From assembly GCA_028693165.1 (NCBI GenBank), contig JAQUVX010000004.1, forward strand, positions 1 to 64,000: DNA of 64,000 nucleotides. The letters run 5' to 3'. A model generated the notes under the pieces. It did not search any database, had not been told where the DNA came from, and was given only the letters and a program-made list of their open reading frames with translations. This document shows, one piece after another, positions 1 through 64,000 of the stretch. Within the stretch, counting starts at the first letter, position 1. Each line of letters begins with the position of its first letter. A program made the position numbers and the translations under genes. Source of the DNA: Lachnospiraceae bacterium (GTDB lineage: Bacteria; Bacillota; Clostridia; Lachnospirales; Lachnospiraceae).

Positions 1-9
1 GTTTGGAGG

Positions 10-34
10 ATGTTCTTTTTATACATAAGAACAT
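10..34. terminator. Short hairpin at window edge, possible terminator of an upstream gene
   Basis: An 8-bp perfect inverted repeat (ATGTTCTT / AAGAACAT, loop 18-26) is followed by TTTTACAATAAAAA. It may end a gene lying before the window. The T-run is short, so this is a weak call. Confidence 0.35.
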
Positions 35-70
35 TTTACAATAAAAATCGACAAAGAGGAATACCCAAAA

Positions 71-119
71 CCCCCTCAAAGATTGAGGGGGCAGGGGGAG
101 CTGAGAGTGCCGAAGGCAC
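71..119. repeat. Intergenic mini-hairpin cluster (TTGAGGGGG / GCCGAAGGC type)
   Basis: Two adjacent perfect hairpins are visible. CCCCCTCAA (71-79) pairs with TTGAGGGGG (83-91) around a 3-base loop, and GTGCC-GAA-GGCAC spans 107-119. The same building blocks, a TTGAGGGGG run and short stems closed by GAA, recur at 931-943 and in the 70-bp repeats at 58218 and 58329. This suggests a dispersed intergenic repeat of this genome. No coding capacity is seen. Confidence 0.5.
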
Positions 120-152
120 TTTGTTCTGCGCACGTCATGAAAAAAATATAAC

Positions 153-181
153 TTGTTGATTCGGAAATAACCGTTTATACT
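153..181 (+). promoter_or_regulatory. Sigma-A-like promoter of the YczE-like gene
   Basis: TTGTTG (153-158), a 17-base spacer and TATACT (176-181). Transcription would start near 188, about 30 bases before the start codon at 217. Confidence 0.55.
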
Positions 182-216
182 ATGTATAAAATGATGAATC
201 TGGGGGCAGAAAAAAC

Positions 217-885
217 ATGGGGAAGAAGCAGGGAAATACGCAGGGAAACACGCAGGGAAACACGCTGCGGCGGTTTCTGATTATGTGTATTGGGATTGCG
301 ATTTTGAGTCTGGGGATTGCGCTGTTTAAGGTCTCGCTTATGGGGAATGATCCGAGCACGGCGCTGATGATGGCGATCGGCGGGCGGATCGGGGTCGATT
401 TCTCGATCGTGCTGCTGGTGATGAACTGCCTGTTCTTTGGCGTGGAGATCGTGTGGGGGAGGCATTATATCGGCATCGGTACGTTCGTGAACTGGTTCTT
501 TGTCGGAAGCATCGCCTCGCTGTATTTGCGGGTGTTTGAATATTACCACTGGGCGCCGACCGCCTTCCTTTCGCGACTGGGCGTGATGTGTATTGGCGTG
601 CTGGTGCTGAGTTTTGCGTGTTCGCTGTATCAGACAGCGGACATGGGGATTGCGCCGTATGACTGTCTGTCGCTGGTGCTTCGGGACAGGACGCATATCC
701 AATATTTCTGGTGCAGAATATTTACCGATGCGTTCTGCGCGGGAGTCGCATTTCTCCTGGGCGGAATCGTGGGACTGGGGACGCTGGTGTGCGCGCTGGG
801 CCTTGGGCCGTTCGTCCAGTTTTTCACAAAACATGCGGCGCAGAGCCTATGCGGCTGCAAGAAAAATGTACCGATTGCCGGATAG
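217..885 (+). CDS. YczE/YitT-like integral membrane protein
   Basis: A 222-residue polytopic membrane protein with about five hydrophobic segments (roughly residues 17-37, 43-70, 80-105, 115-135, 165-195). The repeated motif type GNDPSTALMMA ... MGIAPYDCLS is typical of the YczE/YyaS/YitT group, whose molecular function is not established. The ATG at 217 follows a GGGGGCAG ribosome site and a promoter at 153-181. The first 16 residues hold three copies of Q-G-N-T, encoded by a 12-bp tandem repeat (CAGGGAAAYACG) at about 229-264. This looks like a slippage-prone tail and not part of the fold. The gene appears monocistronic. Family assignment is moderately sure; substrate is unknown. Confidence 0.7.
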   Translation: MGKKQGNTQGNTQGNTLRRFLIMCIGIAILSLGIALFKVSLMGNDPSTALMMAIGGRIGVDFSIVLLVMNCLFFGVEIVWGRHYIGIGTFVNWFFVGSIASLYLRVFEYYHWAPTAFLSRLGVMCIGVLVLSFACSLYQTADMGIAPYDCLSLVLRDRTHIQYFWCRIFTDAFCAGVAFLLGGIVGLGTLVCALGLGPFVQFFTKHAAQSLCGCKKNVPIAG

Positions 886-930
886 TGTGATATACTTATG
901 ACATAATGAGCGTTAGTGAGGCAGGGTGAA

Positions 931-943
931 GCGCCGAAGGCGC
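931..943. repeat. Mini-hairpin GCGCC-GAA-GGCGC
   Basis: Perfect 5-bp stem closed by GAA in the 117-bp gap before the NYN gene. A second small stem, TCGC-AAA-GCGA, lies at 972-982. Same style as the hairpins at 107-119 and 58218-58398. Confidence 0.45.
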
Positions 944-1002
944 GGATCGTGATATAAGGAAAAACAGGAGATCGCAAAGCGACGCTGGAACGGAGAGTAT
1001 AG

Positions 1003-1932
1003 ATGGAAGAATTGAGACTGGCACTTTTGATTGATGCAGAGAACACGAGCGTGCGTTACGCGGATGCGATCATTCGGGAATTGAAGAAGTATGGCGTGAT
1101 TACCTATCAGCGTATGTATGGGGACTTCACGAACCCGGGGCTTGCGACATGGAATAAGAAGGCACTGAACACGGCGATCGTGCAGATTCAGCAGCCCCGT
1201 TATTCCACCTCGAAGAATGCGGCGGATATCATGTTGGTCATTGATGCCATGGACATCCTGTATCAGGACAAGATCGACGGTTTCTGCATCGTGACTTCGG
1301 ACAGTGATTTTACCCGTCTGGTGAACCGGATTCGCGAAGAAGGCAAGATCGTGATCGGCATGGGCAAGAGTGATGCGTCGCTGACCTTCATCGCGGCGTG
1401 CAATGAATACAAATTCCTGGACAAGATCGCGGACGATGATGTGCAGGAAGAGTTCACGAAGGAAAAGACGGACGAGAAGAAATCGGATTCCATCACACCG
1501 CTGGGCGAGATCAAGGCGGCGATCAACAATTTGATCCAGCAGAGCGAGAACAATGGGGAGTATGCGAACCTCGGTTCGGTCAAGAGTACCCTGCAGCGTC
1601 TGTATCCGGATTTTGATGAACGAAACTATGGATACAATGCCATGCTGAAATTCATTACGGAGGCCACGAAGTTCGAGATCGTGAAGAAGGGTTCGACGAT
1701 CCTTGTGGCGCGAAGCAAAGAAGACGGGGAGGAGACCCCGGAGACGGTCGTGCGCCAGTATATCATTGACAAGGCGCGGGATACGATTGATCTTGGTACG
1801 CTTGGCACGCAGCTGCATGAGAAGTTCCCGGATTTTAAGTATAAGGATTATGGCTATTCCAGACTCTCCAAATATTTGAGCAGCATCGCGGAGATCAGCG
1901 TGAATAATCGGAATATGATTTCAAAGCGTTGA
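1003..1932 (+). CDS. NYN-domain (PIN-like) protein with two OST-HTH/LOTUS domains
   Basis: A 309-residue protein. Residues ~4-150 form a NYN/LabA-type PIN-like domain, with acidic positions in LLIDAEN near the N-terminus, ADIMLVIDAMD in the middle and TSDSDF near residue 105. Such domains are metal-dependent ribonuclease folds. Two winged-helix OST-HTH/LOTUS RNA-binding modules follow: ~165-235 (GEIKAAINNLI ... YGYNAMLKFI) and ~245-305 (ETVVRQYIIDKA ... YGYSRLSKYL). The two share a PDF-x2-x-YGY-x-x-L-x-K(F/Y) core, suggesting internal duplication. RNA cleavage or binding is inferred from the family; no target is visible. The gene lies 16 bp before the V4R gene and is probably co-transcribed with it. 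Confidence 0.85.
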   Translation: MEELRLALLIDAENTSVRYADAIIRELKKYGVITYQRMYGDFTNPGLATWNKKALNTAIVQIQQPRYSTSKNAADIMLVIDAMDILYQDKIDGFCIVTSDSDFTRLVNRIREEGKIVIGMGKSDASLTFIAACNEYKFLDKIADDDVQEEFTKEKTDEKKSDSITPLGEIKAAINNLIQQSENNGEYANLGSVKSTLQRLYPDFDERNYGYNAMLKFITEATKFEIVKKGSTILVARSKEDGEETPETVVRQYIIDKARDTIDLGTLGTQLHEKFPDFKYKDYGYSRLSKYLSSIAEISVNNRNMISKR

Positions 1933-1948
1933 GAGTGAGGAATCAAAG

Positions 1949-2485
1949 ATGAGAGAAAATGTGTTTTTTGAGGATAAAAAGAAGCTGAGTCTGATGGATT
2001 ACATGAATTTCGATACAGAGGGCCGCGGCAATCTGGGTGAGGAGGTTCCGGTTGCGGTATACCGGCTCATGGAATATTCGCTTCGGGAGGAATTGATCGA
2101 GCAGTTTGGTGCGGAAGCCCAGGTGGAAATTTTTCGAAAGAGCGGATATCGGGCGGGTGTGTACTTTGCACAGCATATCCTGGATGTCTCGTTGGAGCTG
2201 AATGAATTTGTCGCTTCGCTTCAGGCGCGTATGCAGCAGTTGAAGATGGGCGTGCTGCGGATTGAGGAGCTGGACAGTGAGACGGGGACGATCATTTTGA
2301 CGGTTGCGGAGGATGCGGATTGTTCCGGGCTGCCGCTTTTGGGGGAGACTGTGTGCAACTATGATGAGGGATTTATATCTGGAGTGCTTTCTGCCTACTT
2401 TAAGAGGGAGTATGTTGCAATAGAGGTTGATTGCTGGGCAACCGGAGATCGGGTGTGCAGATTTCATGTAAAACCGAAAGAATAA
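1949..2485 (+). CDS. V4R (4-vinyl reductase) domain small-molecule sensor
   Basis: A 178-residue cytosolic protein. The C-terminal half ends in CWATGDRVCRF (around residue 160), the cysteine-containing signature of V4R domains, which bind small hydrophobic or heme-like ligands in regulatory proteins. The N-terminal ~50 residues resemble extensions seen in clostridial V4R proteins encoded beside GGDEF proteins. It sits between the NYN and diguanylate cyclase genes with gaps of 16 and 25 bp, so a role as ligand-binding partner of the cyclase is plausible. That link is inferred from position only. Confidence 0.65.
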   Translation: MRENVFFEDKKKLSLMDYMNFDTEGRGNLGEEVPVAVYRLMEYSLREELIEQFGAEAQVEIFRKSGYRAGVYFAQHILDVSLELNEFVASLQARMQQLKMGVLRIEELDSETGTIILTVAEDADCSGLPLLGETVCNYDEGFISGVLSAYFKREYVAIEVDCWATGDRVCRFHVKPKE

Positions 2486-2510
2486 AGAACTGGCAGGATG
2501 GAGCTTTTGT

Positions 2511-3764
2511 ATGGAAAGAGATAACTGTGAACTGCTTTTTCAGTATCTGAAACGTATTTTATATGACAGGCATATTGAGAAGCTGGAGCCGGAGGCGGTG
2601 GACGAACCGTTTCAGAAGCTGGCGAAGGGACTCGGGGTTTTGCAGCAGCAGGTAGAAGAGCTTCATACCTACACGTCGGAGCTGTCAAGAGGCAATCTTT
2701 CTGCGCCGTTTCCGCCCCGGGATAATTTCCTGTGCGAACATTTGAAAAATCTTCATGCGAATTTAAATCATCTGACCTGGCAGGCGAAGCAGGTGGCGGC
2801 GGGAGATTACTCGCAGCATGTGGCTTATCTGGGTGAATTTTCGGAGGCGTTCAATACCATGATCCGGCAGTTGCAGGAACGAGAGTCGCTCTTGAAGCAG
2901 GAAGCGGAGTATGCCAGAAACCGGGCGAAGGTCATTACGGAGTACAATGATTTTTTGATCGAGATGACGCGCAGACGGAAAGAGTGGGTCATCGTTGTGG
3001 ATGCCGAGACGCGGCAGATCGTCTATTGCAACAAGCAGCAGCTGAACGAGGAGATGGAGAAGCCGGACACCACCTACTGCGTGAACTGCACGCATAAGCT
3101 GACGTTTCAGCGGCAGATTCTTGACTGGCAGGACAGCGAACAGTATAAGGAATGGCAGTGCGGCGATGAGAAACAGGGATATTTTCAGATCTCGACGTTT
3201 CATATCGAATGGCGTCAGCGCAATGCCTATGCGCATATTATAGAAGATATTACTAATGAGAAGCGTCAGGAGCAGAGGCTGGCGAACATGGCATACATCG
3301 ATTCGGGGACGGGACTTTACAATCGTCAGTTCTTCAATCAGTATATGCGCCAGGTGCTCCATGAGCGGCGGCATGTGACGCTGTGTTACCTGGATCTGGA
3401 CGGCCTCAAGTATGTGAATGACCGTTACGGACACAATGAAGGGGACGTGTATATACGCAGCGTGGTGGACGTGATCCGACATTCATTTCGCAGCACGGAT
3501 GTCTTCGCCCGGATCGGCGGGGATGAATTCTGCCTGATCCTGTCCGCGGCCACGAAGCATGAGGCAGAAATCAAGCTCCACAGAGTGCTCGAGTATTTTG
3601 TGAAGAAAAACAAGAAGGAATATCCGGTCAGCTACGGGATTGTGGAAATCCATGGAAAACGAGATCAGATGTCGCTGGAGGAAATCGTCCATCAGGCGGA
3701 TGAACGGATGTATGAATGTAAGCGGGTGAACAAGCAGAAGTATCACGGAATGCAGGAATCCTGA
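2511..3764 (+). CDS. Diguanylate cyclase, HAMP-like and PAS-like regions plus GGDEF
   Basis: A 417-residue soluble protein. Residues ~85-125 (QVAAGDYSQHV ... FSEAFNTMIRQL) look like a HAMP linker, although no transmembrane helix precedes it. Residues ~145-248 resemble a PAS fold with a cysteine pair (C190, C193), and ~255-415 is a full GGDEF domain. The active-site loop GGDEF is intact at 336-340. The inhibitory-site motif RxxD (327-330) sits exactly five residues upstream, so product-inhibited synthesis of c-di-GMP from GTP is expected. It follows the V4R gene by 25 bp, so the V4R protein may supply the signal. Confidence 0.9.
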   Translation: MERDNCELLFQYLKRILYDRHIEKLEPEAVDEPFQKLAKGLGVLQQQVEELHTYTSELSRGNLSAPFPPRDNFLCEHLKNLHANLNHLTWQAKQVAAGDYSQHVAYLGEFSEAFNTMIRQLQERESLLKQEAEYARNRAKVITEYNDFLIEMTRRRKEWVIVVDAETRQIVYCNKQQLNEEMEKPDTTYCVNCTHKLTFQRQILDWQDSEQYKEWQCGDEKQGYFQISTFHIEWRQRNAYAHIIEDITNEKRQEQRLANMAYIDSGTGLYNRQFFNQYMRQVLHERRHVTLCYLDLDGLKYVNDRYGHNEGDVYIRSVVDVIRHSFRSTDVFARIGGDEFCLILSAATKHEAEIKLHRVLEYFVKKNKKEYPVSYGIVEIHGKRDQMSLEEIVHQADERMYECKRVNKQKYHGMQES

Positions 3765-3840
3765 TGGGATATTCCTGAAATGACACCTTTTGCAGATGTG
3801 TACAAGATTTGTGTTTTTTTAACCAATGTTCTATTAATAA

Positions 3841-3869
3841 TGGACAAACGAAAAAACTTTGGTTATAAT
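3841..3869 (+). promoter_or_regulatory. Promoter of the atp operon
   Basis: TGGACA (3841-3846), 17-base spacer, TATAAT (3864-3869). Start of transcription near 3876 gives a ~30-base leader before atpZ. This is the only strong promoter seen ahead of the ten-gene block. Confidence 0.7.
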
Positions 3870-3907
3870 AGGTGTTACATGTAAAAATATGAGGAAAGGT
3901 GGAGCCG

Positions 3908-4306
3908 ATGCATTACAGGAAAAGTGTATTTCGCAGCCTCGCGCTGGTGACGCAGCTTGGACTGAGTGTGATCACCCCGGTTTTTCTTTGTATTTTCATA
4001 GGGTATCAGATTGATTCCCGTACCGGGATGAAGACGATGATACCCTTGCTGATTCTTGGTGTACTGGCAGGGGGCCGGTGTGCCTGGCAGATCGTGCGGG
4101 GAGCCTTGAAGCAGGAACGCAGAGAGGACGCGCAGATCTTACAGGAACGCCTCAGCCGGGCCGGGCGCGCGGGAGTCAGCAAACCGAAACAGCCAAGCCG
4201 CATTCGAAAGGATGGGCCGGCGGCAGAACTTGAGGGAATGATCGGCCAGACGGCCGGGGAAACGCAGACAGCGAAGGAGGCAGACGACGATGGAGTGGCT
4301 CACTAA
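3908..4306 (+). CDS. atpZ: AtpZ/AtpI-type small membrane protein of the ATP synthase operon
   Basis: A 132-residue protein with two hydrophobic helices (about residues 10-32 and 42-62) and a charged Arg/Lys/Glu tail. It matches the AtpZ family found first in many atp operons and implicated in F0 assembly or Mg2+/Ca2+ handling. I chose ATG 3908 over GTG 3899 because the AGGAAAGG Shine-Dalgarno site overlaps the GTG but is well spaced from the ATG. Its end overlaps the next gene by 17 bp, consistent with translational coupling. Confidence 0.75.
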   Translation: MHYRKSVFRSLALVTQLGLSVITPVFLCIFIGYQIDSRTGMKTMIPLLILGVLAGGRCAWQIVRGALKQERREDAQILQERLSRAGRAGVSKPKQPSRIRKDGPAAELEGMIGQTAGETQTAKEADDDGVAH

Positions 4307-4697
4307 GTCAACGAAACGGATGCTTGCGGAGATGTCCGTGGGAATCATTCTTTACAATCTGCTGCTGGGGATACTTGCCTGTGTGCTTCTTCCGAAGGTT
4401 TCCTATCCGGTCATGCCGGTGCTTCTGGGGCTTTTGGTGGGGGCGGTGGGAGCGATCCTGATGCTGATTCACATGGCGGTCATTACCGAACGGGCACTGG
4501 AAAGTCAGAATGAGAATTACGCCAACAAGAAGACGATCGCGCAGAGTCTTCTGCGCAAGGTTGTTTTTTTGGCAGTAATATTTTTCTGCTGGAGCGTGCT
4601 GAAGGCTGACCTGCTGGCAATGGTGATTGGAGCCATGGGCATGAAGATGGGTGCTTATTTGCAGCCATTGATTCACAAAGTTACAAAAACATCATAA
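4290..4697 (+). CDS. atpI: ATP synthase subunit I
   Basis: A 135-residue protein with four predicted helices (roughly 15-36, 38-62, 88-105, 108-125), the size and layout of AtpI, an assembly factor for the c-ring. It overlaps atpZ by 17 bp and precedes atpB by 18 bp. The sequence is divergent, as is normal for subunit I, so the call rests on topology plus its fixed place in the operon. Confidence 0.75.
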   Translation: MEWLTKSTKRMLAEMSVGIILYNLLLGILACVLLPKVSYPVMPVLLGLLVGAVGAILMLIHMAVITERALESQNENYANKKTIAQSLLRKVVFLAVIFFCWSVLKADLLAMVIGAMGMKMGAYLQPLIHKVTKTS

Positions 4698-4715
4698 AAG
4701 AAAGGAGGACAGTGT

Positions 4716-5417
4716 ATGGGAATGCTTATTTCCAATGAACCTGATTTTATGATACATGGTGTTTTGAAATACCAGATGTTTGGTCAGGATTTTTGGATTA
4801 CGACGACGACCATAGGGATGTGGATTGTTACGATCCTGATTCTGCTGATCGCGGTGCTGGCAAACCGGACGCTCAAGAAAGCGACAGATGTGCCGGGAAC
4901 CTTCCAGAACGCACTGGAGATGGCGTATGATGCACTTTCCAATATGGCGGGCGGCATCCTGGGTGGCAATTCAAGAAAGTTCATCAATTATATTGGTACG
5001 ATTTTCTTATTCATTCTGTTTTGCAACTTAAGCGGTCTGTTGGGACTGCGCGCACCAACTGCGGACTATGGTGTTACATTTTTACTTGGTATGTTTACGT
5101 TTTTTATTGTGAACTATCAGGGCATCAAGAACCGGGGTGTACGGCACTTCACAAGTCTGTTTGAGCCGACACCGATCTTGTTCCCGATCAACTTAATCGG
5201 AGAACTGGCGAATCCCCTTTCCATCTCCCTGCGTTTGTTTGCGAACCTGCTGTCAGGCGTAATCATCATGGGACTGTGGTATGGAATGATGCCGATTTTT
5301 GCAAATATTGGTATTCCGGCAGCACTCCACGTCTATTGTGACCTGTTTTCGGGCTGTATACAGACTTATGTGTTCTGTATGCTGACAATGGTTTATATCA
5401 ACGACAAGATGGAGTAA
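4716..5417 (+). CDS. atpB: F0F1 ATP synthase subunit a
   Basis: A 233-residue membrane subunit. The essential arginine that faces the c-ring carboxylate is R173, in the conserved SLRLFANLLSG stretch (171-181). EPTPILFPINLIGELANPLS (150-169) supplies the usual polar channel residues, including E163. Five to six helices fit the family. ATG 4716 follows AAAGGAGG at 4701-4708. Together with the c subunit it forms the ion channel, and the c subunit suggests Na+ rather than H+. Confidence 0.95.
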   Translation: MGMLISNEPDFMIHGVLKYQMFGQDFWITTTTIGMWIVTILILLIAVLANRTLKKATDVPGTFQNALEMAYDALSNMAGGILGGNSRKFINYIGTIFLFILFCNLSGLLGLRAPTADYGVTFLLGMFTFFIVNYQGIKNRGVRHFTSLFEPTPILFPINLIGELANPLSISLRLFANLLSGVIIMGLWYGMMPIFANIGIPAALHVYCDLFSGCIQTYVFCMLTMVYINDKME

Positions 5418-5477
5418 GCGATGAGCCATGCAGGATTTGACGCAGCATGGCGGAAACGAAAGCAAATTATATTTTAA

Positions 5478-5756
<279 letters not shown>

Positions 5757-5796
5757 TTGGGAGAAATACAAAATTATGCGAAAGGAGGCTTAAGAC

Positions 5797-6299
5797 TTGG
5801 ACAGATTGATAGGATTTGATCCGCAGCTGCTGCATGATTCCGTGCTTACCGCGATCAACGTCTTTATCTTATTCTTCGGATTATCGTATCTGCTTTTCAA
5901 CCCGGTGCGCGATGTGCTGGAGAAGAGACGGCAGAAGATCGCCGGTGAACTGGCGCAGGCGGCAGAGGACAAGACCTCTGCGGCGGCTCTGAAAGAAGAG
6001 TATGAGGCGAAATTAAAAGATATCAATAAAGAAGCAGAGAGCATTCTGGAAGCCGCGAGAAGAAAAGGGAAATCCCGCGAGGAAGAGATGCTGGAGGAAG
6101 CCAGGGCAGAAGCAGCCAGAATCGTTGAGCGGGCCAACCGCGAGATCGAGCTGGAGAAGAAGAAAGCAATCGACGATCTGAAACAGGAGGTTGTGGACAT
6201 CGCAGCGCTCATGGCGAAGAAGGTTGTCGGCAGCTCCATCGATGTGACGATTCAGGATGCTTTGATTGACGAGACTTTGAAAGAGATGGGAGAGAGCAC

Positions 6300-6312
<13 letters not shown>
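5797..6312 (+). CDS. atpF: F0F1 ATP synthase subunit b
   Basis: A 171-residue peripheral-stalk subunit with one N-terminal membrane helix (about 14-34) followed by a long charged helix rich in Glu, Lys, Arg and Ala. It begins with TTG at 5797, eight bases after AAAGGAGG; no in-frame ATG is close. It overlaps atpH by 13 bp, consistent with coupled expression of the two stalk proteins. Confidence 0.93.
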
Positions 6313-8374
<2,062 letters not shown>

Positions 8375-8391
8375 AAGTGAGGTAGATATCC

Positions 8392-9261
8392 ATGGCATCC
8401 ATGAGAGATATTAAACGTAGAAGAGCCAGTATCCAGAGCACCGGTCAGATTACCAAGGCCATGAAGCTGGTTTCTACGGTTAAACTGCAAAAGTCCAGGA
8501 CCAAAGCCGAGAGCTCCAAGCCGTATTTTGACATGATGTACGAGACGATCGCGCTGATGCTGTCGAAGTCCGGCAACATCAACCACAAGTATCTTCGGGC
8601 CGGAAGTACGGAGCAGAAGGCAGTCATTGCCATCACCTCCAACCGTGGTCTGGCAGGCGGCTACAACAATAACATTGTAAAGCTGATTGTCGGATCTGCG
8701 GAGTTGAAGCCGGAGACGACGAAGGTGTATGCGATCGGCCGCAAGGGCAGAGACAGTCTGGCAAGAAAGGGTTATCAGATTGCGGAGGATTATTCTGAAG
8801 TGATCAATGAGCCGATCTATCAGGACGCTTCTGACTTAACGGCGGAGCTGTTGGACGCTTTTGGGCGCGGAGAGATCGGAGAGATCTATCTTGCCTTTAC
8901 TTCGTTCAAAAACACGGTGGTTCACACACCGACGCTGATCAAACTGCTTCCGTTTACCATGGAAGCGGCTGGTGCGGATCAAGAGGAGGCACCGAAGGCG
9001 CAGGCTCTGATGAACTATGAGCCGAATGAAGAAGACGTGCTGGACATGATCATTCCGAAATATATGAGCAGTTTAATCTATGGTGCGCTGCAGGAAGCAG
9101 TTGCCAGTGAGAATGGCGCGCGTATGACCGCCATGGACGCGGCAACGAGCAATGCAGAAGAGATGCTGGGCAAGTTAGAGTTGCAGTACAACCGTGCGCG
9201 TCAGGGTTCCATTACCCAGGAGCTTACGGAGATCATTGCCGGAGCGAATGCAATCGGCTGA
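8392..9261 (+). CDS. atpG: F0F1 ATP synthase subunit gamma
   Basis: A 289-residue rotor-shaft subunit. The N-terminal helix carries RDIKRRRASIQSTGQITKAM (4-23) and the C-terminal helix ends with NRARQGSITQELTEIIAGANA, both diagnostic. It lies 17 bp after atpA, and 35 bp separate it from atpD, where a good AAAGGAGAAA site is found. Confidence 0.96.
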   Translation: MASMRDIKRRRASIQSTGQITKAMKLVSTVKLQKSRTKAESSKPYFDMMYETIALMLSKSGNINHKYLRAGSTEQKAVIAITSNRGLAGGYNNNIVKLIVGSAELKPETTKVYAIGRKGRDSLARKGYQIAEDYSEVINEPIYQDASDLTAELLDAFGRGEIGEIYLAFTSFKNTVVHTPTLIKLLPFTMEAAGADQEEAPKAQALMNYEPNEEDVLDMIIPKYMSSLIYGALQEAVASENGARMTAMDAATSNAEEMLGKLELQYNRARQGSITQELTEIIAGANAIG

Positions 9262-9278
9262 TGTACTGTATAAATTAG

Positions 9279-10688
<1,410 letters not shown>

Positions 10689-10699
10689 GGGGGACGTCT

Positions 10700-11098
10700 A
10701 TGGCTGATGTAATGAAATTGAGAGTGATTACTCCGGAGAAGCGGTTCTACGAAGGCGATGTGAGCATGGTAGAGCTGACGACGACGGAGGGCAATATCGG
10801 AATCTATCCGGATCATATTCCGCTGACGGCTGTTGTGGCTCCCGGTGCAATGAAAATTCACGAGGCAGATGCGACGAAGGAAGCAGCCCTGATCTCCGGA
10901 TTTATCACGATTCTTCCGGATGTTGTGACGATCATGGCAGAGACGGTCGAGTGGCCGGATGAGATTGATTTCAAGCGAGCGGAGGAAGCACGTCTTCGTG
11001 CAGAACGCCGGTTGTCCTCTCCAGACAGCAACCTGGATGTCCTTCGCGCCGAGATGGCGTTGAAGCGTGCATTGGTTCGGTTGGAGATGAAGCATTAA
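10700..11098 (+). CDS. atpC: F0F1 ATP synthase subunit epsilon
   Basis: A 132-residue rotor-foot subunit with an N-terminal beta-sandwich (~1-85, containing TTTEGNIGIYPDHIPL) and a C-terminal helical hairpin (~90-132) that can inhibit ATP hydrolysis. It follows atpD by 11 bp and is the last gene before a strong terminator. Confidence 0.95.
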   Translation: MADVMKLRVITPEKRFYEGDVSMVELTTTEGNIGIYPDHIPLTAVVAPGAMKIHEADATKEAALISGFITILPDVVTIMAETVEWPDEIDFKRAEEARLRAERRLSSPDSNLDVLRAEMALKRALVRLEMKH

Positions 11099-11127
11099 AA
11101 ACTGGAATTAAGAGCAGGAGTAAAGAA

Positions 11128-11183
11128 AAGCCCGGGCGGATGCCAGATGAGAAGATTATCTGGACATCGCCTGGGCTTTTTTT
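11128..11183 (+). terminator. Rho-independent terminator of the atp operon
   Basis: A ~20-bp near-perfect stem (left arm from 11128, right arm ending 11178) with loop GAGAAGATT is followed by a run of T. On the other strand the stem is followed by TTTTCTTTAC, so it may also stop the converging SDR transcript. Confidence 0.9.
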
Positions 11184-11215
11184 GTATCACAGGAAATTGC
11201 GTCCTGTGATACAAA
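11181..11215. repeat. Perfect 14-bp inverted repeat behind the atp terminator
   Basis: TTTGTATCACAGGA (11181-11194), spacer AATTGCG, TCCTGTGATACAAA (11202-11215). The left arm reuses the T-tract of the terminator. There is no T-run on either side to make it a classical terminator. It could be a protein-binding palindrome or a 3'-end stabilising hairpin. Confidence 0.5.
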
Positions 11216-11293
11216 ACCCTCCGGGGGATGCGCACTCCGCGCTAAGGAAATATGGCCGGTGAAGCGCCGGAACCGGCATTTCAAATGCAGCTT

Positions 11294-12043
11294 CTAATAT
11301 CCGTATGCCAGTGCGCCGCCATCCATGGCGTAATCCTGGCCGGTGATGTAAGTGGCGTGTTCGCCGATCAGGAAGAGGGCGAGGGCACCGAGATCCTTGG
11401 TGTCGCCGAAGTCGTGAACCGGCATTCTTCCAAGGATTCGGGCTTTGCGGTCCGGGTCCATGACATCTGCAAGCATTTTGCTTGCGAACCATCCGGGGGC
11501 AATGCTGTTGACGCAGATGTTGTCCTCCGCCCACTCGACGGCAAGACCGCGCGTCATGCCACAGACGGCGGCTTTGCTTGTGCAGTACGGAACGACCTGC
11601 GTAAATCCGAGATGTGCGCTCATGCTTGAGATGTTGATGATGCGGCCCTTGTAAGGGCTCCTTTTCAGATAAGGATAAGCGATGCAGCTTAACTTGAATA
11701 CGCTTTTCACATTTACTTCCAGGATGCGGTCAAAATCATCGTCGTTGAAATCTTCGGCCCGGCATTTTGCGGTGGCGCCTGCATTGTTTACCAGGAAATC
11801 CAGATGGCCCTGATGCTTTTCGGCCAGCTCGGAAAACACAAGCTTCATCGCGTCGTAATCAGTGACATCGCCTTTGATGTGGATGACACCTGCATGGGAC
11901 GGCTCGACATCCTCCTTGACCTTACCGGTCCGGCTGATGACGTAGACGGTGGCACCGGCATCGGCAAGTGTATTCGCGATGGCGTAGCCGATTCCGCTGG
12001 AAGCGCCGGTTACGATCCCGGCGCGGTTCTCTAATTCTTTCAT
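11294..12043 (-). CDS. SDR-family oxidoreductase (sugar-acid cluster)
   Basis: A 249-residue classical short-chain dehydrogenase. It has the cofactor motif TGASSGIG (12-19), NNAG (86-89), catalytic Ser near 139-140 and Y153-x3-K157, and a C-terminal ITGQDYAMDGG typical of the family. It likely interconverts a sugar acid or keto acid with NAD(P)H. It is the second gene of a two-gene minus-strand unit with the enolase-superfamily enzyme (gap ~31 bp) and is driven from the shared LacI-controlled intergenic region. It could act as a gluconate 5-dehydrogenase- or KduD-like enzyme; the exact substrate cannot be read from the sequence. Confidence 0.85.
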   Translation of the reverse strand: MKELENRAGIVTGASSGIGYAIANTLADAGATVYVISRTGKVKEDVEPSHAGVIHIKGDVTDYDAMKLVFSELAEKHQGHLDFLVNNAGATAKCRAEDFNDDDFDRILEVNVKSVFKLSCIAYPYLKRSPYKGRIINISSMSAHLGFTQVVPYCTSKAAVCGMTRGLAVEWAEDNICVNSIAPGWFASKMLADVMDPDRKARILGRMPVHDFGDTKDLGALALFLIGEHATYITGQDYAMDGGALAYGY

Positions 12044-12074
12044 AATGACCCTCTTTTCTCTTGATGATCCATGG

Positions 12075-13196
12075 TTAGGAAGCGGTAATGATCCGGTGGC
12101 TGTGACAGCAGGACTTGATCAGTTCCCAGTCCAGCTCGACACCGACTCCGGGACCCTGCGGTGCATGGATGATTCCGTTTTCGTCGATCGGAAGATTGCC
12201 CTTCATCGGAAGGCGGTAATTGTCCTCCGGAACGAAATATTCAAAATATTCACAGTTGCGGATCGCGCAGCTCACATGAAGGTTGACCACATCCATGTAA
12301 TTCATGGTGGTGGTGTGGATCTCACAGTTCATGCCGAAGCCCTCGGCCATATGAGCGATCTTGAGTGTGCCGGTAATGCCGTCCTTCCAGCTCACATCGG
12401 CCCGGACGATATCGGCGGCGCGCTGTGCGATGACCTGTGCGACACCCCAGTGTGCGCCGCGTGTGGTTTCGGTTGCGGCGATCGGGATGTCGAGGGCGCG
12501 GCAAAGCTCCGTATATTTGTACAATTCAAAATCCCGGAAAGGCTCCTCCAGCCACTTGTAGTTCAGGCGCTCAAGCTGTCTGCCGACCTTGACGGCGTCG
12601 CCCATGGTGTATTCGCCCACCGGGTCGCTCATCAGGGTGTAGTCAGGGCCAACGGCATCCCGCACCTTCTGGTGTACTTCCATATCGAAGGCAGCCGGCC
12701 CCGCCGGATGCGCTTTGTAGCCTGGGATTCCCTTTGCCTGATAATACAGCGCCTCATCCACATACTCCTGTATGGTGCTGTGGAAGTTGCCGCTGGCATA
12801 GGCGGGCAGAGAATCGCGGTATGCGCCGATATACTTATAAAGAGGCAGGCCGGCTTCCTTTGCACAGATATCCCAGAGCGCGACATCGATTGGTCCCGGA
12901 AGATAGACCGGGAAGAAGGTCAGGTGGCGATCCACATTCCAGAGCTCCTGCCAGATTGCTTCGCGGTCGTGGGGATCGCGCCCCATGATGACCGGGGCGA
13001 TATTATCATATAGATAACTCTCGGTCACGCCGCCGCTTCTTGCCGCGAGGCAGGTTGCAATGCCGTCAATGCCTGCATCGGTTCCGATGCGGATGGCGAT
13101 GACGTCCCAGTTCATCTTAGCGCCGCCCTGCCGCTTCTCATCGAAGAGACATTTGTCGCGGCTTACCCACCAGGTTTCAAATTCTGTGATTTTCAT
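12075..13196 (-). CDS. Enolase-superfamily (mandelate racemase/MLE type) sugar-acid dehydratase
   Basis: A 373-residue protein with the N-terminal capping domain (~1-115) and TIM-barrel domain of the mandelate racemase group. Likely metal ligands are D191, E217 and E243. A His-Asp dyad (H294 with D268) and a K161-x-H163 motif on the second strand complete a typical active site. Such enzymes remove a proton alpha to a carboxylate, usually dehydrating or epimerising aldonic or aldaric acids. Placement with UxaC, a UxaA-type dehydratase and TRAP genes points to a sugar-acid dehydratase. The K-x-H variant makes assignment to a named subgroup uncertain. Confidence 0.85.
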   Translation of the reverse strand: MKITEFETWWVSRDKCLFDEKRQGGAKMNWDVIAIRIGTDAGIDGIATCLAARSGGVTESYLYDNIAPVIMGRDPHDREAIWQELWNVDRHLTFFPVYLPGPIDVALWDICAKEAGLPLYKYIGAYRDSLPAYASGNFHSTIQEYVDEALYYQAKGIPGYKAHPAGPAAFDMEVHQKVRDAVGPDYTLMSDPVGEYTMGDAVKVGRQLERLNYKWLEEPFRDFELYKYTELCRALDIPIAATETTRGAHWGVAQVIAQRAADIVRADVSWKDGITGTLKIAHMAEGFGMNCEIHTTTMNYMDVVNLHVSCAIRNCEYFEYFVPEDNYRLPMKGNLPIDENGIIHAPQGPGVGVELDWELIKSCCHSHRIITAS

Positions 13197-13260
13197 ACTC
13201 CTGATCTCCTTTATTCTTGTGATTTATGGCAACAATTCCTCAATATTGACCTGTAAGCTC

Positions 13261-13288
13261 ATTATAGCAAAGAAAATGCGAATGTAAA
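13261..13288 (-). promoter_or_regulatory. Minus-strand promoter of the dehydratase-SDR unit
   Basis: Read on the minus strand: TTTACA (13288-13283), 16-base spacer, TATAAT (13266-13261). The start would lie near 13254, about 57 bases before the dehydratase ATG. A LacI-type palindrome sits ~10 bp upstream of the -35 box. Confidence 0.75.
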
Positions 13289-13296
13289 GCGAAAAC

Positions 13297-13308
13297 TAAA
13301 ACGTTTTT
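13297..13308. promoter_or_regulatory. LacI-type operator, site 1
   Basis: Core palindrome AAAACGTTTT (13298-13307), preceded by ACT exactly as at site 2 (13445). It lies upstream of the -35 box of the minus-strand promoter. The form, with a central CG and A/T arms, fits LacI/GalR-family operators. Confidence 0.7.
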
Positions 13309-13400
13309 GTAAAAATAGAGACAGTGCACAGAAAATTCAACAAAAAGAAAAACTAATCCTGTGCAAAAATGCTAAAAAAGAAAAAAATATACAAAGCTAA

Positions 13401-13429
13401 TTGACATTTAGGATATGTTGCGTTAATAT
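13401..13429 (+). promoter_or_regulatory. Promoter of the LacI regulator and plus-strand sugar-acid operon
   Basis: TTGACA (13401-13406), 17-base spacer, TAATAT (13424-13429), close to consensus. Operator site 2 begins 16 bases after the -10 box, over the first transcribed bases. Confidence 0.8.
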
Positions 13430-13444
13430 GTGCTTGTAAGAGAC

Positions 13445-13456
13445 TAAAACGTTTTA
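13445..13456. promoter_or_regulatory. LacI-type operator, site 2
   Basis: Perfect palindrome TAAAACGTTTTA (13445-13456), just downstream of the TTGACA/TAATAT promoter. A repressor bound here would block the start of transcription. Centre-to-centre distance to site 1 is about 148 bp, which would also allow looping. Confidence 0.75.
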
Positions 13457-13500
13457 TCAAAAAATAAGTCAGACAATGGCCGGAAAGGATTGGCAGCGGC

Positions 13501-14556
13501 ATGGCAAATAAAATTACGATTAAAGATATTGCGAGAGAAGCAGGGGTGTCACTGGGAAGTGTCCATCTGGCTTTGGCAGATAAAGCAGGGGTAAGTGATA
13601 GCACAAGACAACGGATCAAGGAGATCGCGCAGAGGCTGGACTACAAGCCGAACATCCTCGCGAGCAACCTAAAGCGCGAGACGAGGACGGTGGCGGTCGC
13701 ACTTCCGAAGAGAGATGCGAAATCCCGCTTTTATCATGATTATATGTGGAACGCGATCGCAGATGCGGAGGCTATGGCGAAGGAACTGAATCTTCAGATC
13801 CTGAAGCTTGAATACACCAATCTGCCGGAGACCTTGTATCAGATTGATTTAAGCGAGATCAGCGGACTGATCACAGTCGGATATCCGGAAGAGGATTATG
13901 ACGAGGCGATCCACAGAGTTACGGATGCAGGAATTCCCACGATCTTAGTGGATAATGATATGCCGGAATCGGGCAGGATGAGTTGCCTGCAGCCGGACAC
14001 CCAGTCGATCGGCGAACTGACAGGAGAACTTCTCCTGGACATGATCCACAGAATCGACGGAAAGATCTTAGTCTGCGGAGGAAGCCGGAAGTACCCGAAC
14101 CATTACCGGATCGTCGATGCGGTTTCGGAGTATCTGGAGGCGGCGCACGTTAAGGACCGCGTGCTGAAAGTATACTTGGAGGACGTCGATCAGGACGGCG
14201 GAGCTTATTTGGAACAGCTCCTTCGGGATGAGCAGGTATGCGGATGCTGCTCGGTGAATTCCAGAACGACCAAGACACTTGCGGAGGCGCTTTTAAATTC
14301 TGGCAAGGCACATTACATTCCGGCTATCGGAAATGGACTGTTCAGGGAATCGGCACAGTATCTTAAGGATGGCGTGCTGACGGCGCTGATTGACAAGCGT
14401 CCGTATGAACAGTGCTACCGCGCGTTTCACACCATGGCGGATCTTCTGGCGAAGGCGATCCAGCCGGCCGGTGCAGTGATGTATGTCGGAGCCGATGTGG
14501 TTTTCAGAAGCAATTTGTCACAGTACGATAAGGTTTCATTCCGTATGATCAGATGA
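13501..14556 (+). CDS. LacI-family transcriptional regulator of the sugar-acid island
   Basis: A 351-residue regulator. The N-terminal helix-turn-helix and hinge helix (TIKDIAREAGVSLGSVHLAL, ~6-25, then LDYKPNILASNLKR ~47-60) precede a periplasmic-binding-protein-like sensor domain. It lies between two divergent transcription units and beside two copies of a palindromic operator (13298-13307, 13445-13456), so autoregulation and control of both units is the simplest reading. The inducer is probably a sugar acid or pathway intermediate, inferred from context. Confidence 0.9.
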   Translation: MANKITIKDIAREAGVSLGSVHLALADKAGVSDSTRQRIKEIAQRLDYKPNILASNLKRETRTVAVALPKRDAKSRFYHDYMWNAIADAEAMAKELNLQILKLEYTNLPETLYQIDLSEISGLITVGYPEEDYDEAIHRVTDAGIPTILVDNDMPESGRMSCLQPDTQSIGELTGELLLDMIHRIDGKILVCGGSRKYPNHYRIVDAVSEYLEAAHVKDRVLKVYLEDVDQDGGAYLEQLLRDEQVCGCCSVNSRTTKTLAEALLNSGKAHYIPAIGNGLFRESAQYLKDGVLTALIDKRPYEQCYRAFHTMADLLAKAIQPAGAVMYVGADVVFRSNLSQYDKVSFRMIR

Positions 14557-14607
14557 TGAGATACGGTGAACATAGTTACTTCAAACAATTTTAAGGAGGG
14601 TTTTCTT

Positions 14608-15714
14608 ATGAGAAAGGTATTATCAGCAGTATTGGCATCTACGATGGTTCTGTCACTGGCAGCTTGCGGAGGTTCCGGCACAGCAGCACCGACAGCAGCA
14701 CCGGCAGCACCGGCGGCAGACACAACCGCGGCAGCGGCAGAGACGAAAGCAGAGGCTCCGGCAGCAAGCGGAGACGCCATCAAGCTTACCTGGAGTGAGG
14801 TAAACGGTGATGATTACGGCGCAACCGTAGGTGCAAAAGAATTTGCAAAGAAGATCGACGAGCTGTCAGGGGGCCAGATCACGATCGAGCTTTATGAGAA
14901 CGGAACACTCGGCGATGAAAAACAGTCCATGCAGGGCATTCAGATGGGAACTCTGGATATTTTCCGGGGAAATGCAGCTTCTCTTCCGAACTATGGCGCA
15001 GAGAAGATCGGCTTGACCGGACTTCCTTATGTACTCAAGGATATGGAGCAGTTCGAGGCTATGGCACAGAGTGATCTGGGACAGGAAATGCTGGATTCCG
15101 TTGATGAAGCAGACTGCGGCTATGTCGCTCTTGGATGGCTGGTGGAGGGACCGCGTCAGATGTTTATCACGGATGCAACCTACAAGAAACTGGGCAATCC
15201 GACCGAATTCACCCTGGATAAGATGGCAGGACTCAAGATCCGTGTTCCGGAGACCGACCTGATGGTAAATACCATGAAGGCTCTCGGCGCTTCTGCTACA
15301 CCGATCGCTTACTCCGAGCTTTACACCTCTCTTCAGTCAGGCGTTGTTGACGGCGCAGAGAATGGCGTTACTTCCTATCTCTCCAACTCCTTCAACGAGG
15401 TTGCTCCTTACTTTATCGCTGACGCACATACCTTTGGCTGCGGCGTAATCCTGATGAATAAAGACAAATGGAATTCCTTTACGGACGAGCAGAAGGGCTG
15501 GATGAAGGAAGCATCTGAAGCAGCAAGCAAAGCATGCTATGAGTTCAACCAGAAGCAGGAGCAGGCAGCGGTTGACTCCTTCTCAGAAAAAGGTGTTACC
15601 ATGATTCCGGTAGCTGACATTGAAAAATGGCAGGAAGCTTGCCAGAGCGTATATGCAACATACGATGCAGACTCACAGGAGATTATCAAGAAACTTCAGA
15701 GCGGTACCTATTAA
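14608..15714 (+). CDS. TRAP transporter substrate-binding lipoprotein (DctP type)
   Basis: A 368-residue exported lipoprotein. The signal peptide ends in LSLAAC with lipobox Cys20, followed by an Ala/Pro/Thr-rich linker (~21-50) and a DctP fold. QMGTLDI, the conserved arginine motif LKIRVPETDL (~R212, which should bind the ligand carboxylate) and LQSGVVDGAENG are visible. Start ATG 14608 follows AAGGAGGG. It captures an organic or sugar acid for the membrane subunits encoded next, from which it is separated by a terminator-like hairpin. Confidence 0.93.
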   Translation: MRKVLSAVLASTMVLSLAACGGSGTAAPTAAPAAPAADTTAAAAETKAEAPAASGDAIKLTWSEVNGDDYGATVGAKEFAKKIDELSGGQITIELYENGTLGDEKQSMQGIQMGTLDIFRGNAASLPNYGAEKIGLTGLPYVLKDMEQFEAMAQSDLGQEMLDSVDEADCGYVALGWLVEGPRQMFITDATYKKLGNPTEFTLDKMAGLKIRVPETDLMVNTMKALGASATPIAYSELYTSLQSGVVDGAENGVTSYLSNSFNEVAPYFIADAHTFGCGVILMNKDKWNSFTDEQKGWMKEASEAASKACYEFNQKQEQAAVDSFSEKGVTMIPVADIEKWQEACQSVYATYDADSQEIIKKLQSGTY

Positions 15715-15727
15715 TTCGCGATGATGT

Positions 15728-15767
15728 GGGGCGCTGCAGATCTTTTATGCAGCCCCCTGTTTTTTTG
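15728..15767 (+). terminator. Intra-operon terminator/attenuator between the TRAP binding protein and permease genes
   Basis: GGGG-CG-CTGCA (from 15728) pairs with TGCAG-CCCC (ending ~15756), followed by TGTTTTTTTG. Partial termination here would give more binding protein than permease, a common arrangement for solute-binding proteins. Confidence 0.7.
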
Positions 15768-15810
15768 CCAACATTCGTTGTTTTAGCACACGAAACTGAA
15801 AGGAGATACA

Positions 15811-16302
15811 ATGTCAACAATGGATCAGATTAAAAAAATATGGAATCCAATCGACAAAATTATATTTTCAATAACTCGGTATGTCTGCGTGGCCTGCCTG
15901 GCCGCGCTGGTGGCAATCGTATTTTATGTCTTCGTTGGACGATATTTTCTGCACGATTCACCCATGTGGGGGGAGCCGCTTTCTCTGTTTTTGCTGACCT
16001 GGATGAGTATCCTGGGTTCCGCGCTTGTGCTCAGAACCAATGAGCATTTAAAGGTTACGATGTTTGATGAGAAGATGAGCAAGGGACAGCTGATTGCGAC
16101 GGATGTGCTGTCGACCGTGTGTATTCTGGCATTTGCCATTTTCATGATCGTGTATGGGATGCAGTTGATGAAACAGGCAAGAACGAACACCATGGCAGGC
16201 GTGAATATTCCGTACGCATGGATGTACGCGGCACTGCCGGTTACCGGAGTGCTGTATCTGTTCGGTCTGGTATCACAGTGGTTAGGAGGTATGGAAGAAT
16301 GA
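15811..16302 (+). CDS. TRAP transporter small permease (DctQ type)
   Basis: A 163-residue protein with four hydrophobic helices (~18-42, 52-72, 90-112, 128-150) and the DctQ-typical WGEPLSLFLLTWMSILGSALVLR segment (around 49-72). It partners DctM in the membrane. Its TGA stop overlaps the DctM ATG by 4 bp. ATG 15811 follows AAAGGAGATACA. Confidence 0.92.
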   Translation: MSTMDQIKKIWNPIDKIIFSITRYVCVACLAALVAIVFYVFVGRYFLHDSPMWGEPLSLFLLTWMSILGSALVLRTNEHLKVTMFDEKMSKGQLIATDVLSTVCILAFAIFMIVYGMQLMKQARTNTMAGVNIPYAWMYAALPVTGVLYLFGLVSQWLGGMEE

Positions 16303-17600
16303 CAACAAGTACAATCGCAACATTGATGTTAATCGTGATTTTCCTGGCCCTGATTTTTCTGCGGGTGCCGATCGTCTATGCAATCGGAATTGCATCGCTG
16401 GTTGACTTCCTCTATCTGGGGATCAATCCGATGCAGATGGCACTAAAATTTGTGGGAAACTTAAACTCCTATACGCTGCTTGCGGTTCCCTTCTTCATCC
16501 TGATGGGTGAGCTGATGAGTGCCGGAGGAATCACGGACAGCCTGATCGAGTTCTCGAAGGAGCTGGTTGGCTGGTTCCGCGGCGGAGCAGCGATGGTAAA
16601 CGTAGTCGCTTCCTTCTTCTTTGGTGGTATTTCCGGGTCCTCCAGTGCGGACTGTGCGTCTCTTGGACCGATCGAGATCAAGATGATGACCGAGCAGGGT
16701 TATGATACCGAATTCTCCACCTGTCTGACGATGGCGAGTTCCGTTGAGGGAATCCTGGTTCCTCCGAGCCAGAACATGGTAATCTTTACCCTGGCGGCAG
16801 CCGGTGTTACCAGCGTTTCCATCGGACAGCTGTTCCTGGCAGGCTATGTACCGGGATTTGTGCTTGCCCTGGTGCTGATGATTTATTCCTACTACTATTC
16901 TAAGAAGACCAATGTTCCGGTTACCGGACGTTTCAGCATCAAAGCATGTGCAAAAGCATTTGTCCATGCCATCTGGGGCATGATCGCGGTTCTCTTCGTG
17001 GTAGTCGGCGTGATCAGCGGTATCTTCACGACGACGGAGTCAGCAGCTTGTGCAGTAGTATGGTCGATGGTGGTAGGCCTTTTTATCTACAAGGGCTTTA
17101 AACTGAAAGATATTCCGAGAATTTTCAACAATGTTACCATGACACTGGGCAAGGTTCTGATCCTGATCGGCGTATCGGGCGCATTTACCTACCTGCTGAC
17201 TTACTTAAAGATTCCGGAGCACGTATCCGAAGCACTGTTCTCAATCACAGACAATAAGATCATCATTCTGATCATGCTGAACCTGCTGATGCTGTTCCTC
17301 GGATGTCTGATCGAGATGGCATGCCTGATCCTGATGCTGACACCGGTAATCCTTCCGATTTGGCTGTCTCTGGGATTGTCCCCGATTCATCTGGGTGTCG
17401 TGATGGTGCTGAATCTGGGCATCGGCCTTCTGACACCGCCGGTTGGATCTACTCTGTTTATTGGCTCGGCGATCTCAGGTATTAAGATCGAGAAGCTGGC
17501 AAAGCATATGATTCCGTTTTACGCGGTTATGGGTATCGCACTGATTATCCTGACCTATTTCCCACAGGTGTTTATGTGGCTTCCGAATATGATGTACTAA
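16299..17600 (+). CDS. TRAP transporter large permease (DctM type)
   Basis: A 433-residue membrane protein with about 11-12 helices. Conserved pieces include LAVPFFILMGELMSAGGI, SFFFGGISGSSSADCASLG and LLTPPVGSTLFIGSAISG. It uses an ion gradient, often Na+, to drive uptake of the acid delivered by the binding protein. The ATG at 16299 overlaps the preceding stop as ATGA. A longer in-frame extension back to 16119 lies wholly inside dctQ and is rejected. Confidence 0.94.
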   Translation: MTTSTIATLMLIVIFLALIFLRVPIVYAIGIASLVDFLYLGINPMQMALKFVGNLNSYTLLAVPFFILMGELMSAGGITDSLIEFSKELVGWFRGGAAMVNVVASFFFGGISGSSSADCASLGPIEIKMMTEQGYDTEFSTCLTMASSVEGILVPPSQNMVIFTLAAAGVTSVSIGQLFLAGYVPGFVLALVLMIYSYYYSKKTNVPVTGRFSIKACAKAFVHAIWGMIAVLFVVVGVISGIFTTTESAACAVVWSMVVGLFIYKGFKLKDIPRIFNNVTMTLGKVLILIGVSGAFTYLLTYLKIPEHVSEALFSITDNKIIILIMLNLLMLFLGCLIEMACLILMLTPVILPIWLSLGLSPIHLGVVMVLNLGIGLLTPPVGSTLFIGSAISGIKIEKLAKHMIPFYAVMGIALIILTYFPQVFMWLPNMMY

Positions 17601-17615
17601 CGGGCGAGGTCTTGT

Positions 17616-18293
17616 ATGAATAAAAAAGGACAGTGCCGGGGGACGGTGGTGATCTGTCCCGGCGGCGGTTATGAATGGCTTTCAGACCGGGAGGCCGAAC
17701 CTGTTGCGGCAGCTTTTGAGAAGGCCGGATGGAAAGCGGAAGTCCTGCGCTACAGCGTGGGCCGCGATCTCGGCACAAAGCCTCTGTTGGAACTGGGGCG
17801 GGCGGTAGCGCTTGCAAAAGCGAACGCTCCGGGGGAACCGGTTGTGGTCTGCGGGTTTTCGGCAGGCGGACACCTCGCGGGCAGTCTCGGCGTGCATTAT
17901 CAGGATTTGGGGCTGGCGAGACCGGATGCGATGATCCTGTGCTATCCGGTGATCACGGCGGGAGCCTATGCGCACCGCGCCAGCATCAACAACTTGTGCA
18001 AGACGGATCAGGAGTATTATTCTCTGGAACAGCATGTGACAAATGATACACCACCGACCTTTCTCTGGGCGACGATGTCCGATGATGAGGTGCCGGTGCA
18101 GAACAGCCTTTTGATGGCGGAAGCGCTGGGCGAAGCGGGTGTGCCTTATGAACTGCACATTTTCCCGAAGGGGGTACACGGATTGTCTCTGTGTACGCCG
18201 GAGGTGGACGAGCCGGAGCGGGGACGCCTGGCCGATGTGCATGTGGCCCGCTGGTTTGCACTTTGTGTGGAATGGCTGGAGACGATAAAATAA
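17616..18293 (+). CDS. Alpha/beta-hydrolase, acetylesterase-like
   Basis: A 225-residue cytosolic hydrolase without signal peptide. The oxyanion-hole motif PGGGY is at 15-19, the nucleophile is S82 in GFSAGG, the acid is D156 or D157 (TMSDDEVP) and the histidine is H188 (KGVHG). This resembles small acetyl-xylan/carbohydrate esterases acting inside the cell. Lying between the TRAP permease and the sugar-acid enzymes, it may remove acetyl groups from imported uronates or open a lactone. That role is inferred. Confidence 0.8.
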   Translation: MNKKGQCRGTVVICPGGGYEWLSDREAEPVAAAFEKAGWKAEVLRYSVGRDLGTKPLLELGRAVALAKANAPGEPVVVCGFSAGGHLAGSLGVHYQDLGLARPDAMILCYPVITAGAYAHRASINNLCKTDQEYYSLEQHVTNDTPPTFLWATMSDDEVPVQNSLLMAEALGEAGVPYELHIFPKGVHGLSLCTPEVDEPERGRLADVHVARWFALCVEWLETIK

Positions 18294-18305
18294 AGGAGAT
18301 TAGAG

Positions 18306-18968
18306 ATGGCAGCTTGGAAAAATGAAGACGAGTTATTTGCCTTAATGAAAGAAAAATTGTATACACCGGTGGTGGGAGATATCCTGGATGTGATGGGGTA
18401 TAATCACCAGTTTCTTCCGGCTTCGATTCATCCGCTGAAGGATGAGATGAAGATCGCGGGCAAAGCCTGCACGGTTCTGGAATGTGACGTGTTTGAGGCA
18501 CAGAAGAAGCCGTTTGGACTTCTGACGGAGGCGCTGGATCAGCTGCAGAAAAATGAAGTTTACGTGGCGACCGGAGCGCATAATTCCGCACTCTGGGGCG
18601 AGCTTTTGACGGCGACGGCCAAGACACGCGGAGCAGTCGGAGCAGTTCTGGACGGCTATACGAGAGATACGCCTCAGGTGCTGACCCAGAATTTCCCGGT
18701 GTTTGCCGAGAAGCGCTGGGCGCAGGATTCTTCCATTCGCACCAATGTCGTAGATTTCCGGTGTACCATCGAGATCGGCAAAGTGGTCATTCACGACGGC
18801 GATCTGGTGTTTGGCGACATGGACGGCGTTCTGATCATTCCGAAGGATGTGGCAGAGGAAGTCATCGAGCAGGCACTTGAGAAGGCAGCCGGCGAGAAAA
18901 AGGTAAGAAAAGCAATCGAAGGCGGAATGTCTGCAACCGAGGCATTTAAGGTATTCGGAATTCTGTAA
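18306..18968 (+). CDS. RraA/HMG-aldolase-family protein
   Basis: A 220-residue RraA-fold protein with the active-site loop GAVLDGYTRD (112-121; R120 and D121 are the usual metal and substrate residues) and WGELL at 97-101. Family members include 4-hydroxy-4-methyl-2-oxoglutarate aldolases, oxaloacetate decarboxylases and the RNase E regulator RraA. The presence of the catalytic R-D pair and its operon position favour a keto-acid lyase or dehydratase role in sugar-acid breakdown. The substrate is not determined. Confidence 0.82.
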   Translation: MAAWKNEDELFALMKEKLYTPVVGDILDVMGYNHQFLPASIHPLKDEMKIAGKACTVLECDVFEAQKKPFGLLTEALDQLQKNEVYVATGAHNSALWGELLTATAKTRGAVGAVLDGYTRDTPQVLTQNFPVFAEKRWAQDSSIRTNVVDFRCTIEIGKVVIHDGDLVFGDMDGVLIIPKDVAEEVIEQALEKAAGEKKVRKAIEGGMSATEAFKVFGIL

Positions 18969-18978
18969 GGAGTAAAGC

Positions 18979-19311
18979 ATGGAACAGCAGAGTGCATTTC
19001 AGATACAATTGGAAGATAATGTGGCGACCGCCCTGCAGGAATTAACGCCGGGGCCGGTGAAGCTTCTCGGTGACTGCGGACAGAACGTCGTTCAGGCGGT
19101 GACCGAGGTTCCGCTCGGACACAAAGTCGCCCTTCGTGACATCCGGGCCGGAGAGCCGATCGTGAAATACGGTGTGGTCATCGGGCGGAGCACGGCGGAG
19201 ATTTTGGCGGGAAGCTGGGTGCATCTTCATGTGATGGCAAGCATCTATGATCAGCGTTCCAGTCATTTAGACGCGGTAACCGGAGCACCGAAGGATACGA
19301 AATATGAGTGA
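18979..19311 (+). CDS. UxaA-type dehydratase, small SAF-domain subunit
   Basis: A 110-residue SAF-like domain that corresponds to the N-terminal part of altronate and galactarate dehydratases (UxaA/GarD): DNVATALQEL near the N-terminus and GHKVALRDIRAGEPIVKYGVVIG (~48-70). It acts with the large subunit encoded directly downstream; the frames overlap or nearly touch. A split UxaA of this form is common in Firmicutes sugar-acid operons. Confidence 0.85.
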   Translation: MEQQSAFQIQLEDNVATALQELTPGPVKLLGDCGQNVVQAVTEVPLGHKVALRDIRAGEPIVKYGVVIGRSTAEILAGSWVHLHVMASIYDQRSSHLDAVTGAPKDTKYE

Positions 19312-19321
19312 GGGAAAGAAC

Positions 19322-20554
19322 ATGGAAAAAAACGAATTGAGCGATTTTTCCTGGCTTGGATATGAACGTAAGGATGGTGCGCCGGGAATCCGCAACCGGG
19401 TTCTGGTGATCTACACGGTAAAGTGCAGCGAGTTTGTGGCGGATGCCATCGTGCGGGAAAGTCATCATGAGGATGTGGAGCTGCTCGGTTTTGACGGCTG
19501 CACGGACAACCAGTATGCGGTGGATCTTCTGATCAGTCTGATCCGGCATCCGAATGTCGGTGCAGTGCTGGCAGTCGGACTGGGCTGCGAATACGTGCAG
19601 CCGGAATGGCTGGCAGATATCGCAGCGAAGGCGGGGAAACCGGCGAAATGGATGTTTATTCAGGAGATCGGCGGCACGGCGAAAGCGATCGCGCAGGGCA
19701 AAGCCTGGGTGGCCGATATGCTGGAGGAGCTGAAAACGACACCGAGAAAGCGGATGGGCATGAAGGATCTGATCATTGGCGCGGAGTGTGGCGGCAGTGA
19801 TTTCACCAGCGGTCTTGCGGGTAATGTGGTGGTCGGCCGTTTCTATGACAAGCTGGTGGATGAGGGCGGCACGGCGATCTTCGAGGAGATCGTGGAGGCG
19901 GTCGGACTGGATCAGCTTCTGGTCAGCCGTGCAGCAGATGAGACGGCGGCGAAGGAGATCCAGTATACCTATGATAAGGCACTGGAGTATTGCAAGGATG
20001 TGCACCAGTATTCGGTGAGTCCGGGGAATTTCGCCGGTGGCTTGTCCACCATCGAGGAGAAGAGCATGGGTGCTGTGATCAAGAGCGGCAGCAGGCCGAT
20101 CCAGGGGGTCGTCAAGGTGTCCTGCACGCCGCCGAGAAACGGGCTGTGGCTTCTGGATTCTACCCCAGATCCCTATTGGATGCAGTTTGGAATCACCAAC
20201 CCCAACGACAATGAAGGTCTGATGGATCTGATCAGCGCGGGAGCACACATCGTGTTTCTGGTAACTGGCCGGGGCAATGTGGTCGGCAGCGCGGTCAGCC
20301 CGTGCATCAAGATCACGGGAAATCATGACACCTACAAGCGCATGGAGGACGACATGGATTTTGATGCCAGTCCAGTGCTGCGGGGAGCGTGTTCGCAGGA
20401 TGAGCTGGCGATGCAGCTGGCCCGGATGACGGCCGCGGTCGCGGGCGGAGCAAAGAGCAAGAGCGAAGCACTGGGGCATCGGGAATATTTCGTGCCGTAC
20501 AAGTATCAGGAAAAGAAGGTTGCCTACACACGGAAATGTGATGTGCAGGAGTAA
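19322..20554 (+). CDS. UxaA-type sugar-acid dehydratase, large subunit
   Basis: A 410-residue catalytic subunit of the altronate/galactarate dehydratase family: WLGYERKDGAPGIRN at the N-terminus, VGLGCEYVQP, and GAECGGSDFTSGLAGN with a conserved cysteine. These Fe-dependent enzymes dehydrate a hexonate to a 2-keto-3-deoxy acid. ATG 19322 has GAGGGAAA at good spacing, whereas ATG 19304, which overlaps the small-subunit stop, has a weak site; either start is possible. The sugar handled (altronate or another aldonate) is inferred from UxaC in the same operon. Confidence 0.85.
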   Translation: MEKNELSDFSWLGYERKDGAPGIRNRVLVIYTVKCSEFVADAIVRESHHEDVELLGFDGCTDNQYAVDLLISLIRHPNVGAVLAVGLGCEYVQPEWLADIAAKAGKPAKWMFIQEIGGTAKAIAQGKAWVADMLEELKTTPRKRMGMKDLIIGAECGGSDFTSGLAGNVVVGRFYDKLVDEGGTAIFEEIVEAVGLDQLLVSRAADETAAKEIQYTYDKALEYCKDVHQYSVSPGNFAGGLSTIEEKSMGAVIKSGSRPIQGVVKVSCTPPRNGLWLLDSTPDPYWMQFGITNPNDNEGLMDLISAGAHIVFLVTGRGNVVGSAVSPCIKITGNHDTYKRMEDDMDFDASPVLRGACSQDELAMQLARMTAAVAGGAKSKSEALGHREYFVPYKYQEKKVAYTRKCDVQE

Positions 20555-20572
20555 ATAGAAGGAGGCATTCAT

Positions 20573-21373
20573 ATGGCAGCATTTACAGAGGAACAGATGA
20601 AGGAATTCAGCATGACAAAGTATTACGGACTGGAAGGACAGACCGCGATCGTGACGGGTGGTTCTACAGGACTGGGTCTCGCAGTCACAAGATGTCTGAT
20701 CAGCGCGGGCGCAAAGGTCGTGGTTCTGAGCTTTGAGGCACCGGAGCAGGCGGCGGACGCACTGGCAGAATTTGGCGACAGAGCCGTATTTTATCAGTTC
20801 AATATCACGGACACGGATCATACGCAGGAGATGGTTGACAGGGTCATTGCCGAGCAGGGCCCGATCAGCATTCTGATCAACAACGCAGGAAACCACTGCA
20901 AAAAGTTTATCTGGGATATGACGGTGGAGGATTACGCGAGCGTTTTAAACGTACATCTGATTGGCGCGTTTGCGCTGACGAAAGCGCTTGTGCCGCAGAT
21001 GAAGGAGCTGGGACATGGCAGAATCGTGTTCCAGGCATCCATGACAAGCTACATCGGTCAGCCGATGGTGGCCGGATATTCCACGGCAAAGGCTGGTTAT
21101 CTGGGTCTGATTCACACCCTGACTGCCGAGCTTGCCGAATTTGGCATTACGGTCAATGCCATCGCGCCAGGCTGGATCGACACCCCGATGTTCCACAAGG
21201 CAGTCGACAATGATCCGCCGCGTCTTGCGAAGATCATGGGCAGAATCCCGGCAAAGAGTGTTGGCGATCCGATGGATGTGGGTATGTGTGCGGCATTCCT
21301 GTGTTCGGATGCAGCGCGTTACATCAGCGGAACCTGTATTCCGGTTGACGGCGGTGCTCTGATCGGATTCTAA
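20573..21373 (+). CDS. SDR-family oxidoreductase, possible uronate/keto-acid reductase
   Basis: A 266-residue short-chain dehydrogenase: cofactor loop TGGSTGLG (28-35), NNAG (103-106), S156, and Y169-x3-K173. Its C-terminus ISGTCIPVDGGALIGF is typical of the family. It sits between the UxaA-type dehydratase and UxaC. In the classical uronate route this position is filled by a UxaB/UxuB polyol-type dehydrogenase, which is absent from the window. Replacement of UxaB/UxuB by this SDR is a reasonable inference but unproven. Confidence 0.85.
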   Translation: MAAFTEEQMKEFSMTKYYGLEGQTAIVTGGSTGLGLAVTRCLISAGAKVVVLSFEAPEQAADALAEFGDRAVFYQFNITDTDHTQEMVDRVIAEQGPISILINNAGNHCKKFIWDMTVEDYASVLNVHLIGAFALTKALVPQMKELGHGRIVFQASMTSYIGQPMVAGYSTAKAGYLGLIHTLTAELAEFGITVNAIAPGWIDTPMFHKAVDNDPPRLAKIMGRIPAKSVGDPMDVGMCAAFLCSDAARYISGTCIPVDGGALIGF

Positions 21374-21396
21374 GCAGAATGAAGTAGGGGGACATT

Positions 21397-22803
21397 ATGA
21401 ATCATACCTTTAGTGAAGAATTGTTTTTGTCAACGGAGACCGGCCGCAGATTGTACCACAGCTATGCGGAAACCATGCCGATCATCGATTATCACTGTCA
21501 CCTTCTGCCGCAGGAGATGTATGAGAACGAGGAGTTTGAAGATCTCGGAGAAATGTGGCTGAAGGGGGATCATTACAAGTGGAGAGCCATGCGTACCTTC
21601 GGCATTGATGAGAAATACATCACCGGAGACGCATCGTATCATGAGAAATATCTCGCATTTACGAAAATTCTCCCGCGGCTGATCGGCAATCCGATCTATA
21701 TCTGGTGTGCGCTGGAGCTGAAGCGTTACTTTGATATCGACGAGGCGGTGACCGAGGCGAATGCGGAGGAAATCTACCAGAGGACGAAGGCTCTGATCGC
21801 GGAGAAGCACATGACCAGACGCTGGTGCATGGAGCATTCCAACGTCAAGCTGGTATCGACGACCGAGGACCCGACGGACACTCTCGAATATCATATCGCC
21901 ATGGCGAAGGATCACAGCTTTACGACGAAGGTGATCTCTGCGTTCCGCCCGGATAAGGCGATGTTTGTCGGCAGCGATGGCTTCGGCGCTTATCAGGAAG
22001 CACTTGCGCAGGCGGCGGGACAGTCGATCGAAGGCTTTCAGGATATGCTTGCAGCGCTGGAAAAGCGGCTGCAGTTCTTTAAGAGCATCGGTACAACCGT
22101 GTCGGACGATGGGGTTCCCTATTTTAAGTGGGAGGACTACACGCCGGAGGAGATCGGGGAGATCTGGAAAAAGGCTTATGCAAATACACCTTTGACGGAG
22201 CTTGAGGAAGACAAGTACCGGAGTGCGTTCCTGTTTGAGATGGCGCGGATCTATAAGCGCAATGGCTTTGTGATGCAGCTGCATATCGGCACCTACCTGG
22301 ATGCGAACTCAACCTTTGTGAAAAAGGTTGGTCAGTCCTGCGGATTCGACTGCACCGATGACCGTTCGTCTGTCATCAGCGTGGGAACGCTGCTCGACCG
22401 GCTGACGCAGATCGGTGAGCTGCCGAAGTTGATCCTGTATCCGCTTGACGGAACCAAGATCGAGGCCTGGGCGGTTCTGGCCGCCGGCTACTGCTACAAC
22501 GGGGTCAAGGCGCAGGTTCAGCTTGGCGCACCGTGGTGGTTCATGGATCAGGCGTTCGGCATTCAGCGGCAGTTTGAGTCCTGTGCCAACCTTTATCCGG
22601 TGGCGCTGTCGGTGGGAATGCTGACCGATTCCCGGAGCTTCATCAGCTACCCGCGGCATGAGCTGTACCGCAGAGTGCTCTGCGATTACTTTGGAAGACT
22701 GATCGAGCGCGGGGAATACTTCGGAAGCGAAGAGACGGTGAAGCAGATCATTGAGGATGTGTGCTACAATAATGTGAAGGAATTTTTTGGGTTTGAGATT
22801 TAG
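21397..22803 (+). CDS. uxaC: Uronate (glucuronate/galacturonate) isomerase
   Basis: A 468-residue amidohydrolase-fold isomerase with the N-terminal metal motif IIDYHCH (H33, H35) and family blocks WRAMRTFGIDEKYITG, MQLHIG and GAPWWFMDQ. UxaC converts D-glucuronate to D-fructuronate or D-galacturonate to D-tagaturonate. It is the last gene of the plus-strand operon, followed by a strong terminator, and it is the best functional anchor for the whole island. Confidence 0.95.
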   Translation: MNHTFSEELFLSTETGRRLYHSYAETMPIIDYHCHLLPQEMYENEEFEDLGEMWLKGDHYKWRAMRTFGIDEKYITGDASYHEKYLAFTKILPRLIGNPIYIWCALELKRYFDIDEAVTEANAEEIYQRTKALIAEKHMTRRWCMEHSNVKLVSTTEDPTDTLEYHIAMAKDHSFTTKVISAFRPDKAMFVGSDGFGAYQEALAQAAGQSIEGFQDMLAALEKRLQFFKSIGTTVSDDGVPYFKWEDYTPEEIGEIWKKAYANTPLTELEEDKYRSAFLFEMARIYKRNGFVMQLHIGTYLDANSTFVKKVGQSCGFDCTDDRSSVISVGTLLDRLTQIGELPKLILYPLDGTKIEAWAVLAAGYCYNGVKAQVQLGAPWWFMDQAFGIQRQFESCANLYPVALSVGMLTDSRSFISYPRHELYRRVLCDYFGRLIERGEYFGSEETVKQIIEDVCYNNVKEFFGFEI

Positions 22804-22810
22804 AAGCTAA

Positions 22811-22850
22811 AAATCGCTGGGGTCGTGAGACCGCAGCGATTTCTGTTTTT
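22811..22850 (+). terminator. Terminator after uxaC
   Basis: Stem AAATCGCTG-G-GGTC / GACC-G-CAGCGATTT with loop GTGA, followed by CTGTTTTT. It closes the sugar-acid operon. The other strand carries the end of the converging nuclease gene just beyond. Confidence 0.85.
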
Positions 22851-22859
22851 CTGCATTAT

Positions 22860-23864
22860 TTATTTATATTCTTCCTGTACCAGTGCTTTCGCAATCTCTA
22901 GATCGGACAGTCCAGGATTCCGTTCAATCAAATCATAGACCTCACGAACCTCGGCCTCATCCAGCTCCAATGCCTCCGCGGCCTCCGCCGCCGACAACTG
23001 TTTATCCCACTTTCTGCGCATCGCACTGATTATCCGCGCGCGCTCTTCTATACGGCCTTCCGCACGGCCTTCCACACGACCCTCCGCATGGCCTTCTATA
23101 CGCCCTTCCCTGCGCCCACGCGCCTCGGCTTTATCAAATAAATCACACATTCTGACTTCTCTCCCTTCTTTTTCCATCTCCGCCACCACTTCCATCGTTT
23201 CTGAGAATCGTTTATCTCCACTAAACGCCCGGAAGAAGTCTGCCACTTCGACCGGATGCTTTAAGGTTCGCTCACTGCGTGACTGATCTTCTGCTCCGCT
23301 TTTCTCGGCAAAATAATCTGCAATCACGCGAAAATCGCTTCTCAATTTCGCCCTGACCGATTTGGGCAGGCGCGGCACATCAATCAGATTGATCCGGTAG
23401 TCGACAAATTTGTGCTCCAGCTCTTCCGGTATGTCCATAAGCTCCTTCAGCGATGTTCCCACATCCCACTCCTGATCCCCAAAATACAGCACCGCCGTAA
23501 TCACCGGATAGCGCTGCGCTCCGGCATCCATCTGACTTCGGTAGGACGCGTAGTCATATCCCATCACCCGAATCGCCATATCCCGGTCCGTCTTCGATTG
23601 GTTTTCCATTCCGATAAACATCATCTGGATGCCCATGTTCTCCACGTACTTCGCCACATCGCGGCGCTGCTCTCTGTACCTCGCTGCATCATCCGCCTTG
23701 TAAATCGTTTCCGTCGGTCCGTCCCGAAGCTGATCTTCCTGAATCAACGGTTTCTCAAAAATCAGAACATTGCTGATGTCAGCAAATACATCCCTGCAGC
23801 CCTCCAGCTTCTTCTCCGCCCGATCCTTCTGCAGGCGCGGCACCGTCGCTTTCTCTTCCGACAT
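22860..23864 (-). CDS. Rpn-like / PD-(D/E)XK-type transposase-associated nuclease
   Basis: A 334-residue protein of the recombination-promoting-nuclease-like group common in Clostridia. The likely nuclease core is N-terminal (DVFADISNVLIF ~21-32; GMENQSKTDRDMAIRVMGYDYASYR ~85-108, with the E-x-Q element). A distinctive run of R-x-E-G-R repeats (~240-265) follows, then a small helical C-terminal domain. I place the start at ATG 23864, eight bases after AGGAGG; upstream ATGs are too close to that site. It is expressed from its own promoter with a ~170-nt leader homologous to that of the gene at 33478. The DNA target is unknown. Confidence 0.75.
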   Translation of the reverse strand: MSEEKATVPRLQKDRAEKKLEGCRDVFADISNVLIFEKPLIQEDQLRDGPTETIYKADDAARYREQRRDVAKYVENMGIQMMFIGMENQSKTDRDMAIRVMGYDYASYRSQMDAGAQRYPVITAVLYFGDQEWDVGTSLKELMDIPEELEHKFVDYRINLIDVPRLPKSVRAKLRSDFRVIADYFAEKSGAEDQSRSERTLKHPVEVADFFRAFSGDKRFSETMEVVAEMEKEGREVRMCDLFDKAEARGRREGRIEGHAEGRVEGRAEGRIEERARIISAMRRKWDKQLSAAEAAEALELDEAEVREVYDLIERNPGLSDLEIAKALVQEEYK

Positions 23865-24033
23865 ACTCATAACCTCCTTATGCAATTGTACGCAGGAGGC
23901 TTCTCTCGTTCGAAAACTCCTGCTTGTTCCATGTGATAATAAGCAAGAATTTTCTGATAGAAAGATCTGAAATAGCTTTTAGATACCCCCGAACTCGAAG
24001 AGCGGGAGTAAGATAAATTAGAAAATCCGCTTT
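23865..24033 (-). promoter_or_regulatory. Conserved structured 5' leader, copy 2
   Basis: The region from the predicted transcription start to the nuclease ATG aligns along its length with the leader at 33299-33477. Shared blocks on the minus strand include GATTTTCTAAT, TTTCTATCAGAAAATTC and GAACAAGCAGGAGTTTTCG. It ends in a hairpin in which CCTCCT (23899-23894) can pair with the Shine-Dalgarno AGGAGG (23878-23873). A mid-leader stem CCCG-CTC ... GAG-TT-CGGG matches in position the CCCGGT/ACCGGG stem of the other copy. Confidence 0.7.
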
Positions 24034-24039
24034 GCATTT

Positions 24040-24068
24040 ACTATAACACATATCATTCCAAATAGCAA
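24040..24068 (-). promoter_or_regulatory. Promoter of the nuclease gene, leader copy 2
   Basis: Minus strand TTGCTA (24068-24063), 17-base spacer, TATAGT (24045-24040). Downstream sequence AAATGCAAAGC corresponds to AGATGCAAAAGC after the promoter at 33264. Confidence 0.75.
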
Positions 24069-24143
24069 CCCCAAAATAAATTTCTCGTTGCCAAATAATA
24101 AAGTTTTCGTTGCAACATAAAATCCTCCGCCCCATGAAAATGA

Positions 24144-24173
24144 TTGTAGTCTCCCGCCCCGATATGGTATGAT
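24144..24173 (+). promoter_or_regulatory. Promoter of the DUF3810 gene
   Basis: TTGTAG (24144-24149), 18-base spacer, TATGAT (24168-24173). The ATG at 24169 falls inside the -10 box, which argues against it as start codon. Confidence 0.5.
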
Positions 24174-24201
24174 AGGGGCATTACGAAGAGAGGTGTCAGT
24201 A

Positions 24202-25260
24202 TTGAAAAAGAAGAATATCCGATTTGCAGTGGCCGGGGCGATTTTATTGTTTGCGGCGCTGCTTTTGCAGGTATGCGCCAGGGAGCTTCGCGGGTTTGCG
24301 ACCTGGTATGCACATGGCGTTTATCCGATTCTGGTGGGGATGATAGGACGAATAATGAATGTTTTTCCATTCTCGGTGGTGGAAATCATGCTGTATCTGC
24401 TGATTGTGGGGGGCGTAGTGTATGCGGTGCGGTTTGTGCGAGATCCGCTGCGGCTTTTGTCGCGGACCGTTTTTCTGTGCGGTATTCTGTTTTTTCTCTA
24501 TACGGTTAACTGCGGGATCAATTATTCGGCGATGGCATTCTCGGAATATGTGGGGCTGGAGCCGGGGCAGTATACGGCGGAAGAATTGACGGAGCTTTGC
24601 GAGCTGCTGGTGGAGCAGGTCAATGAGACAGCGACGGCGGAGCGCTACCAGGGGCAGGAGCAGGCGTGGAGAGAAGAGGGCGTGCGTGCGATGCAGGCGG
24701 CGGCGGGGCCGCTGGGTGGCTACTATCCGAAGCCGAAGCCGGTGCTGGTGTCGTGGATTTTGTCGGTGCAGCAGCTCTGCGGTGTCTACTCCCCGTTCAC
24801 GATCGAGGCGAATTACAACCGGGTGATGCCGAACTACAACATTCCGCACACGATCTGCCATGAACTGTCCCATTTGAAGGGCTTCATGCGCGAGGATGAG
24901 GCGAATTTTATTGGCTATCTGGCGTGCACGTCCTCGGACAATCAGGCGTTTCGCTACAGCGGCTACCTGACGGGCTGGGTCTATGCGGGCAATGCGCTGG
25001 CCCGGACGGACAGGGAGGCCTACGCAGAATTGTACGGGAAGCTGTGCGCCCAGGCCCAGGCCGATCTGGCGGAGAACAATGCATTCTGGAACCGGTACGA
25101 GGGGCCCGTTGCGGAGGTGTCCAATCAGATGAATGATACCTATCTCAAGATGAATCGGCAGACCGACGGGGTGCGCAGCTATGGCCGCATGGTCGATCTG
25201 ATGCTGGCGTATCGCCGGGGAAACGAACGGATACCGGCAGACCAGCCGGGAAAGGAGTAA
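24202..25260 (+). CDS. DUF3810 membrane protein with HExxH motif
   Basis: A 352-residue protein with three N-terminal membrane helices (~7-26, ~58-78, ~88-105) and an extracytoplasmic C-terminal domain. HELSH (220-224), followed by DEANF (E233), is a gluzincin-type zinc-protease motif, so it is probably a membrane-anchored metallopeptidase. DUF3810 proteins have no assigned substrate. I prefer TTG 24202 (GAGAGG eight bases upstream) because the in-frame ATG at 24169 overlaps the promoter. It is followed after 2 bp by a LysR gene. Confidence 0.75.
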   Translation: MKKKNIRFAVAGAILLFAALLLQVCARELRGFATWYAHGVYPILVGMIGRIMNVFPFSVVEIMLYLLIVGGVVYAVRFVRDPLRLLSRTVFLCGILFFLYTVNCGINYSAMAFSEYVGLEPGQYTAEELTELCELLVEQVNETATAERYQGQEQAWREEGVRAMQAAAGPLGGYYPKPKPVLVSWILSVQQLCGVYSPFTIEANYNRVMPNYNIPHTICHELSHLKGFMREDEANFIGYLACTSSDNQAFRYSGYLTGWVYAGNALARTDREAYAELYGKLCAQAQADLAENNAFWNRYEGPVAEVSNQMNDTYLKMNRQTDGVRSYGRMVDLMLAYRRGNERIPADQPGKE

Positions 25261-25262
25261 CG

Positions 25263-26189
25263 ATGAACCTGAAGGAACAGCTTTATGTGTGTACGCTGGC
25301 GCGCTGCCAGACGATCTCCAAGGCGGCAGAGGAACTTTACCTGTCTCCGTCTGCGCTCAGCGTCTATATCAGCAATCTGGAAAAATATCTTGGCATCCGC
25401 CTGTTTGACCGGACGGGCAAATCCTTCGTGCTGACCTCCATCGGGGAGGAATATGTGATTCGTGCGGAAAAGATGCTGGAAATGAAGGAGGAATTTGACG
25501 GTCTGGTGGAGAAGGCGCTTCAAAAAGGGCATCCGCCGATCCGCATCGGGATTCAGCAGAGGCGGGCGATCTCTGTGGTTCCGAGAACCCTGAAGCGTTT
25601 TATGGAAGCTTATCCGCAGGTGGAGGTGATATTCCGGGACGGACCGCAGGACGTGATTGCGGAAATGTACCGGAAAGGTGCGATCGATTTCATGATTGCG
25701 ATTTACCGGGATGAGCTGCCGGATGCCTGCTATGAGGAAATCGCGCAGGAACAGGTGCTGGTCGCATTACCGGAGCATCATCCGGCGAACGCCTTTGCCT
25801 ATGAGGTGCCGGGAGATGCCTATAAGCATATAGATATGATACATCTGGATCGGGAGACCTTCATTCTTCCCTCGCCGACGCAAAGTATGCGCTGCACGGC
25901 GAACCGTATTTTTGAGCAGGCGGGAATCCGCCCGAAGCAGATTATCGAGCTGCGCCATTTTGACATTATTATGAGCATGGTCAATCAGGAGATGGGGATC
26001 GGCTTTAACCGTCTGGGCTACGTGAAGGATATGGAGCATCTTAAGGGCGTGAACTATTATCTGATCGGGCCGGATCCGTACTGCTCCAAGCTCGTGCTGG
26101 CCTATCGGAAGGGGCGTGTGATTTCGGAGTGTGAGGCATGCCTTTTGCAGATTTTAAAAGAGGAAATTCGGAATAATTATAGGGTGTAA
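25263..26189 (+). CDS. LysR-family transcriptional regulator
   Basis: A 308-residue regulator: winged HTH at 1-60 (LYVCTLARCQTISKAAEELY, LSPSALSVYISNLEKYLG) and a LysR effector-binding domain from ~90. It starts 2 bp after the DUF3810 stop. Downstream on the same strand lies the YfcC carrier and M20 hydrolase pair, with an inverted repeat AACATTA-N9-TAATGTT (26206-26228) in front. It is the likely regulator of that pair. The effector is unknown. Confidence 0.9.
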   Translation: MNLKEQLYVCTLARCQTISKAAEELYLSPSALSVYISNLEKYLGIRLFDRTGKSFVLTSIGEEYVIRAEKMLEMKEEFDGLVEKALQKGHPPIRIGIQQRRAISVVPRTLKRFMEAYPQVEVIFRDGPQDVIAEMYRKGAIDFMIAIYRDELPDACYEEIAQEQVLVALPEHHPANAFAYEVPGDAYKHIDMIHLDRETFILPSPTQSMRCTANRIFEQAGIRPKQIIELRHFDIIMSMVNQEMGIGFNRLGYVKDMEHLKGVNYYLIGPDPYCSKLVLAYRKGRVISECEACLLQILKEEIRNNYRV

Positions 26190-26205
26190 TTATTAAAATT
26201 GTGTA

Positions 26206-26228
26206 AACATTATAAAAAAATTAATGTT
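26206..26228. promoter_or_regulatory. Candidate LysR operator
   Basis: AACATTA (26206-26212), 9-base A/T spacer, TAATGTT (26222-26228), extended by TGTA/TACA flanks. It lies ~20 bp upstream of the -35 box of the carrier gene, as LysR activators often do. Confidence 0.45.
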
Positions 26229-26246
26229 ACATTCAGTTTTTACTAA

Positions 26247-26275
26247 TGGTCATCCGGCCTTCTTTTCAGTATAAT
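26247..26275 (+). promoter_or_regulatory. Promoter of the YfcC-M20 unit
   Basis: TGGTCA (26247-26252), 17-base spacer, TATAAT (26270-26275). The weak -35 box fits an activator-dependent promoter. Confidence 0.55.
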
Positions 26276-26305
26276 TGAAATATTATACATAGGAGGCGAA
26301 TGTTT

Positions 26306-27706
26306 ATGAGTGACAAAAAGAAAAAGTTTCAAGTACCACACAGCTTCGTCATCGTATTTACCATTATTGTGGCGGCTGTGCTGATGACCTGGATCGTGCC
26401 GGCGGGCGAATATGTGCGCGTGGAAAATGCAGACGGCATCAAGGTCATCGATCCGAGCCAGTTTCAGTATCTTGCGCGCAACCCAGTCAGCCCGTTTCTG
26501 ATCCCGATCTACATTGTAAAAGCATTTATCAAGCGTGTGGATCTGATGCTGGTCATCCTGTTCTCCGGCGGCGCGTTCCACATGATGACCCAGTCCGGCT
26601 CTCTGCAGGCGGTCATTGCGAAGCTGGCAAAGAAATTCTCTAACAATTTGTATGTGTTTATTCCGATCCTGACTCTGATGTTCGGTCTGATCTGCACCAC
26701 ACAGGGCGTGAACATGTTCATCGCATTTGCTCCGGTTATGGTTATGCTGTCGCTGGCGATCGGGCTGGATTCCATTACCGGTGCGGCGATCATCCTGCTG
26801 GGCGGCGCTATCGGCTTCTCCACGGGTACGCTGAATCCGAGTACAACGGTGGTGGCACAGAAGATCGCAGAGCTTCCGCTGTATTCCGGTATCGGATACC
26901 GCTGGATGTGCTTTGCGGTGTATTATGTAATCACCAATATCGCGCTGATCCGTTATGCACTGAAGATTAAGAAGGATCCGACCAAGAGCCCGATGTACGA
27001 TCTGGACAAGAACAACGAGCTGAACCAGGGCGGCAATCTGGATGATTTCGGTGAGATCACCTTCCGCAAAATCCTGTGTGTGCTGGCACTGGTGGTAGGA
27101 CTGGTGGCGGTTGTATACGGCAGCATCAAGCTCGACTGGGATATGCCGGAGATGGCGGCGATGTTCATCTGGCTGGCGGTTGTCGTGGGCGTGATCTCCG
27201 GCTTTGACGGCAACACGATCTCCAAAAACTTCCTGGACGGCTGTAAGAAGATGATGTCGGCCATGATCATTATCGGTCTGGCGCAGTCCATCAGCACAAT
27301 CATGACGGACGGCAAGATCATCGATACGGTGGTGCATTCTCTGGCCGGCGGGCTTGGCAATGTTCCGACGATTCTGCAGGCACCGGCGATGCTGATTGCC
27401 AACACGATCATCAACGTATTTCTGACTTCCGGTTCCGGACAGGCGGCAGCGGTTATGCCGATCATGGTTCCGCTTTCTGATCTGATCGGAATGAGCCGTC
27501 AGACGGCAATTCTGGCATTTAACTTTGGCGATGGCTTCTGTAACTACATCCTGCCGACCTCCACCGCACTGATGGGTATCATCAGCGCCTGCGATATTCC
27601 GTATGACCGCTGGATGCGCTTCATGTGGAAAATCTTCCTGATGTGGCTGGTGATTGGTGCGGTGCTGCTGATGCTCGCGCAGGCCATTCACCTGGGACCG
27701 ATGTAA
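26306..27706 (+). CDS. YfcC-family (DcuC/AbgT-related) membrane carrier
   Basis: A 466-residue protein with about 12 helices. The N-terminal PHSFVIVFTIIVAAVLMTWIVPAGEY and the two half-site motifs TQGVNMFIAFAPVM and TSGSGQAAAVMPIM are typical of YfcC carriers in the ion-transporter superfamily. Substrates of this group are poorly known (amino-acid or peptide derivatives, C4 acids). ATG 26306 sits nine bases after AGGAGG, while ATG 26300 is too close. The downstream M20 amidohydrolase suggests import of an N-acylated amino acid or dipeptide that is then cleaved. Confidence 0.88.
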   Translation: MSDKKKKFQVPHSFVIVFTIIVAAVLMTWIVPAGEYVRVENADGIKVIDPSQFQYLARNPVSPFLIPIYIVKAFIKRVDLMLVILFSGGAFHMMTQSGSLQAVIAKLAKKFSNNLYVFIPILTLMFGLICTTQGVNMFIAFAPVMVMLSLAIGLDSITGAAIILLGGAIGFSTGTLNPSTTVVAQKIAELPLYSGIGYRWMCFAVYYVITNIALIRYALKIKKDPTKSPMYDLDKNNELNQGGNLDDFGEITFRKILCVLALVVGLVAVVYGSIKLDWDMPEMAAMFIWLAVVVGVISGFDGNTISKNFLDGCKKMMSAMIIIGLAQSISTIMTDGKIIDTVVHSLAGGLGNVPTILQAPAMLIANTIINVFLTSGSGQAAAVMPIMVPLSDLIGMSRQTAILAFNFGDGFCNYILPTSTALMGIISACDIPYDRWMRFMWKIFLMWLVIGAVLLMLAQAIHLGPM

Positions 27707-27726
27707 GGCGGAAAGGAGACGGTACG

Positions 27727-28896
27727 ATGAAAGAAACTTTATTTCAGGCGATCGATGCACAGAAGGACGAGCTGTGGTCGATGTCAGACCAGATTTTTGA
27801 CAACCCGGAATATGAAGGGGAAGAGGTATTTGCGGCAGGACTTCTGACGGATTATCTGAAACAGAATGGATTTGCGGTTGAGATGGGCGTGGGCGGCTAC
27901 AAGACGGCGTTTCGCGCGGTCTACAGCCACGGCGAGGGCGGACCGGTGATTGGAATCCTGTGTGAATATGACGCGCTGCGCGGCCTGGGTCATGGCTGCG
28001 GCCACCATATGCAGGGGCCGGGCTGCCTGGGCGCGGCGATCGCGCTGAAGAATATCCAGGCGGACCGGCCGTTTCAGCTGATCGTGTACGGAACTCCGGC
28101 GGAGGAGACGTTGGGCTCCAAGTGTTCCATGATCAAGAATGGCTGCTTTCACGATCTGGACGTGGCGTTCATGATGCATGGCGGGCCGAATACCTGTACC
28201 GACATCAAATGTCTGGCGCAGCGCAGCTTCGAGGTGACCTTTCACGGCAAACGCGCCCATGCGGCGCTGGCACCGGAGAAGGGGCGGAGTGCATTCGACG
28301 GGCTCCTGGTATCCTTCCAGGGGATTGAATTCCTGCGCGAGCATGTGCCGGATGATGTGCGGATGCATTACACCATTGCGGAGCTTCCGGGTCCGGCCAA
28401 TGTGGTTCCGGCCAGGGCGAAGGGCGAATTCTCCATCCGCTCTTTCTCGAAGAATGAGTTAAACGGCGTGTGCGAGCGGTTCCAAGATATCATCAGGGGT
28501 GCCGCGCTGATCGCCGGTGTGGATTATGAGATCGAGGAGGGAACCTTCTTCTTCAACAAGATTCCGGTACTGCTGCTCAATAAGCTCCTGATGGAGAATG
28601 CCGAGCTGGCCGGTGCGCCGCAGCTTGCACCGCCGCGGGAGAAGACGGGCTCTACGGATTTTGGAAATGTCATGTACGAGATCCCCGGCTCCTGTATCCG
28701 CGTGGCATTCGTGCCGGAGGGAACTGCTTCCCATTCGCAGGAATTCGTGGACGCGGGCAAGACCCAGGCGGCTCACGACTGCGTGATCTACGGCGCGAAG
28801 GCGATCGCCGGAGCCGGTTATGATCTGATCATGACTGACGGACTGATGGATCAGGTAAAGGCGGAGTTTGCGGAGAATAAGAGGAAATACCAGTAA
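27727..28896 (+). CDS. M20-family amidohydrolase/peptidase (AbgB-like)
   Basis: A 389-residue cytosolic metallohydrolase. GHGCGHHMQGPG (~90-101) carries the metal-binding Cys/His typical of the M20D aminoacylase group, and AEETLGSKCSMI gives the catalytic Glu-Glu pair. A dimerisation lid is inserted (~175-290). It starts 20 bp after the YfcC gene behind AAAGGAG. The likely reaction is hydrolysis of an amide bond in an N-acyl amino acid or aminobenzoyl-glutamate-like compound delivered by the carrier. The exact substrate is inferred. Confidence 0.88.
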   Translation: MKETLFQAIDAQKDELWSMSDQIFDNPEYEGEEVFAAGLLTDYLKQNGFAVEMGVGGYKTAFRAVYSHGEGGPVIGILCEYDALRGLGHGCGHHMQGPGCLGAAIALKNIQADRPFQLIVYGTPAEETLGSKCSMIKNGCFHDLDVAFMMHGGPNTCTDIKCLAQRSFEVTFHGKRAHAALAPEKGRSAFDGLLVSFQGIEFLREHVPDDVRMHYTIAELPGPANVVPARAKGEFSIRSFSKNELNGVCERFQDIIRGAALIAGVDYEIEEGTFFFNKIPVLLLNKLLMENAELAGAPQLAPPREKTGSTDFGNVMYEIPGSCIRVAFVPEGTASHSQEFVDAGKTQAAHDCVIYGAKAIAGAGYDLIMTDGLMDQVKAEFAENKRKYQ

Positions 28897-28922
28897 GTGA
28901 AACAGAACCAGAAACGGATACG

Positions 28923-28955
28923 GAGGCAGATGCTGAAAAAGGTCTGCCTCTTTTT
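28923..28955 (+). terminator. Terminator after the M20 gene
   Basis: GAGGCAGA (28923-28930), 12-base loop, TCTGCCTC (28943-28950), TTTTT. Confidence 0.85.
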
Positions 28956-28977
28956 CTGTGATCTGATTGATAAAATA

Positions 28978-29006
28978 TTGCTATACAGAATGAAATAAGC
29001 TATAAT
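28978..29006 (+). promoter_or_regulatory. Promoter of glgB
   Basis: TTGCTA (28978-28983), 17-base spacer, TATAAT (29001-29006); ~80-base leader. Confidence 0.65.
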
Positions 29007-29091
29007 AATAATCAGAATAAACATAGGAAAATGGAATGAATTCTGCAAGTTATGTAAATAAACGACATTAAAAGCAAGGGGGAAAGACTAC

Positions 29092-31467
29092 ATGGATAAG
29101 ACATTGTATGACTTGATGGATTGGGCAGGGATTGAGGAGATCGTATATTCGGAGGCAGCGAATCCGGAGCGGTTGTTAGGGCCGCATGTGACGGAACAGG
29201 GGCTGCTGATTCAGTGTTTTATCCCGACGGCCGTGTCCGTCACCGTGAAGGTAAAGACGGGCGGGAAGAAATATCCGATGGAGCAGCAGGATGAGGCTGG
29301 ATTTTATGCCGTGTTGGTTCCGCGCAAGAGCCTGACAGATTATACGCTGCTGGTGACCTATGATACGGGGATGACCGAGGAGCTTCACGACCCGTATGCA
29401 TTTGCCACACTGTACCATGAGGCCGAGTTAAAGCGGTTCGAGGCCGGAATTGACTACGAGATCTACCGTAAGATGGGCGCACACCCGATGAAGATCAATG
29501 GGGTGGACGGCGTTTATTTCTCCGTATGGGCACCGTGCGCCATGCGCGTCAGCGTAGTCGGAGATTTCAACCTGTGGGATGGCAGACGCCATCAGATGAG
29601 ACGACTGGGAGATTCCGGGGTGTTTGATCTGTTCATACCGGGGCTTGAGAAGGGGTTGGTCTACAAGTATGAGATCAAGAACCAGAAGGGTGAACCGATG
29701 CTGAAGGCCGATCCTTATGGCAATTTCTCGGAGCTGCGGCCGAATACCGCATCGGTTGTCTGGGATCTGGGCGGCTTTCCGTGGAATGACGAGGCATGGA
29801 TGACAGAGCGCGCGAAGACGGACAGCAAGACGAAACCGATGTCAATCTATGAGCTTCATCTTGGCTCCTGGATGCGCAAGGCGCAGGAACTGGATGAGAA
29901 CGGAGCAGAGATTGTGGGTTCGGAATTCTGCAATTACAGAGAGATCGCGCCGAAGCTGGCGGCTTATGTGAAGGATCTGGGCTATACGCATATCGAGCTG
30001 ATGCCGGTGATGGAGCATCCGCTGGACGCCTCCTGGGGCTATCAGGTGACGGGATATTATGCACCGACCAGCCGCTACGGGACGCCGGATGATTTCATGT
30101 ATTTCATGAACTATATGCACGAGCAGGCGATCGGGGTAATCCTCGACTGGGTACCGGCGCATTTTCCGAGGGATGCCTATGGTCTGGCATGCTTTGACGG
30201 AACCTGCGTCTACGAACACAAGGATCCGCGGCAGGGTGCTCATCCGCACTGGGGCACGCTGATCTACAATTACGGGCGGCCGCAGGTGACGAACTTCCTG
30301 ATTGCCAATGCGTTGTTCTGGGCGAAGGAATATCACGCGGACGGCATCCGGATGGATGCGGTGGCATCCATGCTATATCTGGATTATGGAAAGAATGACG
30401 GCGAGTGGGTGGCCAACATCTACGGCGGTCATGAGAACCTGGAGGCGGTGGAGTTCTTGAAGCATTTGAACAGTGTCTTCAAGAAACAGGCGAAGGGCGC
30501 GGTTCTGATTGCCGAGGAGTCTACCGCATGGCCGCAGATCACAGGCGATGTGAAAGAGGGCGGTCTGGGCTTCGATTATAAATGGAACATGGGCTGGATG
30601 AATGATTTCACCGGCTACATGCAGTACGATCCGTATTTCCGCTGCCACCACTATGGGGAATTGACATTCAGTATGCTGTATACCTACAGCGAGAATTTTG
30701 TTCTGGTATTTTCGCATGATGAGGTGGTTCATGGAAAATCCTCCATGCTCTGCAAGATGCCGGGTGACAGCTATGAGGTGAAGGCGGAGAATTTGAGGGC
30801 GGCGTATGGCTTCATGTATGCGCATCCGGGCAAGAAGCTGCTGTTCATGGGGCAGGAATTCGCCCAGATCTCCGAGTGGAATGAGAATGAGGAATTGCCG
30901 TGGGATATCCTGCAATATCCGCTTCACAAGACGATGCAGGATTATGTGAAAGCGCTCAATGCGCTGTATCGGACGCAGCCGGCATTGTATGAGAAGGATT
31001 TCCAGCCGGAAGGTTTTGAGTGGATCAACTGCACCTCCGGCAGTGACAATATCTTGGCGTTCTTGAGAAAGACGGACAAGCCGGAGGAGACGCTGTTGTT
31101 CGTATGTAACTTTGCTCCGATTGCGCATAAGGGTTACAAGGTCGGTGTGCCGTTCTACGGAAAATATAAAGAGGTTTTCAACAGCGATGACGCAGCGTTC
31201 GGCGGTAGTGGAAGATGGGGCACACGCACGAAGAACAGCAAACAGGAAGCATGCGATGAACGCGAGAACTGCCTGGTTCTGGATGTTCCGCCGATGGCGA
31301 TGGTAGCGTTCTCCTGTACGCCAATGCCGGCTCCGGAGAAAAAGGTGGTGGAGAAGAAGACGGCTGCGAAACCAGTGGCAAAGAAAAAGAGCGCGGCGAA
31401 ACCGGCGGCGGAGAAGAAGGCCGCAGCAAAACCAGCGACAAAGAAACCAACGAGGGGGACAAAATAA
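29092..31467 (+). CDS. glgB: 1,4-alpha-glucan branching enzyme with Lys/Ala/Pro-rich tail
   Basis: A 791-residue GH13 enzyme that creates alpha-1,6 branches in glycogen. An N-terminal carbohydrate-binding region (~1-110) and a CBM48-like domain (GVYFSVWAPCAMRVSVVGDFN ~140-160) precede the TIM barrel. Nucleophile D422 is in GIRMDAV, acid/base E475 in AEEST, and D543 in SHDEVVHG; the spacing equals that of E. coli D405/E458/D526. The last ~47 residues (745-791) are an unusual low-complexity KKxAAKPA repeat resembling histone H1 tails and not found in standard GlgB. No other glg gene is nearby. Followed after 1 bp by the lyase-like gene. Confidence 0.93.
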   Translation: MDKTLYDLMDWAGIEEIVYSEAANPERLLGPHVTEQGLLIQCFIPTAVSVTVKVKTGGKKYPMEQQDEAGFYAVLVPRKSLTDYTLLVTYDTGMTEELHDPYAFATLYHEAELKRFEAGIDYEIYRKMGAHPMKINGVDGVYFSVWAPCAMRVSVVGDFNLWDGRRHQMRRLGDSGVFDLFIPGLEKGLVYKYEIKNQKGEPMLKADPYGNFSELRPNTASVVWDLGGFPWNDEAWMTERAKTDSKTKPMSIYELHLGSWMRKAQELDENGAEIVGSEFCNYREIAPKLAAYVKDLGYTHIELMPVMEHPLDASWGYQVTGYYAPTSRYGTPDDFMYFMNYMHEQAIGVILDWVPAHFPRDAYGLACFDGTCVYEHKDPRQGAHPHWGTLIYNYGRPQVTNFLIANALFWAKEYHADGIRMDAVASMLYLDYGKNDGEWVANIYGGHENLEAVEFLKHLNSVFKKQAKGAVLIAEESTAWPQITGDVKEGGLGFDYKWNMGWMNDFTGYMQYDPYFRCHHYGELTFSMLYTYSENFVLVFSHDEVVHGKSSMLCKMPGDSYEVKAENLRAAYGFMYAHPGKKLLFMGQEFAQISEWNENEELPWDILQYPLHKTMQDYVKALNALYRTQPALYEKDFQPEGFEWINCTSGSDNILAFLRKTDKPEETLLFVCNFAPIAHKGYKVGVPFYGKYKEVFNSDDAAFGGSGRWGTRTKNSKQEACDERENCLVLDVPPMAMVAFSCTPMPAPEKKVVEKKTAAKPVAKKKSAAKPAAEKKAAAKPATKKPTRGTK

Positions 31468-31468
31468 A

Positions 31469-32731
31469 ATGGAACAGAAGCATTCGCTGAATGGCCGGAT
31501 TTTGATCAGCAGCGAGCCGGAAGAGAGCAACACGCAATTATTATATTTCACCTGCTCTTCCCTGGCCCACAATGACGAGCGAATCTATATGATGAGTGAT
31601 AAGAACGGAAGTCCAAATGTCGTTGTGCGGGATCTGTTCGAGGGAACCGAGCAGATGCTCACCAATAATACCAAAGGCATTTTAAAGAGTTATGTCTACT
31701 TCGACGGAACCGCTCGTGAGGGACTGGGAAAAGCCAGTGTCTGCCTGGACTGCGAACGCGAGATCATCTATTTCATTCAGGATGACAAGATTTGCAGGAG
31801 CAGTCGAGAGGGCGGAATCGTGGTTTTGAATACGGTGCCGGATGGCCGCATGACGGCATTTACCCATGTCAGTTCCGATGGCAAACGTCTCTGTGTGCCG
31901 ATGACCGATGGGAGAATTCTGGATTATGATCCGGATACCGAGGGAAGCGGACTGGATAAGCGCCCGATTTATAACATCGATGGGCGTGTGCAGGAAGAAC
32001 ATCTAAACAGCTATCTGTGCGTGTATGATACGGAGAGCGGTGCGCTGCTCTTTGAGAAGACGGTCCCGAACTGCTGGATCACCCATGTGCAGTTCAATCC
32101 GCAGAACCCGGAGCTGATCATGTACAATCACGAATGGCCCAGTTTGGACTGTGGAATCCGCCGAATCTGGGTGTATGATCATCAGCAGGATACCCTTTGC
32201 CGCATTCGCGTCGAGGGCGACGACACCCTCGGCAATCCGGGTGGATATGTTCGAAAGGCCGAGGACTGGGTGTGCCACGAGATGTGGAGCGATGATGGAA
32301 AGACCATCATTTACCACGGTGGTTATGCGGACGGTCCTGCGATGGTGGGCCGATATGAGCTTTCAACGAAGCGTTACTGGGAGATCGCACTTCCAGATGA
32401 TTATGATGCTTACGGTCACTTTACGATGGATCATCAGGGCAATCTGGTCTGCGACGGATATTTCAAATATCCGTGGGAGGTCAAGAAGGTGTACGAGAAC
32501 AGCACGGACAATGGCCCAGATCCGCACAAGAAGGATGCCGAGTATATTTGCAAAGTCATTCCGGACTGGGATGCCGGTACGCTGACATGGATTCCGCTCT
32601 GCAAGCACGAGAGCGACTGGCTGGGACAGGATGCACATCCGCACCCGATCTACAGCCATACCGGTGACCGGATCTTTTTCAACAGCCGGATGGACCGCTT
32701 TGTGAATGTATATTGTGTGTCTTCCAGATAG
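31469..32731 (+). CDS. Oligogalacturonate-lyase-like beta-propeller protein (PL22-like)
   Basis: A 420-residue cytosolic protein with a seven-bladed propeller look (repeated SxDGK and YDxxSG turns). Q387-x2-H390-x-H392 in GQDAHPHP matches, as I recall it, the Mn-binding Q-x2-H-x-H set of PL22 oligogalacturonate lyases; H270 (CHEMW) and H221 (NHEW) are further candidates. PL22 enzymes split digalacturonate into 4-deoxy keto-uronate. The TAA of glgB and the ATG are separated by one base, so the two are probably co-transcribed, which is an odd pairing. Spacing of H221 and H270 does not follow the known enzymes exactly, so some doubt remains. Confidence 0.65.
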   Translation: MEQKHSLNGRILISSEPEESNTQLLYFTCSSLAHNDERIYMMSDKNGSPNVVVRDLFEGTEQMLTNNTKGILKSYVYFDGTAREGLGKASVCLDCEREIIYFIQDDKICRSSREGGIVVLNTVPDGRMTAFTHVSSDGKRLCVPMTDGRILDYDPDTEGSGLDKRPIYNIDGRVQEEHLNSYLCVYDTESGALLFEKTVPNCWITHVQFNPQNPELIMYNHEWPSLDCGIRRIWVYDHQQDTLCRIRVEGDDTLGNPGGYVRKAEDWVCHEMWSDDGKTIIYHGGYADGPAMVGRYELSTKRYWEIALPDDYDAYGHFTMDHQGNLVCDGYFKYPWEVKKVYENSTDNGPDPHKKDAEYICKVIPDWDAGTLTWIPLCKHESDWLGQDAHPHPIYSHTGDRIFFNSRMDRFVNVYCVSSR

Positions 32732-32743
32732 GAGAAAAATCAT

Positions 32744-33190
32744 ATGAGGGAATTATTGTTAGAACGGACGTGCGTAAAAGAAGCATCGACCGGGGCGGTG
32801 GTTTATACATTGACGCCGCAGAAAGAAGCGATGCTGTCGGAGAATTTCACGGTTCAGTCAAAGCTGGCCGGCGCAGTGGCGGACATCAGGAAAGAGCATG
32901 TCTTATTTACACCGGCGAAACTGCCGAAAGTGACCGTTTCCATGAAGGAAGGAGCCAGCTTCTGCCTGAAAAGAGAGCTGGAGCAGCTGACTGATGTTTT
33001 GAAAGTCGATGGCGCAGATCTTTTCGTAAAAGGCGATCCGCTCACCAGTCAGTTTGAATTGCTGCACAAAGATCAAAGCGTCGCAGATTTCCAGTATGGT
33101 GACGCAGGCAAAATGATCTCGGTAAAAGAAGAGTCTGATGAGCTGCTGATCGTGCTGTTTGCGTTTGCGGTGGAGCTTGCGAGAAGTTAG
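32744..33190 (+). CDS. Hypothetical protein, possibly LURP-one/tubby-like fold
   Basis: A 148-residue soluble protein with alternating beta-rich segments and a C-terminal hydrophobic helix (LLIVLFAFAVELARS). The pattern FxVxG-P-T-S-QFELLxKDxxVADFxYG resembles LURP-one/scramblase-like bacterial proteins, but the similarity is by eye and weak. It begins 12 bp after the propeller gene behind AGGAGAAA, so it belongs to the same transcript. Function unknown. Confidence 0.55.
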   Translation: MRELLLERTCVKEASTGAVVYTLTPQKEAMLSENFTVQSKLAGAVADIRKEHVLFTPAKLPKVTVSMKEGASFCLKRELEQLTDVLKVDGADLFVKGDPLTSQFELLHKDQSVADFQYGDAGKMISVKEESDELLIVLFAFAVELARS

Positions 33191-33205
33191 CAGAGAAGCT
33201 TCAAA

Positions 33206-33242
33206 GAGTAGAGTATGTAGAAATACATGCCCTGCTCTTTTT
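33206..33242 (+). terminator. Probable terminator of the glgB unit
   Basis: Imperfect stem around TATGT-agaa-ATACAT with outer AGAG/CTCT pairing, followed by CTTTTTCG. Confidence 0.5.
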
Positions 33243-33263
33243 CGGCAAACAGGAAAAGTACTC

Positions 33264-33292
33264 TTGCACGAAAGACGATCCTGTGCTACAAT
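33264..33292 (+). promoter_or_regulatory. Promoter of the nuclease-like gene, leader copy 1
   Basis: TTGCAC (33264-33269), 17-base spacer, TACAAT (33287-33292). It has the same layout, followed by the same ATGCAAA start, as the promoter at 24040-24068. Confidence 0.75.
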
Positions 33293-33298
33293 AGATGC

Positions 33299-33477
33299 AA
33301 AAGCAGATTTTTCTAATCCATCTAGCACCCGGTGATAACGACCGGGATGATCTCAGGGTTACTTCAGTGACATTCTATCGAAAAATTCATGCTTAGGATC
33401 ACAAGAGAACAAAGCAGGAGTTTTTCGCAGTGAAGAATGCGGGACCTCCTGTGCACAACTGCATAAGGAGGCACATC
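33299..33477 (+). promoter_or_regulatory. Conserved structured 5' leader, copy 1
   Basis: About 179 transcribed bases before the ATG. Visible elements are stem CCCGGT/ACCGGG (loop GATAACG), stem TTTTTC/GAAGAA around GCAGT near 33420-33437, and a final hairpin hiding the ribosome site (33445-33471). Blocks ATTCTATCGAAAAATTC and GAACAAAGCAGGAGTTTTTC match the leader at 23865-24033. The gene behind it is a different nuclease class, so the leader is conserved independently of the protein. Confidence 0.7.
33445..33471 (+). promoter_or_regulatory. Shine-Dalgarno-sequestering hairpin
   Basis: CCTCCT (33445-33450) is fully complementary to AGGAGG (33466-33471), with an inner TGCA/TGCA stem (33452-33455, 33460-33463). 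When folded, the ribosome site of the gene starting at 33478 is closed. Confidence 0.7.
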
Positions 33478-34188
33478 ATGAAGAAGAGCCAAAAGAGGTA
33501 TTCGAAGAGAGCAGTAGCGGAAAGAAACTATAAGGATACAGTGTGGAGGATGCTGTTCTATGTGACCAGCGAATACGAACTATTGATGCGGAAAAGATCC
33601 TTATATTCGTCAACCCTGCAAAAGATCCCGACACCGAAGTTTATTGTATTTTATAACGGTCAGGATAAGCAGATGGAGAAAGAGGAACTGTACTTGTCTG
33701 ATGCATATCTGGTTCCGACGGATGCCCCGGAACTGGAACTTAAGGTAACCATGTACAACATCAACATTGGACATAATCAGGAACTGCTGGAGCACTGCAA
33801 AACCTTGAACGAATATGCGATCTATGTTTCCAAGGTTCGAGAGCACACAGCACAGATGCCAACCGAAGAAGCAGTGGAACGCGCAGTAGATGAGTGCATT
33901 CGGGATGGTATTCTGGCAGATTTCCTCATCAAAAATCGAGCGGAGGTCGTGAAAATGAGTATATTTGAGTACGATAAGCAGAGGGAAGATGAAAAACTGC
34001 AAAGAGAGATGAAGGAAAATCTTCAAAGAGAGATGCAGAAAGAGCTGGATGCAATGCAAGCCGCCGCCGATCAGCGCGTAGCAGAGGAAAAGCAACGCGT
34101 AGCAGAAGAACAACAGCGCGCCGACAGAGCAGAGGCAGAACTTGCGAAACTGAAGGCACTTTACGAAAGCGCAGATCAGAGAAGGTAA
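33478..34188 (+). CDS. Rpn-family nuclease-like protein lacking part of the N-terminal core
   Basis: A 236-residue protein. The N-terminus NYKDTVWRMLF (~17-27) and the block SLYSSTLQKIPTPKFIVFYNG (~41-61) are characteristic of Rpn/COG5464-type recombination-promoting nucleases of Lachnospiraceae. In relatives, as I remember them, ~50-60 residues carrying the catalytic Asp and E-x-Q motif lie between these blocks; here they are joined directly by YVTSEYELLMRKR. The frame is intact, but catalytic residues seem deleted. The C-terminus (~180-236) is a charged coiled coil with QRVAEEKQRVAEEQQRA repeats. Probably a decaying or dominant-negative copy. Confidence 0.7.
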   Translation: MKKSQKRYSKRAVAERNYKDTVWRMLFYVTSEYELLMRKRSLYSSTLQKIPTPKFIVFYNGQDKQMEKEELYLSDAYLVPTDAPELELKVTMYNINIGHNQELLEHCKTLNEYAIYVSKVREHTAQMPTEEAVERAVDECIRDGILADFLIKNRAEVVKMSIFEYDKQREDEKLQREMKENLQREMQKELDAMQAAADQRVAEEKQRVAEEQQRADRAEAELAKLKALYESADQRR

Positions 34189-34200
34189 TAGTTAGACAAA

Positions 34201-34240
34201 GACGGGGCTGGATGGCAGTAATAAGCCATCCAGCCCCGTC
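34201..34240. terminator. Bidirectional terminator between converging genes
   Basis: Perfect 16-bp stem: GACGGGGCTGGATGGC (34201-34216), loop of 8, GCCATCCAGCCCCGTC (34225-34240). On the minus strand it is followed by TTTGTCT. It likely stops both the nuclease-like transcript and the peptide-transport operon. Confidence 0.85.
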
Positions 34241-34256
34241 CTATCTAACGCTTCAC

Positions 34257-35309
34257 TTAAATATCCAAAGCATAAGCCACAAGCAATTTCGCGGTATTAT
34301 TCAGTCCGTCGATATGCGTCCGTTCCATCCCATGACTACAGTAGCATGCCATGCCAAGGGCGCCGGCACAGACATTGTTGCCCGCCTTCACAGCCGCGCT
34401 GGCGTCTGTTCCATAGCGGTAGAAGATATCAACCGCATAGTCACATCCCGCCTTTTTCGCCTGCTCGATCAGCCTCGTTGTCAGCTCCCGGTCATACGGG
34501 GTATGGAAATCCTTGCAGCAAATGCTGACTGCATGCTCATTTCCATTATAATCCGGTCCGATCAGTCCGATATCGACAGCGACAAATTCTTCCACCTCCG
34601 GCGGAAGATAAGCGCCGCCGTGTCCGATCTCCTCATAGTGAGGAAATGCCAACAGCGTCCGGTACTTCGGCTTTAACTTTTGTTCGGTCATGTATTTCAG
34701 CATACCGAAGATGGAAGCCACGGCCGCCTTGTCATCCAGGAACCGGGTTTTGATAAAGCCCTTCTCCGTATACTGGAATCTCGGCTCCACATAGATGATA
34801 TCGCCGTGCTGAATTCCCAGCGCCGTCACATCATCCTTCGTCTGGATCTCTTCGTCCAGCCGGATCAGCATGGTATTCTCATCCCGGGCCAGTGTCCTTG
34901 CGTCGTCAAACACATGAGTGGAGTGGGACTGGCATACAAAAAGTCCGCTGTATTTCTTCCCATCCCTCGTCACAATCCAGACGGTCTCGCCTTCCAGGCT
35001 GGTGTAGCTTAAGCCGCCCAGATTCCGAACCCGGATGCTGCCGTCATCATCGATGCGGCGCACCACCATTCCCAGCGTATCAAGATGTCCGCCGATCATC
35101 ACCGTTTTGGAGTTATCTTCTCCGTCCATGGTGATGTAAGCCGTATGCTTCCTGTCATAAGTCACCTGATATCCAAACATGGCGGCATACTTCTCCACCA
35201 CGGGATTCACTTCCTCATAGTAGCTGACCGGACTGGGTGCATTGATCAGCTCCTCCAGGCATGTTCTCAAAAACTGGTTATCAATCTTACAATCTATCAT
35301 GTTTTCCAT
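34257..35309 (-). CDS. M42-family metallo-aminopeptidase (downstream copy)
   Basis: A ~350-residue TET-type aminopeptidase. Metal ligands are visible in GGHLDTLGMVV (His, Asp), FLDDKAAVAS (Asp), HYEEIGHGG (catalytic Glu-Glu), VDIGLIGPD (Asp) and a C-terminal YCSHGMERTH (His). It removes N-terminal residues from small peptides in the cytosol. It is closely similar to the copy at 40748-41782, so a duplication is likely. The start at 35309 (MENMIDCK) is uncertain; an AAGGAG lies 12 bases upstream. Last gene of the peptide operon, 28 bp after the second ATPase. Confidence 0.9.
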   Translation of the reverse strand: MENMIDCKIDNQFLRTCLEELINAPSPVSYYEEVNPVVEKYAAMFGYQVTYDRKHTAYITMDGEDNSKTVMIGGHLDTLGMVVRRIDDDGSIRVRNLGGLSYTSLEGETVWIVTRDGKKYSGLFVCQSHSTHVFDDARTLARDENTMLIRLDEEIQTKDDVTALGIQHGDIIYVEPRFQYTEKGFIKTRFLDDKAAVASIFGMLKYMTEQKLKPKYRTLLAFPHYEEIGHGGAYLPPEVEEFVAVDIGLIGPDYNGNEHAVSICCKDFHTPYDRELTTRLIEQAKKAGCDYAVDIFYRYGTDASAAVKAGNNVCAGALGMACYCSHGMERTHIDGLNNTAKLLVAYALDI

Positions 35310-35337
35310 CAGTAATGGCTGCTCCTTCCATGCACAG

Positions 35338-36294
35338 TTACATATCTCCACTGAAATGGCAGGAGACAAAATGTCCCGGCTCCACCTCTTTCAGCTCCGG
35401 TGATTCCGTAAAACAACATTCCTTCGCATATTCACACCGCGGTGCAAACCGACAGCCCGGCTTCGGATCGATGGGGGAGGTGATTTCTCCCTTCAACAGA
35501 ATCCGATCCTTCTTCGCCCCAAGACGCGGCACCGGAATGGCCGAGAGCAGCGCTTTGGTGTAAGGATGTGTCGGATGGGCAAACAGCTGCTCCGATGGAG
35601 CGTGCTCTACCACCTTGCCCAGATACATTACCATAATCTCATCGGAGAAGTAGTTCACCACCGACAGATCATGGGTGATAAAAATATAAGTCAGTCCCAG
35701 TTCCTTCTGAAGCTTTTTCAGCAGATTCAAAATCTGTGCCTGAATGGAAACATCCAGCGCCGATACCGGCTCGTCACAGACAATAAATTTCGGCTTCATC
35801 GCCAGCGCTCTTGCAATTCCGATACGCTGACGCCGCCCGCCGTCCAGCTCATGAGGATAGGTGTTCATCAGACGCTCCGAAAGACCTACCAGCTCCATCA
35901 GCTCCAGCACTCGTTTCTGCTGGTCCTCGTGGTTTTTATAGATCTTATGAAGTCTCAGCGGTTCCCCGATAATCTCGCTGACCGTTTTCCTCGGATTCAG
36001 CGAAGCAAACGGGTCCTGGAAAATGATCTGCATATCGGAGCGAAGCAGACGCATGTCCTGTGCGGAAGCCTTTGTAATATCGGTTCCGTCAAAAATCACT
36101 TCCCCGCTGGTCGGCTCGTGGAGACGAAGAATGGCACGTCCCGTGGTGGACTTTCCGCAGCCGGACTCCCCAACGACACCAAGTGTCTTTCCCTTCTCCA
36201 GGGTAAAGGTGACGTCGTCAACCGCATGAAGCACTCCATTCGGCGTGTCAAAATATTTTTTTAGATTCTTTACTTCGAGAAATACTTCACTCAT
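35338..36294 (-). CDS. Oligopeptide ABC transporter ATP-binding protein (OppF type)
   Basis: A 318-residue ATPase with Walker [10 protein letters not shown] (~39-47), Q-loop [13 protein letters not shown], a degenerate ABC signature region written [15 protein letters not shown], Walker [14 protein letters not shown], and the C-terminal Opp extension [12 protein letters not shown]. The signature reads DGGRRQR where family members have SGGQRQR, an unusual change (Ser to Asp and Gln to Arg). It overlaps the preceding ATPase gene by 4 bp. It energises peptide uptake with its partner. Confidence 0.92.
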
Positions 36295-37295
36295 GACTCG
36301 TCACCTCCTAACGTCACCCCGGTTCCCTCCTCGAAGGCCAGACAGGATACCAGATGGGTATCGGACAGCTTTGTCGTAACCGGCACTCTGGTCTTGCAGA
36401 TCTCCTGACAATATTTGCAGCGCGGATGGAATGCACATCCCTCCGGCAGGTTTGTCGGGTCAGGCATCAGGCCGGGAATTGGTTTTAATTCTTCGGTCCG
36501 CCGCTCAATATCGGGAAGCGATCCGAACAGCCCCTCTGTGTAAGGATGACTGGTCTGATTGAAAATATCTTCCAGCGTTCCATGCTCCACGATGCGTCCA
36601 GCATACATGATGCTGACCTCATCGCAGACCTCAGCCACGATCCCGAGATCATGGGTGATCATCAGCATGGAAGTATCGTATTTCTCTTTTAACTTCTGCA
36701 TCAAATCAAGCACCTGCGCCTGAATGGTCACATCCAGAGCGGTGGTTGGCTCATCGGCAATCAGCAGATGAGGATTGCAGGCCAGTGCCATAGCGATGAT
36801 AACACGCTGCTTCATACCGCCGGAAAACTGGTGAGGATATTCCGCACCGCGGTTACCGGAAATACCAACCAGCTCCAGCATGGCCTGTGCTTTCTCCATG
36901 GACGCTTTTTTGTCCAGCTTTTCATGCAGCTGAATGACCTCGGCGATCTGCTCCCCCACGGTGATAACCGGGTTTAATGATGTCATCGGGTCCTGGAAGA
37001 TCATGGATACCTGCTCGCCGCGGATGACCTCCATCTCTTTTTCGCTGTAGGCAAATAAATCCTTGCCCTCCAGCGTGATGGAACCGCCGGTGATCTCCCC
37101 CGGAGGATTTGGCACCAGGCGGAGAATCGAGAGGGCGGTCGTTGTCTTGCCCGCGCCAGTCTCCCCGACCAGTCCCAGTGTCCGGCCCTTTTTGATGGCC
37201 AGATCAATGCCGTTGACTGCGTTTACCACGCCGTCAGAGGTCTTGTATTTTACTTCGAGATTTTTAATTTCAACGGTATAGTTTGATTCTGTCAT
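36291..37295 (-). CDS. Oligopeptide ABC transporter ATP-binding protein (OppD type)
   Basis: A 334-residue ATPase: Walker [10 protein letters not shown] (~40-48), signature [14 protein letters not shown], Walker [14 protein letters not shown], and the Opp/Dpp C-terminal cysteine cluster [14 protein letters not shown] that can bind a 4Fe-4S cluster in some family members. Ten bp after the second permease gene, overlapping the next ATPase by 4 bp. Confidence 0.94.
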
Positions 37296-37305
37296 GGTTC
37301 TCCTC

Positions 37306-38175
37306 CTACTGCTTCAGTCTTGGGTCAAGCGCATCGCGAAGGCCGTCTCCCAGCAGGTTTAAGGCCAGGATGGTCACGACGATTGCAAGTCCGGGGAATA
37401 AGGTCAGATGAAGGGCATCCCTCAGATAGTTTCTTCCGCTGGAAAGCATGGCTCCCCATTCCGGTGCCGGAGGCTGTACACCCAGGCCGATAAAGCTCAG
37501 CGACGCGGTGGACAGGATCGCACTTGCCACAGACAAGGTGGCCTGCACGATGATAGGCGCCATACAGTTGGGAAGAATTTCGCGGAAAATGATGGTGATG
37601 CTGGAAGCCCCAATCGCACGGGAGGATTCCACAAATTCCTGATCCTTCACGCCCATGACTGCCGCGCGGACAATGCGGGCGAAGCTGGGCGTACCGGAGA
37701 TTCCGATGGCCAGCATTACGTTGATCAGGTTGGTTCCTAAGGCGGCCACGATGGTGATAGCCAGCAGGATACTTGGAACGGCCAGGAAAACATCCATCAC
37801 ACGCATGATGACATTGTCCACTCTGCCGCCATAGAAACCGGCAAACGCACCGAGAGAACCACCCACAATCATGGAAACCGATACGGAGACAAGACCAACG
37901 ACAAGGGATACACGGGAGCCGTGTACGATTCGGGCGAAGATATCACGGCCGAACTCATCGGTTCCAAACCAGTGAGCTGCACTTGGCCCCTTTAAACGTT
38001 CTGAAATATTCTGGGCGACAACCTTGGTATCGTAATCAGCGATCACGTCGGCGAATATAGCTGCCAGAATCAGAAGCACAAGAATGGCAAGACCGAGCAT
38101 TGCCATTTTGTTGCGGCATAAGCGCTGCCAGATTTCGGCCGCCATGCTGCGTTTTTTGTTGCGTTCGTTCTTCAT
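37306..38175 (-). CDS. Oligopeptide ABC transporter permease (OppC type)
   Basis: A 289-residue permease with an N-terminal cytoplasmic arm, six helices and the EAA-type loop [22 protein letters not shown] (~195-216) that contacts the ATPases. [18 protein letters not shown] is the OppC-typical segment. It starts 13 bp after the first permease gene. Confidence 0.93.
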
Positions 38176-38187
38176 GTTGTCACCTCC

Positions 38188-39114
38188 TTATTTATATTTT
38201 GATTTGATTCTCGGGTCAATGTACGCGTACAGGATGTCCACACACAGGTTCACAATACTGAAACAGATGGAGAAAATGATGACGCAGCCGAGAACCGCAG
38301 GTGTATCTTTGGCTTTGATGCTGTTGATTAAGTAAGTACCGACACCGGGCCAGGAGAAAACCGCCTCTGTCAGAACCGCTCCGCCGAGAAGCGAACCAAA
38401 CTGCAGACCGATGATCGTCACAACCGGAATCAATGCATTTTTCAGTGCATGGCGATAGATCACGGTCTTGCTGTTTACACCCTTTGCTTTGGCTGTTCTT
38501 ATGTAGTCCTGACGGATCACCTCCAGCATGGAGGAACGGGTTGTCCGGGTGATGTTAGCCATACATCCGGTACCAAGTGTGATGACCGGGAGAACCAGCG
38601 CCTTCCAGCCTTCGGAACCGCCTGAGGGGAACCAGCGCAGGTGCAGGGAAAACGCGATGATCAGCATCAGCCCCAGCCAGAAATTCGGCGTGGCTACACC
38701 CAGCAGGGCAAAGACCATACTGATACTGTCCGTCAGAGAATATTGTTTCGTTGCCGATATGATACCGATGGGGATGGACAGCACGATGGCAAATAACATA
38801 CCCCAGAAAGCCAGCTTTAAGGTGTCCGGGAATCTTGACATCACCTCGTTGAAGACAGGACGTCCTGACTTATAAGAGTCTCCAAGATCACCGTGAAGCA
38901 GACCAACCATGTAACGTGCATAGCGGATCAGCACCGGATCATTTAATCCCAGTTCTTCATTCAGAGCCTCCACAGCTTCCATGGGGGCATTCTCGCCCAG
39001 TATCGTCCTGGCGGTATCGCCAGGAGATAAGGACATAATAAAGAAAACCAGGAAGGAGACACCTATTACAACCGGAATTAACATCAAAAGACGTTTGATG
39101 ACGTATTTATGCAC
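38188..39114 (-). CDS. Oligopeptide ABC transporter permease (OppB type)
   Basis: A 308-residue permease with the OppB N-terminus YVIKRLLMLIPVVIGVSFLVFF and the EAA loop RTAKAKGVNSKTVIYRHALKNALIPVVT (~200-227). It forms the channel with OppC. Separated from the binding-protein gene by 39 bp. Confidence 0.93.
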   Translation of the reverse strand: MHKYVIKRLLMLIPVVIGVSFLVFFIMSLSPGDTARTILGENAPMEAVEALNEELGLNDPVLIRYARYMVGLLHGDLGDSYKSGRPVFNEVMSRFPDTLKLAFWGMLFAIVLSIPIGIISATKQYSLTDSISMVFALLGVATPNFWLGLMLIIAFSLHLRWFPSGGSEGWKALVLPVITLGTGCMANITRTTRSSMLEVIRQDYIRTAKAKGVNSKTVIYRHALKNALIPVVTIIGLQFGSLLGGAVLTEAVFSWPGVGTYLINSIKAKDTPAVLGCVIIFSICFSIVNLCVDILYAYIDPRIKSKYK

Positions 39115-39153
39115 GGTTAAATCCTCCTTTATAAAGTCGTTTCTGATAATACA

Positions 39154-40695
39154 TTAATAATGTAAGTTATAGAAGTTGTGCATCATGATCGGTGACGGTG
39201 TAAAGCCCTGTAAATCCTTATTGCGGGCAACCATACCTCTCGGAGAGTATAATGGTGTCCAGATTGCGTCCGCGGAGATGGTCTCCAGAACCGTCTGGTA
39301 ATCCTTCGCTACGGCATCCTTGTCACGGTTGGTTGCCGCGTCGTCTACCAGAGCATCGACTTCCGGATTCTTGTAGAAGGAACGGTTTCCGCCGGCACCT
39401 GCATTGGCACTGGTGAACAGCGGGCGGTAGGTATTGTCAGGCTCTGCGTTTGCTACCCAGCCGGCCATACAGGCATCATGCTCACCGTTTCCGGTTCTCT
39501 CATAGAAGGTGGAAGCCTCCATCTGCTCGATATTCATTGTGATGCCGAGCTCTGCTAAGTTCGCCTGAACGATGGTTGCACTTCTTGCACGCTCATCATT
39601 GGATACAAAGCAGGTAAAGGTGAATCCGTTATCGACTCCGGCTTCAGCCAGAAGTTCTTTCGCTTTTTCCGGGTTGTAGTCATATTTTGTGATGGTGTCG
39701 TAGTAGCCGATGGCTGCCTCGCCGATGTAGTTGTCGAAGGCAGAACCCTCGTTGTTGATGGTCGCTACAACGATATCATCTTTCTTGATGGCATGGTTGA
39801 TGGCCTGTCTCACTCTCACGTCGTCAAACGGAGCTTTCTCCTCGTTCATGGTGAAATACTCTATTCGTGTGGAAGCGTATTCGTCAAGGGCGAGGCTGCT
39901 GTTGTCGCGGATTTTACCGGCATCGTTGGTGGAAACGTCAATCAGCATATCCAGCTCGCCGTTTTCCAGAGCAATGGTTCTTGCAGACTCCTCCGGAATT
40001 GCCTTGAAGATCAGCTTATCGTTCTGCGCCTTGCGGTCTGCGTCAAAGTAATCTTCGTTTTTCTCCAGCGTAAAGGAAGCGCCAGGAACCCACTCAGCAA
40101 ATTTGTATGGGCCGGTTCCGATTGGAGCGTCCTCGATTTTCTTGCCTGCGGCCAGCTGCTCTTCCACATAGGCCTTGTTGAGGATGGCACATCCGGAGTG
40201 GCTCAGAGAAGAGATCAGAGCGTTGGACGGAGTATTTAAATGAATGATGAAGTGGGTATCGTCAACCACTTCTACGGAATCAATCATGGATACCAGATGG
40301 CCTACTTTTGCGGATTCCTTCTGGGACTCTAAGGAGTATTTGACATCCTCGGAGGTCAGAACGGAACCGTTTTGGAATTTGACGCCCTCTTTCAGGGTGA
40401 ACGCCACGGTGGTGTCATCGGTGTACTCCCAGGTGTCGGCCAGATCGCCAACAAACTCATTGTCCTCGGTCAGACGGATTAAGTTGCTGTAGATATGTCT
40501 GGTCGCATAGGCTGAGATGGTGTCGTTATGGTTGTGTGGATTTAAGGATGTTAAGTCAGACTTCACGCCGATGGTGATTGCTGATTTGGAGTCTGTGGTG
40601 CTTCCTCCTGTTGTGTTGGAGCTGCTCCCGCATCCGGTGAGCAGACTGGCACTCATAATACCTGCCAGAAATACGCATAATAAGTTCTTTTTCAC
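39154..40695 (-). CDS. Peptide-binding lipoprotein of the ABC transporter (family 5)
   Basis: A 513-residue exported lipoprotein (lipobox LLTGC, Cys22) with the family-5 layout: LTSLNPHNHND near the start, ATRHIYSNLIRLTED, DTWEYTDDTTVAFTLKEGVKFQNG. It delivers peptides to the Opp permease. Between two aminopeptidase genes on the same strand, so imported peptides can be trimmed at once. Confidence 0.93.
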   Translation of the reverse strand: MKKNLLCVFLAGIMSASLLTGCGSSSNTTGGSTTDSKSAITIGVKSDLTSLNPHNHNDTISAYATRHIYSNLIRLTEDNEFVGDLADTWEYTDDTTVAFTLKEGVKFQNGSVLTSEDVKYSLESQKESAKVGHLVSMIDSVEVVDDTHFIIHLNTPSNALISSLSHSGCAILNKAYVEEQLAAGKKIEDAPIGTGPYKFAEWVPGASFTLEKNEDYFDADRKAQNDKLIFKAIPEESARTIALENGELDMLIDVSTNDAGKIRDNSSLALDEYASTRIEYFTMNEEKAPFDDVRVRQAINHAIKKDDIVVATINNEGSAFDNYIGEAAIGYYDTITKYDYNPEKAKELLAEAGVDNGFTFTCFVSNDERARSATIVQANLAELGITMNIEQMEASTFYERTGNGEHDACMAGWVANAEPDNTYRPLFTSANAGAGGNRSFYKNPEVDALVDDAATNRDKDAVAKDYQTVLETISADAIWTPLYSPRGMVARNKDLQGFTPSPIMMHNFYNLHY

Positions 40696-40747
40696 GATTA
40701 TTTTACCTTTCTTTCTTTTGTTCTATAGTTGTTGCCTGTATGGTACG

Positions 40748-41782
40748 TTACAGAATCAATGCAGCAAGCAGCTGCGCTGTCTGCATAACCCCTTTTATAT
40801 GGGTTCGCTCCATCCCGTGGGAGGAGTAGGTGCCCATGCCGAAGGCGGCCCATTGTAAATTATTGCCGGCACGGACGGCGGCGCTGGCGTCTGTCCCGTA
40901 GTGATAGAAGACGTCTTCCACATAATCAATTCCTGCCTGTTTTGCGCAGGAGACGAGACGAGCAGTCAAATCCCTGTCATAAGGCGAAAAATTGTCTTTC
41001 ACGCAGATGGATACCGTCTGCTCACTTCCCGTGTGATCCGGGCCAATGACAGCGATGTCCAGGGCAATGTACGCGCTGACTTCCTCCGGCACGTAGGAAC
41101 CGCCATGCCCGATCTCCTCGTAGTGCGGAAATGCAAACCAGGTGTTGCAGGCCGGAGTGAGATTCTGCTCCTTCATGTACTTGAGAACTGCAAGCGAACA
41201 GGCCACGCAGGCTTTGTCGTCGATGAAGCGGGACTTGATAAATCCCTTTTCCGTGACGGTAAACCGCGGCTCGATGGAGATGATATCGCCATTTTCAATG
41301 CCCAGTGCTTTGACGTCCTCTTTGGTGTGGACATCCTCATCCAGGATTACCATCATGGTGTTCTCGTCTCTGGTCAGAGTTCTGGCATCGTCAAATACAT
41401 GGACGGAGTGCGACTGGCAGGCCACCAGACCGGTGTAGCGCTGTCCGTCTCTGGTATGTACCACTACCGATTCGCCCTCGATGTTGTTGAAATTGATCCC
41501 ACCCAGATTGCGGACGCGAATCATGCCGTCTGCGTCAATGCGGCGTACAATCAGCCCCAGAGTGTCTAAGTGAGTTCCGATACAGATTGTCTTGCCGGTG
41601 TCTTTTCCGGGCACCTTGATATATCCAGTCCGTTTGCGGTCGAAAGTGACCTCGTAGCCTAAAGCGTGTGCAAATTGCTCCAACAAAGGATTAATTTCCT
41701 CATAATAGCTAACAGGGCTGGGGGTATCAATCAGTGCCTTCATGACATCCAGAAGATAGTCCTGATCCAATAAAACTTTCAT
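40748..41782 (-). CDS. M42-family metallo-aminopeptidase (upstream copy)
   Basis: A 344-residue paralogue of the gene at 34257. Ligand motifs GTHLDTLGLIV, FIDDKACVAC, HYEEIGHGG, LDIAVIGPD and YSSHGMERTH are all kept. It is the first gene of the M42-SBP-OppB-OppC-OppD-OppF-M42 series. Starts with ATG 41782 behind GGGAGG. Confidence 0.92.
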   Translation of the reverse strand: MKVLLDQDYLLDVMKALIDTPSPVSYYEEINPLLEQFAHALGYEVTFDRKRTGYIKVPGKDTGKTICIGTHLDTLGLIVRRIDADGMIRVRNLGGINFNNIEGESVVVHTRDGQRYTGLVACQSHSVHVFDDARTLTRDENTMMVILDEDVHTKEDVKALGIENGDIISIEPRFTVTEKGFIKSRFIDDKACVACSLAVLKYMKEQNLTPACNTWFAFPHYEEIGHGGSYVPEEVSAYIALDIAVIGPDHTGSEQTVSICVKDNFSPYDRDLTARLVSCAKQAGIDYVEDVFYHYGTDASAAVRAGNNLQWAAFGMGTYSSHGMERTHIKGVMQTAQLLAALIL

Positions 41783-41885
41783 ATGAAACCTCCCGTTTTA
41801 TTTTCTTGGCTGAAAAAGTGTAAAAACAGCCAATCCTATTATCTTAATATATTTTTAGACAAAAATCTACGTTAAAAAGTAAAAA

Positions 41886-41956
41886 AGTAAAAAAACAGAC
41901 ATATTCCGCAAACCCCTGCTCGAAAGAGCATGGAGTTTTGCGAGATATGCCTGTTT
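41886..41956 (-). terminator. Terminator after pyrC (minus strand)
   Basis: On the minus strand a long imperfect stem (arms beginning AAACAGGCATAT and ending ATATGTCTGTTT) is followed by TTTTTTAC. It separates pyrC from the peptide operon. Confidence 0.75.
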
Positions 41957-41969
41957 GCCGTGGGACTCG

Positions 41970-43304
41970 TTACAGCCCTTCGCCGTGTTCCGCAATCTCC
42001 CCGCCGCAAATCGTATACTTCACCTTCCCATACAATGTCGCCCCTAGAAATGGCGTATTGCAGGATTTGGAACGCAGGTCGTCTCTGGTCACAGTCCAGG
42101 CTTCGTCCGGATCGAAGAGGACAAGGTCTGCGTCTGCCCCTTTGCCGATCCAGCCCTTGGTGTCCTCTAAGTGGTAGAGAATCGCCGGATTGAGGCTCAT
42201 CTTCTCGATCAGCTTCAGCATGGAAATATGGCCGGCACGCACCAGGTTGGTCACGCCGAGTGACAGTGCGGTCTCCAGACCGATGATGCCGCTGGGAGCC
42301 TCGGTCAGTGGCTTGGCCTTTTCTTCTTCGCTGTGCGGCGCATGGTCGGTGGCGATGATGTCGATCACATCCTCCTTCAGTCCGCGCAGAATCTCATCCC
42401 GGTCAGAAGCTGTGCGCAGAGGCGGGTTCATCTTTGCCAGAGTCCCGTGCGTCAACACTGCGGATTCATCCAAGGAAAAGTGATGCGGGGTTACCTCGGC
42501 CATCACGTGTGCGCCAAGCTGCTTTGCCAGCTCTACCATGCGAACGGAATGCCCGGAACTGATATGCTGGATGTCGATCAGAGCACCGGTGTGCAGCGCC
42601 AGCATACAGTCGCGTGCGACCAGCACGTCTTCTGCGGCAGCAGGAGAGCCGCCGATGCCGAGTGCTTCGGATACCGCACCGCGGTTGATGCCGTTGTTGG
42701 TGATCAGCGCAGGATCTTCCTCGTGGAAGCTCAGCGGCACATTCAGGCGCACGGCCTCCTCCATGGCTTTTTTGACCAGAGCCGCATCCTTTAAGGGGAT
42801 TCCGTCATCGGTAAAGCCCGCGGCGCCGTGGGCTTTCAAGGTCTCCATATCGGTCAGCATCTCGCCCTTCATGCCCATGGTAATGTTGGCGGCGGTCATC
42901 ACGTTGATCGGCGTTTTTCTGCCTTCGGATAATACATATTCCAGCGTTTCCACATTGTCGATGGGCGGTTTGGTGTTCGCCATGCAGATGACGGTAGTGA
43001 ATCCGCCCTTTGCTGCCGCCGCCGCGCCGGTCTGAATATCTTCTTTATAAGTAAAACCCGGATCGCGGAAATGCACATGCACGTCGATGAGTCCCGGTGC
43101 CACGATCAGGCCGGATGCGTCAATCACCTGCACCGCACTGTTGGCTTTGCTGACTCCGCCGATTCCAGCCGAGACACCGGCCAGATAGGCGTCGGCTGTG
43201 CCTTCTCCCATTGCCATGATCGTTTTCTGCACGATGATCAGATCCATAATCGCATCGGTCTTTGATTTCGGATCGATGACCCGGCCTCCCTTGATGATTA
43301 TCAT
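41970..43304 (-). CDS. pyrC: Dihydroorotase
   Basis: A 444-residue amidohydrolase. The metal motif is DVHVHFRDPGFTYKED (~75-90), and later blocks are QHISSGHS, EVTPHHF and IIATDHAPHSEEEK. It is of the class I/PyrC length and pattern found in Firmicutes. It closes carbamoyl-aspartate to dihydroorotate in pyrimidine synthesis; an allantoinase-like role is less likely given the FRDPG and DHAPH motifs. It overlaps the upstream exporter gene by 4 bp and no other pyr gene is present, an unusual setting. Confidence 0.88.
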   Translation of the reverse strand: MIIIKGGRVIDPKSKTDAIMDLIIVQKTIMAMGEGTADAYLAGVSAGIGGVSKANSAVQVIDASGLIVAPGLIDVHVHFRDPGFTYKEDIQTGAAAAAKGGFTTVICMANTKPPIDNVETLEYVLSEGRKTPINVMTAANITMGMKGEMLTDMETLKAHGAAGFTDDGIPLKDAALVKKAMEEAVRLNVPLSFHEEDPALITNNGINRGAVSEALGIGGSPAAAEDVLVARDCMLALHTGALIDIQHISSGHSVRMVELAKQLGAHVMAEVTPHHFSLDESAVLTHGTLAKMNPPLRTASDRDEILRGLKEDVIDIIATDHAPHSEEEKAKPLTEAPSGIIGLETALSLGVTNLVRAGHISMLKLIEKMSLNPAILYHLEDTKGWIGKGADADLVLFDPDEAWTVTRDDLRSKSCNTPFLGATLYGKVKYTICGGEIAEHGEGL

Positions 43305-43747
43305 AGATGTTCCTCCTTCTTAAGCCCCACCCGGAATAATTTCTGGGGCAGTTCAAATACAAATACAATGCCAAGTACAATGGCGACAGAGATTTTCAGC
43401 GCGCCAAAGCCGCGGTCGAGTGCCGTGGAGAGCTGATTGGTAACCGCGTAGTAGGCGGCCCAGTAGATACCGGCTCCCGGCACCAGCGGGATGATGCCCG
43501 ATATCAGGAAGATGGTGACGGGGCAGCGTTTGCGCACCGCGAACCACCGCGACATCAGGATGACCAGCACGGTCGCCAGAAAGGTGGCGGTTGGCGGGGA
43601 ACTCAACGGCGCGGCTACCAGATAGAGCAGCCAGCCGGATCCGCCGATCAGCGCACAATAAGCATAATAGCGTTTCGGTGCCCCGAACAGCAGCGAAAAG
43701 GCGACCGTGCCGCACGCCGCTGCCAGAGTCTGAATCAGCAAATTCAT
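43301..43747 (-). CDS. Threonine/serine exporter, ThrE C-terminal-half protein
   Basis: A 148-residue protein with four to five helices, matching the DUF3815/ThrE_2 half of ThrE exporters. SGIIPLVPGAGIYWAAYYAV is the diagnostic segment. It overlaps the gene for the other half by 4 bp; the two make one split exporter. Confidence 0.88.
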   Translation of the reverse strand: MNLLIQTLAAACGTVAFSLLFGAPKRYYAYCALIGGSGWLLYLVAAPLSSPPTATFLATVLVILMSRWFAVRKRCPVTIFLISGIIPLVPGAGIYWAAYYAVTNQLSTALDRGFGALKISVAIVLGIVFVFELPQKLFRVGLKKEEHL

Positions 43748-44529
43748 AAGAGGACACCTCCTGTCAGCCGGCCATAGAGGGCGATGACGAAGCCGACCCC
43801 CATGGCGATGCAGAAGAAGACCAGCACCGCGTCCAGCATACGCACAGACCCGGAGATGTAATCACCGTCCGCCATATCACGGATCGCGTTGGTGAATGCC
43901 ATTCCCGGAACCATCAGGATGATGCCGCCGATCATCATTGCATCCAGATGCGGCCCCAGCTTCATCAGGTAGCAGAAGATGGAGAGCAGAGTGACCAATG
44001 CCCCGCCGAGAAGATAGCATACAATTTTTGAAAAATACCGCCGGCCCAGTTTCAGCAGATACAGCTGCAGCAGCGCTCCAATCAGAAAGGAACAAATAAA
44101 ATCCGGAATCGCCCCGCCGAACATCAGACAGAAGCAGGAGCCGCCGATGCCTGCGGCCAGAATCTGCACGATCTGCGGAAACTCCGGAAGCTGCTCGATT
44201 CGCTCCAACTCCTGACGAACGGTTTCGATGGAGCATTGCTGCGCCTCGATCCGCCGCGAAAGCTGATTGACTTCGGCAACCCGGCTTAAGTTTGCGTGGT
44301 TGACCGGAATCTGCAAAACCTTGGCAAACTGGGTTTCCTCCTCATCGCCGGAGGTCAGAAAGATTCCGTTGCTTAACACGAAGGCGTTGGCCGAATACAG
44401 TCCGTAAGCGTGGCAGATCCGGTACACCGTATCCTCGACACGGAAGATCTCTGCGCCATTCTCCAGCAGAATCCGCCCGGCCTGTAACGCCAGAAGAAGT
44501 ACCTCCCGGTCCTGTCTTGCCCGACTCAT
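43744..44529 (-). CDS. Threonine/serine exporter, ThrE N-terminal-half protein
   Basis: A 261-residue protein of the DUF1212/ThrE_1 type. It has a soluble N-terminal part (LQAGRILLENGAEIFRVEDTV) and about five helices including MVPGMAFTNAIRDMADGDYISG, mirroring the PLVPGAG motif of the partner. It probably exports threonine, serine or related small molecules. Overlaps its neighbours by 4 bp at both ends. Confidence 0.9.
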   Translation of the reverse strand: MSRARQDREVLLLALQAGRILLENGAEIFRVEDTVYRICHAYGLYSANAFVLSNGIFLTSGDEEETQFAKVLQIPVNHANLSRVAEVNQLSRRIEAQQCSIETVRQELERIEQLPEFPQIVQILAAGIGGSCFCLMFGGAIPDFICSFLIGALLQLYLLKLGRRYFSKIVCYLLGGALVTLLSIFCYLMKLGPHLDAMMIGGIILMVPGMAFTNAIRDMADGDYISGSVRMLDAVLVFFCIAMGVGFVIALYGRLTGGVLL

Positions 44530-45275
44530 GACGGCTCCCCTCGGCGAGCAGGATTTCCGGCAGCACCAAGTTCAAAAACCTGTCCCTCCGCGCGGATATC
44601 CGCAATCCGGTCCCGATAATCGACTGCGCAGTCCATTGCCTTCAAGCGGTTGATCACCTCATAATCTTCCCAGAAATGCATCGGCAGCACAAACTTCGCA
44701 CCCACAGTGCGCATAAATTCATCCAGCCCCAGCCAGAACAGATCCTCCTGCCTGCCATCCAGCGGCAACATGGCGACATCCGGCGTCAGTCCCAGTGCCT
44801 TGATCTTGTCCAGCTCGCGTTTGTAATTGGTACTCATGTTGTTGTTCCATGCGAGCGGCTCGCCGTTCCAGCGCCAGTCATTTAAATCTCCGGCATGATA
44901 GATGACCTGTCCCTCCGTTTCCACCAGGAAGGCCACGCCTTCGTCTGTGGACTGAAACGATGTGATCCGTACGCCGTCGCCCTCATAAAGTTCCAGCACA
45001 TCGCCCGGATCGGTGAATTCCGTCCGGCATCCGAGCCCTTCCGGAATCCGATTCTGCCAGATATCGTCCGACAACACAAAGCGAATGCAGGGATATGATT
45101 TGGCAAGATCAAAAATCATCGGATCGAAATGGTCGCCGTGCCGATGGCTGGCAAACACGACCAAATCCCTCCCGTCATCCAGCCGGGGCAGCGGCCCGCC
45201 CACAAAATCAAACAGCAAACATACCCGCCGAAGCTCCACCAGAAATCCACTGTGGTGAATATAAGTAATCTTCAC
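44526..45275 (-). CDS. MBL-fold metal-dependent hydrolase (UlaG-like)
   Basis: A 249-residue metallo-beta-lactamase-fold protein with S-H-R-H-G-D-H (~52-58), IYHAGDLNDW (His-Asp pair ~130) and a C-terminal LPMHFW histidine. The family includes UlaG-like lactonases and many uncharacterised hydrolases. It heads a four-gene unit with ThrE halves and pyrC (4-bp overlaps). Confidence 0.85.
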   Translation of the reverse strand: MKITYIHHSGFLVELRRVCLLFDFVGGPLPRLDDGRDLVVFASHRHGDHFDPMIFDLAKSYPCIRFVLSDDIWQNRIPEGLGCRTEFTDPGDVLELYEGDGVRITSFQSTDEGVAFLVETEGQVIYHAGDLNDWRWNGEPLAWNNNMSTNYKRELDKIKALGLTPDVAMLPLDGRQEDLFWLGLDEFMRTVGAKFVLPMHFWEDYEVINRLKAMDCAVDYRDRIADIRAEGQVFELGAAGNPARRGEPS

Positions 45276-45326
45276 ATTAAGTTCCCCCTCGTTGAAGAAT
45301 CATTCCTCTGATACACGATCAATTCT

Positions 45327-45355
45327 ATCATAGAACCACCAAAAAATACAGCCAA
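45327..45355 (-). promoter_or_regulatory. Possible promoter of the MBL-ThrE-pyrC unit
   Basis: Minus strand TTGGCT (45355-45350), 17-base spacer, TATGAT (45332-45327). The -35 box is weak. Confidence 0.45.
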
Positions 45356-45362
45356 AACAGAG

Positions 45363-45401
45363 AAAGGCCCACCGATGCCGAATCGACACGGGTGAGCCTT
45401 T
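45363..45401 (-). terminator. Terminator after the DUF378 gene (minus strand)
   Basis: AAAGGC-x-CACC / GGTG-x-GCCTTT stem; on the minus strand followed by CTCTGTTTTGG. Confidence 0.6.
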
Positions 45402-45403
45402 CC

Positions 45404-45613
45404 TTATGCTTCCACCTCTCCGGTGCGCATGTAAAAGCTGATCAGATAAAGTCCGCACAACCCAACCAGTGCGTATATGATTCTGGACAGCCAGGTCATG
45501 CTTCCGAATAAGAATGCGACCAGGTTGAAATCGAAGAAGCCGACCAGTCCCCAGTTCACTGCACCGATGATGGCGATGGTTAGCGCCATATAATCCAATG
45601 CCTTGTTTCTCAT
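45404..45613 (-). CDS. DUF378 (YuzA-like) small membrane protein
   Basis: A 69-residue protein with two helices (~8-30, ~38-60) and the DUF378 core ALTIAIIGAVNWGLVGFFDFNLVA. The function of the family is unknown. ATG 45613 lies seven bases after AAAGGAGG; a longer frame back to 45904 would run through the potD coding region and is not real. Located 52 bp after potD, likely with its own promoter or read-through. Confidence 0.85.
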   Translation of the reverse strand: MRNKALDYMALTIAIIGAVNWGLVGFFDFNLVAFLFGSMTWLSRIIYALVGLCGLYLISFYMRTGEVEA

Positions 45614-45665
45614 GGCAATACCTCCTTTTATATAGGTAGTATGTACCATTTTAGATAGAGTATAC

Positions 45666-46790
45666 CTAGTTGGATTTAACTTCCTTCCACAGATTGTTGT
45701 AAATACTGTCCACATCGTCTCCGAGATAGGTAAATACTTCACTGCCTGCAAGATCTGCATCATCCGGGAATACGGATTTGTTGCCCTGCATGTCTGCATC
45801 CAGAAGATCGAATGCTCCCTTGTTCGGAGTCGGGTAGGTGATGTACTCAAAGTTTGCTTTTGCAATCTCCGGGCGGCACATAAAGTCGATCCATTTTTCT
45901 GCATTTTCCTTATTCTTTGCGTTCTTCGGGATCACCCAGGAATCAACCCACAGGTTGGTGCCTTCCTTCGGCAGTACATATTCCAGATTGTAATCCAGAC
46001 CGAGGTTCTGCACCTCTTCCTGAATGTAGAGCATCTCGCCGGAATAGATGACGCCGACAGCAGCTTCGCCGCCGATCATCTTATCGCGTACCTGATCCAC
46101 AACATAGGCCTGTACCAGCGGCTTCTGATCGATCAGATCCTGCTTGGCCTGCGCAAGCTCGGTCTCGTTGGCGGTATTCATGGAATAGCCGTCTTTTTTC
46201 AATGCAACCATGAACGCGTCGCGCACGCTGTCCTGCATCAGGATCTCACCGCTCAAGCGCTCATCCCACAGATCCTCCCAGGAGGTCGGAGCGTCCACGC
46301 CCAGCTCTTCCAGACGCTTGGTGTTGTACAGGATGCCTACGGTGCCCCAGCAGTACGGAACGGAGTATTGGTTATCCGGGTCAAAGGCTTTGGACATCTC
46401 CATGTATTTCGGATCGATCTGGCTGATATTCGGAACGTTGTCAAAATTGATCTCCGCCAGCATATCATTTTCCCGCATCTTCTGAATCATGTAATCGGAC
46501 GGGCATACCACGTCGTAGTTGACAGCGCCGGCCTCGATGACCGGGTACATCTCTTCGTTCGTCTCAAACAGGTCGTAAATGACTTTGATCCCGGTCTCAT
46601 CCTCGAACTGGGTGATCACGTCCTCGTCGATGTATTCGCCCCAGTTGTAGACATAGAGTTCACCGCTGTCGGAGGCGCTCTCCGTGCCACTCTGCGCGGA
46701 ATCACCAGCCGGAGCCTTGCCGCCGCAGCCGGCAAGCAGAGAAACCGCAGTTACAGTGGTCATGGTCAGTGCAAAAAATCTTTTTTTCAT
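45666..46790 (-). CDS. potD: Spermidine/putrescine-binding lipoprotein
   Basis: A 374-residue exported lipoprotein (lipobox LLAGC, Cys22). PotD motifs include LYVYNWGEYIDEDVITQFEDETG and the acidic/aromatic ligand pocket (e.g. CPSDYMIQKM, VPYCWGTVGI, WVDSWVIPKNAKN). It captures polyamines for PotABC. It is last in the XRE-potA-potB-potC-potD order, 30 bp after potC. Confidence 0.94.
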   Translation of the reverse strand: MKKRFFALTMTTVTAVSLLAGCGGKAPAGDSAQSGTESASDSGELYVYNWGEYIDEDVITQFEDETGIKVIYDLFETNEEMYPVIEAGAVNYDVVCPSDYMIQKMRENDMLAEINFDNVPNISQIDPKYMEMSKAFDPDNQYSVPYCWGTVGILYNTKRLEELGVDAPTSWEDLWDERLSGEILMQDSVRDAFMVALKKDGYSMNTANETELAQAKQDLIDQKPLVQAYVVDQVRDKMIGGEAAVGVIYSGEMLYIQEEVQNLGLDYNLEYVLPKEGTNLWVDSWVIPKNAKNKENAEKWIDFMCRPEIAKANFEYITYPTPNKGAFDLLDADMQGNKSVFPDDADLAGSEVFTYLGDDVDSIYNNLWKEVKSN

Positions 46791-46820
46791 AATTGTTTTC
46801 CTCTCAATCTTGTTGGGTGA

Positions 46821-47621
46821 TCAGGTCTGGTCAGCCTGTTTCCTGCGCGGTGCAAAATTGCTGATCAGCAGCAGGAGCAGTACCACGACGAAAATCACGG
46901 TGGACAGTGCGTACATAGACGGCTTGATGCCGCGGCGCACCTCACTGTAGATCAGCGTGGACAGGGTGTTGATGCCGGCTCCCCGGGTGAAATGTGTGAT
47001 AATAAAATCATCCAGCGACATGGTGAACGCGAGCAGAAATCCGCTCAGCACGCCCGGCAGAATGTCTGGAAATACGACATGGAAAAATGCGTAGATCGGG
47101 CTTGCGCCCAGATCCATGGCGGCCTCGTAGGTATAGCGGCTGGTCTGCTTTAACTTCGGCATGACGCTTAAGATCACGTAGGGGATGTTAAAGGTAATAT
47201 GGGCGATCAGAACCGTCTGGAAGCCCAGAGAGATCCCGAAGGCGATAAAGGCCAGCATCAGCGAGATACCGGTCACGATATCGGCGTTCAGCATCGGAAT
47301 GTTGGTGATGCCCATCAGGATCGTCCGCGGAACGGCTTTCATGCTGTTGATGGCGATGGAAGCGGCGGTTCCGATGACCGTGGCGATGAGTGCGGATAAA
47401 AACGCAATCATCAGGGTGTTGTACAATGCGTCCATAATGTTGCGGCTCGCAAACATCTGGGTGTACCACTGGAGGGTGAAACCGCCCCACTGGGTACGGG
47501 ATTTGGAACTGTTGAAGGACAGAACCATCATGGTTGCGATCGGAGCGTACAAAAACACCATGATGATCACCAGGTAAAAATCCTGCCAGATCCGGTTGAA
47601 ATTATCTTTGATTCGGTTCAT
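46821..47621 (-). CDS. potC: Polyamine ABC transporter permease PotC
   Basis: A 266-residue permease with six helices; the EAA-type loop is YEAAMDLGASPIYAFFHVVFPDILPG. SKSRTQWGGFTLQWYTQMF is typical of PotC. It shares one base with the potB stop. Confidence 0.94.
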   Translation of the reverse strand: MNRIKDNFNRIWQDFYLVIIMVFLYAPIATMMVLSFNSSKSRTQWGGFTLQWYTQMFASRNIMDALYNTLMIAFLSALIATVIGTAASIAINSMKAVPRTILMGITNIPMLNADIVTGISLMLAFIAFGISLGFQTVLIAHITFNIPYVILSVMPKLKQTSRYTYEAAMDLGASPIYAFFHVVFPDILPGVLSGFLLAFTMSLDDFIITHFTRGAGINTLSTLIYSEVRRGIKPSMYALSTVIFVVVLLLLLISNFAPRRKQADQT

Positions 47622-48433
47622 CAGAATGCGCTCCCTTCTCCGTTTTTGTCATATTTGGCGATCAGCGCCATGCTCAGCAGGATGAAAACCATCAGCACCA
47701 GAGACAGCCCGGAGCCTAAGTGCCAGTTGCTGCCCTTGGTGAACTCCTGCTCGATGACATTGCCGATCAGCAGGATCTTGCTGCCGCCAAGCAGGTTGGA
47801 GATGACGAAGGTGGTCAGCGCCGGTACGAATACCATGGTGATGCCGCTGATGACACCCGGAACACTTAAGGGAAACCATACCCACAGAAGTGTCTGCGTG
47901 AAATTGGCACCCAGGTCGCGCGCGGCGTTGATGGTGTTGTCGTCGATCTTGCAGAGCGTATTATAAATAGGAAGAACCATGAACGGCAGGAAGTTGTATA
48001 CCATACCGAGCACGATGGCTCCCGGCGTGTTGATCAGGCTCTGGGTCGGCAGGTGCAGCGCGGTCAGGATGCCGTTGATGACACCGGACTTCTCGAGCAG
48101 TGTCTGCCATGCCAGGGTGCGAAGCAGGAAATTCATCCACATCGGAAGAATGAAAATAAATACGATAAAGCTGCCCTGTCCCATCTGGCGGTTCCGGAGA
48201 ATCATAGCCAGCGGGTAAGCCAGTACGAGGCAGATCAGGGTACTGGCAAAGGAAAGTCCGAGAGACAGCCACAGTGCCTTGGAATGCTCAGCTGTGGCGA
48301 TGGACAGAACGTTTGCCAGCGTAAAGACATTGTTCTTGTCCGTCAGGCCATAATAGACGATCAGTGCCAGTGGGATGATGATGAAGCCGATCATCCAAAG
48401 CAGGTACGGTCCGGATAACATTTTTTTACTCAT
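47621..48433 (-). CDS. potB: Polyamine ABC transporter permease PotB
   Basis: A 270-residue permease with six helices. The EAA loop is [48 protein letters not shown] is the usual PotB segment. It overlaps potA by 8 bp. Confidence 0.94.
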
Positions 48434-49502
48434 TGACTCCCACAGCCTCCTCGTCCTCTGAAGCAGGTTTGTTCATGATCTGAATGTCAAATGGATCCAC
48501 ATGGATGCCGACCTCCTGGCCGACCGGACACATGTCGGTGCTGTGCACCAGCCACTCGAAACCATCCGGGGTCGTGATCTCCATCTCATAATGAACGCCC
48601 TTGAAAATCAGGTGGGTGCAGGTTCCGACCAGTGTGCCTCTGGAAGGCTCCACCAGATCGATATCCTCCGGGCGGATCACCACGTCGACCGGTCTGTTGA
48701 TTCCAAAGCCCTTGTCCACGCAGGCGAATTTCGCGCCGAAGATCTCAACCAGCTCATCGTGCAGCATGATGCCCGGCACAATGTTGCTCTCACCGATGAA
48801 ATCGGCAACGAACGCATTTTCCGGCTCGTTGTAGATCTGCTCCGGACTGCCCATCTGCTGGATGTAGCCCTGGTTCATGACGACGATGGTGTCCGACATG
48901 GTCAGTGCTTCCTCCTGATCGTGTGTGACATAGATGAAGGTGATGCCCAGCTCGTTCTTCAGACGGATCAGCTCGTACTGCATATCCTGGCGGAGCTTCA
49001 AATCCAGCGCGCCGAGCGGCTCATCCAGAAGGAGAACGCGCGGCTCATTCACGATGGCGCGTGCGATGGCGATACGCTGCTGCTGGCCGCCGCTTAAGGA
49101 ATCGACCGAACGGTTCTCAAAGCCATCCAGGTTTACCAGCTTTAAGGCATACTTGATCTTGTCCTGAATGTAGGGTTTGGATTTGCCCTTGATCTTCAGA
49201 CCGAAGGCGATGTTCTCCGCGATATTCATGTGTGTGAACAGTGCGTATTTCTGGAATACGGTATTCAACTGGCGCTTGTTGGGCGGGAGCTTGCTGATCT
49301 CGGTGCCGTCAAAGATCACGTTGCCGGAATCCTGCGTCTCGAATCCGCCGATGATTCGCAGGGTGGTCGTCTTGCCGCAGCCGCTTGGGCCGAGCAGGGT
49401 GACGAAGGTATTCTCTTTGACGGAGAGGCTCAAATCGTCCAAAACCATCGTTCCGTCGAAACTCTTGTAAATATTCTGCAAATCAATTAATGACTGACCC
49501 AT
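48426..49502 (-). CDS. potA: Polyamine ABC transporter ATP-binding protein PotA
   Basis: A 358-residue ATPase: Walker [10 protein letters not shown] (38-46), signature [14 protein letters not shown], Walker [16 protein letters not shown]-loop THDQEEAL. The C-terminal TOBE-like regulatory domain (~250-340) is typical of PotA. Energises polyamine uptake. Confidence 0.96.
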
Positions 49503-49572
49503 ATTAGGTGTCCTCCTGAGTATTCAAGTTGTGGTAAGCCGCAGGTATCGGACGGCTCTGTCCATTGCGGCG

Positions 49573-50106
49573 TTAGAAGCTCGGCGGTGAGCTGACCCAG
49601 ATCAGGACGGCTCCGGCTTTGCTGCTTAAGTAATGCTTCTTGTCAGATACGAAGTAGAAGGATTCGCCCTTCTTCACTTTGTAGGTCTTGCTTCCTATAT
49701 GAATGGAGACGCCTCCCTGCATCACATAGCCGAATTCCTCCCCTTCATGGGGATTGTCCGGGCAGGTGGCCCCGCCGGGTTCCAGTGTCAGCAGGATGGG
49801 CTCCATCACATTTTTCTGGGCATTTGGAATGATCCATTTGATATTGTTTTTTAATTCTGCATCGTGCTTCTCAAAATAATCTGTCTTTCCGAATACAATC
49901 TGTTCCTCCGGAGATTCGTTGAAAAATTCGCCCAGTGATGTGCCGAGACACTGTAGGATATCCGTCAGTGTGGCAATGGACGGGGAGGTCAGATTCCGCT
50001 CAAGCTGGGAGATAAAGCCCTTGGAAAGCTCGGCGCGGTCGGCAAGCTCCTCCTGTGTCAGCCCCTTGACAATACGGAGTTCTTTCAGTTTTAAACCGAT
50101 GTTCAT
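49573..50106 (-). CDS. XRE-cupin transcriptional regulator of the polyamine operon
   Basis: A 177-residue regulator: HTH at ~4-60 (LKELRIVKGLTQEELADRAELSKGFISQLER) and a C-terminal cupin (~105-175, PHEGEEFGYVMQGGVSIHIG). This is the PuuR/polyamine-operon regulator layout; the cupin probably binds a polyamine or related amine. First gene of the operon, so feedback on potABCD is likely. Confidence 0.92.
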   Translation of the reverse strand: MNIGLKLKELRIVKGLTQEELADRAELSKGFISQLERNLTSPSIATLTDILQCLGTSLGEFFNESPEEQIVFGKTDYFEKHDAELKNNIKWIIPNAQKNVMEPILLTLEPGGATCPDNPHEGEEFGYVMQGGVSIHIGSKTYKVKKGESFYFVSDKKHYLSSKAGAVLIWVSSPPSF

Positions 50107-50176
50107 ATGTTTGCCTCCAAACTGTGACTAATTAAAAAGTTTACCTATATTAAATGAATGTAAAATTAACTTAAAA

Positions 50177-50193
50177 GTTTAGTATCATTAAAC
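50177..50193. promoter_or_regulatory. Candidate operator of the XRE-cupin regulator
   Basis: GTTTA-N7-TAAAC inverted repeat (50177-50193), just downstream of the minus-strand promoter. A further AAAGTTTA half-site lies near 50136-50143. Confidence 0.5.
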
Positions 50194-50207
50194 AAAGGGC
50201 AAACTCT

Positions 50208-50235
50208 ATTATACTGAAAAATATTCGTATGTCAA
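50208..50235 (-). promoter_or_regulatory. Promoter of the polyamine operon
   Basis: Minus strand TTGACA (50235-50230), 16-base spacer, TATAAT (50213-50208). Both boxes are consensus. The leader is ~95 bases. Confidence 0.75.
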
Positions 50236-50324
50236 TACATTGTGAATAGATTTTTTGAAAGATATGTGCTATGATATTTTTAGTTCAAGAAAACAGGAAA
50301 TGCAGACTTAAGGAGGAGCATATT

Positions 50325-51383
50325 ATGGCTGCAAAAGGCAAATATATGGCATACGTTGGTTCTTATTCTTACAATGGCAAGTCCAAGGGCATTACAGTTT
50401 ATGATGTGGATGTGGAGAATGGAGTATTCAAAGAGCGTTGTGAGGTGGACGTGGATAATTCTTCCTATGTGATCGCCTCTAATGATAACAAGACGCTGTA
50501 TTCGATTGCAGATGAGGGCGTTGTGGCTTTCCGCATTCTGGAAAACGGAAGCCTGTCCCGGCTCAACAGTGCCAAAATCAAAGGCATGAGAGGCTGTCAC
50601 CTTTCCACGGATTCGAAGGACAGATATGTTTTTGTGTCCGGTTTTCATGATGGCAAGGCTACCGTGCTGCGTCTGCGCAGAGACGGCGGTGTCGGCGAGA
50701 TCGTGACCAGTGTATTTCACAAGGGGCTGGGCAGTGTGGCCGACCGTAACTTCCGCCCGCACGTGACCTGCTGCAGACGGACTCCAGATGAGAAATATCT
50801 TATGGTCTGTGATTCCGGCCTTGACCAGGTGAAGATCTACCGGTTCGGTGAGACCGACGAGCATCTCTTCCAGGTGGATGCGATTCGCTGTGATCTGGAG
50901 TCTGCACCGCGCAATTTCCGGTTCAGCTCCGATGGGAAGTTCATCTATCTGATGTATGAGCAGAAGAATGTGATCGATGTGTACACCTACGAGAGCGGTG
51001 ACCGCGTGCCGGTCATTGAGAAGATCCAGACGATTTCGACCACGGGTAAGAAGTGCAATCAGCTGACGGCGGCCTGTTCCCTGCGGTTCTCGCCGGACGA
51101 GAAGCATATGTTCTGTAGCAATGCAGGCGATGAGACCGTTGCGGTCTATAAGCGTGATGAGGAGACCGGTATGCTGGAGCAGATCTGCTGTCTGCCGATC
51201 AGCGGCGAGTATCCGAAGGACATTGCAGTGTTCCCGGATGACCGTCATCTGGCCTGTATCAACCACGAGAGCAATACACTGACCTTCTTTAAGGTCGATT
51301 ATGAGAATGGGCTGCTGGTTATGAGCGCCAACGAGATTAGATGTAATGAACCGAACTGCTGCGTGATTGTGAAGGTTGGCTAG
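50325..51383 (+). CDS. Lactonase-family beta-propeller protein (6-phosphogluconolactonase-like)
   Basis: A 352-residue seven-bladed propeller of the YbhE/lactonase family: YVGSYSYNGKSKGITVYDVDVENG at the start and regular FRFSSDGKFIYLMYE, LRFSPDEKHMFCSN, IAVFPDDRHLACINHES blades. Members hydrolyse sugar-acid lactones such as 6-phosphogluconolactone or muconolactone. ATG 50325 follows AAGGAGGAGCAT; an upstream in-frame ATG at 50271 falls in a TATGAT box. Followed by aroC after 33 bp. Confidence 0.82.
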   Translation: MAAKGKYMAYVGSYSYNGKSKGITVYDVDVENGVFKERCEVDVDNSSYVIASNDNKTLYSIADEGVVAFRILENGSLSRLNSAKIKGMRGCHLSTDSKDRYVFVSGFHDGKATVLRLRRDGGVGEIVTSVFHKGLGSVADRNFRPHVTCCRRTPDEKYLMVCDSGLDQVKIYRFGETDEHLFQVDAIRCDLESAPRNFRFSSDGKFIYLMYEQKNVIDVYTYESGDRVPVIEKIQTISTTGKKCNQLTAACSLRFSPDEKHMFCSNAGDETVAVYKRDEETGMLEQICCLPISGEYPKDIAVFPDDRHLACINHESNTLTFFKVDYENGLLVMSANEIRCNEPNCCVIVKVG

Positions 51384-51416
51384 AGAGAACGACGGCAGAC
51401 AAATCAGGAGGAAATC

Positions 51417-52502
51417 ATGGCTGGATCAACATTAGGAACCATATTCCGGATCATGACATGGGGTGAGTCCCACGGAGAAGCTGTCGGCGTGACGATCGAT
51501 GGCTGCCCCGCGGGACTTCCGCTGTGTGAGGAAGACATCCAGGAATATTTAGACAGAAGAAAGCCAGGACAGAGCCGGTACGCCACCGCCCGCAAAGAGG
51601 GCGATGAGGTGGAGCTTTTGTCCGGTGTATTTGAAGGAAAGACAACCGGAACTCCGATTGCGATGATGGTGCGCAATCAGGATCAGCGCTCAAAGGATTA
51701 CAGTGCGATCCAGAACGTGTATCGTCCGGGGCATGCGGACTATGGATTTGAACAGAAGTATGGTTTTCGGGATTACCGGGGCGGCGGAAGATCCTCGGCC
51801 CGCGAGACGATTGCCCGTGTGGCGGCAGGTGCAGTGGCCTGTAAACTGCTGAAGACGTATGGGATCAACGTGACGGCATATGTGAAACGCATCGGAGAAT
51901 TCGAGATTGACCCCAACCGGTTTGACCTGGCAGAGCGGGACAAGAACAGCTTGAATATGCCGGATGCGGTGGCCGCCTCTGAGACGGCGGAATTCCTCGA
52001 GCGGATGATGACGGCGCACGATTCTGTGGGCGGCGTGGTCGAGTGCGTGGTAACCGGTATGCCGGTCGGTGTCGGTGAGCCGGTATTTGACAAGCTGGAT
52101 GCCTGTCTGGCGAAGGCGGTCATGTCCATCGGAGCGGTTAAGGGCTTCGAGATCGGGGATGGATTCGCCGCGGCACAGTCCCGCGGCTCTCAGAACAATG
52201 ATGCATTTATTGTAGGGGAAGATGGAAAGATAAGAAAAGAGACCAACCATTCGGGCGGGATCTTAGGTGGTATGAGTGATGGCAGCGAGATTGTGCTGCG
52301 GGCGGCGTTCAAGCCGACCCCGTCGATTGCGCAGCCGCAGCATACGGTGAACAATGCAGGTGAGAACGTGGAAATCCAGATCAGGGGACGCCACGATCCG
52401 GTGGTAGTTCCGCGAGCGGTTGTGGTGGTAGAGGCCATGACGGCGCTGACGGTGCTGGATCTGCTGCTGATGAGCCGGAGTGCGAGACTGAACCAGGATT
52501 GA
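51417..52502 (+). CDS. aroC: Chorismate synthase
   Basis: A 361-residue FMN-dependent lyase that converts EPSP to chorismate. It has GTIFRIMTWGESHGEAVG at the N-terminus, the FMN/phosphate-site block GFRDYRGGGRSSARETIARVAAGA (~118-141) and a final DPVVVPRAVVVVEAMTALTVLD. No other shikimate gene is nearby, so it is a dispersed member of the pathway. Confidence 0.96.
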   Translation: MAGSTLGTIFRIMTWGESHGEAVGVTIDGCPAGLPLCEEDIQEYLDRRKPGQSRYATARKEGDEVELLSGVFEGKTTGTPIAMMVRNQDQRSKDYSAIQNVYRPGHADYGFEQKYGFRDYRGGGRSSARETIARVAAGAVACKLLKTYGINVTAYVKRIGEFEIDPNRFDLAERDKNSLNMPDAVAASETAEFLERMMTAHDSVGGVVECVVTGMPVGVGEPVFDKLDACLAKAVMSIGAVKGFEIGDGFAAAQSRGSQNNDAFIVGEDGKIRKETNHSGGILGGMSDGSEIVLRAAFKPTPSIAQPQHTVNNAGENVEIQIRGRHDPVVVPRAVVVVEAMTALTVLDLLLMSRSARLNQD

Positions 52503-52532
52503 TGGACTGTGAGAGTGAAGGAGACATATGTG

Positions 52533-52973
52533 ATGAAGATTGCAATGGGAAATGACCACACTGCTGTGGAGATGAAGAACGAGATCAAGGCTTATGTAGA
52601 GGCGAAGGGTTACGAGGTGATCGACTTTGGAACCAACGCTCTGGAGAGCTGCGATTATCCGGTGTATGGTGAGAACGTGGGACGTGCGGTTGCGGACGGC
52701 AAGGCGGACTACGGCATCGCGATCTGCGGTACCGGCATCGGGATCGGCATTGCTGCCGGCAAAGTGAAGGGTGTGCGTGTCTGCACCTGTAGTGAGCCGT
52801 ACAGTGCCCGCCTGTCGAGAATGCACAACGCAACCAACGTCCTGACCTTCGGTGCCCGCGTGATTGGCGTGGAGATGGCGAAGATGATCGTCGATGAGTG
52901 GCTGAACAATCAGTATGAGGGCGGCCGTCATCAGAGACGGGTGGATCAGCTGATGGAAATTGAGAATCGATAA
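52533..52973 (+). CDS. rpiB: Ribose-5-phosphate isomerase B
   Basis: A 146-residue RpiB/LacAB-family isomerase: GNDHTAVEMKNEIKAY (~5-20), active-site cysteine in AICGTGIGIGIAAGKVKGVR (C66 region), and TFGARVIG. Interconverts ribose 5-phosphate and ribulose 5-phosphate; an allose-phosphate or sugar-acid-related isomerase role cannot be excluded. ATG 52533 is nine bases after AAGGAG. Confidence 0.9.
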   Translation: MKIAMGNDHTAVEMKNEIKAYVEAKGYEVIDFGTNALESCDYPVYGENVGRAVADGKADYGIAICGTGIGIGIAAGKVKGVRVCTCSEPYSARLSRMHNATNVLTFGARVIGVEMAKMIVDEWLNNQYEGGRHQRRVDQLMEIENR

Positions 52974-53002
52974 AAATTTAACAAAATTTTAAATGGATTT
53001 AA

Positions 53003-53031
53003 TTGATATACAATCCATGCGGTGCTATAAT
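53003..53031 (+). promoter_or_regulatory. Promoter ahead of the flavin oxidoreductase
   Basis: TTGATA (53003-53008), 17-base spacer, TATAAT (53026-53031). It is followed within 15 bases by the hairpin at 53045-53086. Confidence 0.75.
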
Positions 53032-53044
53032 AATACCAAGCAGG

Positions 53045-53086
53045 AAGGCCCTAACAAAGATGTTAGCTTTGTGGGGGTCTTTTTTG
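53045..53086 (+). terminator. Terminator or leader attenuator between rpiB and the flavin oxidoreductase
   Basis: GGCCC-TA-ACAAAG / CTTTGT-GGGGGTC stem followed by TTTTTTG. Inside it CTAACA (53051-53056) can instead pair with TGTTAG (53061-53066), so two hairpins compete. It lies downstream of the promoter, so it can act in the leader of the next gene as well as end rpiB. Confidence 0.7.
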
Positions 53087-53128
53087 CATTCTAAAGGCAG
53101 ATAAAATGCCGCGAAAGGAGTATTTTGT

Positions 53129-55099
53129 ATGAAGTATTCACAGTTATTTACCCCAGGGAAAATCGGAAACCTGACAATCAAAAATCGGATTGTAATGTGT
53201 GCCCTGGCGATGGGCATTTCCGATGACAGACAGTGTATTGGTGATGATTTTCTGGCTTATTTGATGGAACGCGCCAAGGGCGGAGTTGGCATGATCGTGT
53301 TGGAAAACACGCGTGTTGACGACGAACACGGAGTTGCAGCACCGTGGCAGGCCAGTGTGGCAAGAGATGAGCAGATCGCACCGCTGGCAAAAGCGGTAGA
53401 GGCACTTCATAAAGAGGATGTAAAGGTCATGGTACAGCTTCATCATCCGGGACGAGAAACCTTTTCAAACTTAAACAGCAATGAGCCGGTTTGGTCTTCC
53501 TCATCCAGAGCATGCGGTGTATGTCAGCAGGAAACACATGAGATGACGACAGAAGAAGTCGAAACCGTGATTGATAAATTTATTGCCGGAGCGGTCAGAG
53601 CGAAACAGGCCGGGGTGGACGGAGCAGAACTCCACGGCGCGCATGGCTATCTGATCTCCCAGTTTTTAAGCCCGTATACGAATCAGCGTACCGATCGTTT
53701 TGGCGGCTCTTTTGAAAAGCGTCTTCAGTTTGTCAAGGAGATTATTGAGGGTATCCGCAGAGAGTGCGGCAGTGAATTTACCCTGGGAATCCGTCTTACG
53801 GTCGATGAACTGCTTGCAGCGAACGGAGTCAGCGAGTATCTGACCCTGGAGGATGGTGTAAAGATCTGTCAGGAGCTGGAACGGATGGGACTGGACTTTA
53901 TCAATGTCTCCAATGGCATCTATGAGTCCTTCAATTCCCTGTCTGAGCCGACCACCTATCCGCAGGGCTGCAGAAGTGAGCGAATCCGTGCCGTGAAGGA
54001 TGCGGTGAAGATTCCGATTATTGCAGTTAATATGGTCAAAGAACCGTGGTTTGCGGAAAAGATGCTGGAGGACGGACTGGTGGATTTCGTTGGTCTGGGC
54101 CGTGCGGTGGTTGCAGATCCGGATTGGGCGTTAAAGGCGGCAGAGGGAAGAGAGGATGAAATCAACCGCTGTATTTCCTGTACCTTCTGTTTTGAAACGC
54201 TGGTCAGCGATGCGATTGCAGGAAAAGGTCCGGTAAAATGCGCAGTGAACCCAAGAGCGGGAAGAGAGTGCAAATATCCGGAGTACCGCAAGGACGGAGA
54301 TGGCAGAACGGTAGTGGTAATCGGTGCCGGTGTGGCCGGTCTGGAGGCTGCGAGAGTGCTTGGAGAACGCGGCTATCATGTCGTGGTACTGGAAAAGGAA
54401 GGAACCACAGGCGGTCAGATTCACATTGCAGACTGTCCTCCTCACAAAGAGAAGATGGACTGGATTGTGGATTACGAGCTGACACAGTTAAAGAAGCTGG
54501 ACGTTACCATTCAGGTCAATGTAGAGGCGGATAAGGCACTGATTGAGTCCTATCATCCATATGCGATTATCCTTGCTACAGGCGGCGTACCGATCAAACC
54601 AGCTTCCATTCCGGGTGCGGATCTTGAAAATGCGGTTACCTTCAAGGATGTACTCTGCGAGGACAAGGTTCTGGAGGGAGCAAAGGTGACGGTCATCGGA
54701 TCTGGAGCCACCGGCCTGGAAACCGCGGAGTTCTTGTGCGCGCACGGCAATGATGTGACTGTGGTAGAGATGCTGGATTCCATCGGCCAGGGTGTATATG
54801 TGCAGCACTATCTGGATGCCATGGACAAGCTGTCCAAATACCAGGTTACCTACAAACCAAAGACCAAGCTGCTTGAGATTAAAAAGGGCTGTGCAGTCCT
54901 GGAGAATCTGGAGCAGAACAGCAGGGAAGAATACCCGGCTGACTATGTGGTCCTGGCTATGGGCGTGCGTTCGGTAAATCCGCTGGAAGAAATCAGCAGG
55001 GAAATCTGTGATAAGGTATGTGTAATCGGAGATGCGAAGCAGGTTGGACGGATCGAAGGAGCCGTGCGAAGCGGATTTGAGGCGGCGTATACGCTGTAA
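53129..55099 (+). CDS. OYE-type FMN/4Fe-4S/FAD NADH-dependent oxidoreductase (2,4-dienoyl-CoA reductase/BaiCD-like)
   Basis: A 656-residue three-part flavoenzyme. Residues ~1-335 are an Old Yellow Enzyme barrel (IKNRIVMCALAMG, HHPGRETF, ELHGAHGYLISQFLSPYTNQRTDRFGG). C348, C351, C354 and C371 form the iron-sulphur site (C-x2-C-x2-C, one residue tighter than the usual C-x2-C-x3-C). Residues ~385-656 hold the FAD and NADH Rossmann domains (VIGAGVAGLEAARVLGERG; VIGSGATGLETAEFL). It reduces activated C=C bonds in an enoate or enone. The substrate is unknown; relatives act on dienoyl-CoA, bile-acid or cinnamate-like compounds. Single gene with its own promoter and terminator. Confidence 0.9.
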   Translation: MKYSQLFTPGKIGNLTIKNRIVMCALAMGISDDRQCIGDDFLAYLMERAKGGVGMIVLENTRVDDEHGVAAPWQASVARDEQIAPLAKAVEALHKEDVKVMVQLHHPGRETFSNLNSNEPVWSSSSRACGVCQQETHEMTTEEVETVIDKFIAGAVRAKQAGVDGAELHGAHGYLISQFLSPYTNQRTDRFGGSFEKRLQFVKEIIEGIRRECGSEFTLGIRLTVDELLAANGVSEYLTLEDGVKICQELERMGLDFINVSNGIYESFNSLSEPTTYPQGCRSERIRAVKDAVKIPIIAVNMVKEPWFAEKMLEDGLVDFVGLGRAVVADPDWALKAAEGREDEINRCISCTFCFETLVSDAIAGKGPVKCAVNPRAGRECKYPEYRKDGDGRTVVVIGAGVAGLEAARVLGERGYHVVVLEKEGTTGGQIHIADCPPHKEKMDWIVDYELTQLKKLDVTIQVNVEADKALIESYHPYAIILATGGVPIKPASIPGADLENAVTFKDVLCEDKVLEGAKVTVIGSGATGLETAEFLCAHGNDVTVVEMLDSIGQGVYVQHYLDAMDKLSKYQVTYKPKTKLLEIKKGCAVLENLEQNSREEYPADYVVLAMGVRSVNPLEEISREICDKVCVIGDAKQVGRIEGAVRSGFEAAYTL

Positions 55100-55173
55100 T
55101 AGAATCGGAAGCTTGGGTCGGGAACAGAAGCGCTGTTCTCGCTGCTGTCGATGTGATACATAAAAATAAAAAA

Positions 55174-55220
55174 CATTGTCCTGCCGTCGATTGTGCGGCA
55201 GGGCAATGTTTTTGTTTTTT
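55174..55220 (+). terminator. Terminator after the flavin oxidoreductase
   Basis: CATTG-x-CCTGCCG (55174-55186), loop, CGGCAGG-x-CAATG (55196-55208), then TTTTTGTTTTTT. It converges on asnA. Confidence 0.9.
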
Positions 55221-55235
55221 CACGACAGATGAATC

Positions 55236-56243
55236 TTACAGCAGGAAAATCTTGTGCTTCCTGCATTCTTCACGCATCTCGTCCGGCCACAGGCTTGCCT
55301 GAACTTCGCCGACGTGGGCGCGGTCTAAGAGAAGCATGCACAGACGGGACTGGCCGATGCCGCCGCCGATGGTGTAAGGAAGCTCTCCGTTTAAGAGCAT
55401 CTTGTGATACGGGAGACTCTTACGGTCCTCACAGCCGGCTTTGGCGAGCTGCTCTGCCAGGGACTTCTCATCGACACGGATACCCATGCTGGAGATCTCC
55501 AGGGCGCAGTTCAAATTCTCATACCAGAACAGGATGTCTCCGTTTAACTGCCAGTCATCGTAGTCCGGTGCACGGCCGTCGTGAGGTTCGCCGCCTGCAA
55601 GCTTGTCGCCGATCTTCATCAGGAAGACACAGCCGTATTCTTTGGTGATCAGGTTCTCGCGCTCTTTTGGTGTCTCATTTGGGTAGCGGTCTTCCAGCTC
55701 CTGGGAGGTGATGAAGGTGATTTCTTTTGGAAGGTGTTTGGCGGCTTCCGGATACTTGTACCATACTTCGTGCTGCATGTGCTTGATGATCTTGAAGATC
55801 GTGCGCACAGTCTCTTTCAGCGTTTCCTCGTTACGCTCCTCTTTGGTGATGACTTTTTCCCAGTCCCACTGATCGACGTAGCAGGAGTGAAGATTGTCGA
55901 GTTCTTCGTCACGGCGGATTGCGTTCATGTTGGTGTAAAGTCCTTCACCTGGCTTGAACCCGTATTCTTTCAGTGCCATACGTTTCCACTTTGCCAGGGA
56001 GTGAACCACCTCCACGGTCTCGGATGGAATTCCGGCAAGGTCAAAAGCGACGGGGCGCTCCACGCCGTTTAGGTTGTCGTTCAAACCGCTTGACTGCGTT
56101 ACAAACAGCGGGGCGGAAATACGCTCTAAGCGCATCTCTCTTCCGAATTCTTTCTGAAAGGTATCGCGAATGTATTTGATCGCTTCCTGCGTCTCGCGGA
56201 CGGTCAGATGCGGATCGTAGTTTTCAGGAATGATGATTGCCAT
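55236..56243 (-). CDS. asnA: Aspartate-ammonia ligase (asparagine synthetase A)
   Basis: A 335-residue class II aaRS-like ligase with [23 protein letters not shown] (~44-66), [33 protein letters not shown] and the C-terminal [17 protein letters not shown]-binding motif. Makes asparagine from aspartate, ammonia and ATP. Single gene on the minus strand. Confidence 0.96.
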
Positions 56244-56296
56244 CGTGTGAATCCTCCCATTTCTTTTTCAATGATGTGATGCAAATTTCCTTTCTT

Positions 56297-56325
56297 ATCC
56301 TATCATTAACGGCAGGAATGTACAA
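56297..56325 (-). promoter_or_regulatory. Promoter of asnA
   Basis: Minus strand TTGTAC (56325-56320), 17-base spacer, TAGGAT (56302-56297). Confidence 0.6.
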
Positions 56326-56390
56326 GGGAAAAATGAAGTTAGCCGACAGTTCGCTGGCAAGATCGCTGACAAGTTCGCCCGCAGACGCAA

Positions 56391-56419
56391 AGAACCCGCC
56401 GGAATTTCCGACAGGTTCT
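56391..56419 (-). terminator. Probable terminator after the ketopantoate-reductase-like gene
   Basis: AGAACC ... CGG-AATTT-CCG ... GGTTCT stem. On the minus strand followed by TTGCG only, so the T-tract is weak. Confidence 0.5.
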
Positions 56420-56436
56420 CCATAAGCAAGCTTTAT

Positions 56437-57351
56437 TTATTTCGCACGTTCTTCCATCGCATGCACCATTTCCACGATCAGCTCGTGAGTCGGAGCCGGT
56501 ACGCCGCACTTTTTGGAGGCGCGGACAACGGAGCCGCTGATGGTGTTGACTTCGGTCTTGCGGCCATCGCGCAGATCGGCGCAGATGGAGGTGATGCCTT
56601 CCGGGGAGTCGAGGGAGGTCTTGCGCACTTTCTCGGTGATCGCTTCCTCGTCAGCTGTAAGGCCAAGACCGTGAGCAACCGCAACTGCCTCGTGGATCAG
56701 TCTCTGGGCGATGAACCAGGCATGCTCATTGCCTGCGATGAAGCCCATCGGAACCTGAAGGACGCCGGTTACGGCGCTTAAGGAAACGTTGGTAAAGAGC
56801 TTGTCCCAGATCAGCTGCTGGATGTTGGCATGAATGTGGCCGGTGAAGCCGCAGCAGTCCAGCGCCTCTTTCAGCTTTGGCAGGAAGTGGTTGGTATCTT
56901 CCACCAGCATGCCGACGTTGGTGTTGCCTGCGCCGCCGTGACGCACGTGACCAGGAGCCAGAACCGCACCATTGTCCTCGGTGGTACCGATAATGATCTG
57001 ATTCTCCGGAACAAACTGGGATAATACATCCTCATGCCCGGAACCGTTCTGAAGCGTCAGCACGTAGGTGTCTGGTCCGATGATGCCCTTGTTTCCGCTC
57101 AGTGCGGACTGGGAGAACAGGGCCTTCACGAACAGGATGACCAGATCGACCGGCTCCAGTCCGGCAGTGGAGGTCACCGCGGTCGGGTGATAGATGACAT
57201 CCTCGCCGTTCTCCTGCAAAATCAGACCGTTTTCATTGATGTGATCCACGATCGCCTGATTGGTATCGACCAGATATACTTCGTTGTGCAGGGATAAATG
57301 TCCGCCATAGATGGAACCCATGGCGCCCGCGCCGATAACTGCAATTCTCAT
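56437..57351 (-). CDS. Ketopantoate-reductase-family (ApbA/PanE-like) dehydrogenase
   Basis: A 304-residue NAD(P)-dependent enzyme: Rossmann loop GAGAMGSIYGGHL (7-19), catalytic Lys region DKLFTNVSLSAVTGVLQVPMG (~175-195) and C-terminal helical domain with the usual Glu. Members reduce 2-ketopantoate or other 2-keto acids. Paired with a cyclase-family hydrolase upstream (gap 34 bp) and no pan genes nearby, so a catabolic 2-hydroxy/keto-acid role is more likely than pantothenate synthesis. Start 57351 (MRIAVIGAG) follows GGGAAGG. Confidence 0.82.
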   Translation of the reverse strand: MRIAVIGAGAMGSIYGGHLSLHNEVYLVDTNQAIVDHINENGLILQENGEDVIYHPTAVTSTAGLEPVDLVILFVKALFSQSALSGNKGIIGPDTYVLTLQNGSGHEDVLSQFVPENQIIIGTTEDNGAVLAPGHVRHGGAGNTNVGMLVEDTNHFLPKLKEALDCCGFTGHIHANIQQLIWDKLFTNVSLSAVTGVLQVPMGFIAGNEHAWFIAQRLIHEAVAVAHGLGLTADEEAITEKVRKTSLDSPEGITSICADLRDGRKTEVNTISGSVVRASKKCGVPAPTHELIVEMVHAMEERAK

Positions 57352-57385
57352 AAGAAATACCTTCCCTTCCAATAAGTTCTGTTGA

Positions 57386-58072
57386 TTATCTGGAGAACTC
57401 AGCCAGTCCCTCGATCGCATAGGCACGAATCGGGCAGGAATCCAGACCCTTGATCGGAAGCGGAGAGTAGGACATGAAGAAGGTATCGGTGGTCAGCTCA
57501 TCCAGATTCTTTAAAACCTCCAGGAATACGCAGTTTACTTCCATCAGTACATCATGGAATGCGCAGACATCGGTGTTGTTGCTCTCGATGGAAACGCCGT
57601 CGCCGAAGCCGACACATTTCACTTTTTTATCACGGAACCACTCAGCAGTCTCGCGGCAGATGAAGAGACGTTTGTCCTTCTCGGTGTTGGAATCCGGGGT
57701 AAACGGAGCCAGCTTCATCGGGGAGTCGATGATGACGATATCGCCTTCCTGAATGCGGTCGCCGCATGCTTTTTCGAGGTCAGCGCCGGTGATCTTATGG
57801 TTCGGCTCGCAGCCTTCAATGTTTACATAGATTGCGCGGCCCATGAATGTGGTAATCGGCAGAGCCTCTACATCAGCCCAGTTGTCGTTGTGATGATACG
57901 GGCACTCTACATGGGTTCCCAGATGGCTGGTCAGATCCATGATGGTGTGGAAATCCGGGATCGGGCCGCCGGTGTTGAAACGGGTCAGACCACAACGTCT
58001 GCTCTCAGTTTTTGGATCCAGAACCTTGGTCAAATCTACTACTCTCAAATTACCCATCTGCATTGCGCTCAT
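57386..58072 (-). CDS. Cyclase-family (kynurenine-formamidase-like) metal hydrolase
   Basis: A 228-residue hydrolase of the cyclase family (Pfam PF04199). The metal motif HLGTHVECPYHH (~50-61; H-x-G-T-H-x-E-x-P-x-H) is intact and DSPMKL and GFGDGVSIE follow. Family members hydrolyse formamides, amides or lactones of small acids. First gene of a two-gene minus-strand unit whose promoter overlaps a palindrome (58158-58171) facing a GntR gene. Confidence 0.85.
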   Translation of the reverse strand: MSAMQMGNLRVVDLTKVLDPKTESRRCGLTRFNTGGPIPDFHTIMDLTSHLGTHVECPYHHNDNWADVEALPITTFMGRAIYVNIEGCEPNHKITGADLEKACGDRIQEGDIVIIDSPMKLAPFTPDSNTEKDKRLFICRETAEWFRDKKVKCVGFGDGVSIESNNTDVCAFHDVLMEVNCVFLEVLKNLDELTTDTFFMSYSPLPIKGLDSCPIRAYAIEGLAEFSR

Positions 58073-58145
58073 TGAAAACTACCTCCTGATTTTTGGTTTT
58101 AAATTTTTCCTGTGAATGTGATTGATTCCATTTCTTGATAAGTGT

Positions 58146-58174
58146 ATTATACAGTATACCGGTATACCGGTCAA
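58146..58174 (-). promoter_or_regulatory. Promoter of the cyclase/ketopantoate-reductase-like unit
   Basis: Minus strand TTGACC (58174-58169), 17-base spacer, TATAAT (58151-58146). Its spacer and -35 box are covered by the palindromic operator. Confidence 0.8.
58154..58171. promoter_or_regulatory. Palindromic operator for the adjacent GntR regulator
   Basis: Two overlapping perfect 14-bp palindromes: GTATACCGGTATAC (58154-58167) and ACCGGTATACCGGT (58158-58171). The site lies inside the minus-strand promoter and 15 bp upstream of the -35 box of the GntR promoter, as expected for a GntR repressor controlling its neighbours. Confidence 0.75.
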
Positions 58175-58186
58175 GTACTTTTTTTA

Positions 58187-58215
58187 TTGACGGAAAAGAA
58201 AAAATACGATATGAT
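58187..58215 (+). promoter_or_regulatory. Promoter of the GntR gene at 58421
   Basis: TTGACG (58187-58192), 17-base spacer, TATGAT (58210-58215). Transcription should start near 58222, in the first bases of repeat copy 1, giving a ~200-nt leader. Confidence 0.75.
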
Positions 58216-58217
58216 AT

Positions 58218-58287
58218 GACTTGAGGGGGACCAGCGAAGCTGGTGGAGCCCTTGAGTCGTTCTGCGAAGCAGAACCAAGACGACGAA
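58218..58287. repeat. 70-bp direct repeat, copy 1 (mini-hairpin array)
   Basis: Identical over 70 bases to 58329-58398. Contains the hairpins ACCAGC-GAA-GCTGGT and GTTCTGC-GAA-GCAGAAC. With the next bases it forms a third hairpin, ACGAC-GAA-GTCGT. Copies are spaced 111 bp start to start. The TTGAGGGGG opening also occurs at 83-91. Confidence 0.9.
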
Positions 58288-58328
58288 GTCGTATTGCATG
58301 ATTCGCGAAGAGAAGCATGGCGTATATA

Positions 58329-58398
58329 GACTTGAGGGGGACCAGCGAAGCTGGTGGAGCCCTTGAGTCGTTCTGCGAAGCAGAACCAAGACGACGAA
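58329..58398. repeat. 70-bp direct repeat, copy 2
   Basis: Exact copy of 58218-58287. The repeat stops in the loop of the third hairpin: here GAA is followed by TGG instead of GTC, so only two of the three hairpins form. It ends 22 bp before the GntR start codon. Confidence 0.9.
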
Positions 58399-58420
58399 TG
58401 GAAAGAAAGGGGCGATACCC

Positions 58421-59077
58421 ATGAGCAGCAAAAGCCCATTACAGATACAGGCATATGAATATTTGAAGGAACAGATATTGACCGGTAAGCTGGAAGCGGA
58501 TACATTGTATTCGGAGACCCAGATGTCTGCCGAGATCGGCATTTCGAGGACACCGATGCGCGAGGCGATCCAGTGCCTGAGCCAGGATGGCTACATTAGC
58601 GTTGTGCCAAGCAAAGGGTTCAAGCTTCGTCAGCTCAATGAAGCAGATATGGAAGAGACGATTCAGGTGCGCTGCGCGATTGAGGGATTTTGCGTACACA
58701 TGATTGCGGCGGAATGCACGACGAAAAAAGGTATGAAGCTTCTGAATGAATTGGAACGGCTGCTGGAGAAGCAGGAAAAAGCTCTTTCTAATAAGAAGGA
58801 AGAGGTGGCACGCAAGCAATTCATGGAGTACGACCACCAGTTCCATCTGGCATTGATCAATTACGCGGACAATGCAGAATTCAGGCAGACCTTTCAGCGC
58901 CTGATGTATCTGATCCACTTAACCACAGTCAGTGCCCTGTCCGTCCCGGGACGAAGCGAGGACACGCTGCGGGAACATAAGCTGTTCTTCTCCCATTTAC
59001 AGGAGGGAGACGGTGATTCTGCGTATAAGCTGATTCTTATGCATCTGATGACACCATTGACCATGCATATTGTATAA
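58421..59077 (+). CDS. GntR-family (FCD) transcriptional regulator
   Basis: A 218-residue regulator: winged HTH ~8-72 (SETQMSAEIGISRTPMREAIQCL) and an all-helical FCD ligand domain ~80-210 with the metal/ligand residues of the FadR/VanR group (D139-x3-H143 in YDHQFHLAL). FCD domains bind small carboxylic acids. Its promoter and a palindrome at 58154-58171 face the divergent cyclase unit, which it probably represses. Unusually long leader made of two 70-bp repeats. Confidence 0.9.
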   Translation: MSSKSPLQIQAYEYLKEQILTGKLEADTLYSETQMSAEIGISRTPMREAIQCLSQDGYISVVPSKGFKLRQLNEADMEETIQVRCAIEGFCVHMIAAECTTKKGMKLLNELERLLEKQEKALSNKKEEVARKQFMEYDHQFHLALINYADNAEFRQTFQRLMYLIHLTTVSALSVPGRSEDTLREHKLFFSHLQEGDGDSAYKLILMHLMTPLTMHIV

Positions 59078-59084
59078 GGAATGT

Positions 59085-60116
59085 TTATTTATTGTCTTCT
59101 GCGACATTCACAACGACTTTCATATAATCGCCAGGATTCTGCTCGATATCGATGATGGTATCCGGTGCGTCTTCCATAGAGACCACTTTGGTCAGAATTC
59201 TCTTTACATCGACTTTGCCGGTGTAAACGAGCTCCATTGCTTCTTCGAACTCGCCTGCGCTGGTGCGGGCACCGCGGATGTCGACTTCCTTGCGGGTGAT
59301 CGCATCTGTCGGGAGCGGAGTCTCGTTCTTTGGCCATCCGGTCAGGGTGATGCGGCCTGCGTGGCATACCAGATCCAGCGCAGAGCGAATCGCCGCGTTG
59401 GCACCGGAACACTCCATAACCAGCTGAGCCATAACACCGCCGGTAATCTCATTTACACGCGCTTCTGCGTTCTCTTCCCCAGAATGAATGGTATATTCGA
59501 TGCCGACACTCTTGGCAAATTCCAGACGCTCCGGAACCAGGTCGATCATGATCGCATGTGCGCCATATGCTTCTGCTGCCATACCAGCCAGAATACCGAT
59601 CGGGCCGGCACCGATGATCACGCAGTATTCGCCGGCTTTCAGACCGCCTCTGTGGATACCATGCAGAGAGATGGTGAGCGGCTCAACCATAGCAGCATCT
59701 GTCCAGCTCATATCTTCCGGCATCTTCACAAGCATATCAGCCGGGTGACAGAAGTAGTCAGCCATACCGCCGTCAACATGTACGCCGAGAACATGCAGGC
59801 TGGTGCAGCAGTTGGTGCGTCCGATGCTGCACGGATAGCATTTGCCGCAGTACAGATAAGGATCGACGATAACCTTGTCGCCAACCTTGAATCCTTTAGG
59901 GTTGTCCTCCGGGATAGCTTCGATCACACCAGCCAGCTCATGGCCGATGACTCTTGGGTAGGATACCAGCTTGTTGGTTCCGCGGAATGCACCGATATCA
60001 CTGCCGCAGATGCCTGCGGTGATGATGCGGATCAGGGCCTCGCCCTCAGCCGGCACCGGCTTTTCCAGATCTACCATGACAACTTCTTTTGGCTGGATTA
60101 ATTTGATTGCTTTCAT
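59085..60116 (-). CDS. Zinc-dependent medium-chain dehydrogenase (sugar-acid/polyol type)
   Basis: A 343-residue medium-chain dehydrogenase: catalytic Zn ligands in CGSD (C37) and GHE (~59-61), the structural-zinc cysteines in CGKCYPCSIGRTNC (~90-103), and the NAD loop GAGPIGIL. It resembles L-galactonate/L-idonate/threonine-type dehydrogenases more than fermentative ADH. It converges on the GntR gene with 7 bp between stops and lies opposite a second GntR gene. Substrate probably a hydroxy acid or polyol. Confidence 0.87.
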   Translation of the reverse strand: MKAIKLIQPKEVVMVDLEKPVPAEGEALIRIITAGICGSDIGAFRGTNKLVSYPRVIGHELAGVIEAIPEDNPKGFKVGDKVIVDPYLYCGKCYPCSIGRTNCCTSLHVLGVHVDGGMADYFCHPADMLVKMPEDMSWTDAAMVEPLTISLHGIHRGGLKAGEYCVIIGAGPIGILAGMAAEAYGAHAIMIDLVPERLEFAKSVGIEYTIHSGEENAEARVNEITGGVMAQLVMECSGANAAIRSALDLVCHAGRITLTGWPKNETPLPTDAITRKEVDIRGARTSAGEFEEAMELVYTGKVDVKRILTKVVSMEDAPDTIIDIEQNPGDYMKVVVNVAEDNK

Positions 60117-60192
60117 AATTATAAATCTCCTTTGCTTATTTTATTGGTTTTGATTTATTTCATATGGAGGTTCCGTATGAATGGCAGTGACG

Positions 60193-60221
60193 TTGACTTT
60201 TTTACAAAAGTAACTTATAAT
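60193..60221 (+). promoter_or_regulatory. Promoter of the GntR gene at 60252
   Basis: TTGACT (60193-60198), 17-base spacer, TATAAT (60216-60221). It falls inside the longer in-frame extension back to 60132 and so fixes the start at 60252. Confidence 0.8.
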
Positions 60222-60251
60222 GCGATTAAAATCCGTCACAAGGAGCGTCCA

Positions 60252-60962
60252 ATGAGTACAAATTTAGTGTTGTTTCCCCGCCTGGAACAGGAAAATCATA
60301 AAGAATATGCATACCGCTTATTGCGGGACAATATTATGGCACTGAATCTCCCTCCGGGAACCCCGATCAATGAAGGAGAACTTTCGGAACTTCTGAATAT
60401 CAGCCGGACTCCGGTTCATGAAGCGGTAATGAAGCTGAAGGATGAACTGCTGATCGATGTATTTCCTCAGCGAGGATCTCAGGTGTCCAAAATCGATATA
60501 AAAACCTTCCAGGAAGGGTATTTCCTTCGCTATACGGTGGAAACCTCCATCATCATGGAGATCGCCGGTCATGTGTCTCAGGATGGTATGGAGCAGATGC
60601 AGGAGAATCTGGAACTTCAGCGACAGTCTGCAGAAGATGGCGGATCTGTAGATGAATTCCTGAAGCTGGATAATGCATTCCATCAAATTCTGTACTACAT
60701 TGCAGAAAAGCCACATATCTGGTACGCGGTACGCGGTGTCAATTCTCACTACGACAGGGTTCGCTATGTCGATGCGATCATCAATTCCTCGGATCTGAAG
60801 AGCTTTTACCAGGAGCATAAGAAGATCTATTATTATCTTCTTATGGGCGTTCCGCCCGAGGCGGAATTGAAGCAGTTTTATGCGGCTCATCTGGGAAGCT
60901 TTCAAAAAAACTTTCAGTATATTCTGGAAACGTATCCAGAATATTTCAAACAGGTACTGTGA
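60252..60962 (+). CDS. GntR-family (FCD) transcriptional regulator
   Basis: A 236-residue regulator with winged HTH (~15-85; INEGELSELLNISRTPVHEAVMKLKDE) and an FCD-type helical domain (LDNAFHQILYYIAEK ~137-151). ATG 60252 is supported by AAGGAG and by the promoter 30 bases upstream. It is divergent from the Zn-dehydrogenase, its likely target. Ligand unknown. Confidence 0.88.
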   Translation: MSTNLVLFPRLEQENHKEYAYRLLRDNIMALNLPPGTPINEGELSELLNISRTPVHEAVMKLKDELLIDVFPQRGSQVSKIDIKTFQEGYFLRYTVETSIIMEIAGHVSQDGMEQMQENLELQRQSAEDGGSVDEFLKLDNAFHQILYYIAEKPHIWYAVRGVNSHYDRVRYVDAIINSSDLKSFYQEHKKIYYYLLMGVPPEAELKQFYAAHLGSFQKNFQYILETYPEYFKQVL

Positions 60963-60988
60963 ATCTTTTCAATCAAGATCTTTTTTGT

Positions 60989-61022
60989 AACCCCATCAGA
61001 GGTGGCAGCCTCCGATGGGGTT
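60989..61022 (+). terminator. Hairpin between converging GntR and TRAP binding-protein genes
   Basis: AACCCCATC-a-GAGG / CCTC-c-GATGGGGTT with loop TGGCAG. Followed by CGTTTAGG, so the T-tract is poor. May serve both strands. Confidence 0.5.
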
Positions 61023-61064
61023 CGTTTAGGTATTACAAGAGAAGGTAGCATTTATAGATCAGAG

Positions 61065-62120
61065 CTATTTGGCAGAATAGCTTCGGATCATCTCGAGATA
61101 GTCCTGCATGTTATTCTCTTCCGCGAATTTATCCTGGATGGGAACAGCGATTGCTTTGAATGCTTCAATATCCATATCAGCGAAATCAGTGACTTCTGCG
61201 CCGTCTTCGATGACTTTCTTCCTGGCATCCTCTGCCATGGAGAAGGTTACATCCTGCTCAACAGCGGTAGCGGCTTTGACTGCATCGTTGACCCAGGTCT
61301 TCTGCTGATCGCTCAGACCGTCATACCATGTGCCGGTGGTCAGAAGAACAGGAGTCAGATAGGTGTGCTGAGTCTCGCAGATGTAGTGGCCGTTTGGAGT
61401 CTTGTGGTGATCCTTCTGGCTGAAGCTTACGTAGTCATTTTCAGCAGAATCAACAACACCCTGCTGAAGGGCCTGATACAGTTCGTTCCACGAAACAGAA
61501 GTCGGAATAGCGCCGCAGTTGGTCCAGAACTCTTTGATAGAAGGAGCAGTTTGGCAGCGGATGGTTAAGCCTTTCATATCAGACGGAGCTTTGACCGGTT
61601 TTTTGCCGTAGTAGTTACGGATACCGGATGACCAGTAAGCAAGGATCCGAAACTGGTTATTACTCTTTTCATTTACCAGTGCAGACAGCTTATCGCCGAA
61701 TTCGCCGTTTACACAGCCTTTCCACGTCTCTGGATCATCGAACAGATAGTACAGGGAAAGAATGTCAATCTCAGGAATTCCAGCAGCGGTCATGAATCCA
61801 GGAGCAGCGACAACGATGTTGGCCCCGCCCATTTCCAGCTTCTCAACCAGTTCAGACTCATCGGTTCCGATGGTTCCTGCATGTGCGGTTACGGAAACAG
61901 CTCCGCCGGATGCTTCTTCAATATAACGCTTGAATTCATTCAGCCCAAAGTTGTACATGTGATCCTGGTTCATTGCGTTGCATGCAATGATGATGTCCAG
62001 CTTCTCATCAGAAGCAGCAGTCGTGGTGTCTCCGCCTTTTGCTACCGGTGCGGGACTTCCACAGCCGCTTAGAGAAAGCATCATGGTTCCTGCAAGTAAT
62101 AATGAAATCATTTTTCTCAT
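61065..62120 (-). CDS. TRAP transporter substrate-binding lipoprotein, orphan
   Basis: A 351-residue exported lipoprotein (lipobox LSLSGC, Cys20) of the DctP family: KLEMGGANIVVAAPGFM, the ligand-arginine block DMKGLTIRCQTAPS, and ALQQGVVDSAENDYVSF. No permease gene follows; the next gene is a converging GntR. It would have to use membrane subunits encoded elsewhere. Start 62120 follows AAAGGGG. A CAATCGATTG palindrome lies upstream, shared with the divergent LacI gene. Confidence 0.9.
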   Translation of the reverse strand: MRKMISLLLAGTMMLSLSGCGSPAPVAKGGDTTTAASDEKLDIIIACNAMNQDHMYNFGLNEFKRYIEEASGGAVSVTAHAGTIGTDESELVEKLEMGGANIVVAAPGFMTAAGIPEIDILSLYYLFDDPETWKGCVNGEFGDKLSALVNEKSNNQFRILAYWSSGIRNYYGKKPVKAPSDMKGLTIRCQTAPSIKEFWTNCGAIPTSVSWNELYQALQQGVVDSAENDYVSFSQKDHHKTPNGHYICETQHTYLTPVLLTTGTWYDGLSDQQKTWVNDAVKAATAVEQDVTFSMAEDARKKVIEDGAEVTDFADMDIEAFKAIAVPIQDKFAEENNMQDYLEMIRSYSAK

Positions 62121-62194
62121 AATAAAATATCCCCTTTTTTTCATACATGGATTATAAGTGTTCGCACCTGGCCAGGCTTGCTGCTTGTGACACT

Positions 62195-62223
62195 AATATA
62201 TCACTCGCTTTTGCAAAACACAA
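62195..62223 (-). promoter_or_regulatory. Promoter of the orphan TRAP binding protein
   Basis: Minus strand TTGTGT (62223-62218), 17-base spacer, TATATT (62200-62195). A TTTTGCAAAA palindrome (62209-62218) occupies part of the spacer. The 361-bp gap to the LacI gene also holds the operator at 62272 and the LacI promoter. Confidence 0.6.
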
Positions 62224-62271
62224 GATCAAAATGATGAAATATGTACGAAATGTTAAAAAGATACAAAAATA

Positions 62272-62281
62272 CAATCGATTG
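62272..62281. promoter_or_regulatory. LacI-type operator CAATCGATTG, site A
   Basis: Perfect 10-bp palindrome between the divergent TRAP binding-protein and LacI promoters. Identical copies are at 63579-63588 and 63732-63741. Confidence 0.7.
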
Positions 62282-62401
62282 CCATATAATTATTCACAAA
62301 AAACTGGTAATTATGACGAAGGGGAGGGCGAAAAACAAAAGGGAAAACAAAAAAACTGATATATTATAGACGGCCGCAGTGCGTGAGGAAAGAAAAGCAG
62401 G

Positions 62402-62430
62402 TTGCCGGGTTCTCCAAAATAGTTTATAGT
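62402..62430 (+). promoter_or_regulatory. Promoter of the LacI gene at 62482
   Basis: TTGCCG (62402-62407), 17-base spacer, TATAGT (62425-62430). Confidence 0.55.
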
Positions 62431-62481
62431 AGGGAATAACAGGAAATATTGGAACAAAATTGGGGAATCAGGAGTGTTTAT

Positions 62482-63474
62482 ATGACTATATATGATATTG
62501 CGAAAGAAGCAGGCGTTGCCGCCAGTACGGTATCCCGGGTAATCAACAATAAGCCAGGTATTAAGGCGGAAACCCGGTTGAAGGTGCAGGAGCTGATTCG
62601 GAAATACAATTACATACCAGATGCGGCGGCCCGCGGTCTGGTGATGCAGTCGACGCGGATGGTGGGGATCCTGATTGTGGATATCCGGGTTACGCACCAT
62701 ATTGACAGTGCGTTTGTCATCGAGCAGGAGCTGACAAAGCGCGGTTACTGCTGTATTACCATGAGCACCGGCCCGACCGATGAGCGCAAGGCGGAGTATA
62801 TCCAGCTTCTGGAACAGCGGCGGGTGGAGGGCGTGATTCTGATGGGATCGATGTTTTCGACCGATCTGGTGAAGAAGAGCATACAGGAGCATCTGCCGAA
62901 GGTTCCGATTGTGATCGTCAACGGGTATCTGGATCTTCCAAATGTCTCCGGTGTTCTTGTGGATGAGGACGCGGGCGTGGAGCACTGTGTGGATCTTCTC
63001 TTTTCCAAAGGCAAGCAGAAGATCGCATTCGTTCTGGATGCAGTTTCGCCGGCGAACTTGAAGAAGCGGCAGGGCTATATCGACGGAATGCGCCGGCATG
63101 GGGCAGCCAATGAGCAGATCTTGGTCTACGAAGCACCGGAGAGTTCGGTTGCGGGCGGATATGAGGCTACGAAACGAATTCTAGTGGAACATCCGGATAT
63201 ACAGGGAATCGTTTATTCGATTGATCTGGTTGCGGTGGGAGGAATCCGGGCGGCTTATGACCTCGGTTTTCGCGTGCCGGAGCAGGTGAGTCTGATCGGA
63301 ATCGACAACAGTCTGTATGGGGAGATCTGTATGCCGAAGCTGACGACGCTGGATAACCGGCTTCAGGAGTTGAGTGAGACGGCGGCGGGAATTCTGCGGG
63401 AAGGTCTCGAGGGAAATGTTCAGAGCAGGAAGCTGATGCTGTTTTCCAGAATCATAGAGCGGGAGAGTACGTGA
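62482..63474 (+). CDS. LacI-family transcriptional regulator
   Basis: A 330-residue regulator: HTH and hinge (TIYDIAKEAGVAASTVSRVINNKPGI, then YNYIPDAAARGLVM) and a sugar-binding-protein-like sensor domain (~60-330). ATG 62482 follows CAGGAG. Three copies of CAATCGATTG lie in the two gaps around it, one in front of the TRAP binding protein and two in front of the YhcH-like gene, so a small sugar-acid regulon is likely. Confidence 0.9.
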   Translation: MTIYDIAKEAGVAASTVSRVINNKPGIKAETRLKVQELIRKYNYIPDAAARGLVMQSTRMVGILIVDIRVTHHIDSAFVIEQELTKRGYCCITMSTGPTDERKAEYIQLLEQRRVEGVILMGSMFSTDLVKKSIQEHLPKVPIVIVNGYLDLPNVSGVLVDEDAGVEHCVDLLFSKGKQKIAFVLDAVSPANLKKRQGYIDGMRRHGAANEQILVYEAPESSVAGGYEATKRILVEHPDIQGIVYSIDLVAVGGIRAAYDLGFRVPEQVSLIGIDNSLYGEICMPKLTTLDNRLQELSETAAGILREGLEGNVQSRKLMLFSRIIEREST

Positions 63475-63514
63475 GCGATCTGCATCTTGCATCAATATAA
63501 GATGTATCTAAGGG

Positions 63515-63561
63515 ACAAGCGATTGTGCAGGTGACAACCACATACACAATCGCTTGTATTG
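63515..63561 (+). terminator. Terminator after the LacI gene
   Basis: Perfect 13-bp stem ACAAGCGATTGTG (63515-63527) / CACAATCGCTTGT (63545-63557) with a 17-base loop, followed by ATTGTTTTCG. The arms resemble the CAATCGATTG operator in mutated form. Confidence 0.7.
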
Positions 63562-63578
63562 TTTTCGATAAAAAACAA

Positions 63579-63588
63579 CAATCGATTG
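63579..63588. promoter_or_regulatory. LacI-type operator CAATCGATTG, site B
   Basis: Exact copy of the palindrome at 62272-62281, ~100 bp upstream of the promoter of the YhcH-like gene. Confidence 0.6.
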
Positions 63589-63688
63589 CGCTAGCAGATG
63601 CCGTGCTGAGACATGAGAAAAACGAAAATGTGTAAAAGTGCACAAAAATCGGACAAAAAATATAGTCAAAAATACAATAAATATCTAG

Positions 63689-63717
63689 TTGAAATCTGTA
63701 AAAACGTGTGATAATAT
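63689..63717 (+). promoter_or_regulatory. Promoter of the YhcH/YiaL-family gene
   Basis: TTGAAA (63689-63694), 17-base spacer, TAATAT (63712-63717). Operator site C lies directly downstream. Confidence 0.75.
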
Positions 63718-63730
63718 AAAAAAGTAAACG

Positions 63731-63742
63731 GCAATCGATTGC
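63731..63742. promoter_or_regulatory. LacI-type operator GCAATCGATTGC, site C
   Basis: Perfect 12-bp palindrome starting 14 bases after the -10 box, a position suited to repression. Confidence 0.75.
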
Positions 63743-63762
63743 GAAACAAGAGAGGGAAAGAC

Positions 63763-64000
63763 ATGATTTTTGGAAATATTCATGCGAAAGAGACAGAGCG
63801 CGCTTATGAGGCTCCGATCCGAAGAGCGATCCGCTATTGCAGAGAGACGGATGTTTCCCAAATGGGAGAAAGCAGATTCTCGCTGGATGGGGAAGACCTG
63901 ATTGCGATCATCTGTGACCGGATGACCGGACCGAAGCAGGAGAAGCTTCCGGAGGTACACCGCCGGTATGCGGAACTCCAGTTTATGGCAGAAGGTTCTG
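63763..64000 (+). CDS. YhcH/YjgK/YiaL-family protein, N-terminal part (cut by window end)
   Basis: An open frame from ATG 63763 (AGAGGGAAAG upstream) runs past the window end with 79 codons visible. MIFGNI, AIRYCRETD, DGEDLIAIICDR and HRRYAELQFMAEG match the start of the YhcH/YjgK/YiaL (DUF386) family, cupin-like proteins found in sialic-acid, ascorbate/diketogulonate and beta-galactoside operons and thought to act on sugar-acid anomers or epimers. Its LacI-controlled promoter suggests it begins an operon continuing beyond 64000. Confidence 0.8.
   Translation, partial: MIFGNIHAKETERAYEAPIRRAIRYCRETDVSQMGESRFSLDGEDLIAIICDRMTGPKQEKLPEVHRRYAELQFMAEGS

Follow-up and report, generated by a model that had tools for sequence, protein, structure and literature searches.

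Two genes in the stretch of Lachnospiraceae DNA analysed here (64,000 nucleotides, hereafter the window) are preceded by a shared module, which probably combines a promoter with a 5'-terminal cis-acting RNA that would act as a default-off translational switch, and which occurs in Lachnospiraceae mainly before genes for Rpn-like PD-(D/E)XK nucleases. On our best reading, this leader can also move between nuclease subfamilies. A sequence-only reading of the window had proposed a cis-acting RNA with its own role; homologues, covariation, association with nuclease genes and fold prediction all support that proposal.

The leaders before the gene starting at 33478 on the plus strand (leader 1) and the gene starting at 23864 on the minus strand (leader 2) had been described as aligning from promoter to start codon. 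A MAFFT alignment agreed with this, with a mean column identity of 77% from the -35 box to the Shine-Dalgarno (SD) sequence; the TTGC-type -35 boxes, the 17-base spacers, the ATGCAAA directly after the -10 box and the shared blocks previously quoted could likewise be located in both leaders. The leader 1 promoter (33264-33292, plus strand) consists of a -35 box TTGCAC at 33264-33269, a 17-base spacer and a -10 box TACAAT at 33287-33292. It was read from the sequence and was not called by the consensus promoter scan, which reported only the promoter of leader 2 as promoter-like (24040-24068, minus strand; TTGCTA at 24068-24063, 17 bases, TATAGT at 24045-24040; score 9/12).

Each leader carries five blocks. 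In leader 1, block 1 (AAAAGCAGATTTTTC, 33299-33313) lies at the predicted RNA 5' end and has block 2 as its partner, as indicated by the unconstrained nascent-length fold and by covariation in the family. Block 2 (GAAAAATTCATGCTT, 33380-33394) may pair with block 1 or block 3, and block 3 (AAGCAGGAGTTTTTC, 33412-33426) with block 2 or block 4, both according to folds and covariation, while folds and pair counts give block 4 (CCTCCTG, 33445-33451) either block 3 or the SD as partner. Block 5 is the SD itself (AAGGAGG, 33465-33471), which is sequestered in the full-length fold. Within the domain closed by blocks 1 and 2 (pairing 1:2), hairpin P2 (33326-33349) was predicted, and also, in the nascent-length fold only, hairpin P3 (33358-33371). 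The corresponding minus-strand elements of leader 2 are block 1 (AAAGCGGATTTTC, 24021-24033), paired with block 2 in the nascent-length fold; hairpin P2 (23984-24010), block 2 (GAAAATTCTTGCTT, 23941-23954), block 3 (AAGCAGGAGTTTTC, 23912-23925) and block 4 (CCTCCTGC, 23892-23899), all placed by the predicted fold; and the block 5 SD (AAGGAGG, 23873-23879), paired with block 4 in the full-length fold. The pairings form a chain of 1:2, 2:3, 3:4 and 4:5, in which 1:2 and 2:3 are mutually exclusive. These are the important pairings, and the stems drawn in the sequence-only reading were right only in part.

The genes behind the two leaders had been called nuclease-like and unrelated to each other. 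The minus-strand gene (22860-23864, 334 amino acids) is apparently an intact Rpn/YhgA-like (Transposase_31) nuclease gene, judging from the match of its product to PF04754 at 47.3 bits, above the curated cut-off of 21; its match to TIGR01784 reached 29.3 bits, below the cut-off of 52.1. The model predicted for the window nuclease was of poor quality (pLDDT 58). The plus-strand gene (33478-34188, 236 amino acids, open) is a remnant of an Rpn gene of the PDDEXK_2/TIGR01784 type, without the N-terminal nuclease core. From its own residue 24 on, its product is 55% identical over 152 residues to the Rpn/PDDEXK-type product of locus L168, where the match begins at residue 85; the first 20 residues of the L168 product are also matched, by eye, and what is missing is the stretch of about residues 21-84 that holds the nuclease core there. 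The product had no Pfam or NCBIfam match. Because this stretch is absent, the remnant is probably inactive as a nuclease, and the loss of the core, together with a G-A mismatch at the key 1:2 pair of leader 1, is what would be expected of a decaying copy. The nuclease-like label therefore stands for the gene at 23864, whereas the gene at 33478 is of Rpn type but has lost the core. As for the two being unrelated, BLASTP gave no convincing similarity between their products (E 0.044), but both are Rpn-like in kind.

Searching Lachnospiraceae with a covariance model, which the sequence-only reading had suggested, returned many homologues. The 191-base leader (33290-33480) found 10 places in its own 3.6 Mb genome, with the window's second leader at E 8e-12, and a covariance model built from nine own-genome copies (R1) found 14 places there at E < 0.01, nine of them its building set. 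By sequence, the genome has at least 14 leader copies, the window's two among them; it also has Rpn genes without the leader. At E 0.001, R1 matched 10 of 200 genomes of the family, its own included. A second model (R2), confined to blocks 2-5 (the 3' half) and thus containing neither block 1 nor the gene, matched 64 of 397 Lachnospiraceae genomes and 58 of 334 genera at E 0.01. Five of 391 genomes sampled from the class were matched by R2, three of them outside Lachnospiraceae and unlike the leader. We rejected these three (G503, G591 and G488), which resemble plain terminator hairpins: G503 and G591 have no block 1 by the stricter 5' block score (G591 passes a looser score, which we regard as false), while in G488 block 2 could not be recognised. 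Among 196 genomes sampled from the order, the window's own was the only one with a match at E 1e-4, even though the sample includes many members of the same family; searches over more than 40 genomes were run with stricter filters, by which weak matches are lost. No convincing leader copy outside Lachnospiraceae was seen in the class and order samples. An exact pattern (GAAAATTC-N-TGCTT, 10-32 nt, GCAGGAGTTTTC) retrieved 93 stretches from a public genome collection; among the 80 of 93 titles listed, nearly all were Lachnospiraceae or unspecified Clostridia/Eubacteriales, and the genera include Roseburia, Blautia, Anaerostipes, Hespellia and Mediterraneibacter, all of which we take to be Lachnospiraceae. 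A viral origin of the leader was rejected, as the same pattern had 0 matches in viral contigs. The spread of R2 matches over genera, together with the result from the order, suggests that the leader is present in many genera and patchy by species.

We assembled 216 leader positions from the 93 exact-pattern places, 114 R2 places and 9 own-genome places. The full R2 set comprised 119 places, after leaving out own copies already counted as L001-L010, reverse-strand hairpin repeats and the contig-end matches G004:C36 and G342:C258. A scripted block 1 score was passed by 196 of the 216 positions as against 104 of 1055 control places; this score contains a promoter term, without which the counts hardly change. 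Positions scoring at least 6 (the same 196 of 216) were then stripped of those at least 80% identical, leaving the 135 leaders used below. A relative of block 1 was present upstream in 92 of the 93 exact-pattern leaders, in 63 of them with at most one error, and for the 93rd the upstream sequence is 14 nt long. A promoter stood at the expected place in 74 of 134 leaders, compared with 3.5% of control places (74 of 133 when block 1 was chosen without regard to the promoter), and in 67 of the 74 leaders with a promoter of at least 9/12, block 1 (AAAGCATATTTTC-like) lies 6-7 nt past the end of the -10 box. This position just past the -10 box makes block 1 the predicted RNA 5' end. Transcription starting downstream of the conserved blocks, which had been named as one outcome that would speak against a leader RNA, is not what the sequence suggests, since the predicted promoter is directly upstream of the first block and a start would be expected there. 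After the interior enclosed by blocks 1 and 2 come, in order, block 2 (GAAAATTCATGCTT-like), a loop, block 3 (AGCAGGAGTTTTC), block 4 (CTCCTG), the block 5 SD (AGGAGG) and the start codon.

The suggested association with Rpn/PD-(D/E)XK genes proved strong. Block 1 was present at 98 of the 119 R2 places, and 75 of these 98 precede an Rpn-cluster open reading frame (ORF) of at least 120 amino acids, the rest preceding a short ORF (14), another ORF (7) or none (2); among the 21 places without block 1, only 8 precede an Rpn-cluster ORF. Single linkage by BLASTP joined 149 of 163 proteins of at least 120 amino acids, a linkage that repetitive tails may have helped. At E 0.01, and partly below curated cut-offs, 37 of 114 proteins matched TIGR01784, 14 PDDEXK_2 and 7 Transposase_31, and as many as 22 matched FliH models through their coiled tails. 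Taken together, the linkage, the family-model matches and the motifs argue for a probable common Rpn origin of all subgroups, one of which is the LQWHPAFYAG type, with a putative PD-(D/E)XK fold. Profile comparisons between subgroups were weak (from E 3e-6 over a 24-column tail to 0.013), a sequence search of solved structures with two subgroup profiles gave no match, and a further comparison with the PDB gave middling Z. PADLOC matched few of the 114 proteins, and none by a clear Rpn model.

Leader interiors were then compared between nuclease subfamilies, which we had tagged by regular expression, with some tags wrong (L058 and the protein at G177:C19:42659 were tagged WIN and are of FMFG type by appearance). 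Before different subfamilies of one genome, interiors were as much as 0.92 identical (in G143), and 0.61-0.85 identical among close own-genome copies, whereas the median identity for the same subfamily in different genomes was 0.52. Divergent own-genome copies reached 0.42-0.48 against others, and outside this genome the median for different subfamilies within one genome was 0.51 (19 pairs). Near-identical interiors before different subfamilies, although confined to some genomes, suggest that the leader has been captured between genes, and make autoregulation by one specific nuclease a disfavoured explanation.

Several individual loci differ from the usual arrangement. Two block-1 leaders in two genera (L199:486-947 and L221:1115-1615) precede not a nuclease but a JAB/JAMM-like protein with an HTH/HTHP-type motif (Pfam Prok-JAB E 0.05-0.08), and a third (L170:1582-2319) precedes a protein that has hydrophobic segments close to its N-terminus and could not be clearly assigned to a family. 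At L032 and L261, an IS21-type transposase gene follows at short distance a leader that is typical in other respects, which gives the impression of an insertion into the nuclease gene. On own-genome contig C18, L004 and L007 are tandem leader-nuclease units of nearly identical sequence, while L263, L264 and L265 (contigs C18, C2 and C16) are nearly identical Rpn genes of another subfamily that are leader-less, have a different conserved upstream stretch in common and look recently mobile. A cobalamin riboswitch (RF00174; L101:3996-4181) lies near a leader-bearing locus in Hespellia.

Covarying pairs, another expectation of the sequence-only reading, were found in both 1:2 and 2:3. For 1:2 we used columns left free in the searches, namely the block 2 base before TGC and the block 1 base after GC(A/G). 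This variable column was paired in 125 of the 135 leaders (all less than 80% identical) as U-A (97), A-U (11), G-C (8), U-G (5) or G-U (4), and mismatched in the other 10; shuffling gave 87.9 ± 3.6 pairs, with 0 of 20000 shuffles as high, and 124 of 134 were paired when block 1 was chosen without the promoter term. Below 62% identity, 53 of 60 leaders were paired (0 of 10000 shuffles as high), and below 56% identity, where 16 leaders remained, the signal was weak (12 of 16, a count reached by 220 of 10000 shuffles). The neighbouring column, where it was not the usual bulged C, was paired in 30 of 32 leaders compared with 16.1 ± 2.8 expected (0 of 20000). On alignment A3, 95.7% of the cells of the whole 1:2 helix were paired (slid versions, 41-59%). 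Such counts gave 85.2% for the 2:3 hairpin (slid, 39-59%), where both bases have changed at seven pairs, of which five lie in the outer extension, and 96.9% for the nearly invariant 3:4 (slid, 38-55%). Exchanging arms between loci weakened 1:2, 2:3 and 3:4, with 0 of 5000 permutations as good, while 4:5 covaried more weakly (12 of 5000 permutations in the R2 set). R2 was built on 2:3, so that its matches and the arm-exchange test are biased towards that hairpin, and kinship among the leaders inflates the covariation tests in general. At the two 1:2 columns, we counted 12 cases of G-U, two of A-C and 10 mismatches of other kinds, and this excess of G-U over A-C points to folding of the sense RNA, rather than of DNA or the antisense strand.

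Folding energies were computed for the 109 of the 135 leaders in which all blocks were found within set distances. In RNA ending just after block 2, 1:2 had a predicted probability of 0.99; once block 3 was added, 2:3 rose to 0.92 and 1:2 fell to 0.08; and at full length 2:3 reached 0.97, with the SD unpaired at a mean of 0.05 and a median of 0.01, compared with a median of 0.42 for 28 ordinary genes of the window. The 2:3 pairing was favoured in 106 of the 109 leaders, by a median of 7.0 kcal/mol. When 1:2 was enforced, 3:4 formed (mean best-pair probability 0.63) and the SD was unpaired at a mean of 0.41, as against 0.04 when 2:3 was enforced. Exposure of the SD was greater with 1:2 enforced than with 2:3 enforced in 108 of the 109 leaders, and by more than 0.2 in 72; in the other 37, including the window's copy at 33297 (0.10), the gain was at most 0.2 and the SD stayed mostly hidden despite the enforced 1:2. 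The two window leaders behaved in the same manner without constraint: at nascent length 1:2 closes P2 (and in leader 1 also P3), and at full length 2:3 and 4:5 make up the OFF fold. The earlier suggestion that the nuclease is kept silent is thus consistent with the predicted full-length fold, which hides the ribosome site.

We propose that block 1, at the predicted RNA 5' end, would pair with block 2 and close a domain of about 70 nt, mostly of two hairpins. In the alternative pairings, block 2 would form a long hairpin with block 3, block 3 would pair with block 4, and block 4 with the SD. Nascent RNA that just contains block 2 would form 1:2. Once block 3 is present, 2:3 would be the better pairing by about 7 kcal/mol and would leave block 4 available for masking the ribosome site; the resting RNA is therefore predicted to be OFF. 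If 1:2 were kept, block 3 would tend towards block 4 and the ribosome site would open (ON). As 2:3 wins at predicted equilibrium as soon as block 3 has been made, the ON state would be reached only if something holds 1:2. If some event made the 1:2 domain more stable, or masked block 3, an otherwise harmful nuclease might be turned on. Because the leader is not tied to one nuclease subfamily, the trigger is more likely to be a host-wide signal or factor than the controlled nuclease.

Instead of a signal-dependent switch, the leader may be a folding timer akin to type I toxin mRNAs, without any ligand, in which 1:2 forms first and 2:3 and 4:5 follow, each transcript giving a short burst of nuclease or none, or in which 5' processing sets the state. 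The type I toxin mRNA hok has metastable structures. Our leader is like such mRNAs in its predicted hiding of the SD on the mRNA of a toxic protein, and unlike them in encoding a large nuclease instead of a small peptide and in showing no excess of antisense promoters (24 of 110 leaders in the consensus scan, against 34 in mononucleotide shuffles), a result that also makes an antisense RNA against the leader appear less likely. The toxin mRNA aapA3 is kept translationally inert by successive SD-hiding structures formed during its synthesis, as described in PMC6733600. In agreement with a timer, 1:2 is the predicted pairing of nascent-length RNA (0.99) and gives way in the full-length RNA, so that it could be a passing folding intermediate; the interior is not conserved in the manner of an aptamer; and Rpn proteins of E. 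coli are toxic (PMC10327210). We nevertheless think a timer unlikely. The predicted equilibrium has already shifted to 2:3 by the time transcription reaches block 4 and the SD, which would allow hardly any time for a burst, and the covariation that has kept 1:2 across genera suggests more than a passing intermediate.

A strict metabolite- or protein-binding riboswitch, in which a ligand on the 1:2-closed domain stabilises 1:2 and turns translation on, seems similarly unlikely. Translational riboswitches have a 5'-terminal helix that closes a multi-hairpin domain and competes with an SD-hiding expression platform, and the leader is alike in this respect, with prediction and covariation giving a P1-like closing helix and a platform that are mutually exclusive. 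The interior is also more stable than its shuffles (mean z -1.58), most often has two hairpins (70 of 135) and is enriched in an ATTCTA-type motif (36 of 135, against 7.9 expected). This motif and a CCA/CAC motif noticed by eye in the 2:3 loop are possible binding sites. However, the interior varies in sequence and in length (median 69 nt, 5-95% range 37-109 nt), an alignment of it was not achieved and no strong conserved core was found in it. The leader thus differs from translational riboswitches in showing no strongly conserved ligand core and no match to an Rfam family: at gathering score, Rfam gave 0 matches in the window and none at the leaders of 8 relatives, and a permissive search of 33200-33520 gave E 1.4 or worse.

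Less probable still is a simple constitutive damper, a 4:5 hairpin that hides the ribosome site with no switching at all. The SD was less than 0.1 unpaired in 84% of the 109 full-length folds, as a damper would have it, but this would leave unexplained why 1:2 and 3:4 are maintained although that fold breaks them both.

Transcription attenuation, with 2:3 as terminator and 1:2 as antiterminator, we regard as very improbable. The left arm of 2:3 is A-rich and its right arm U-rich, as in a terminator, but the U run lies within the stem with no U tract after it, and a scan of the two window copies found no coding-strand terminator in either leader. Attenuators of the ermC and trp type use mutually exclusive pairings (1:2, 2:3 and 3:4) that end at a ribosome site or a terminator; the leader shares this chain of exclusive pairings, and differs in its five blocks, in controlling nucleases and in having no conserved leader peptide. 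An SD followed by an ATG-initiated ORF of at least four codons occurred in 15 of 110 leaders, compared with 12.9 in shuffles, on which we rejected a leader-peptide attenuator; with any start codon allowed, the count was 31 of the 110. A DNA-level repeat or mobile-element end, for example a recombination site used by Rpn proteins, would fit the many copies, their place beside genes named transposase and leader interiors that, within a single genome, reach 92% identity before genes of different subfamilies (the module moving between genes). It is nevertheless the least plausible account, and a solo DNA repeat was rejected, given the constant orientation, promoter and SD spacing, an own-genome stretch upstream of the promoter that is not common to the copies, the excess of G-U over A-C and the lack of exact-pattern copies in viral contigs.

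Our best reading of these folds and comparisons remains that the leader, standing before a toxin-like gene, would operate in the manner of an attenuator with competing hairpins or of a translational riboswitch, without a leader peptide and with no conserved aptamer found. A search by terms in the main texts of the structured-RNA surveys PMC8632094, PMC6429828, PMC11109978, PMC2864571 and PMC8040213 found no mention of such a leader, although the catalogue belonging to PMC8040213 could hold the element unnamed. A table in PMC2864571 includes a "Transposase-resistance" motif from several phyla with no Rfam number, and our literature search found no paper naming this motif. In PMC10327210, Rpn proteins (RpnL/RpnS) are described as toxic nucleases with anti-phage activity in E. 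coli, and they are known to be controlled by an antitoxin whose translation starts within the gene; a count of the words "leader" and "untranslated" in this paper gave 0 for each, and we found no published Rpn leader in the literature. The genes behind our leader resemble this system in being of the Rpn/YhgA kind, and the difference lies in the control, which is by RpnS within the gene there and by a leader here.

A broader and doubtful possibility is that these leaders are RNA sensors of defence in Lachnospiraceae, in which a portable leader before divergent nucleases and a JAB/JAMM-like family would respond through the 1:2 domain to a common signal of phage attack or damage, and would release translation of a suicidal or defensive enzyme without a leader peptide or an antitoxin RNA.

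The module adds an RNA family that Rfam lacks, and the pairings of its five-block competing fold are each open to a separate test. The leader is common to nuclease subfamilies too divergent to align, so that block mutations in a reporter offer a handle on the trigger. Rpn nucleases are widespread and toxic, which raises the question of how they are silenced in cells that carry a dozen of them. If the proposed switch is correct, the leader would be an RNA-level lock, acting earlier than the known post-translational antitoxin made inside the gene.
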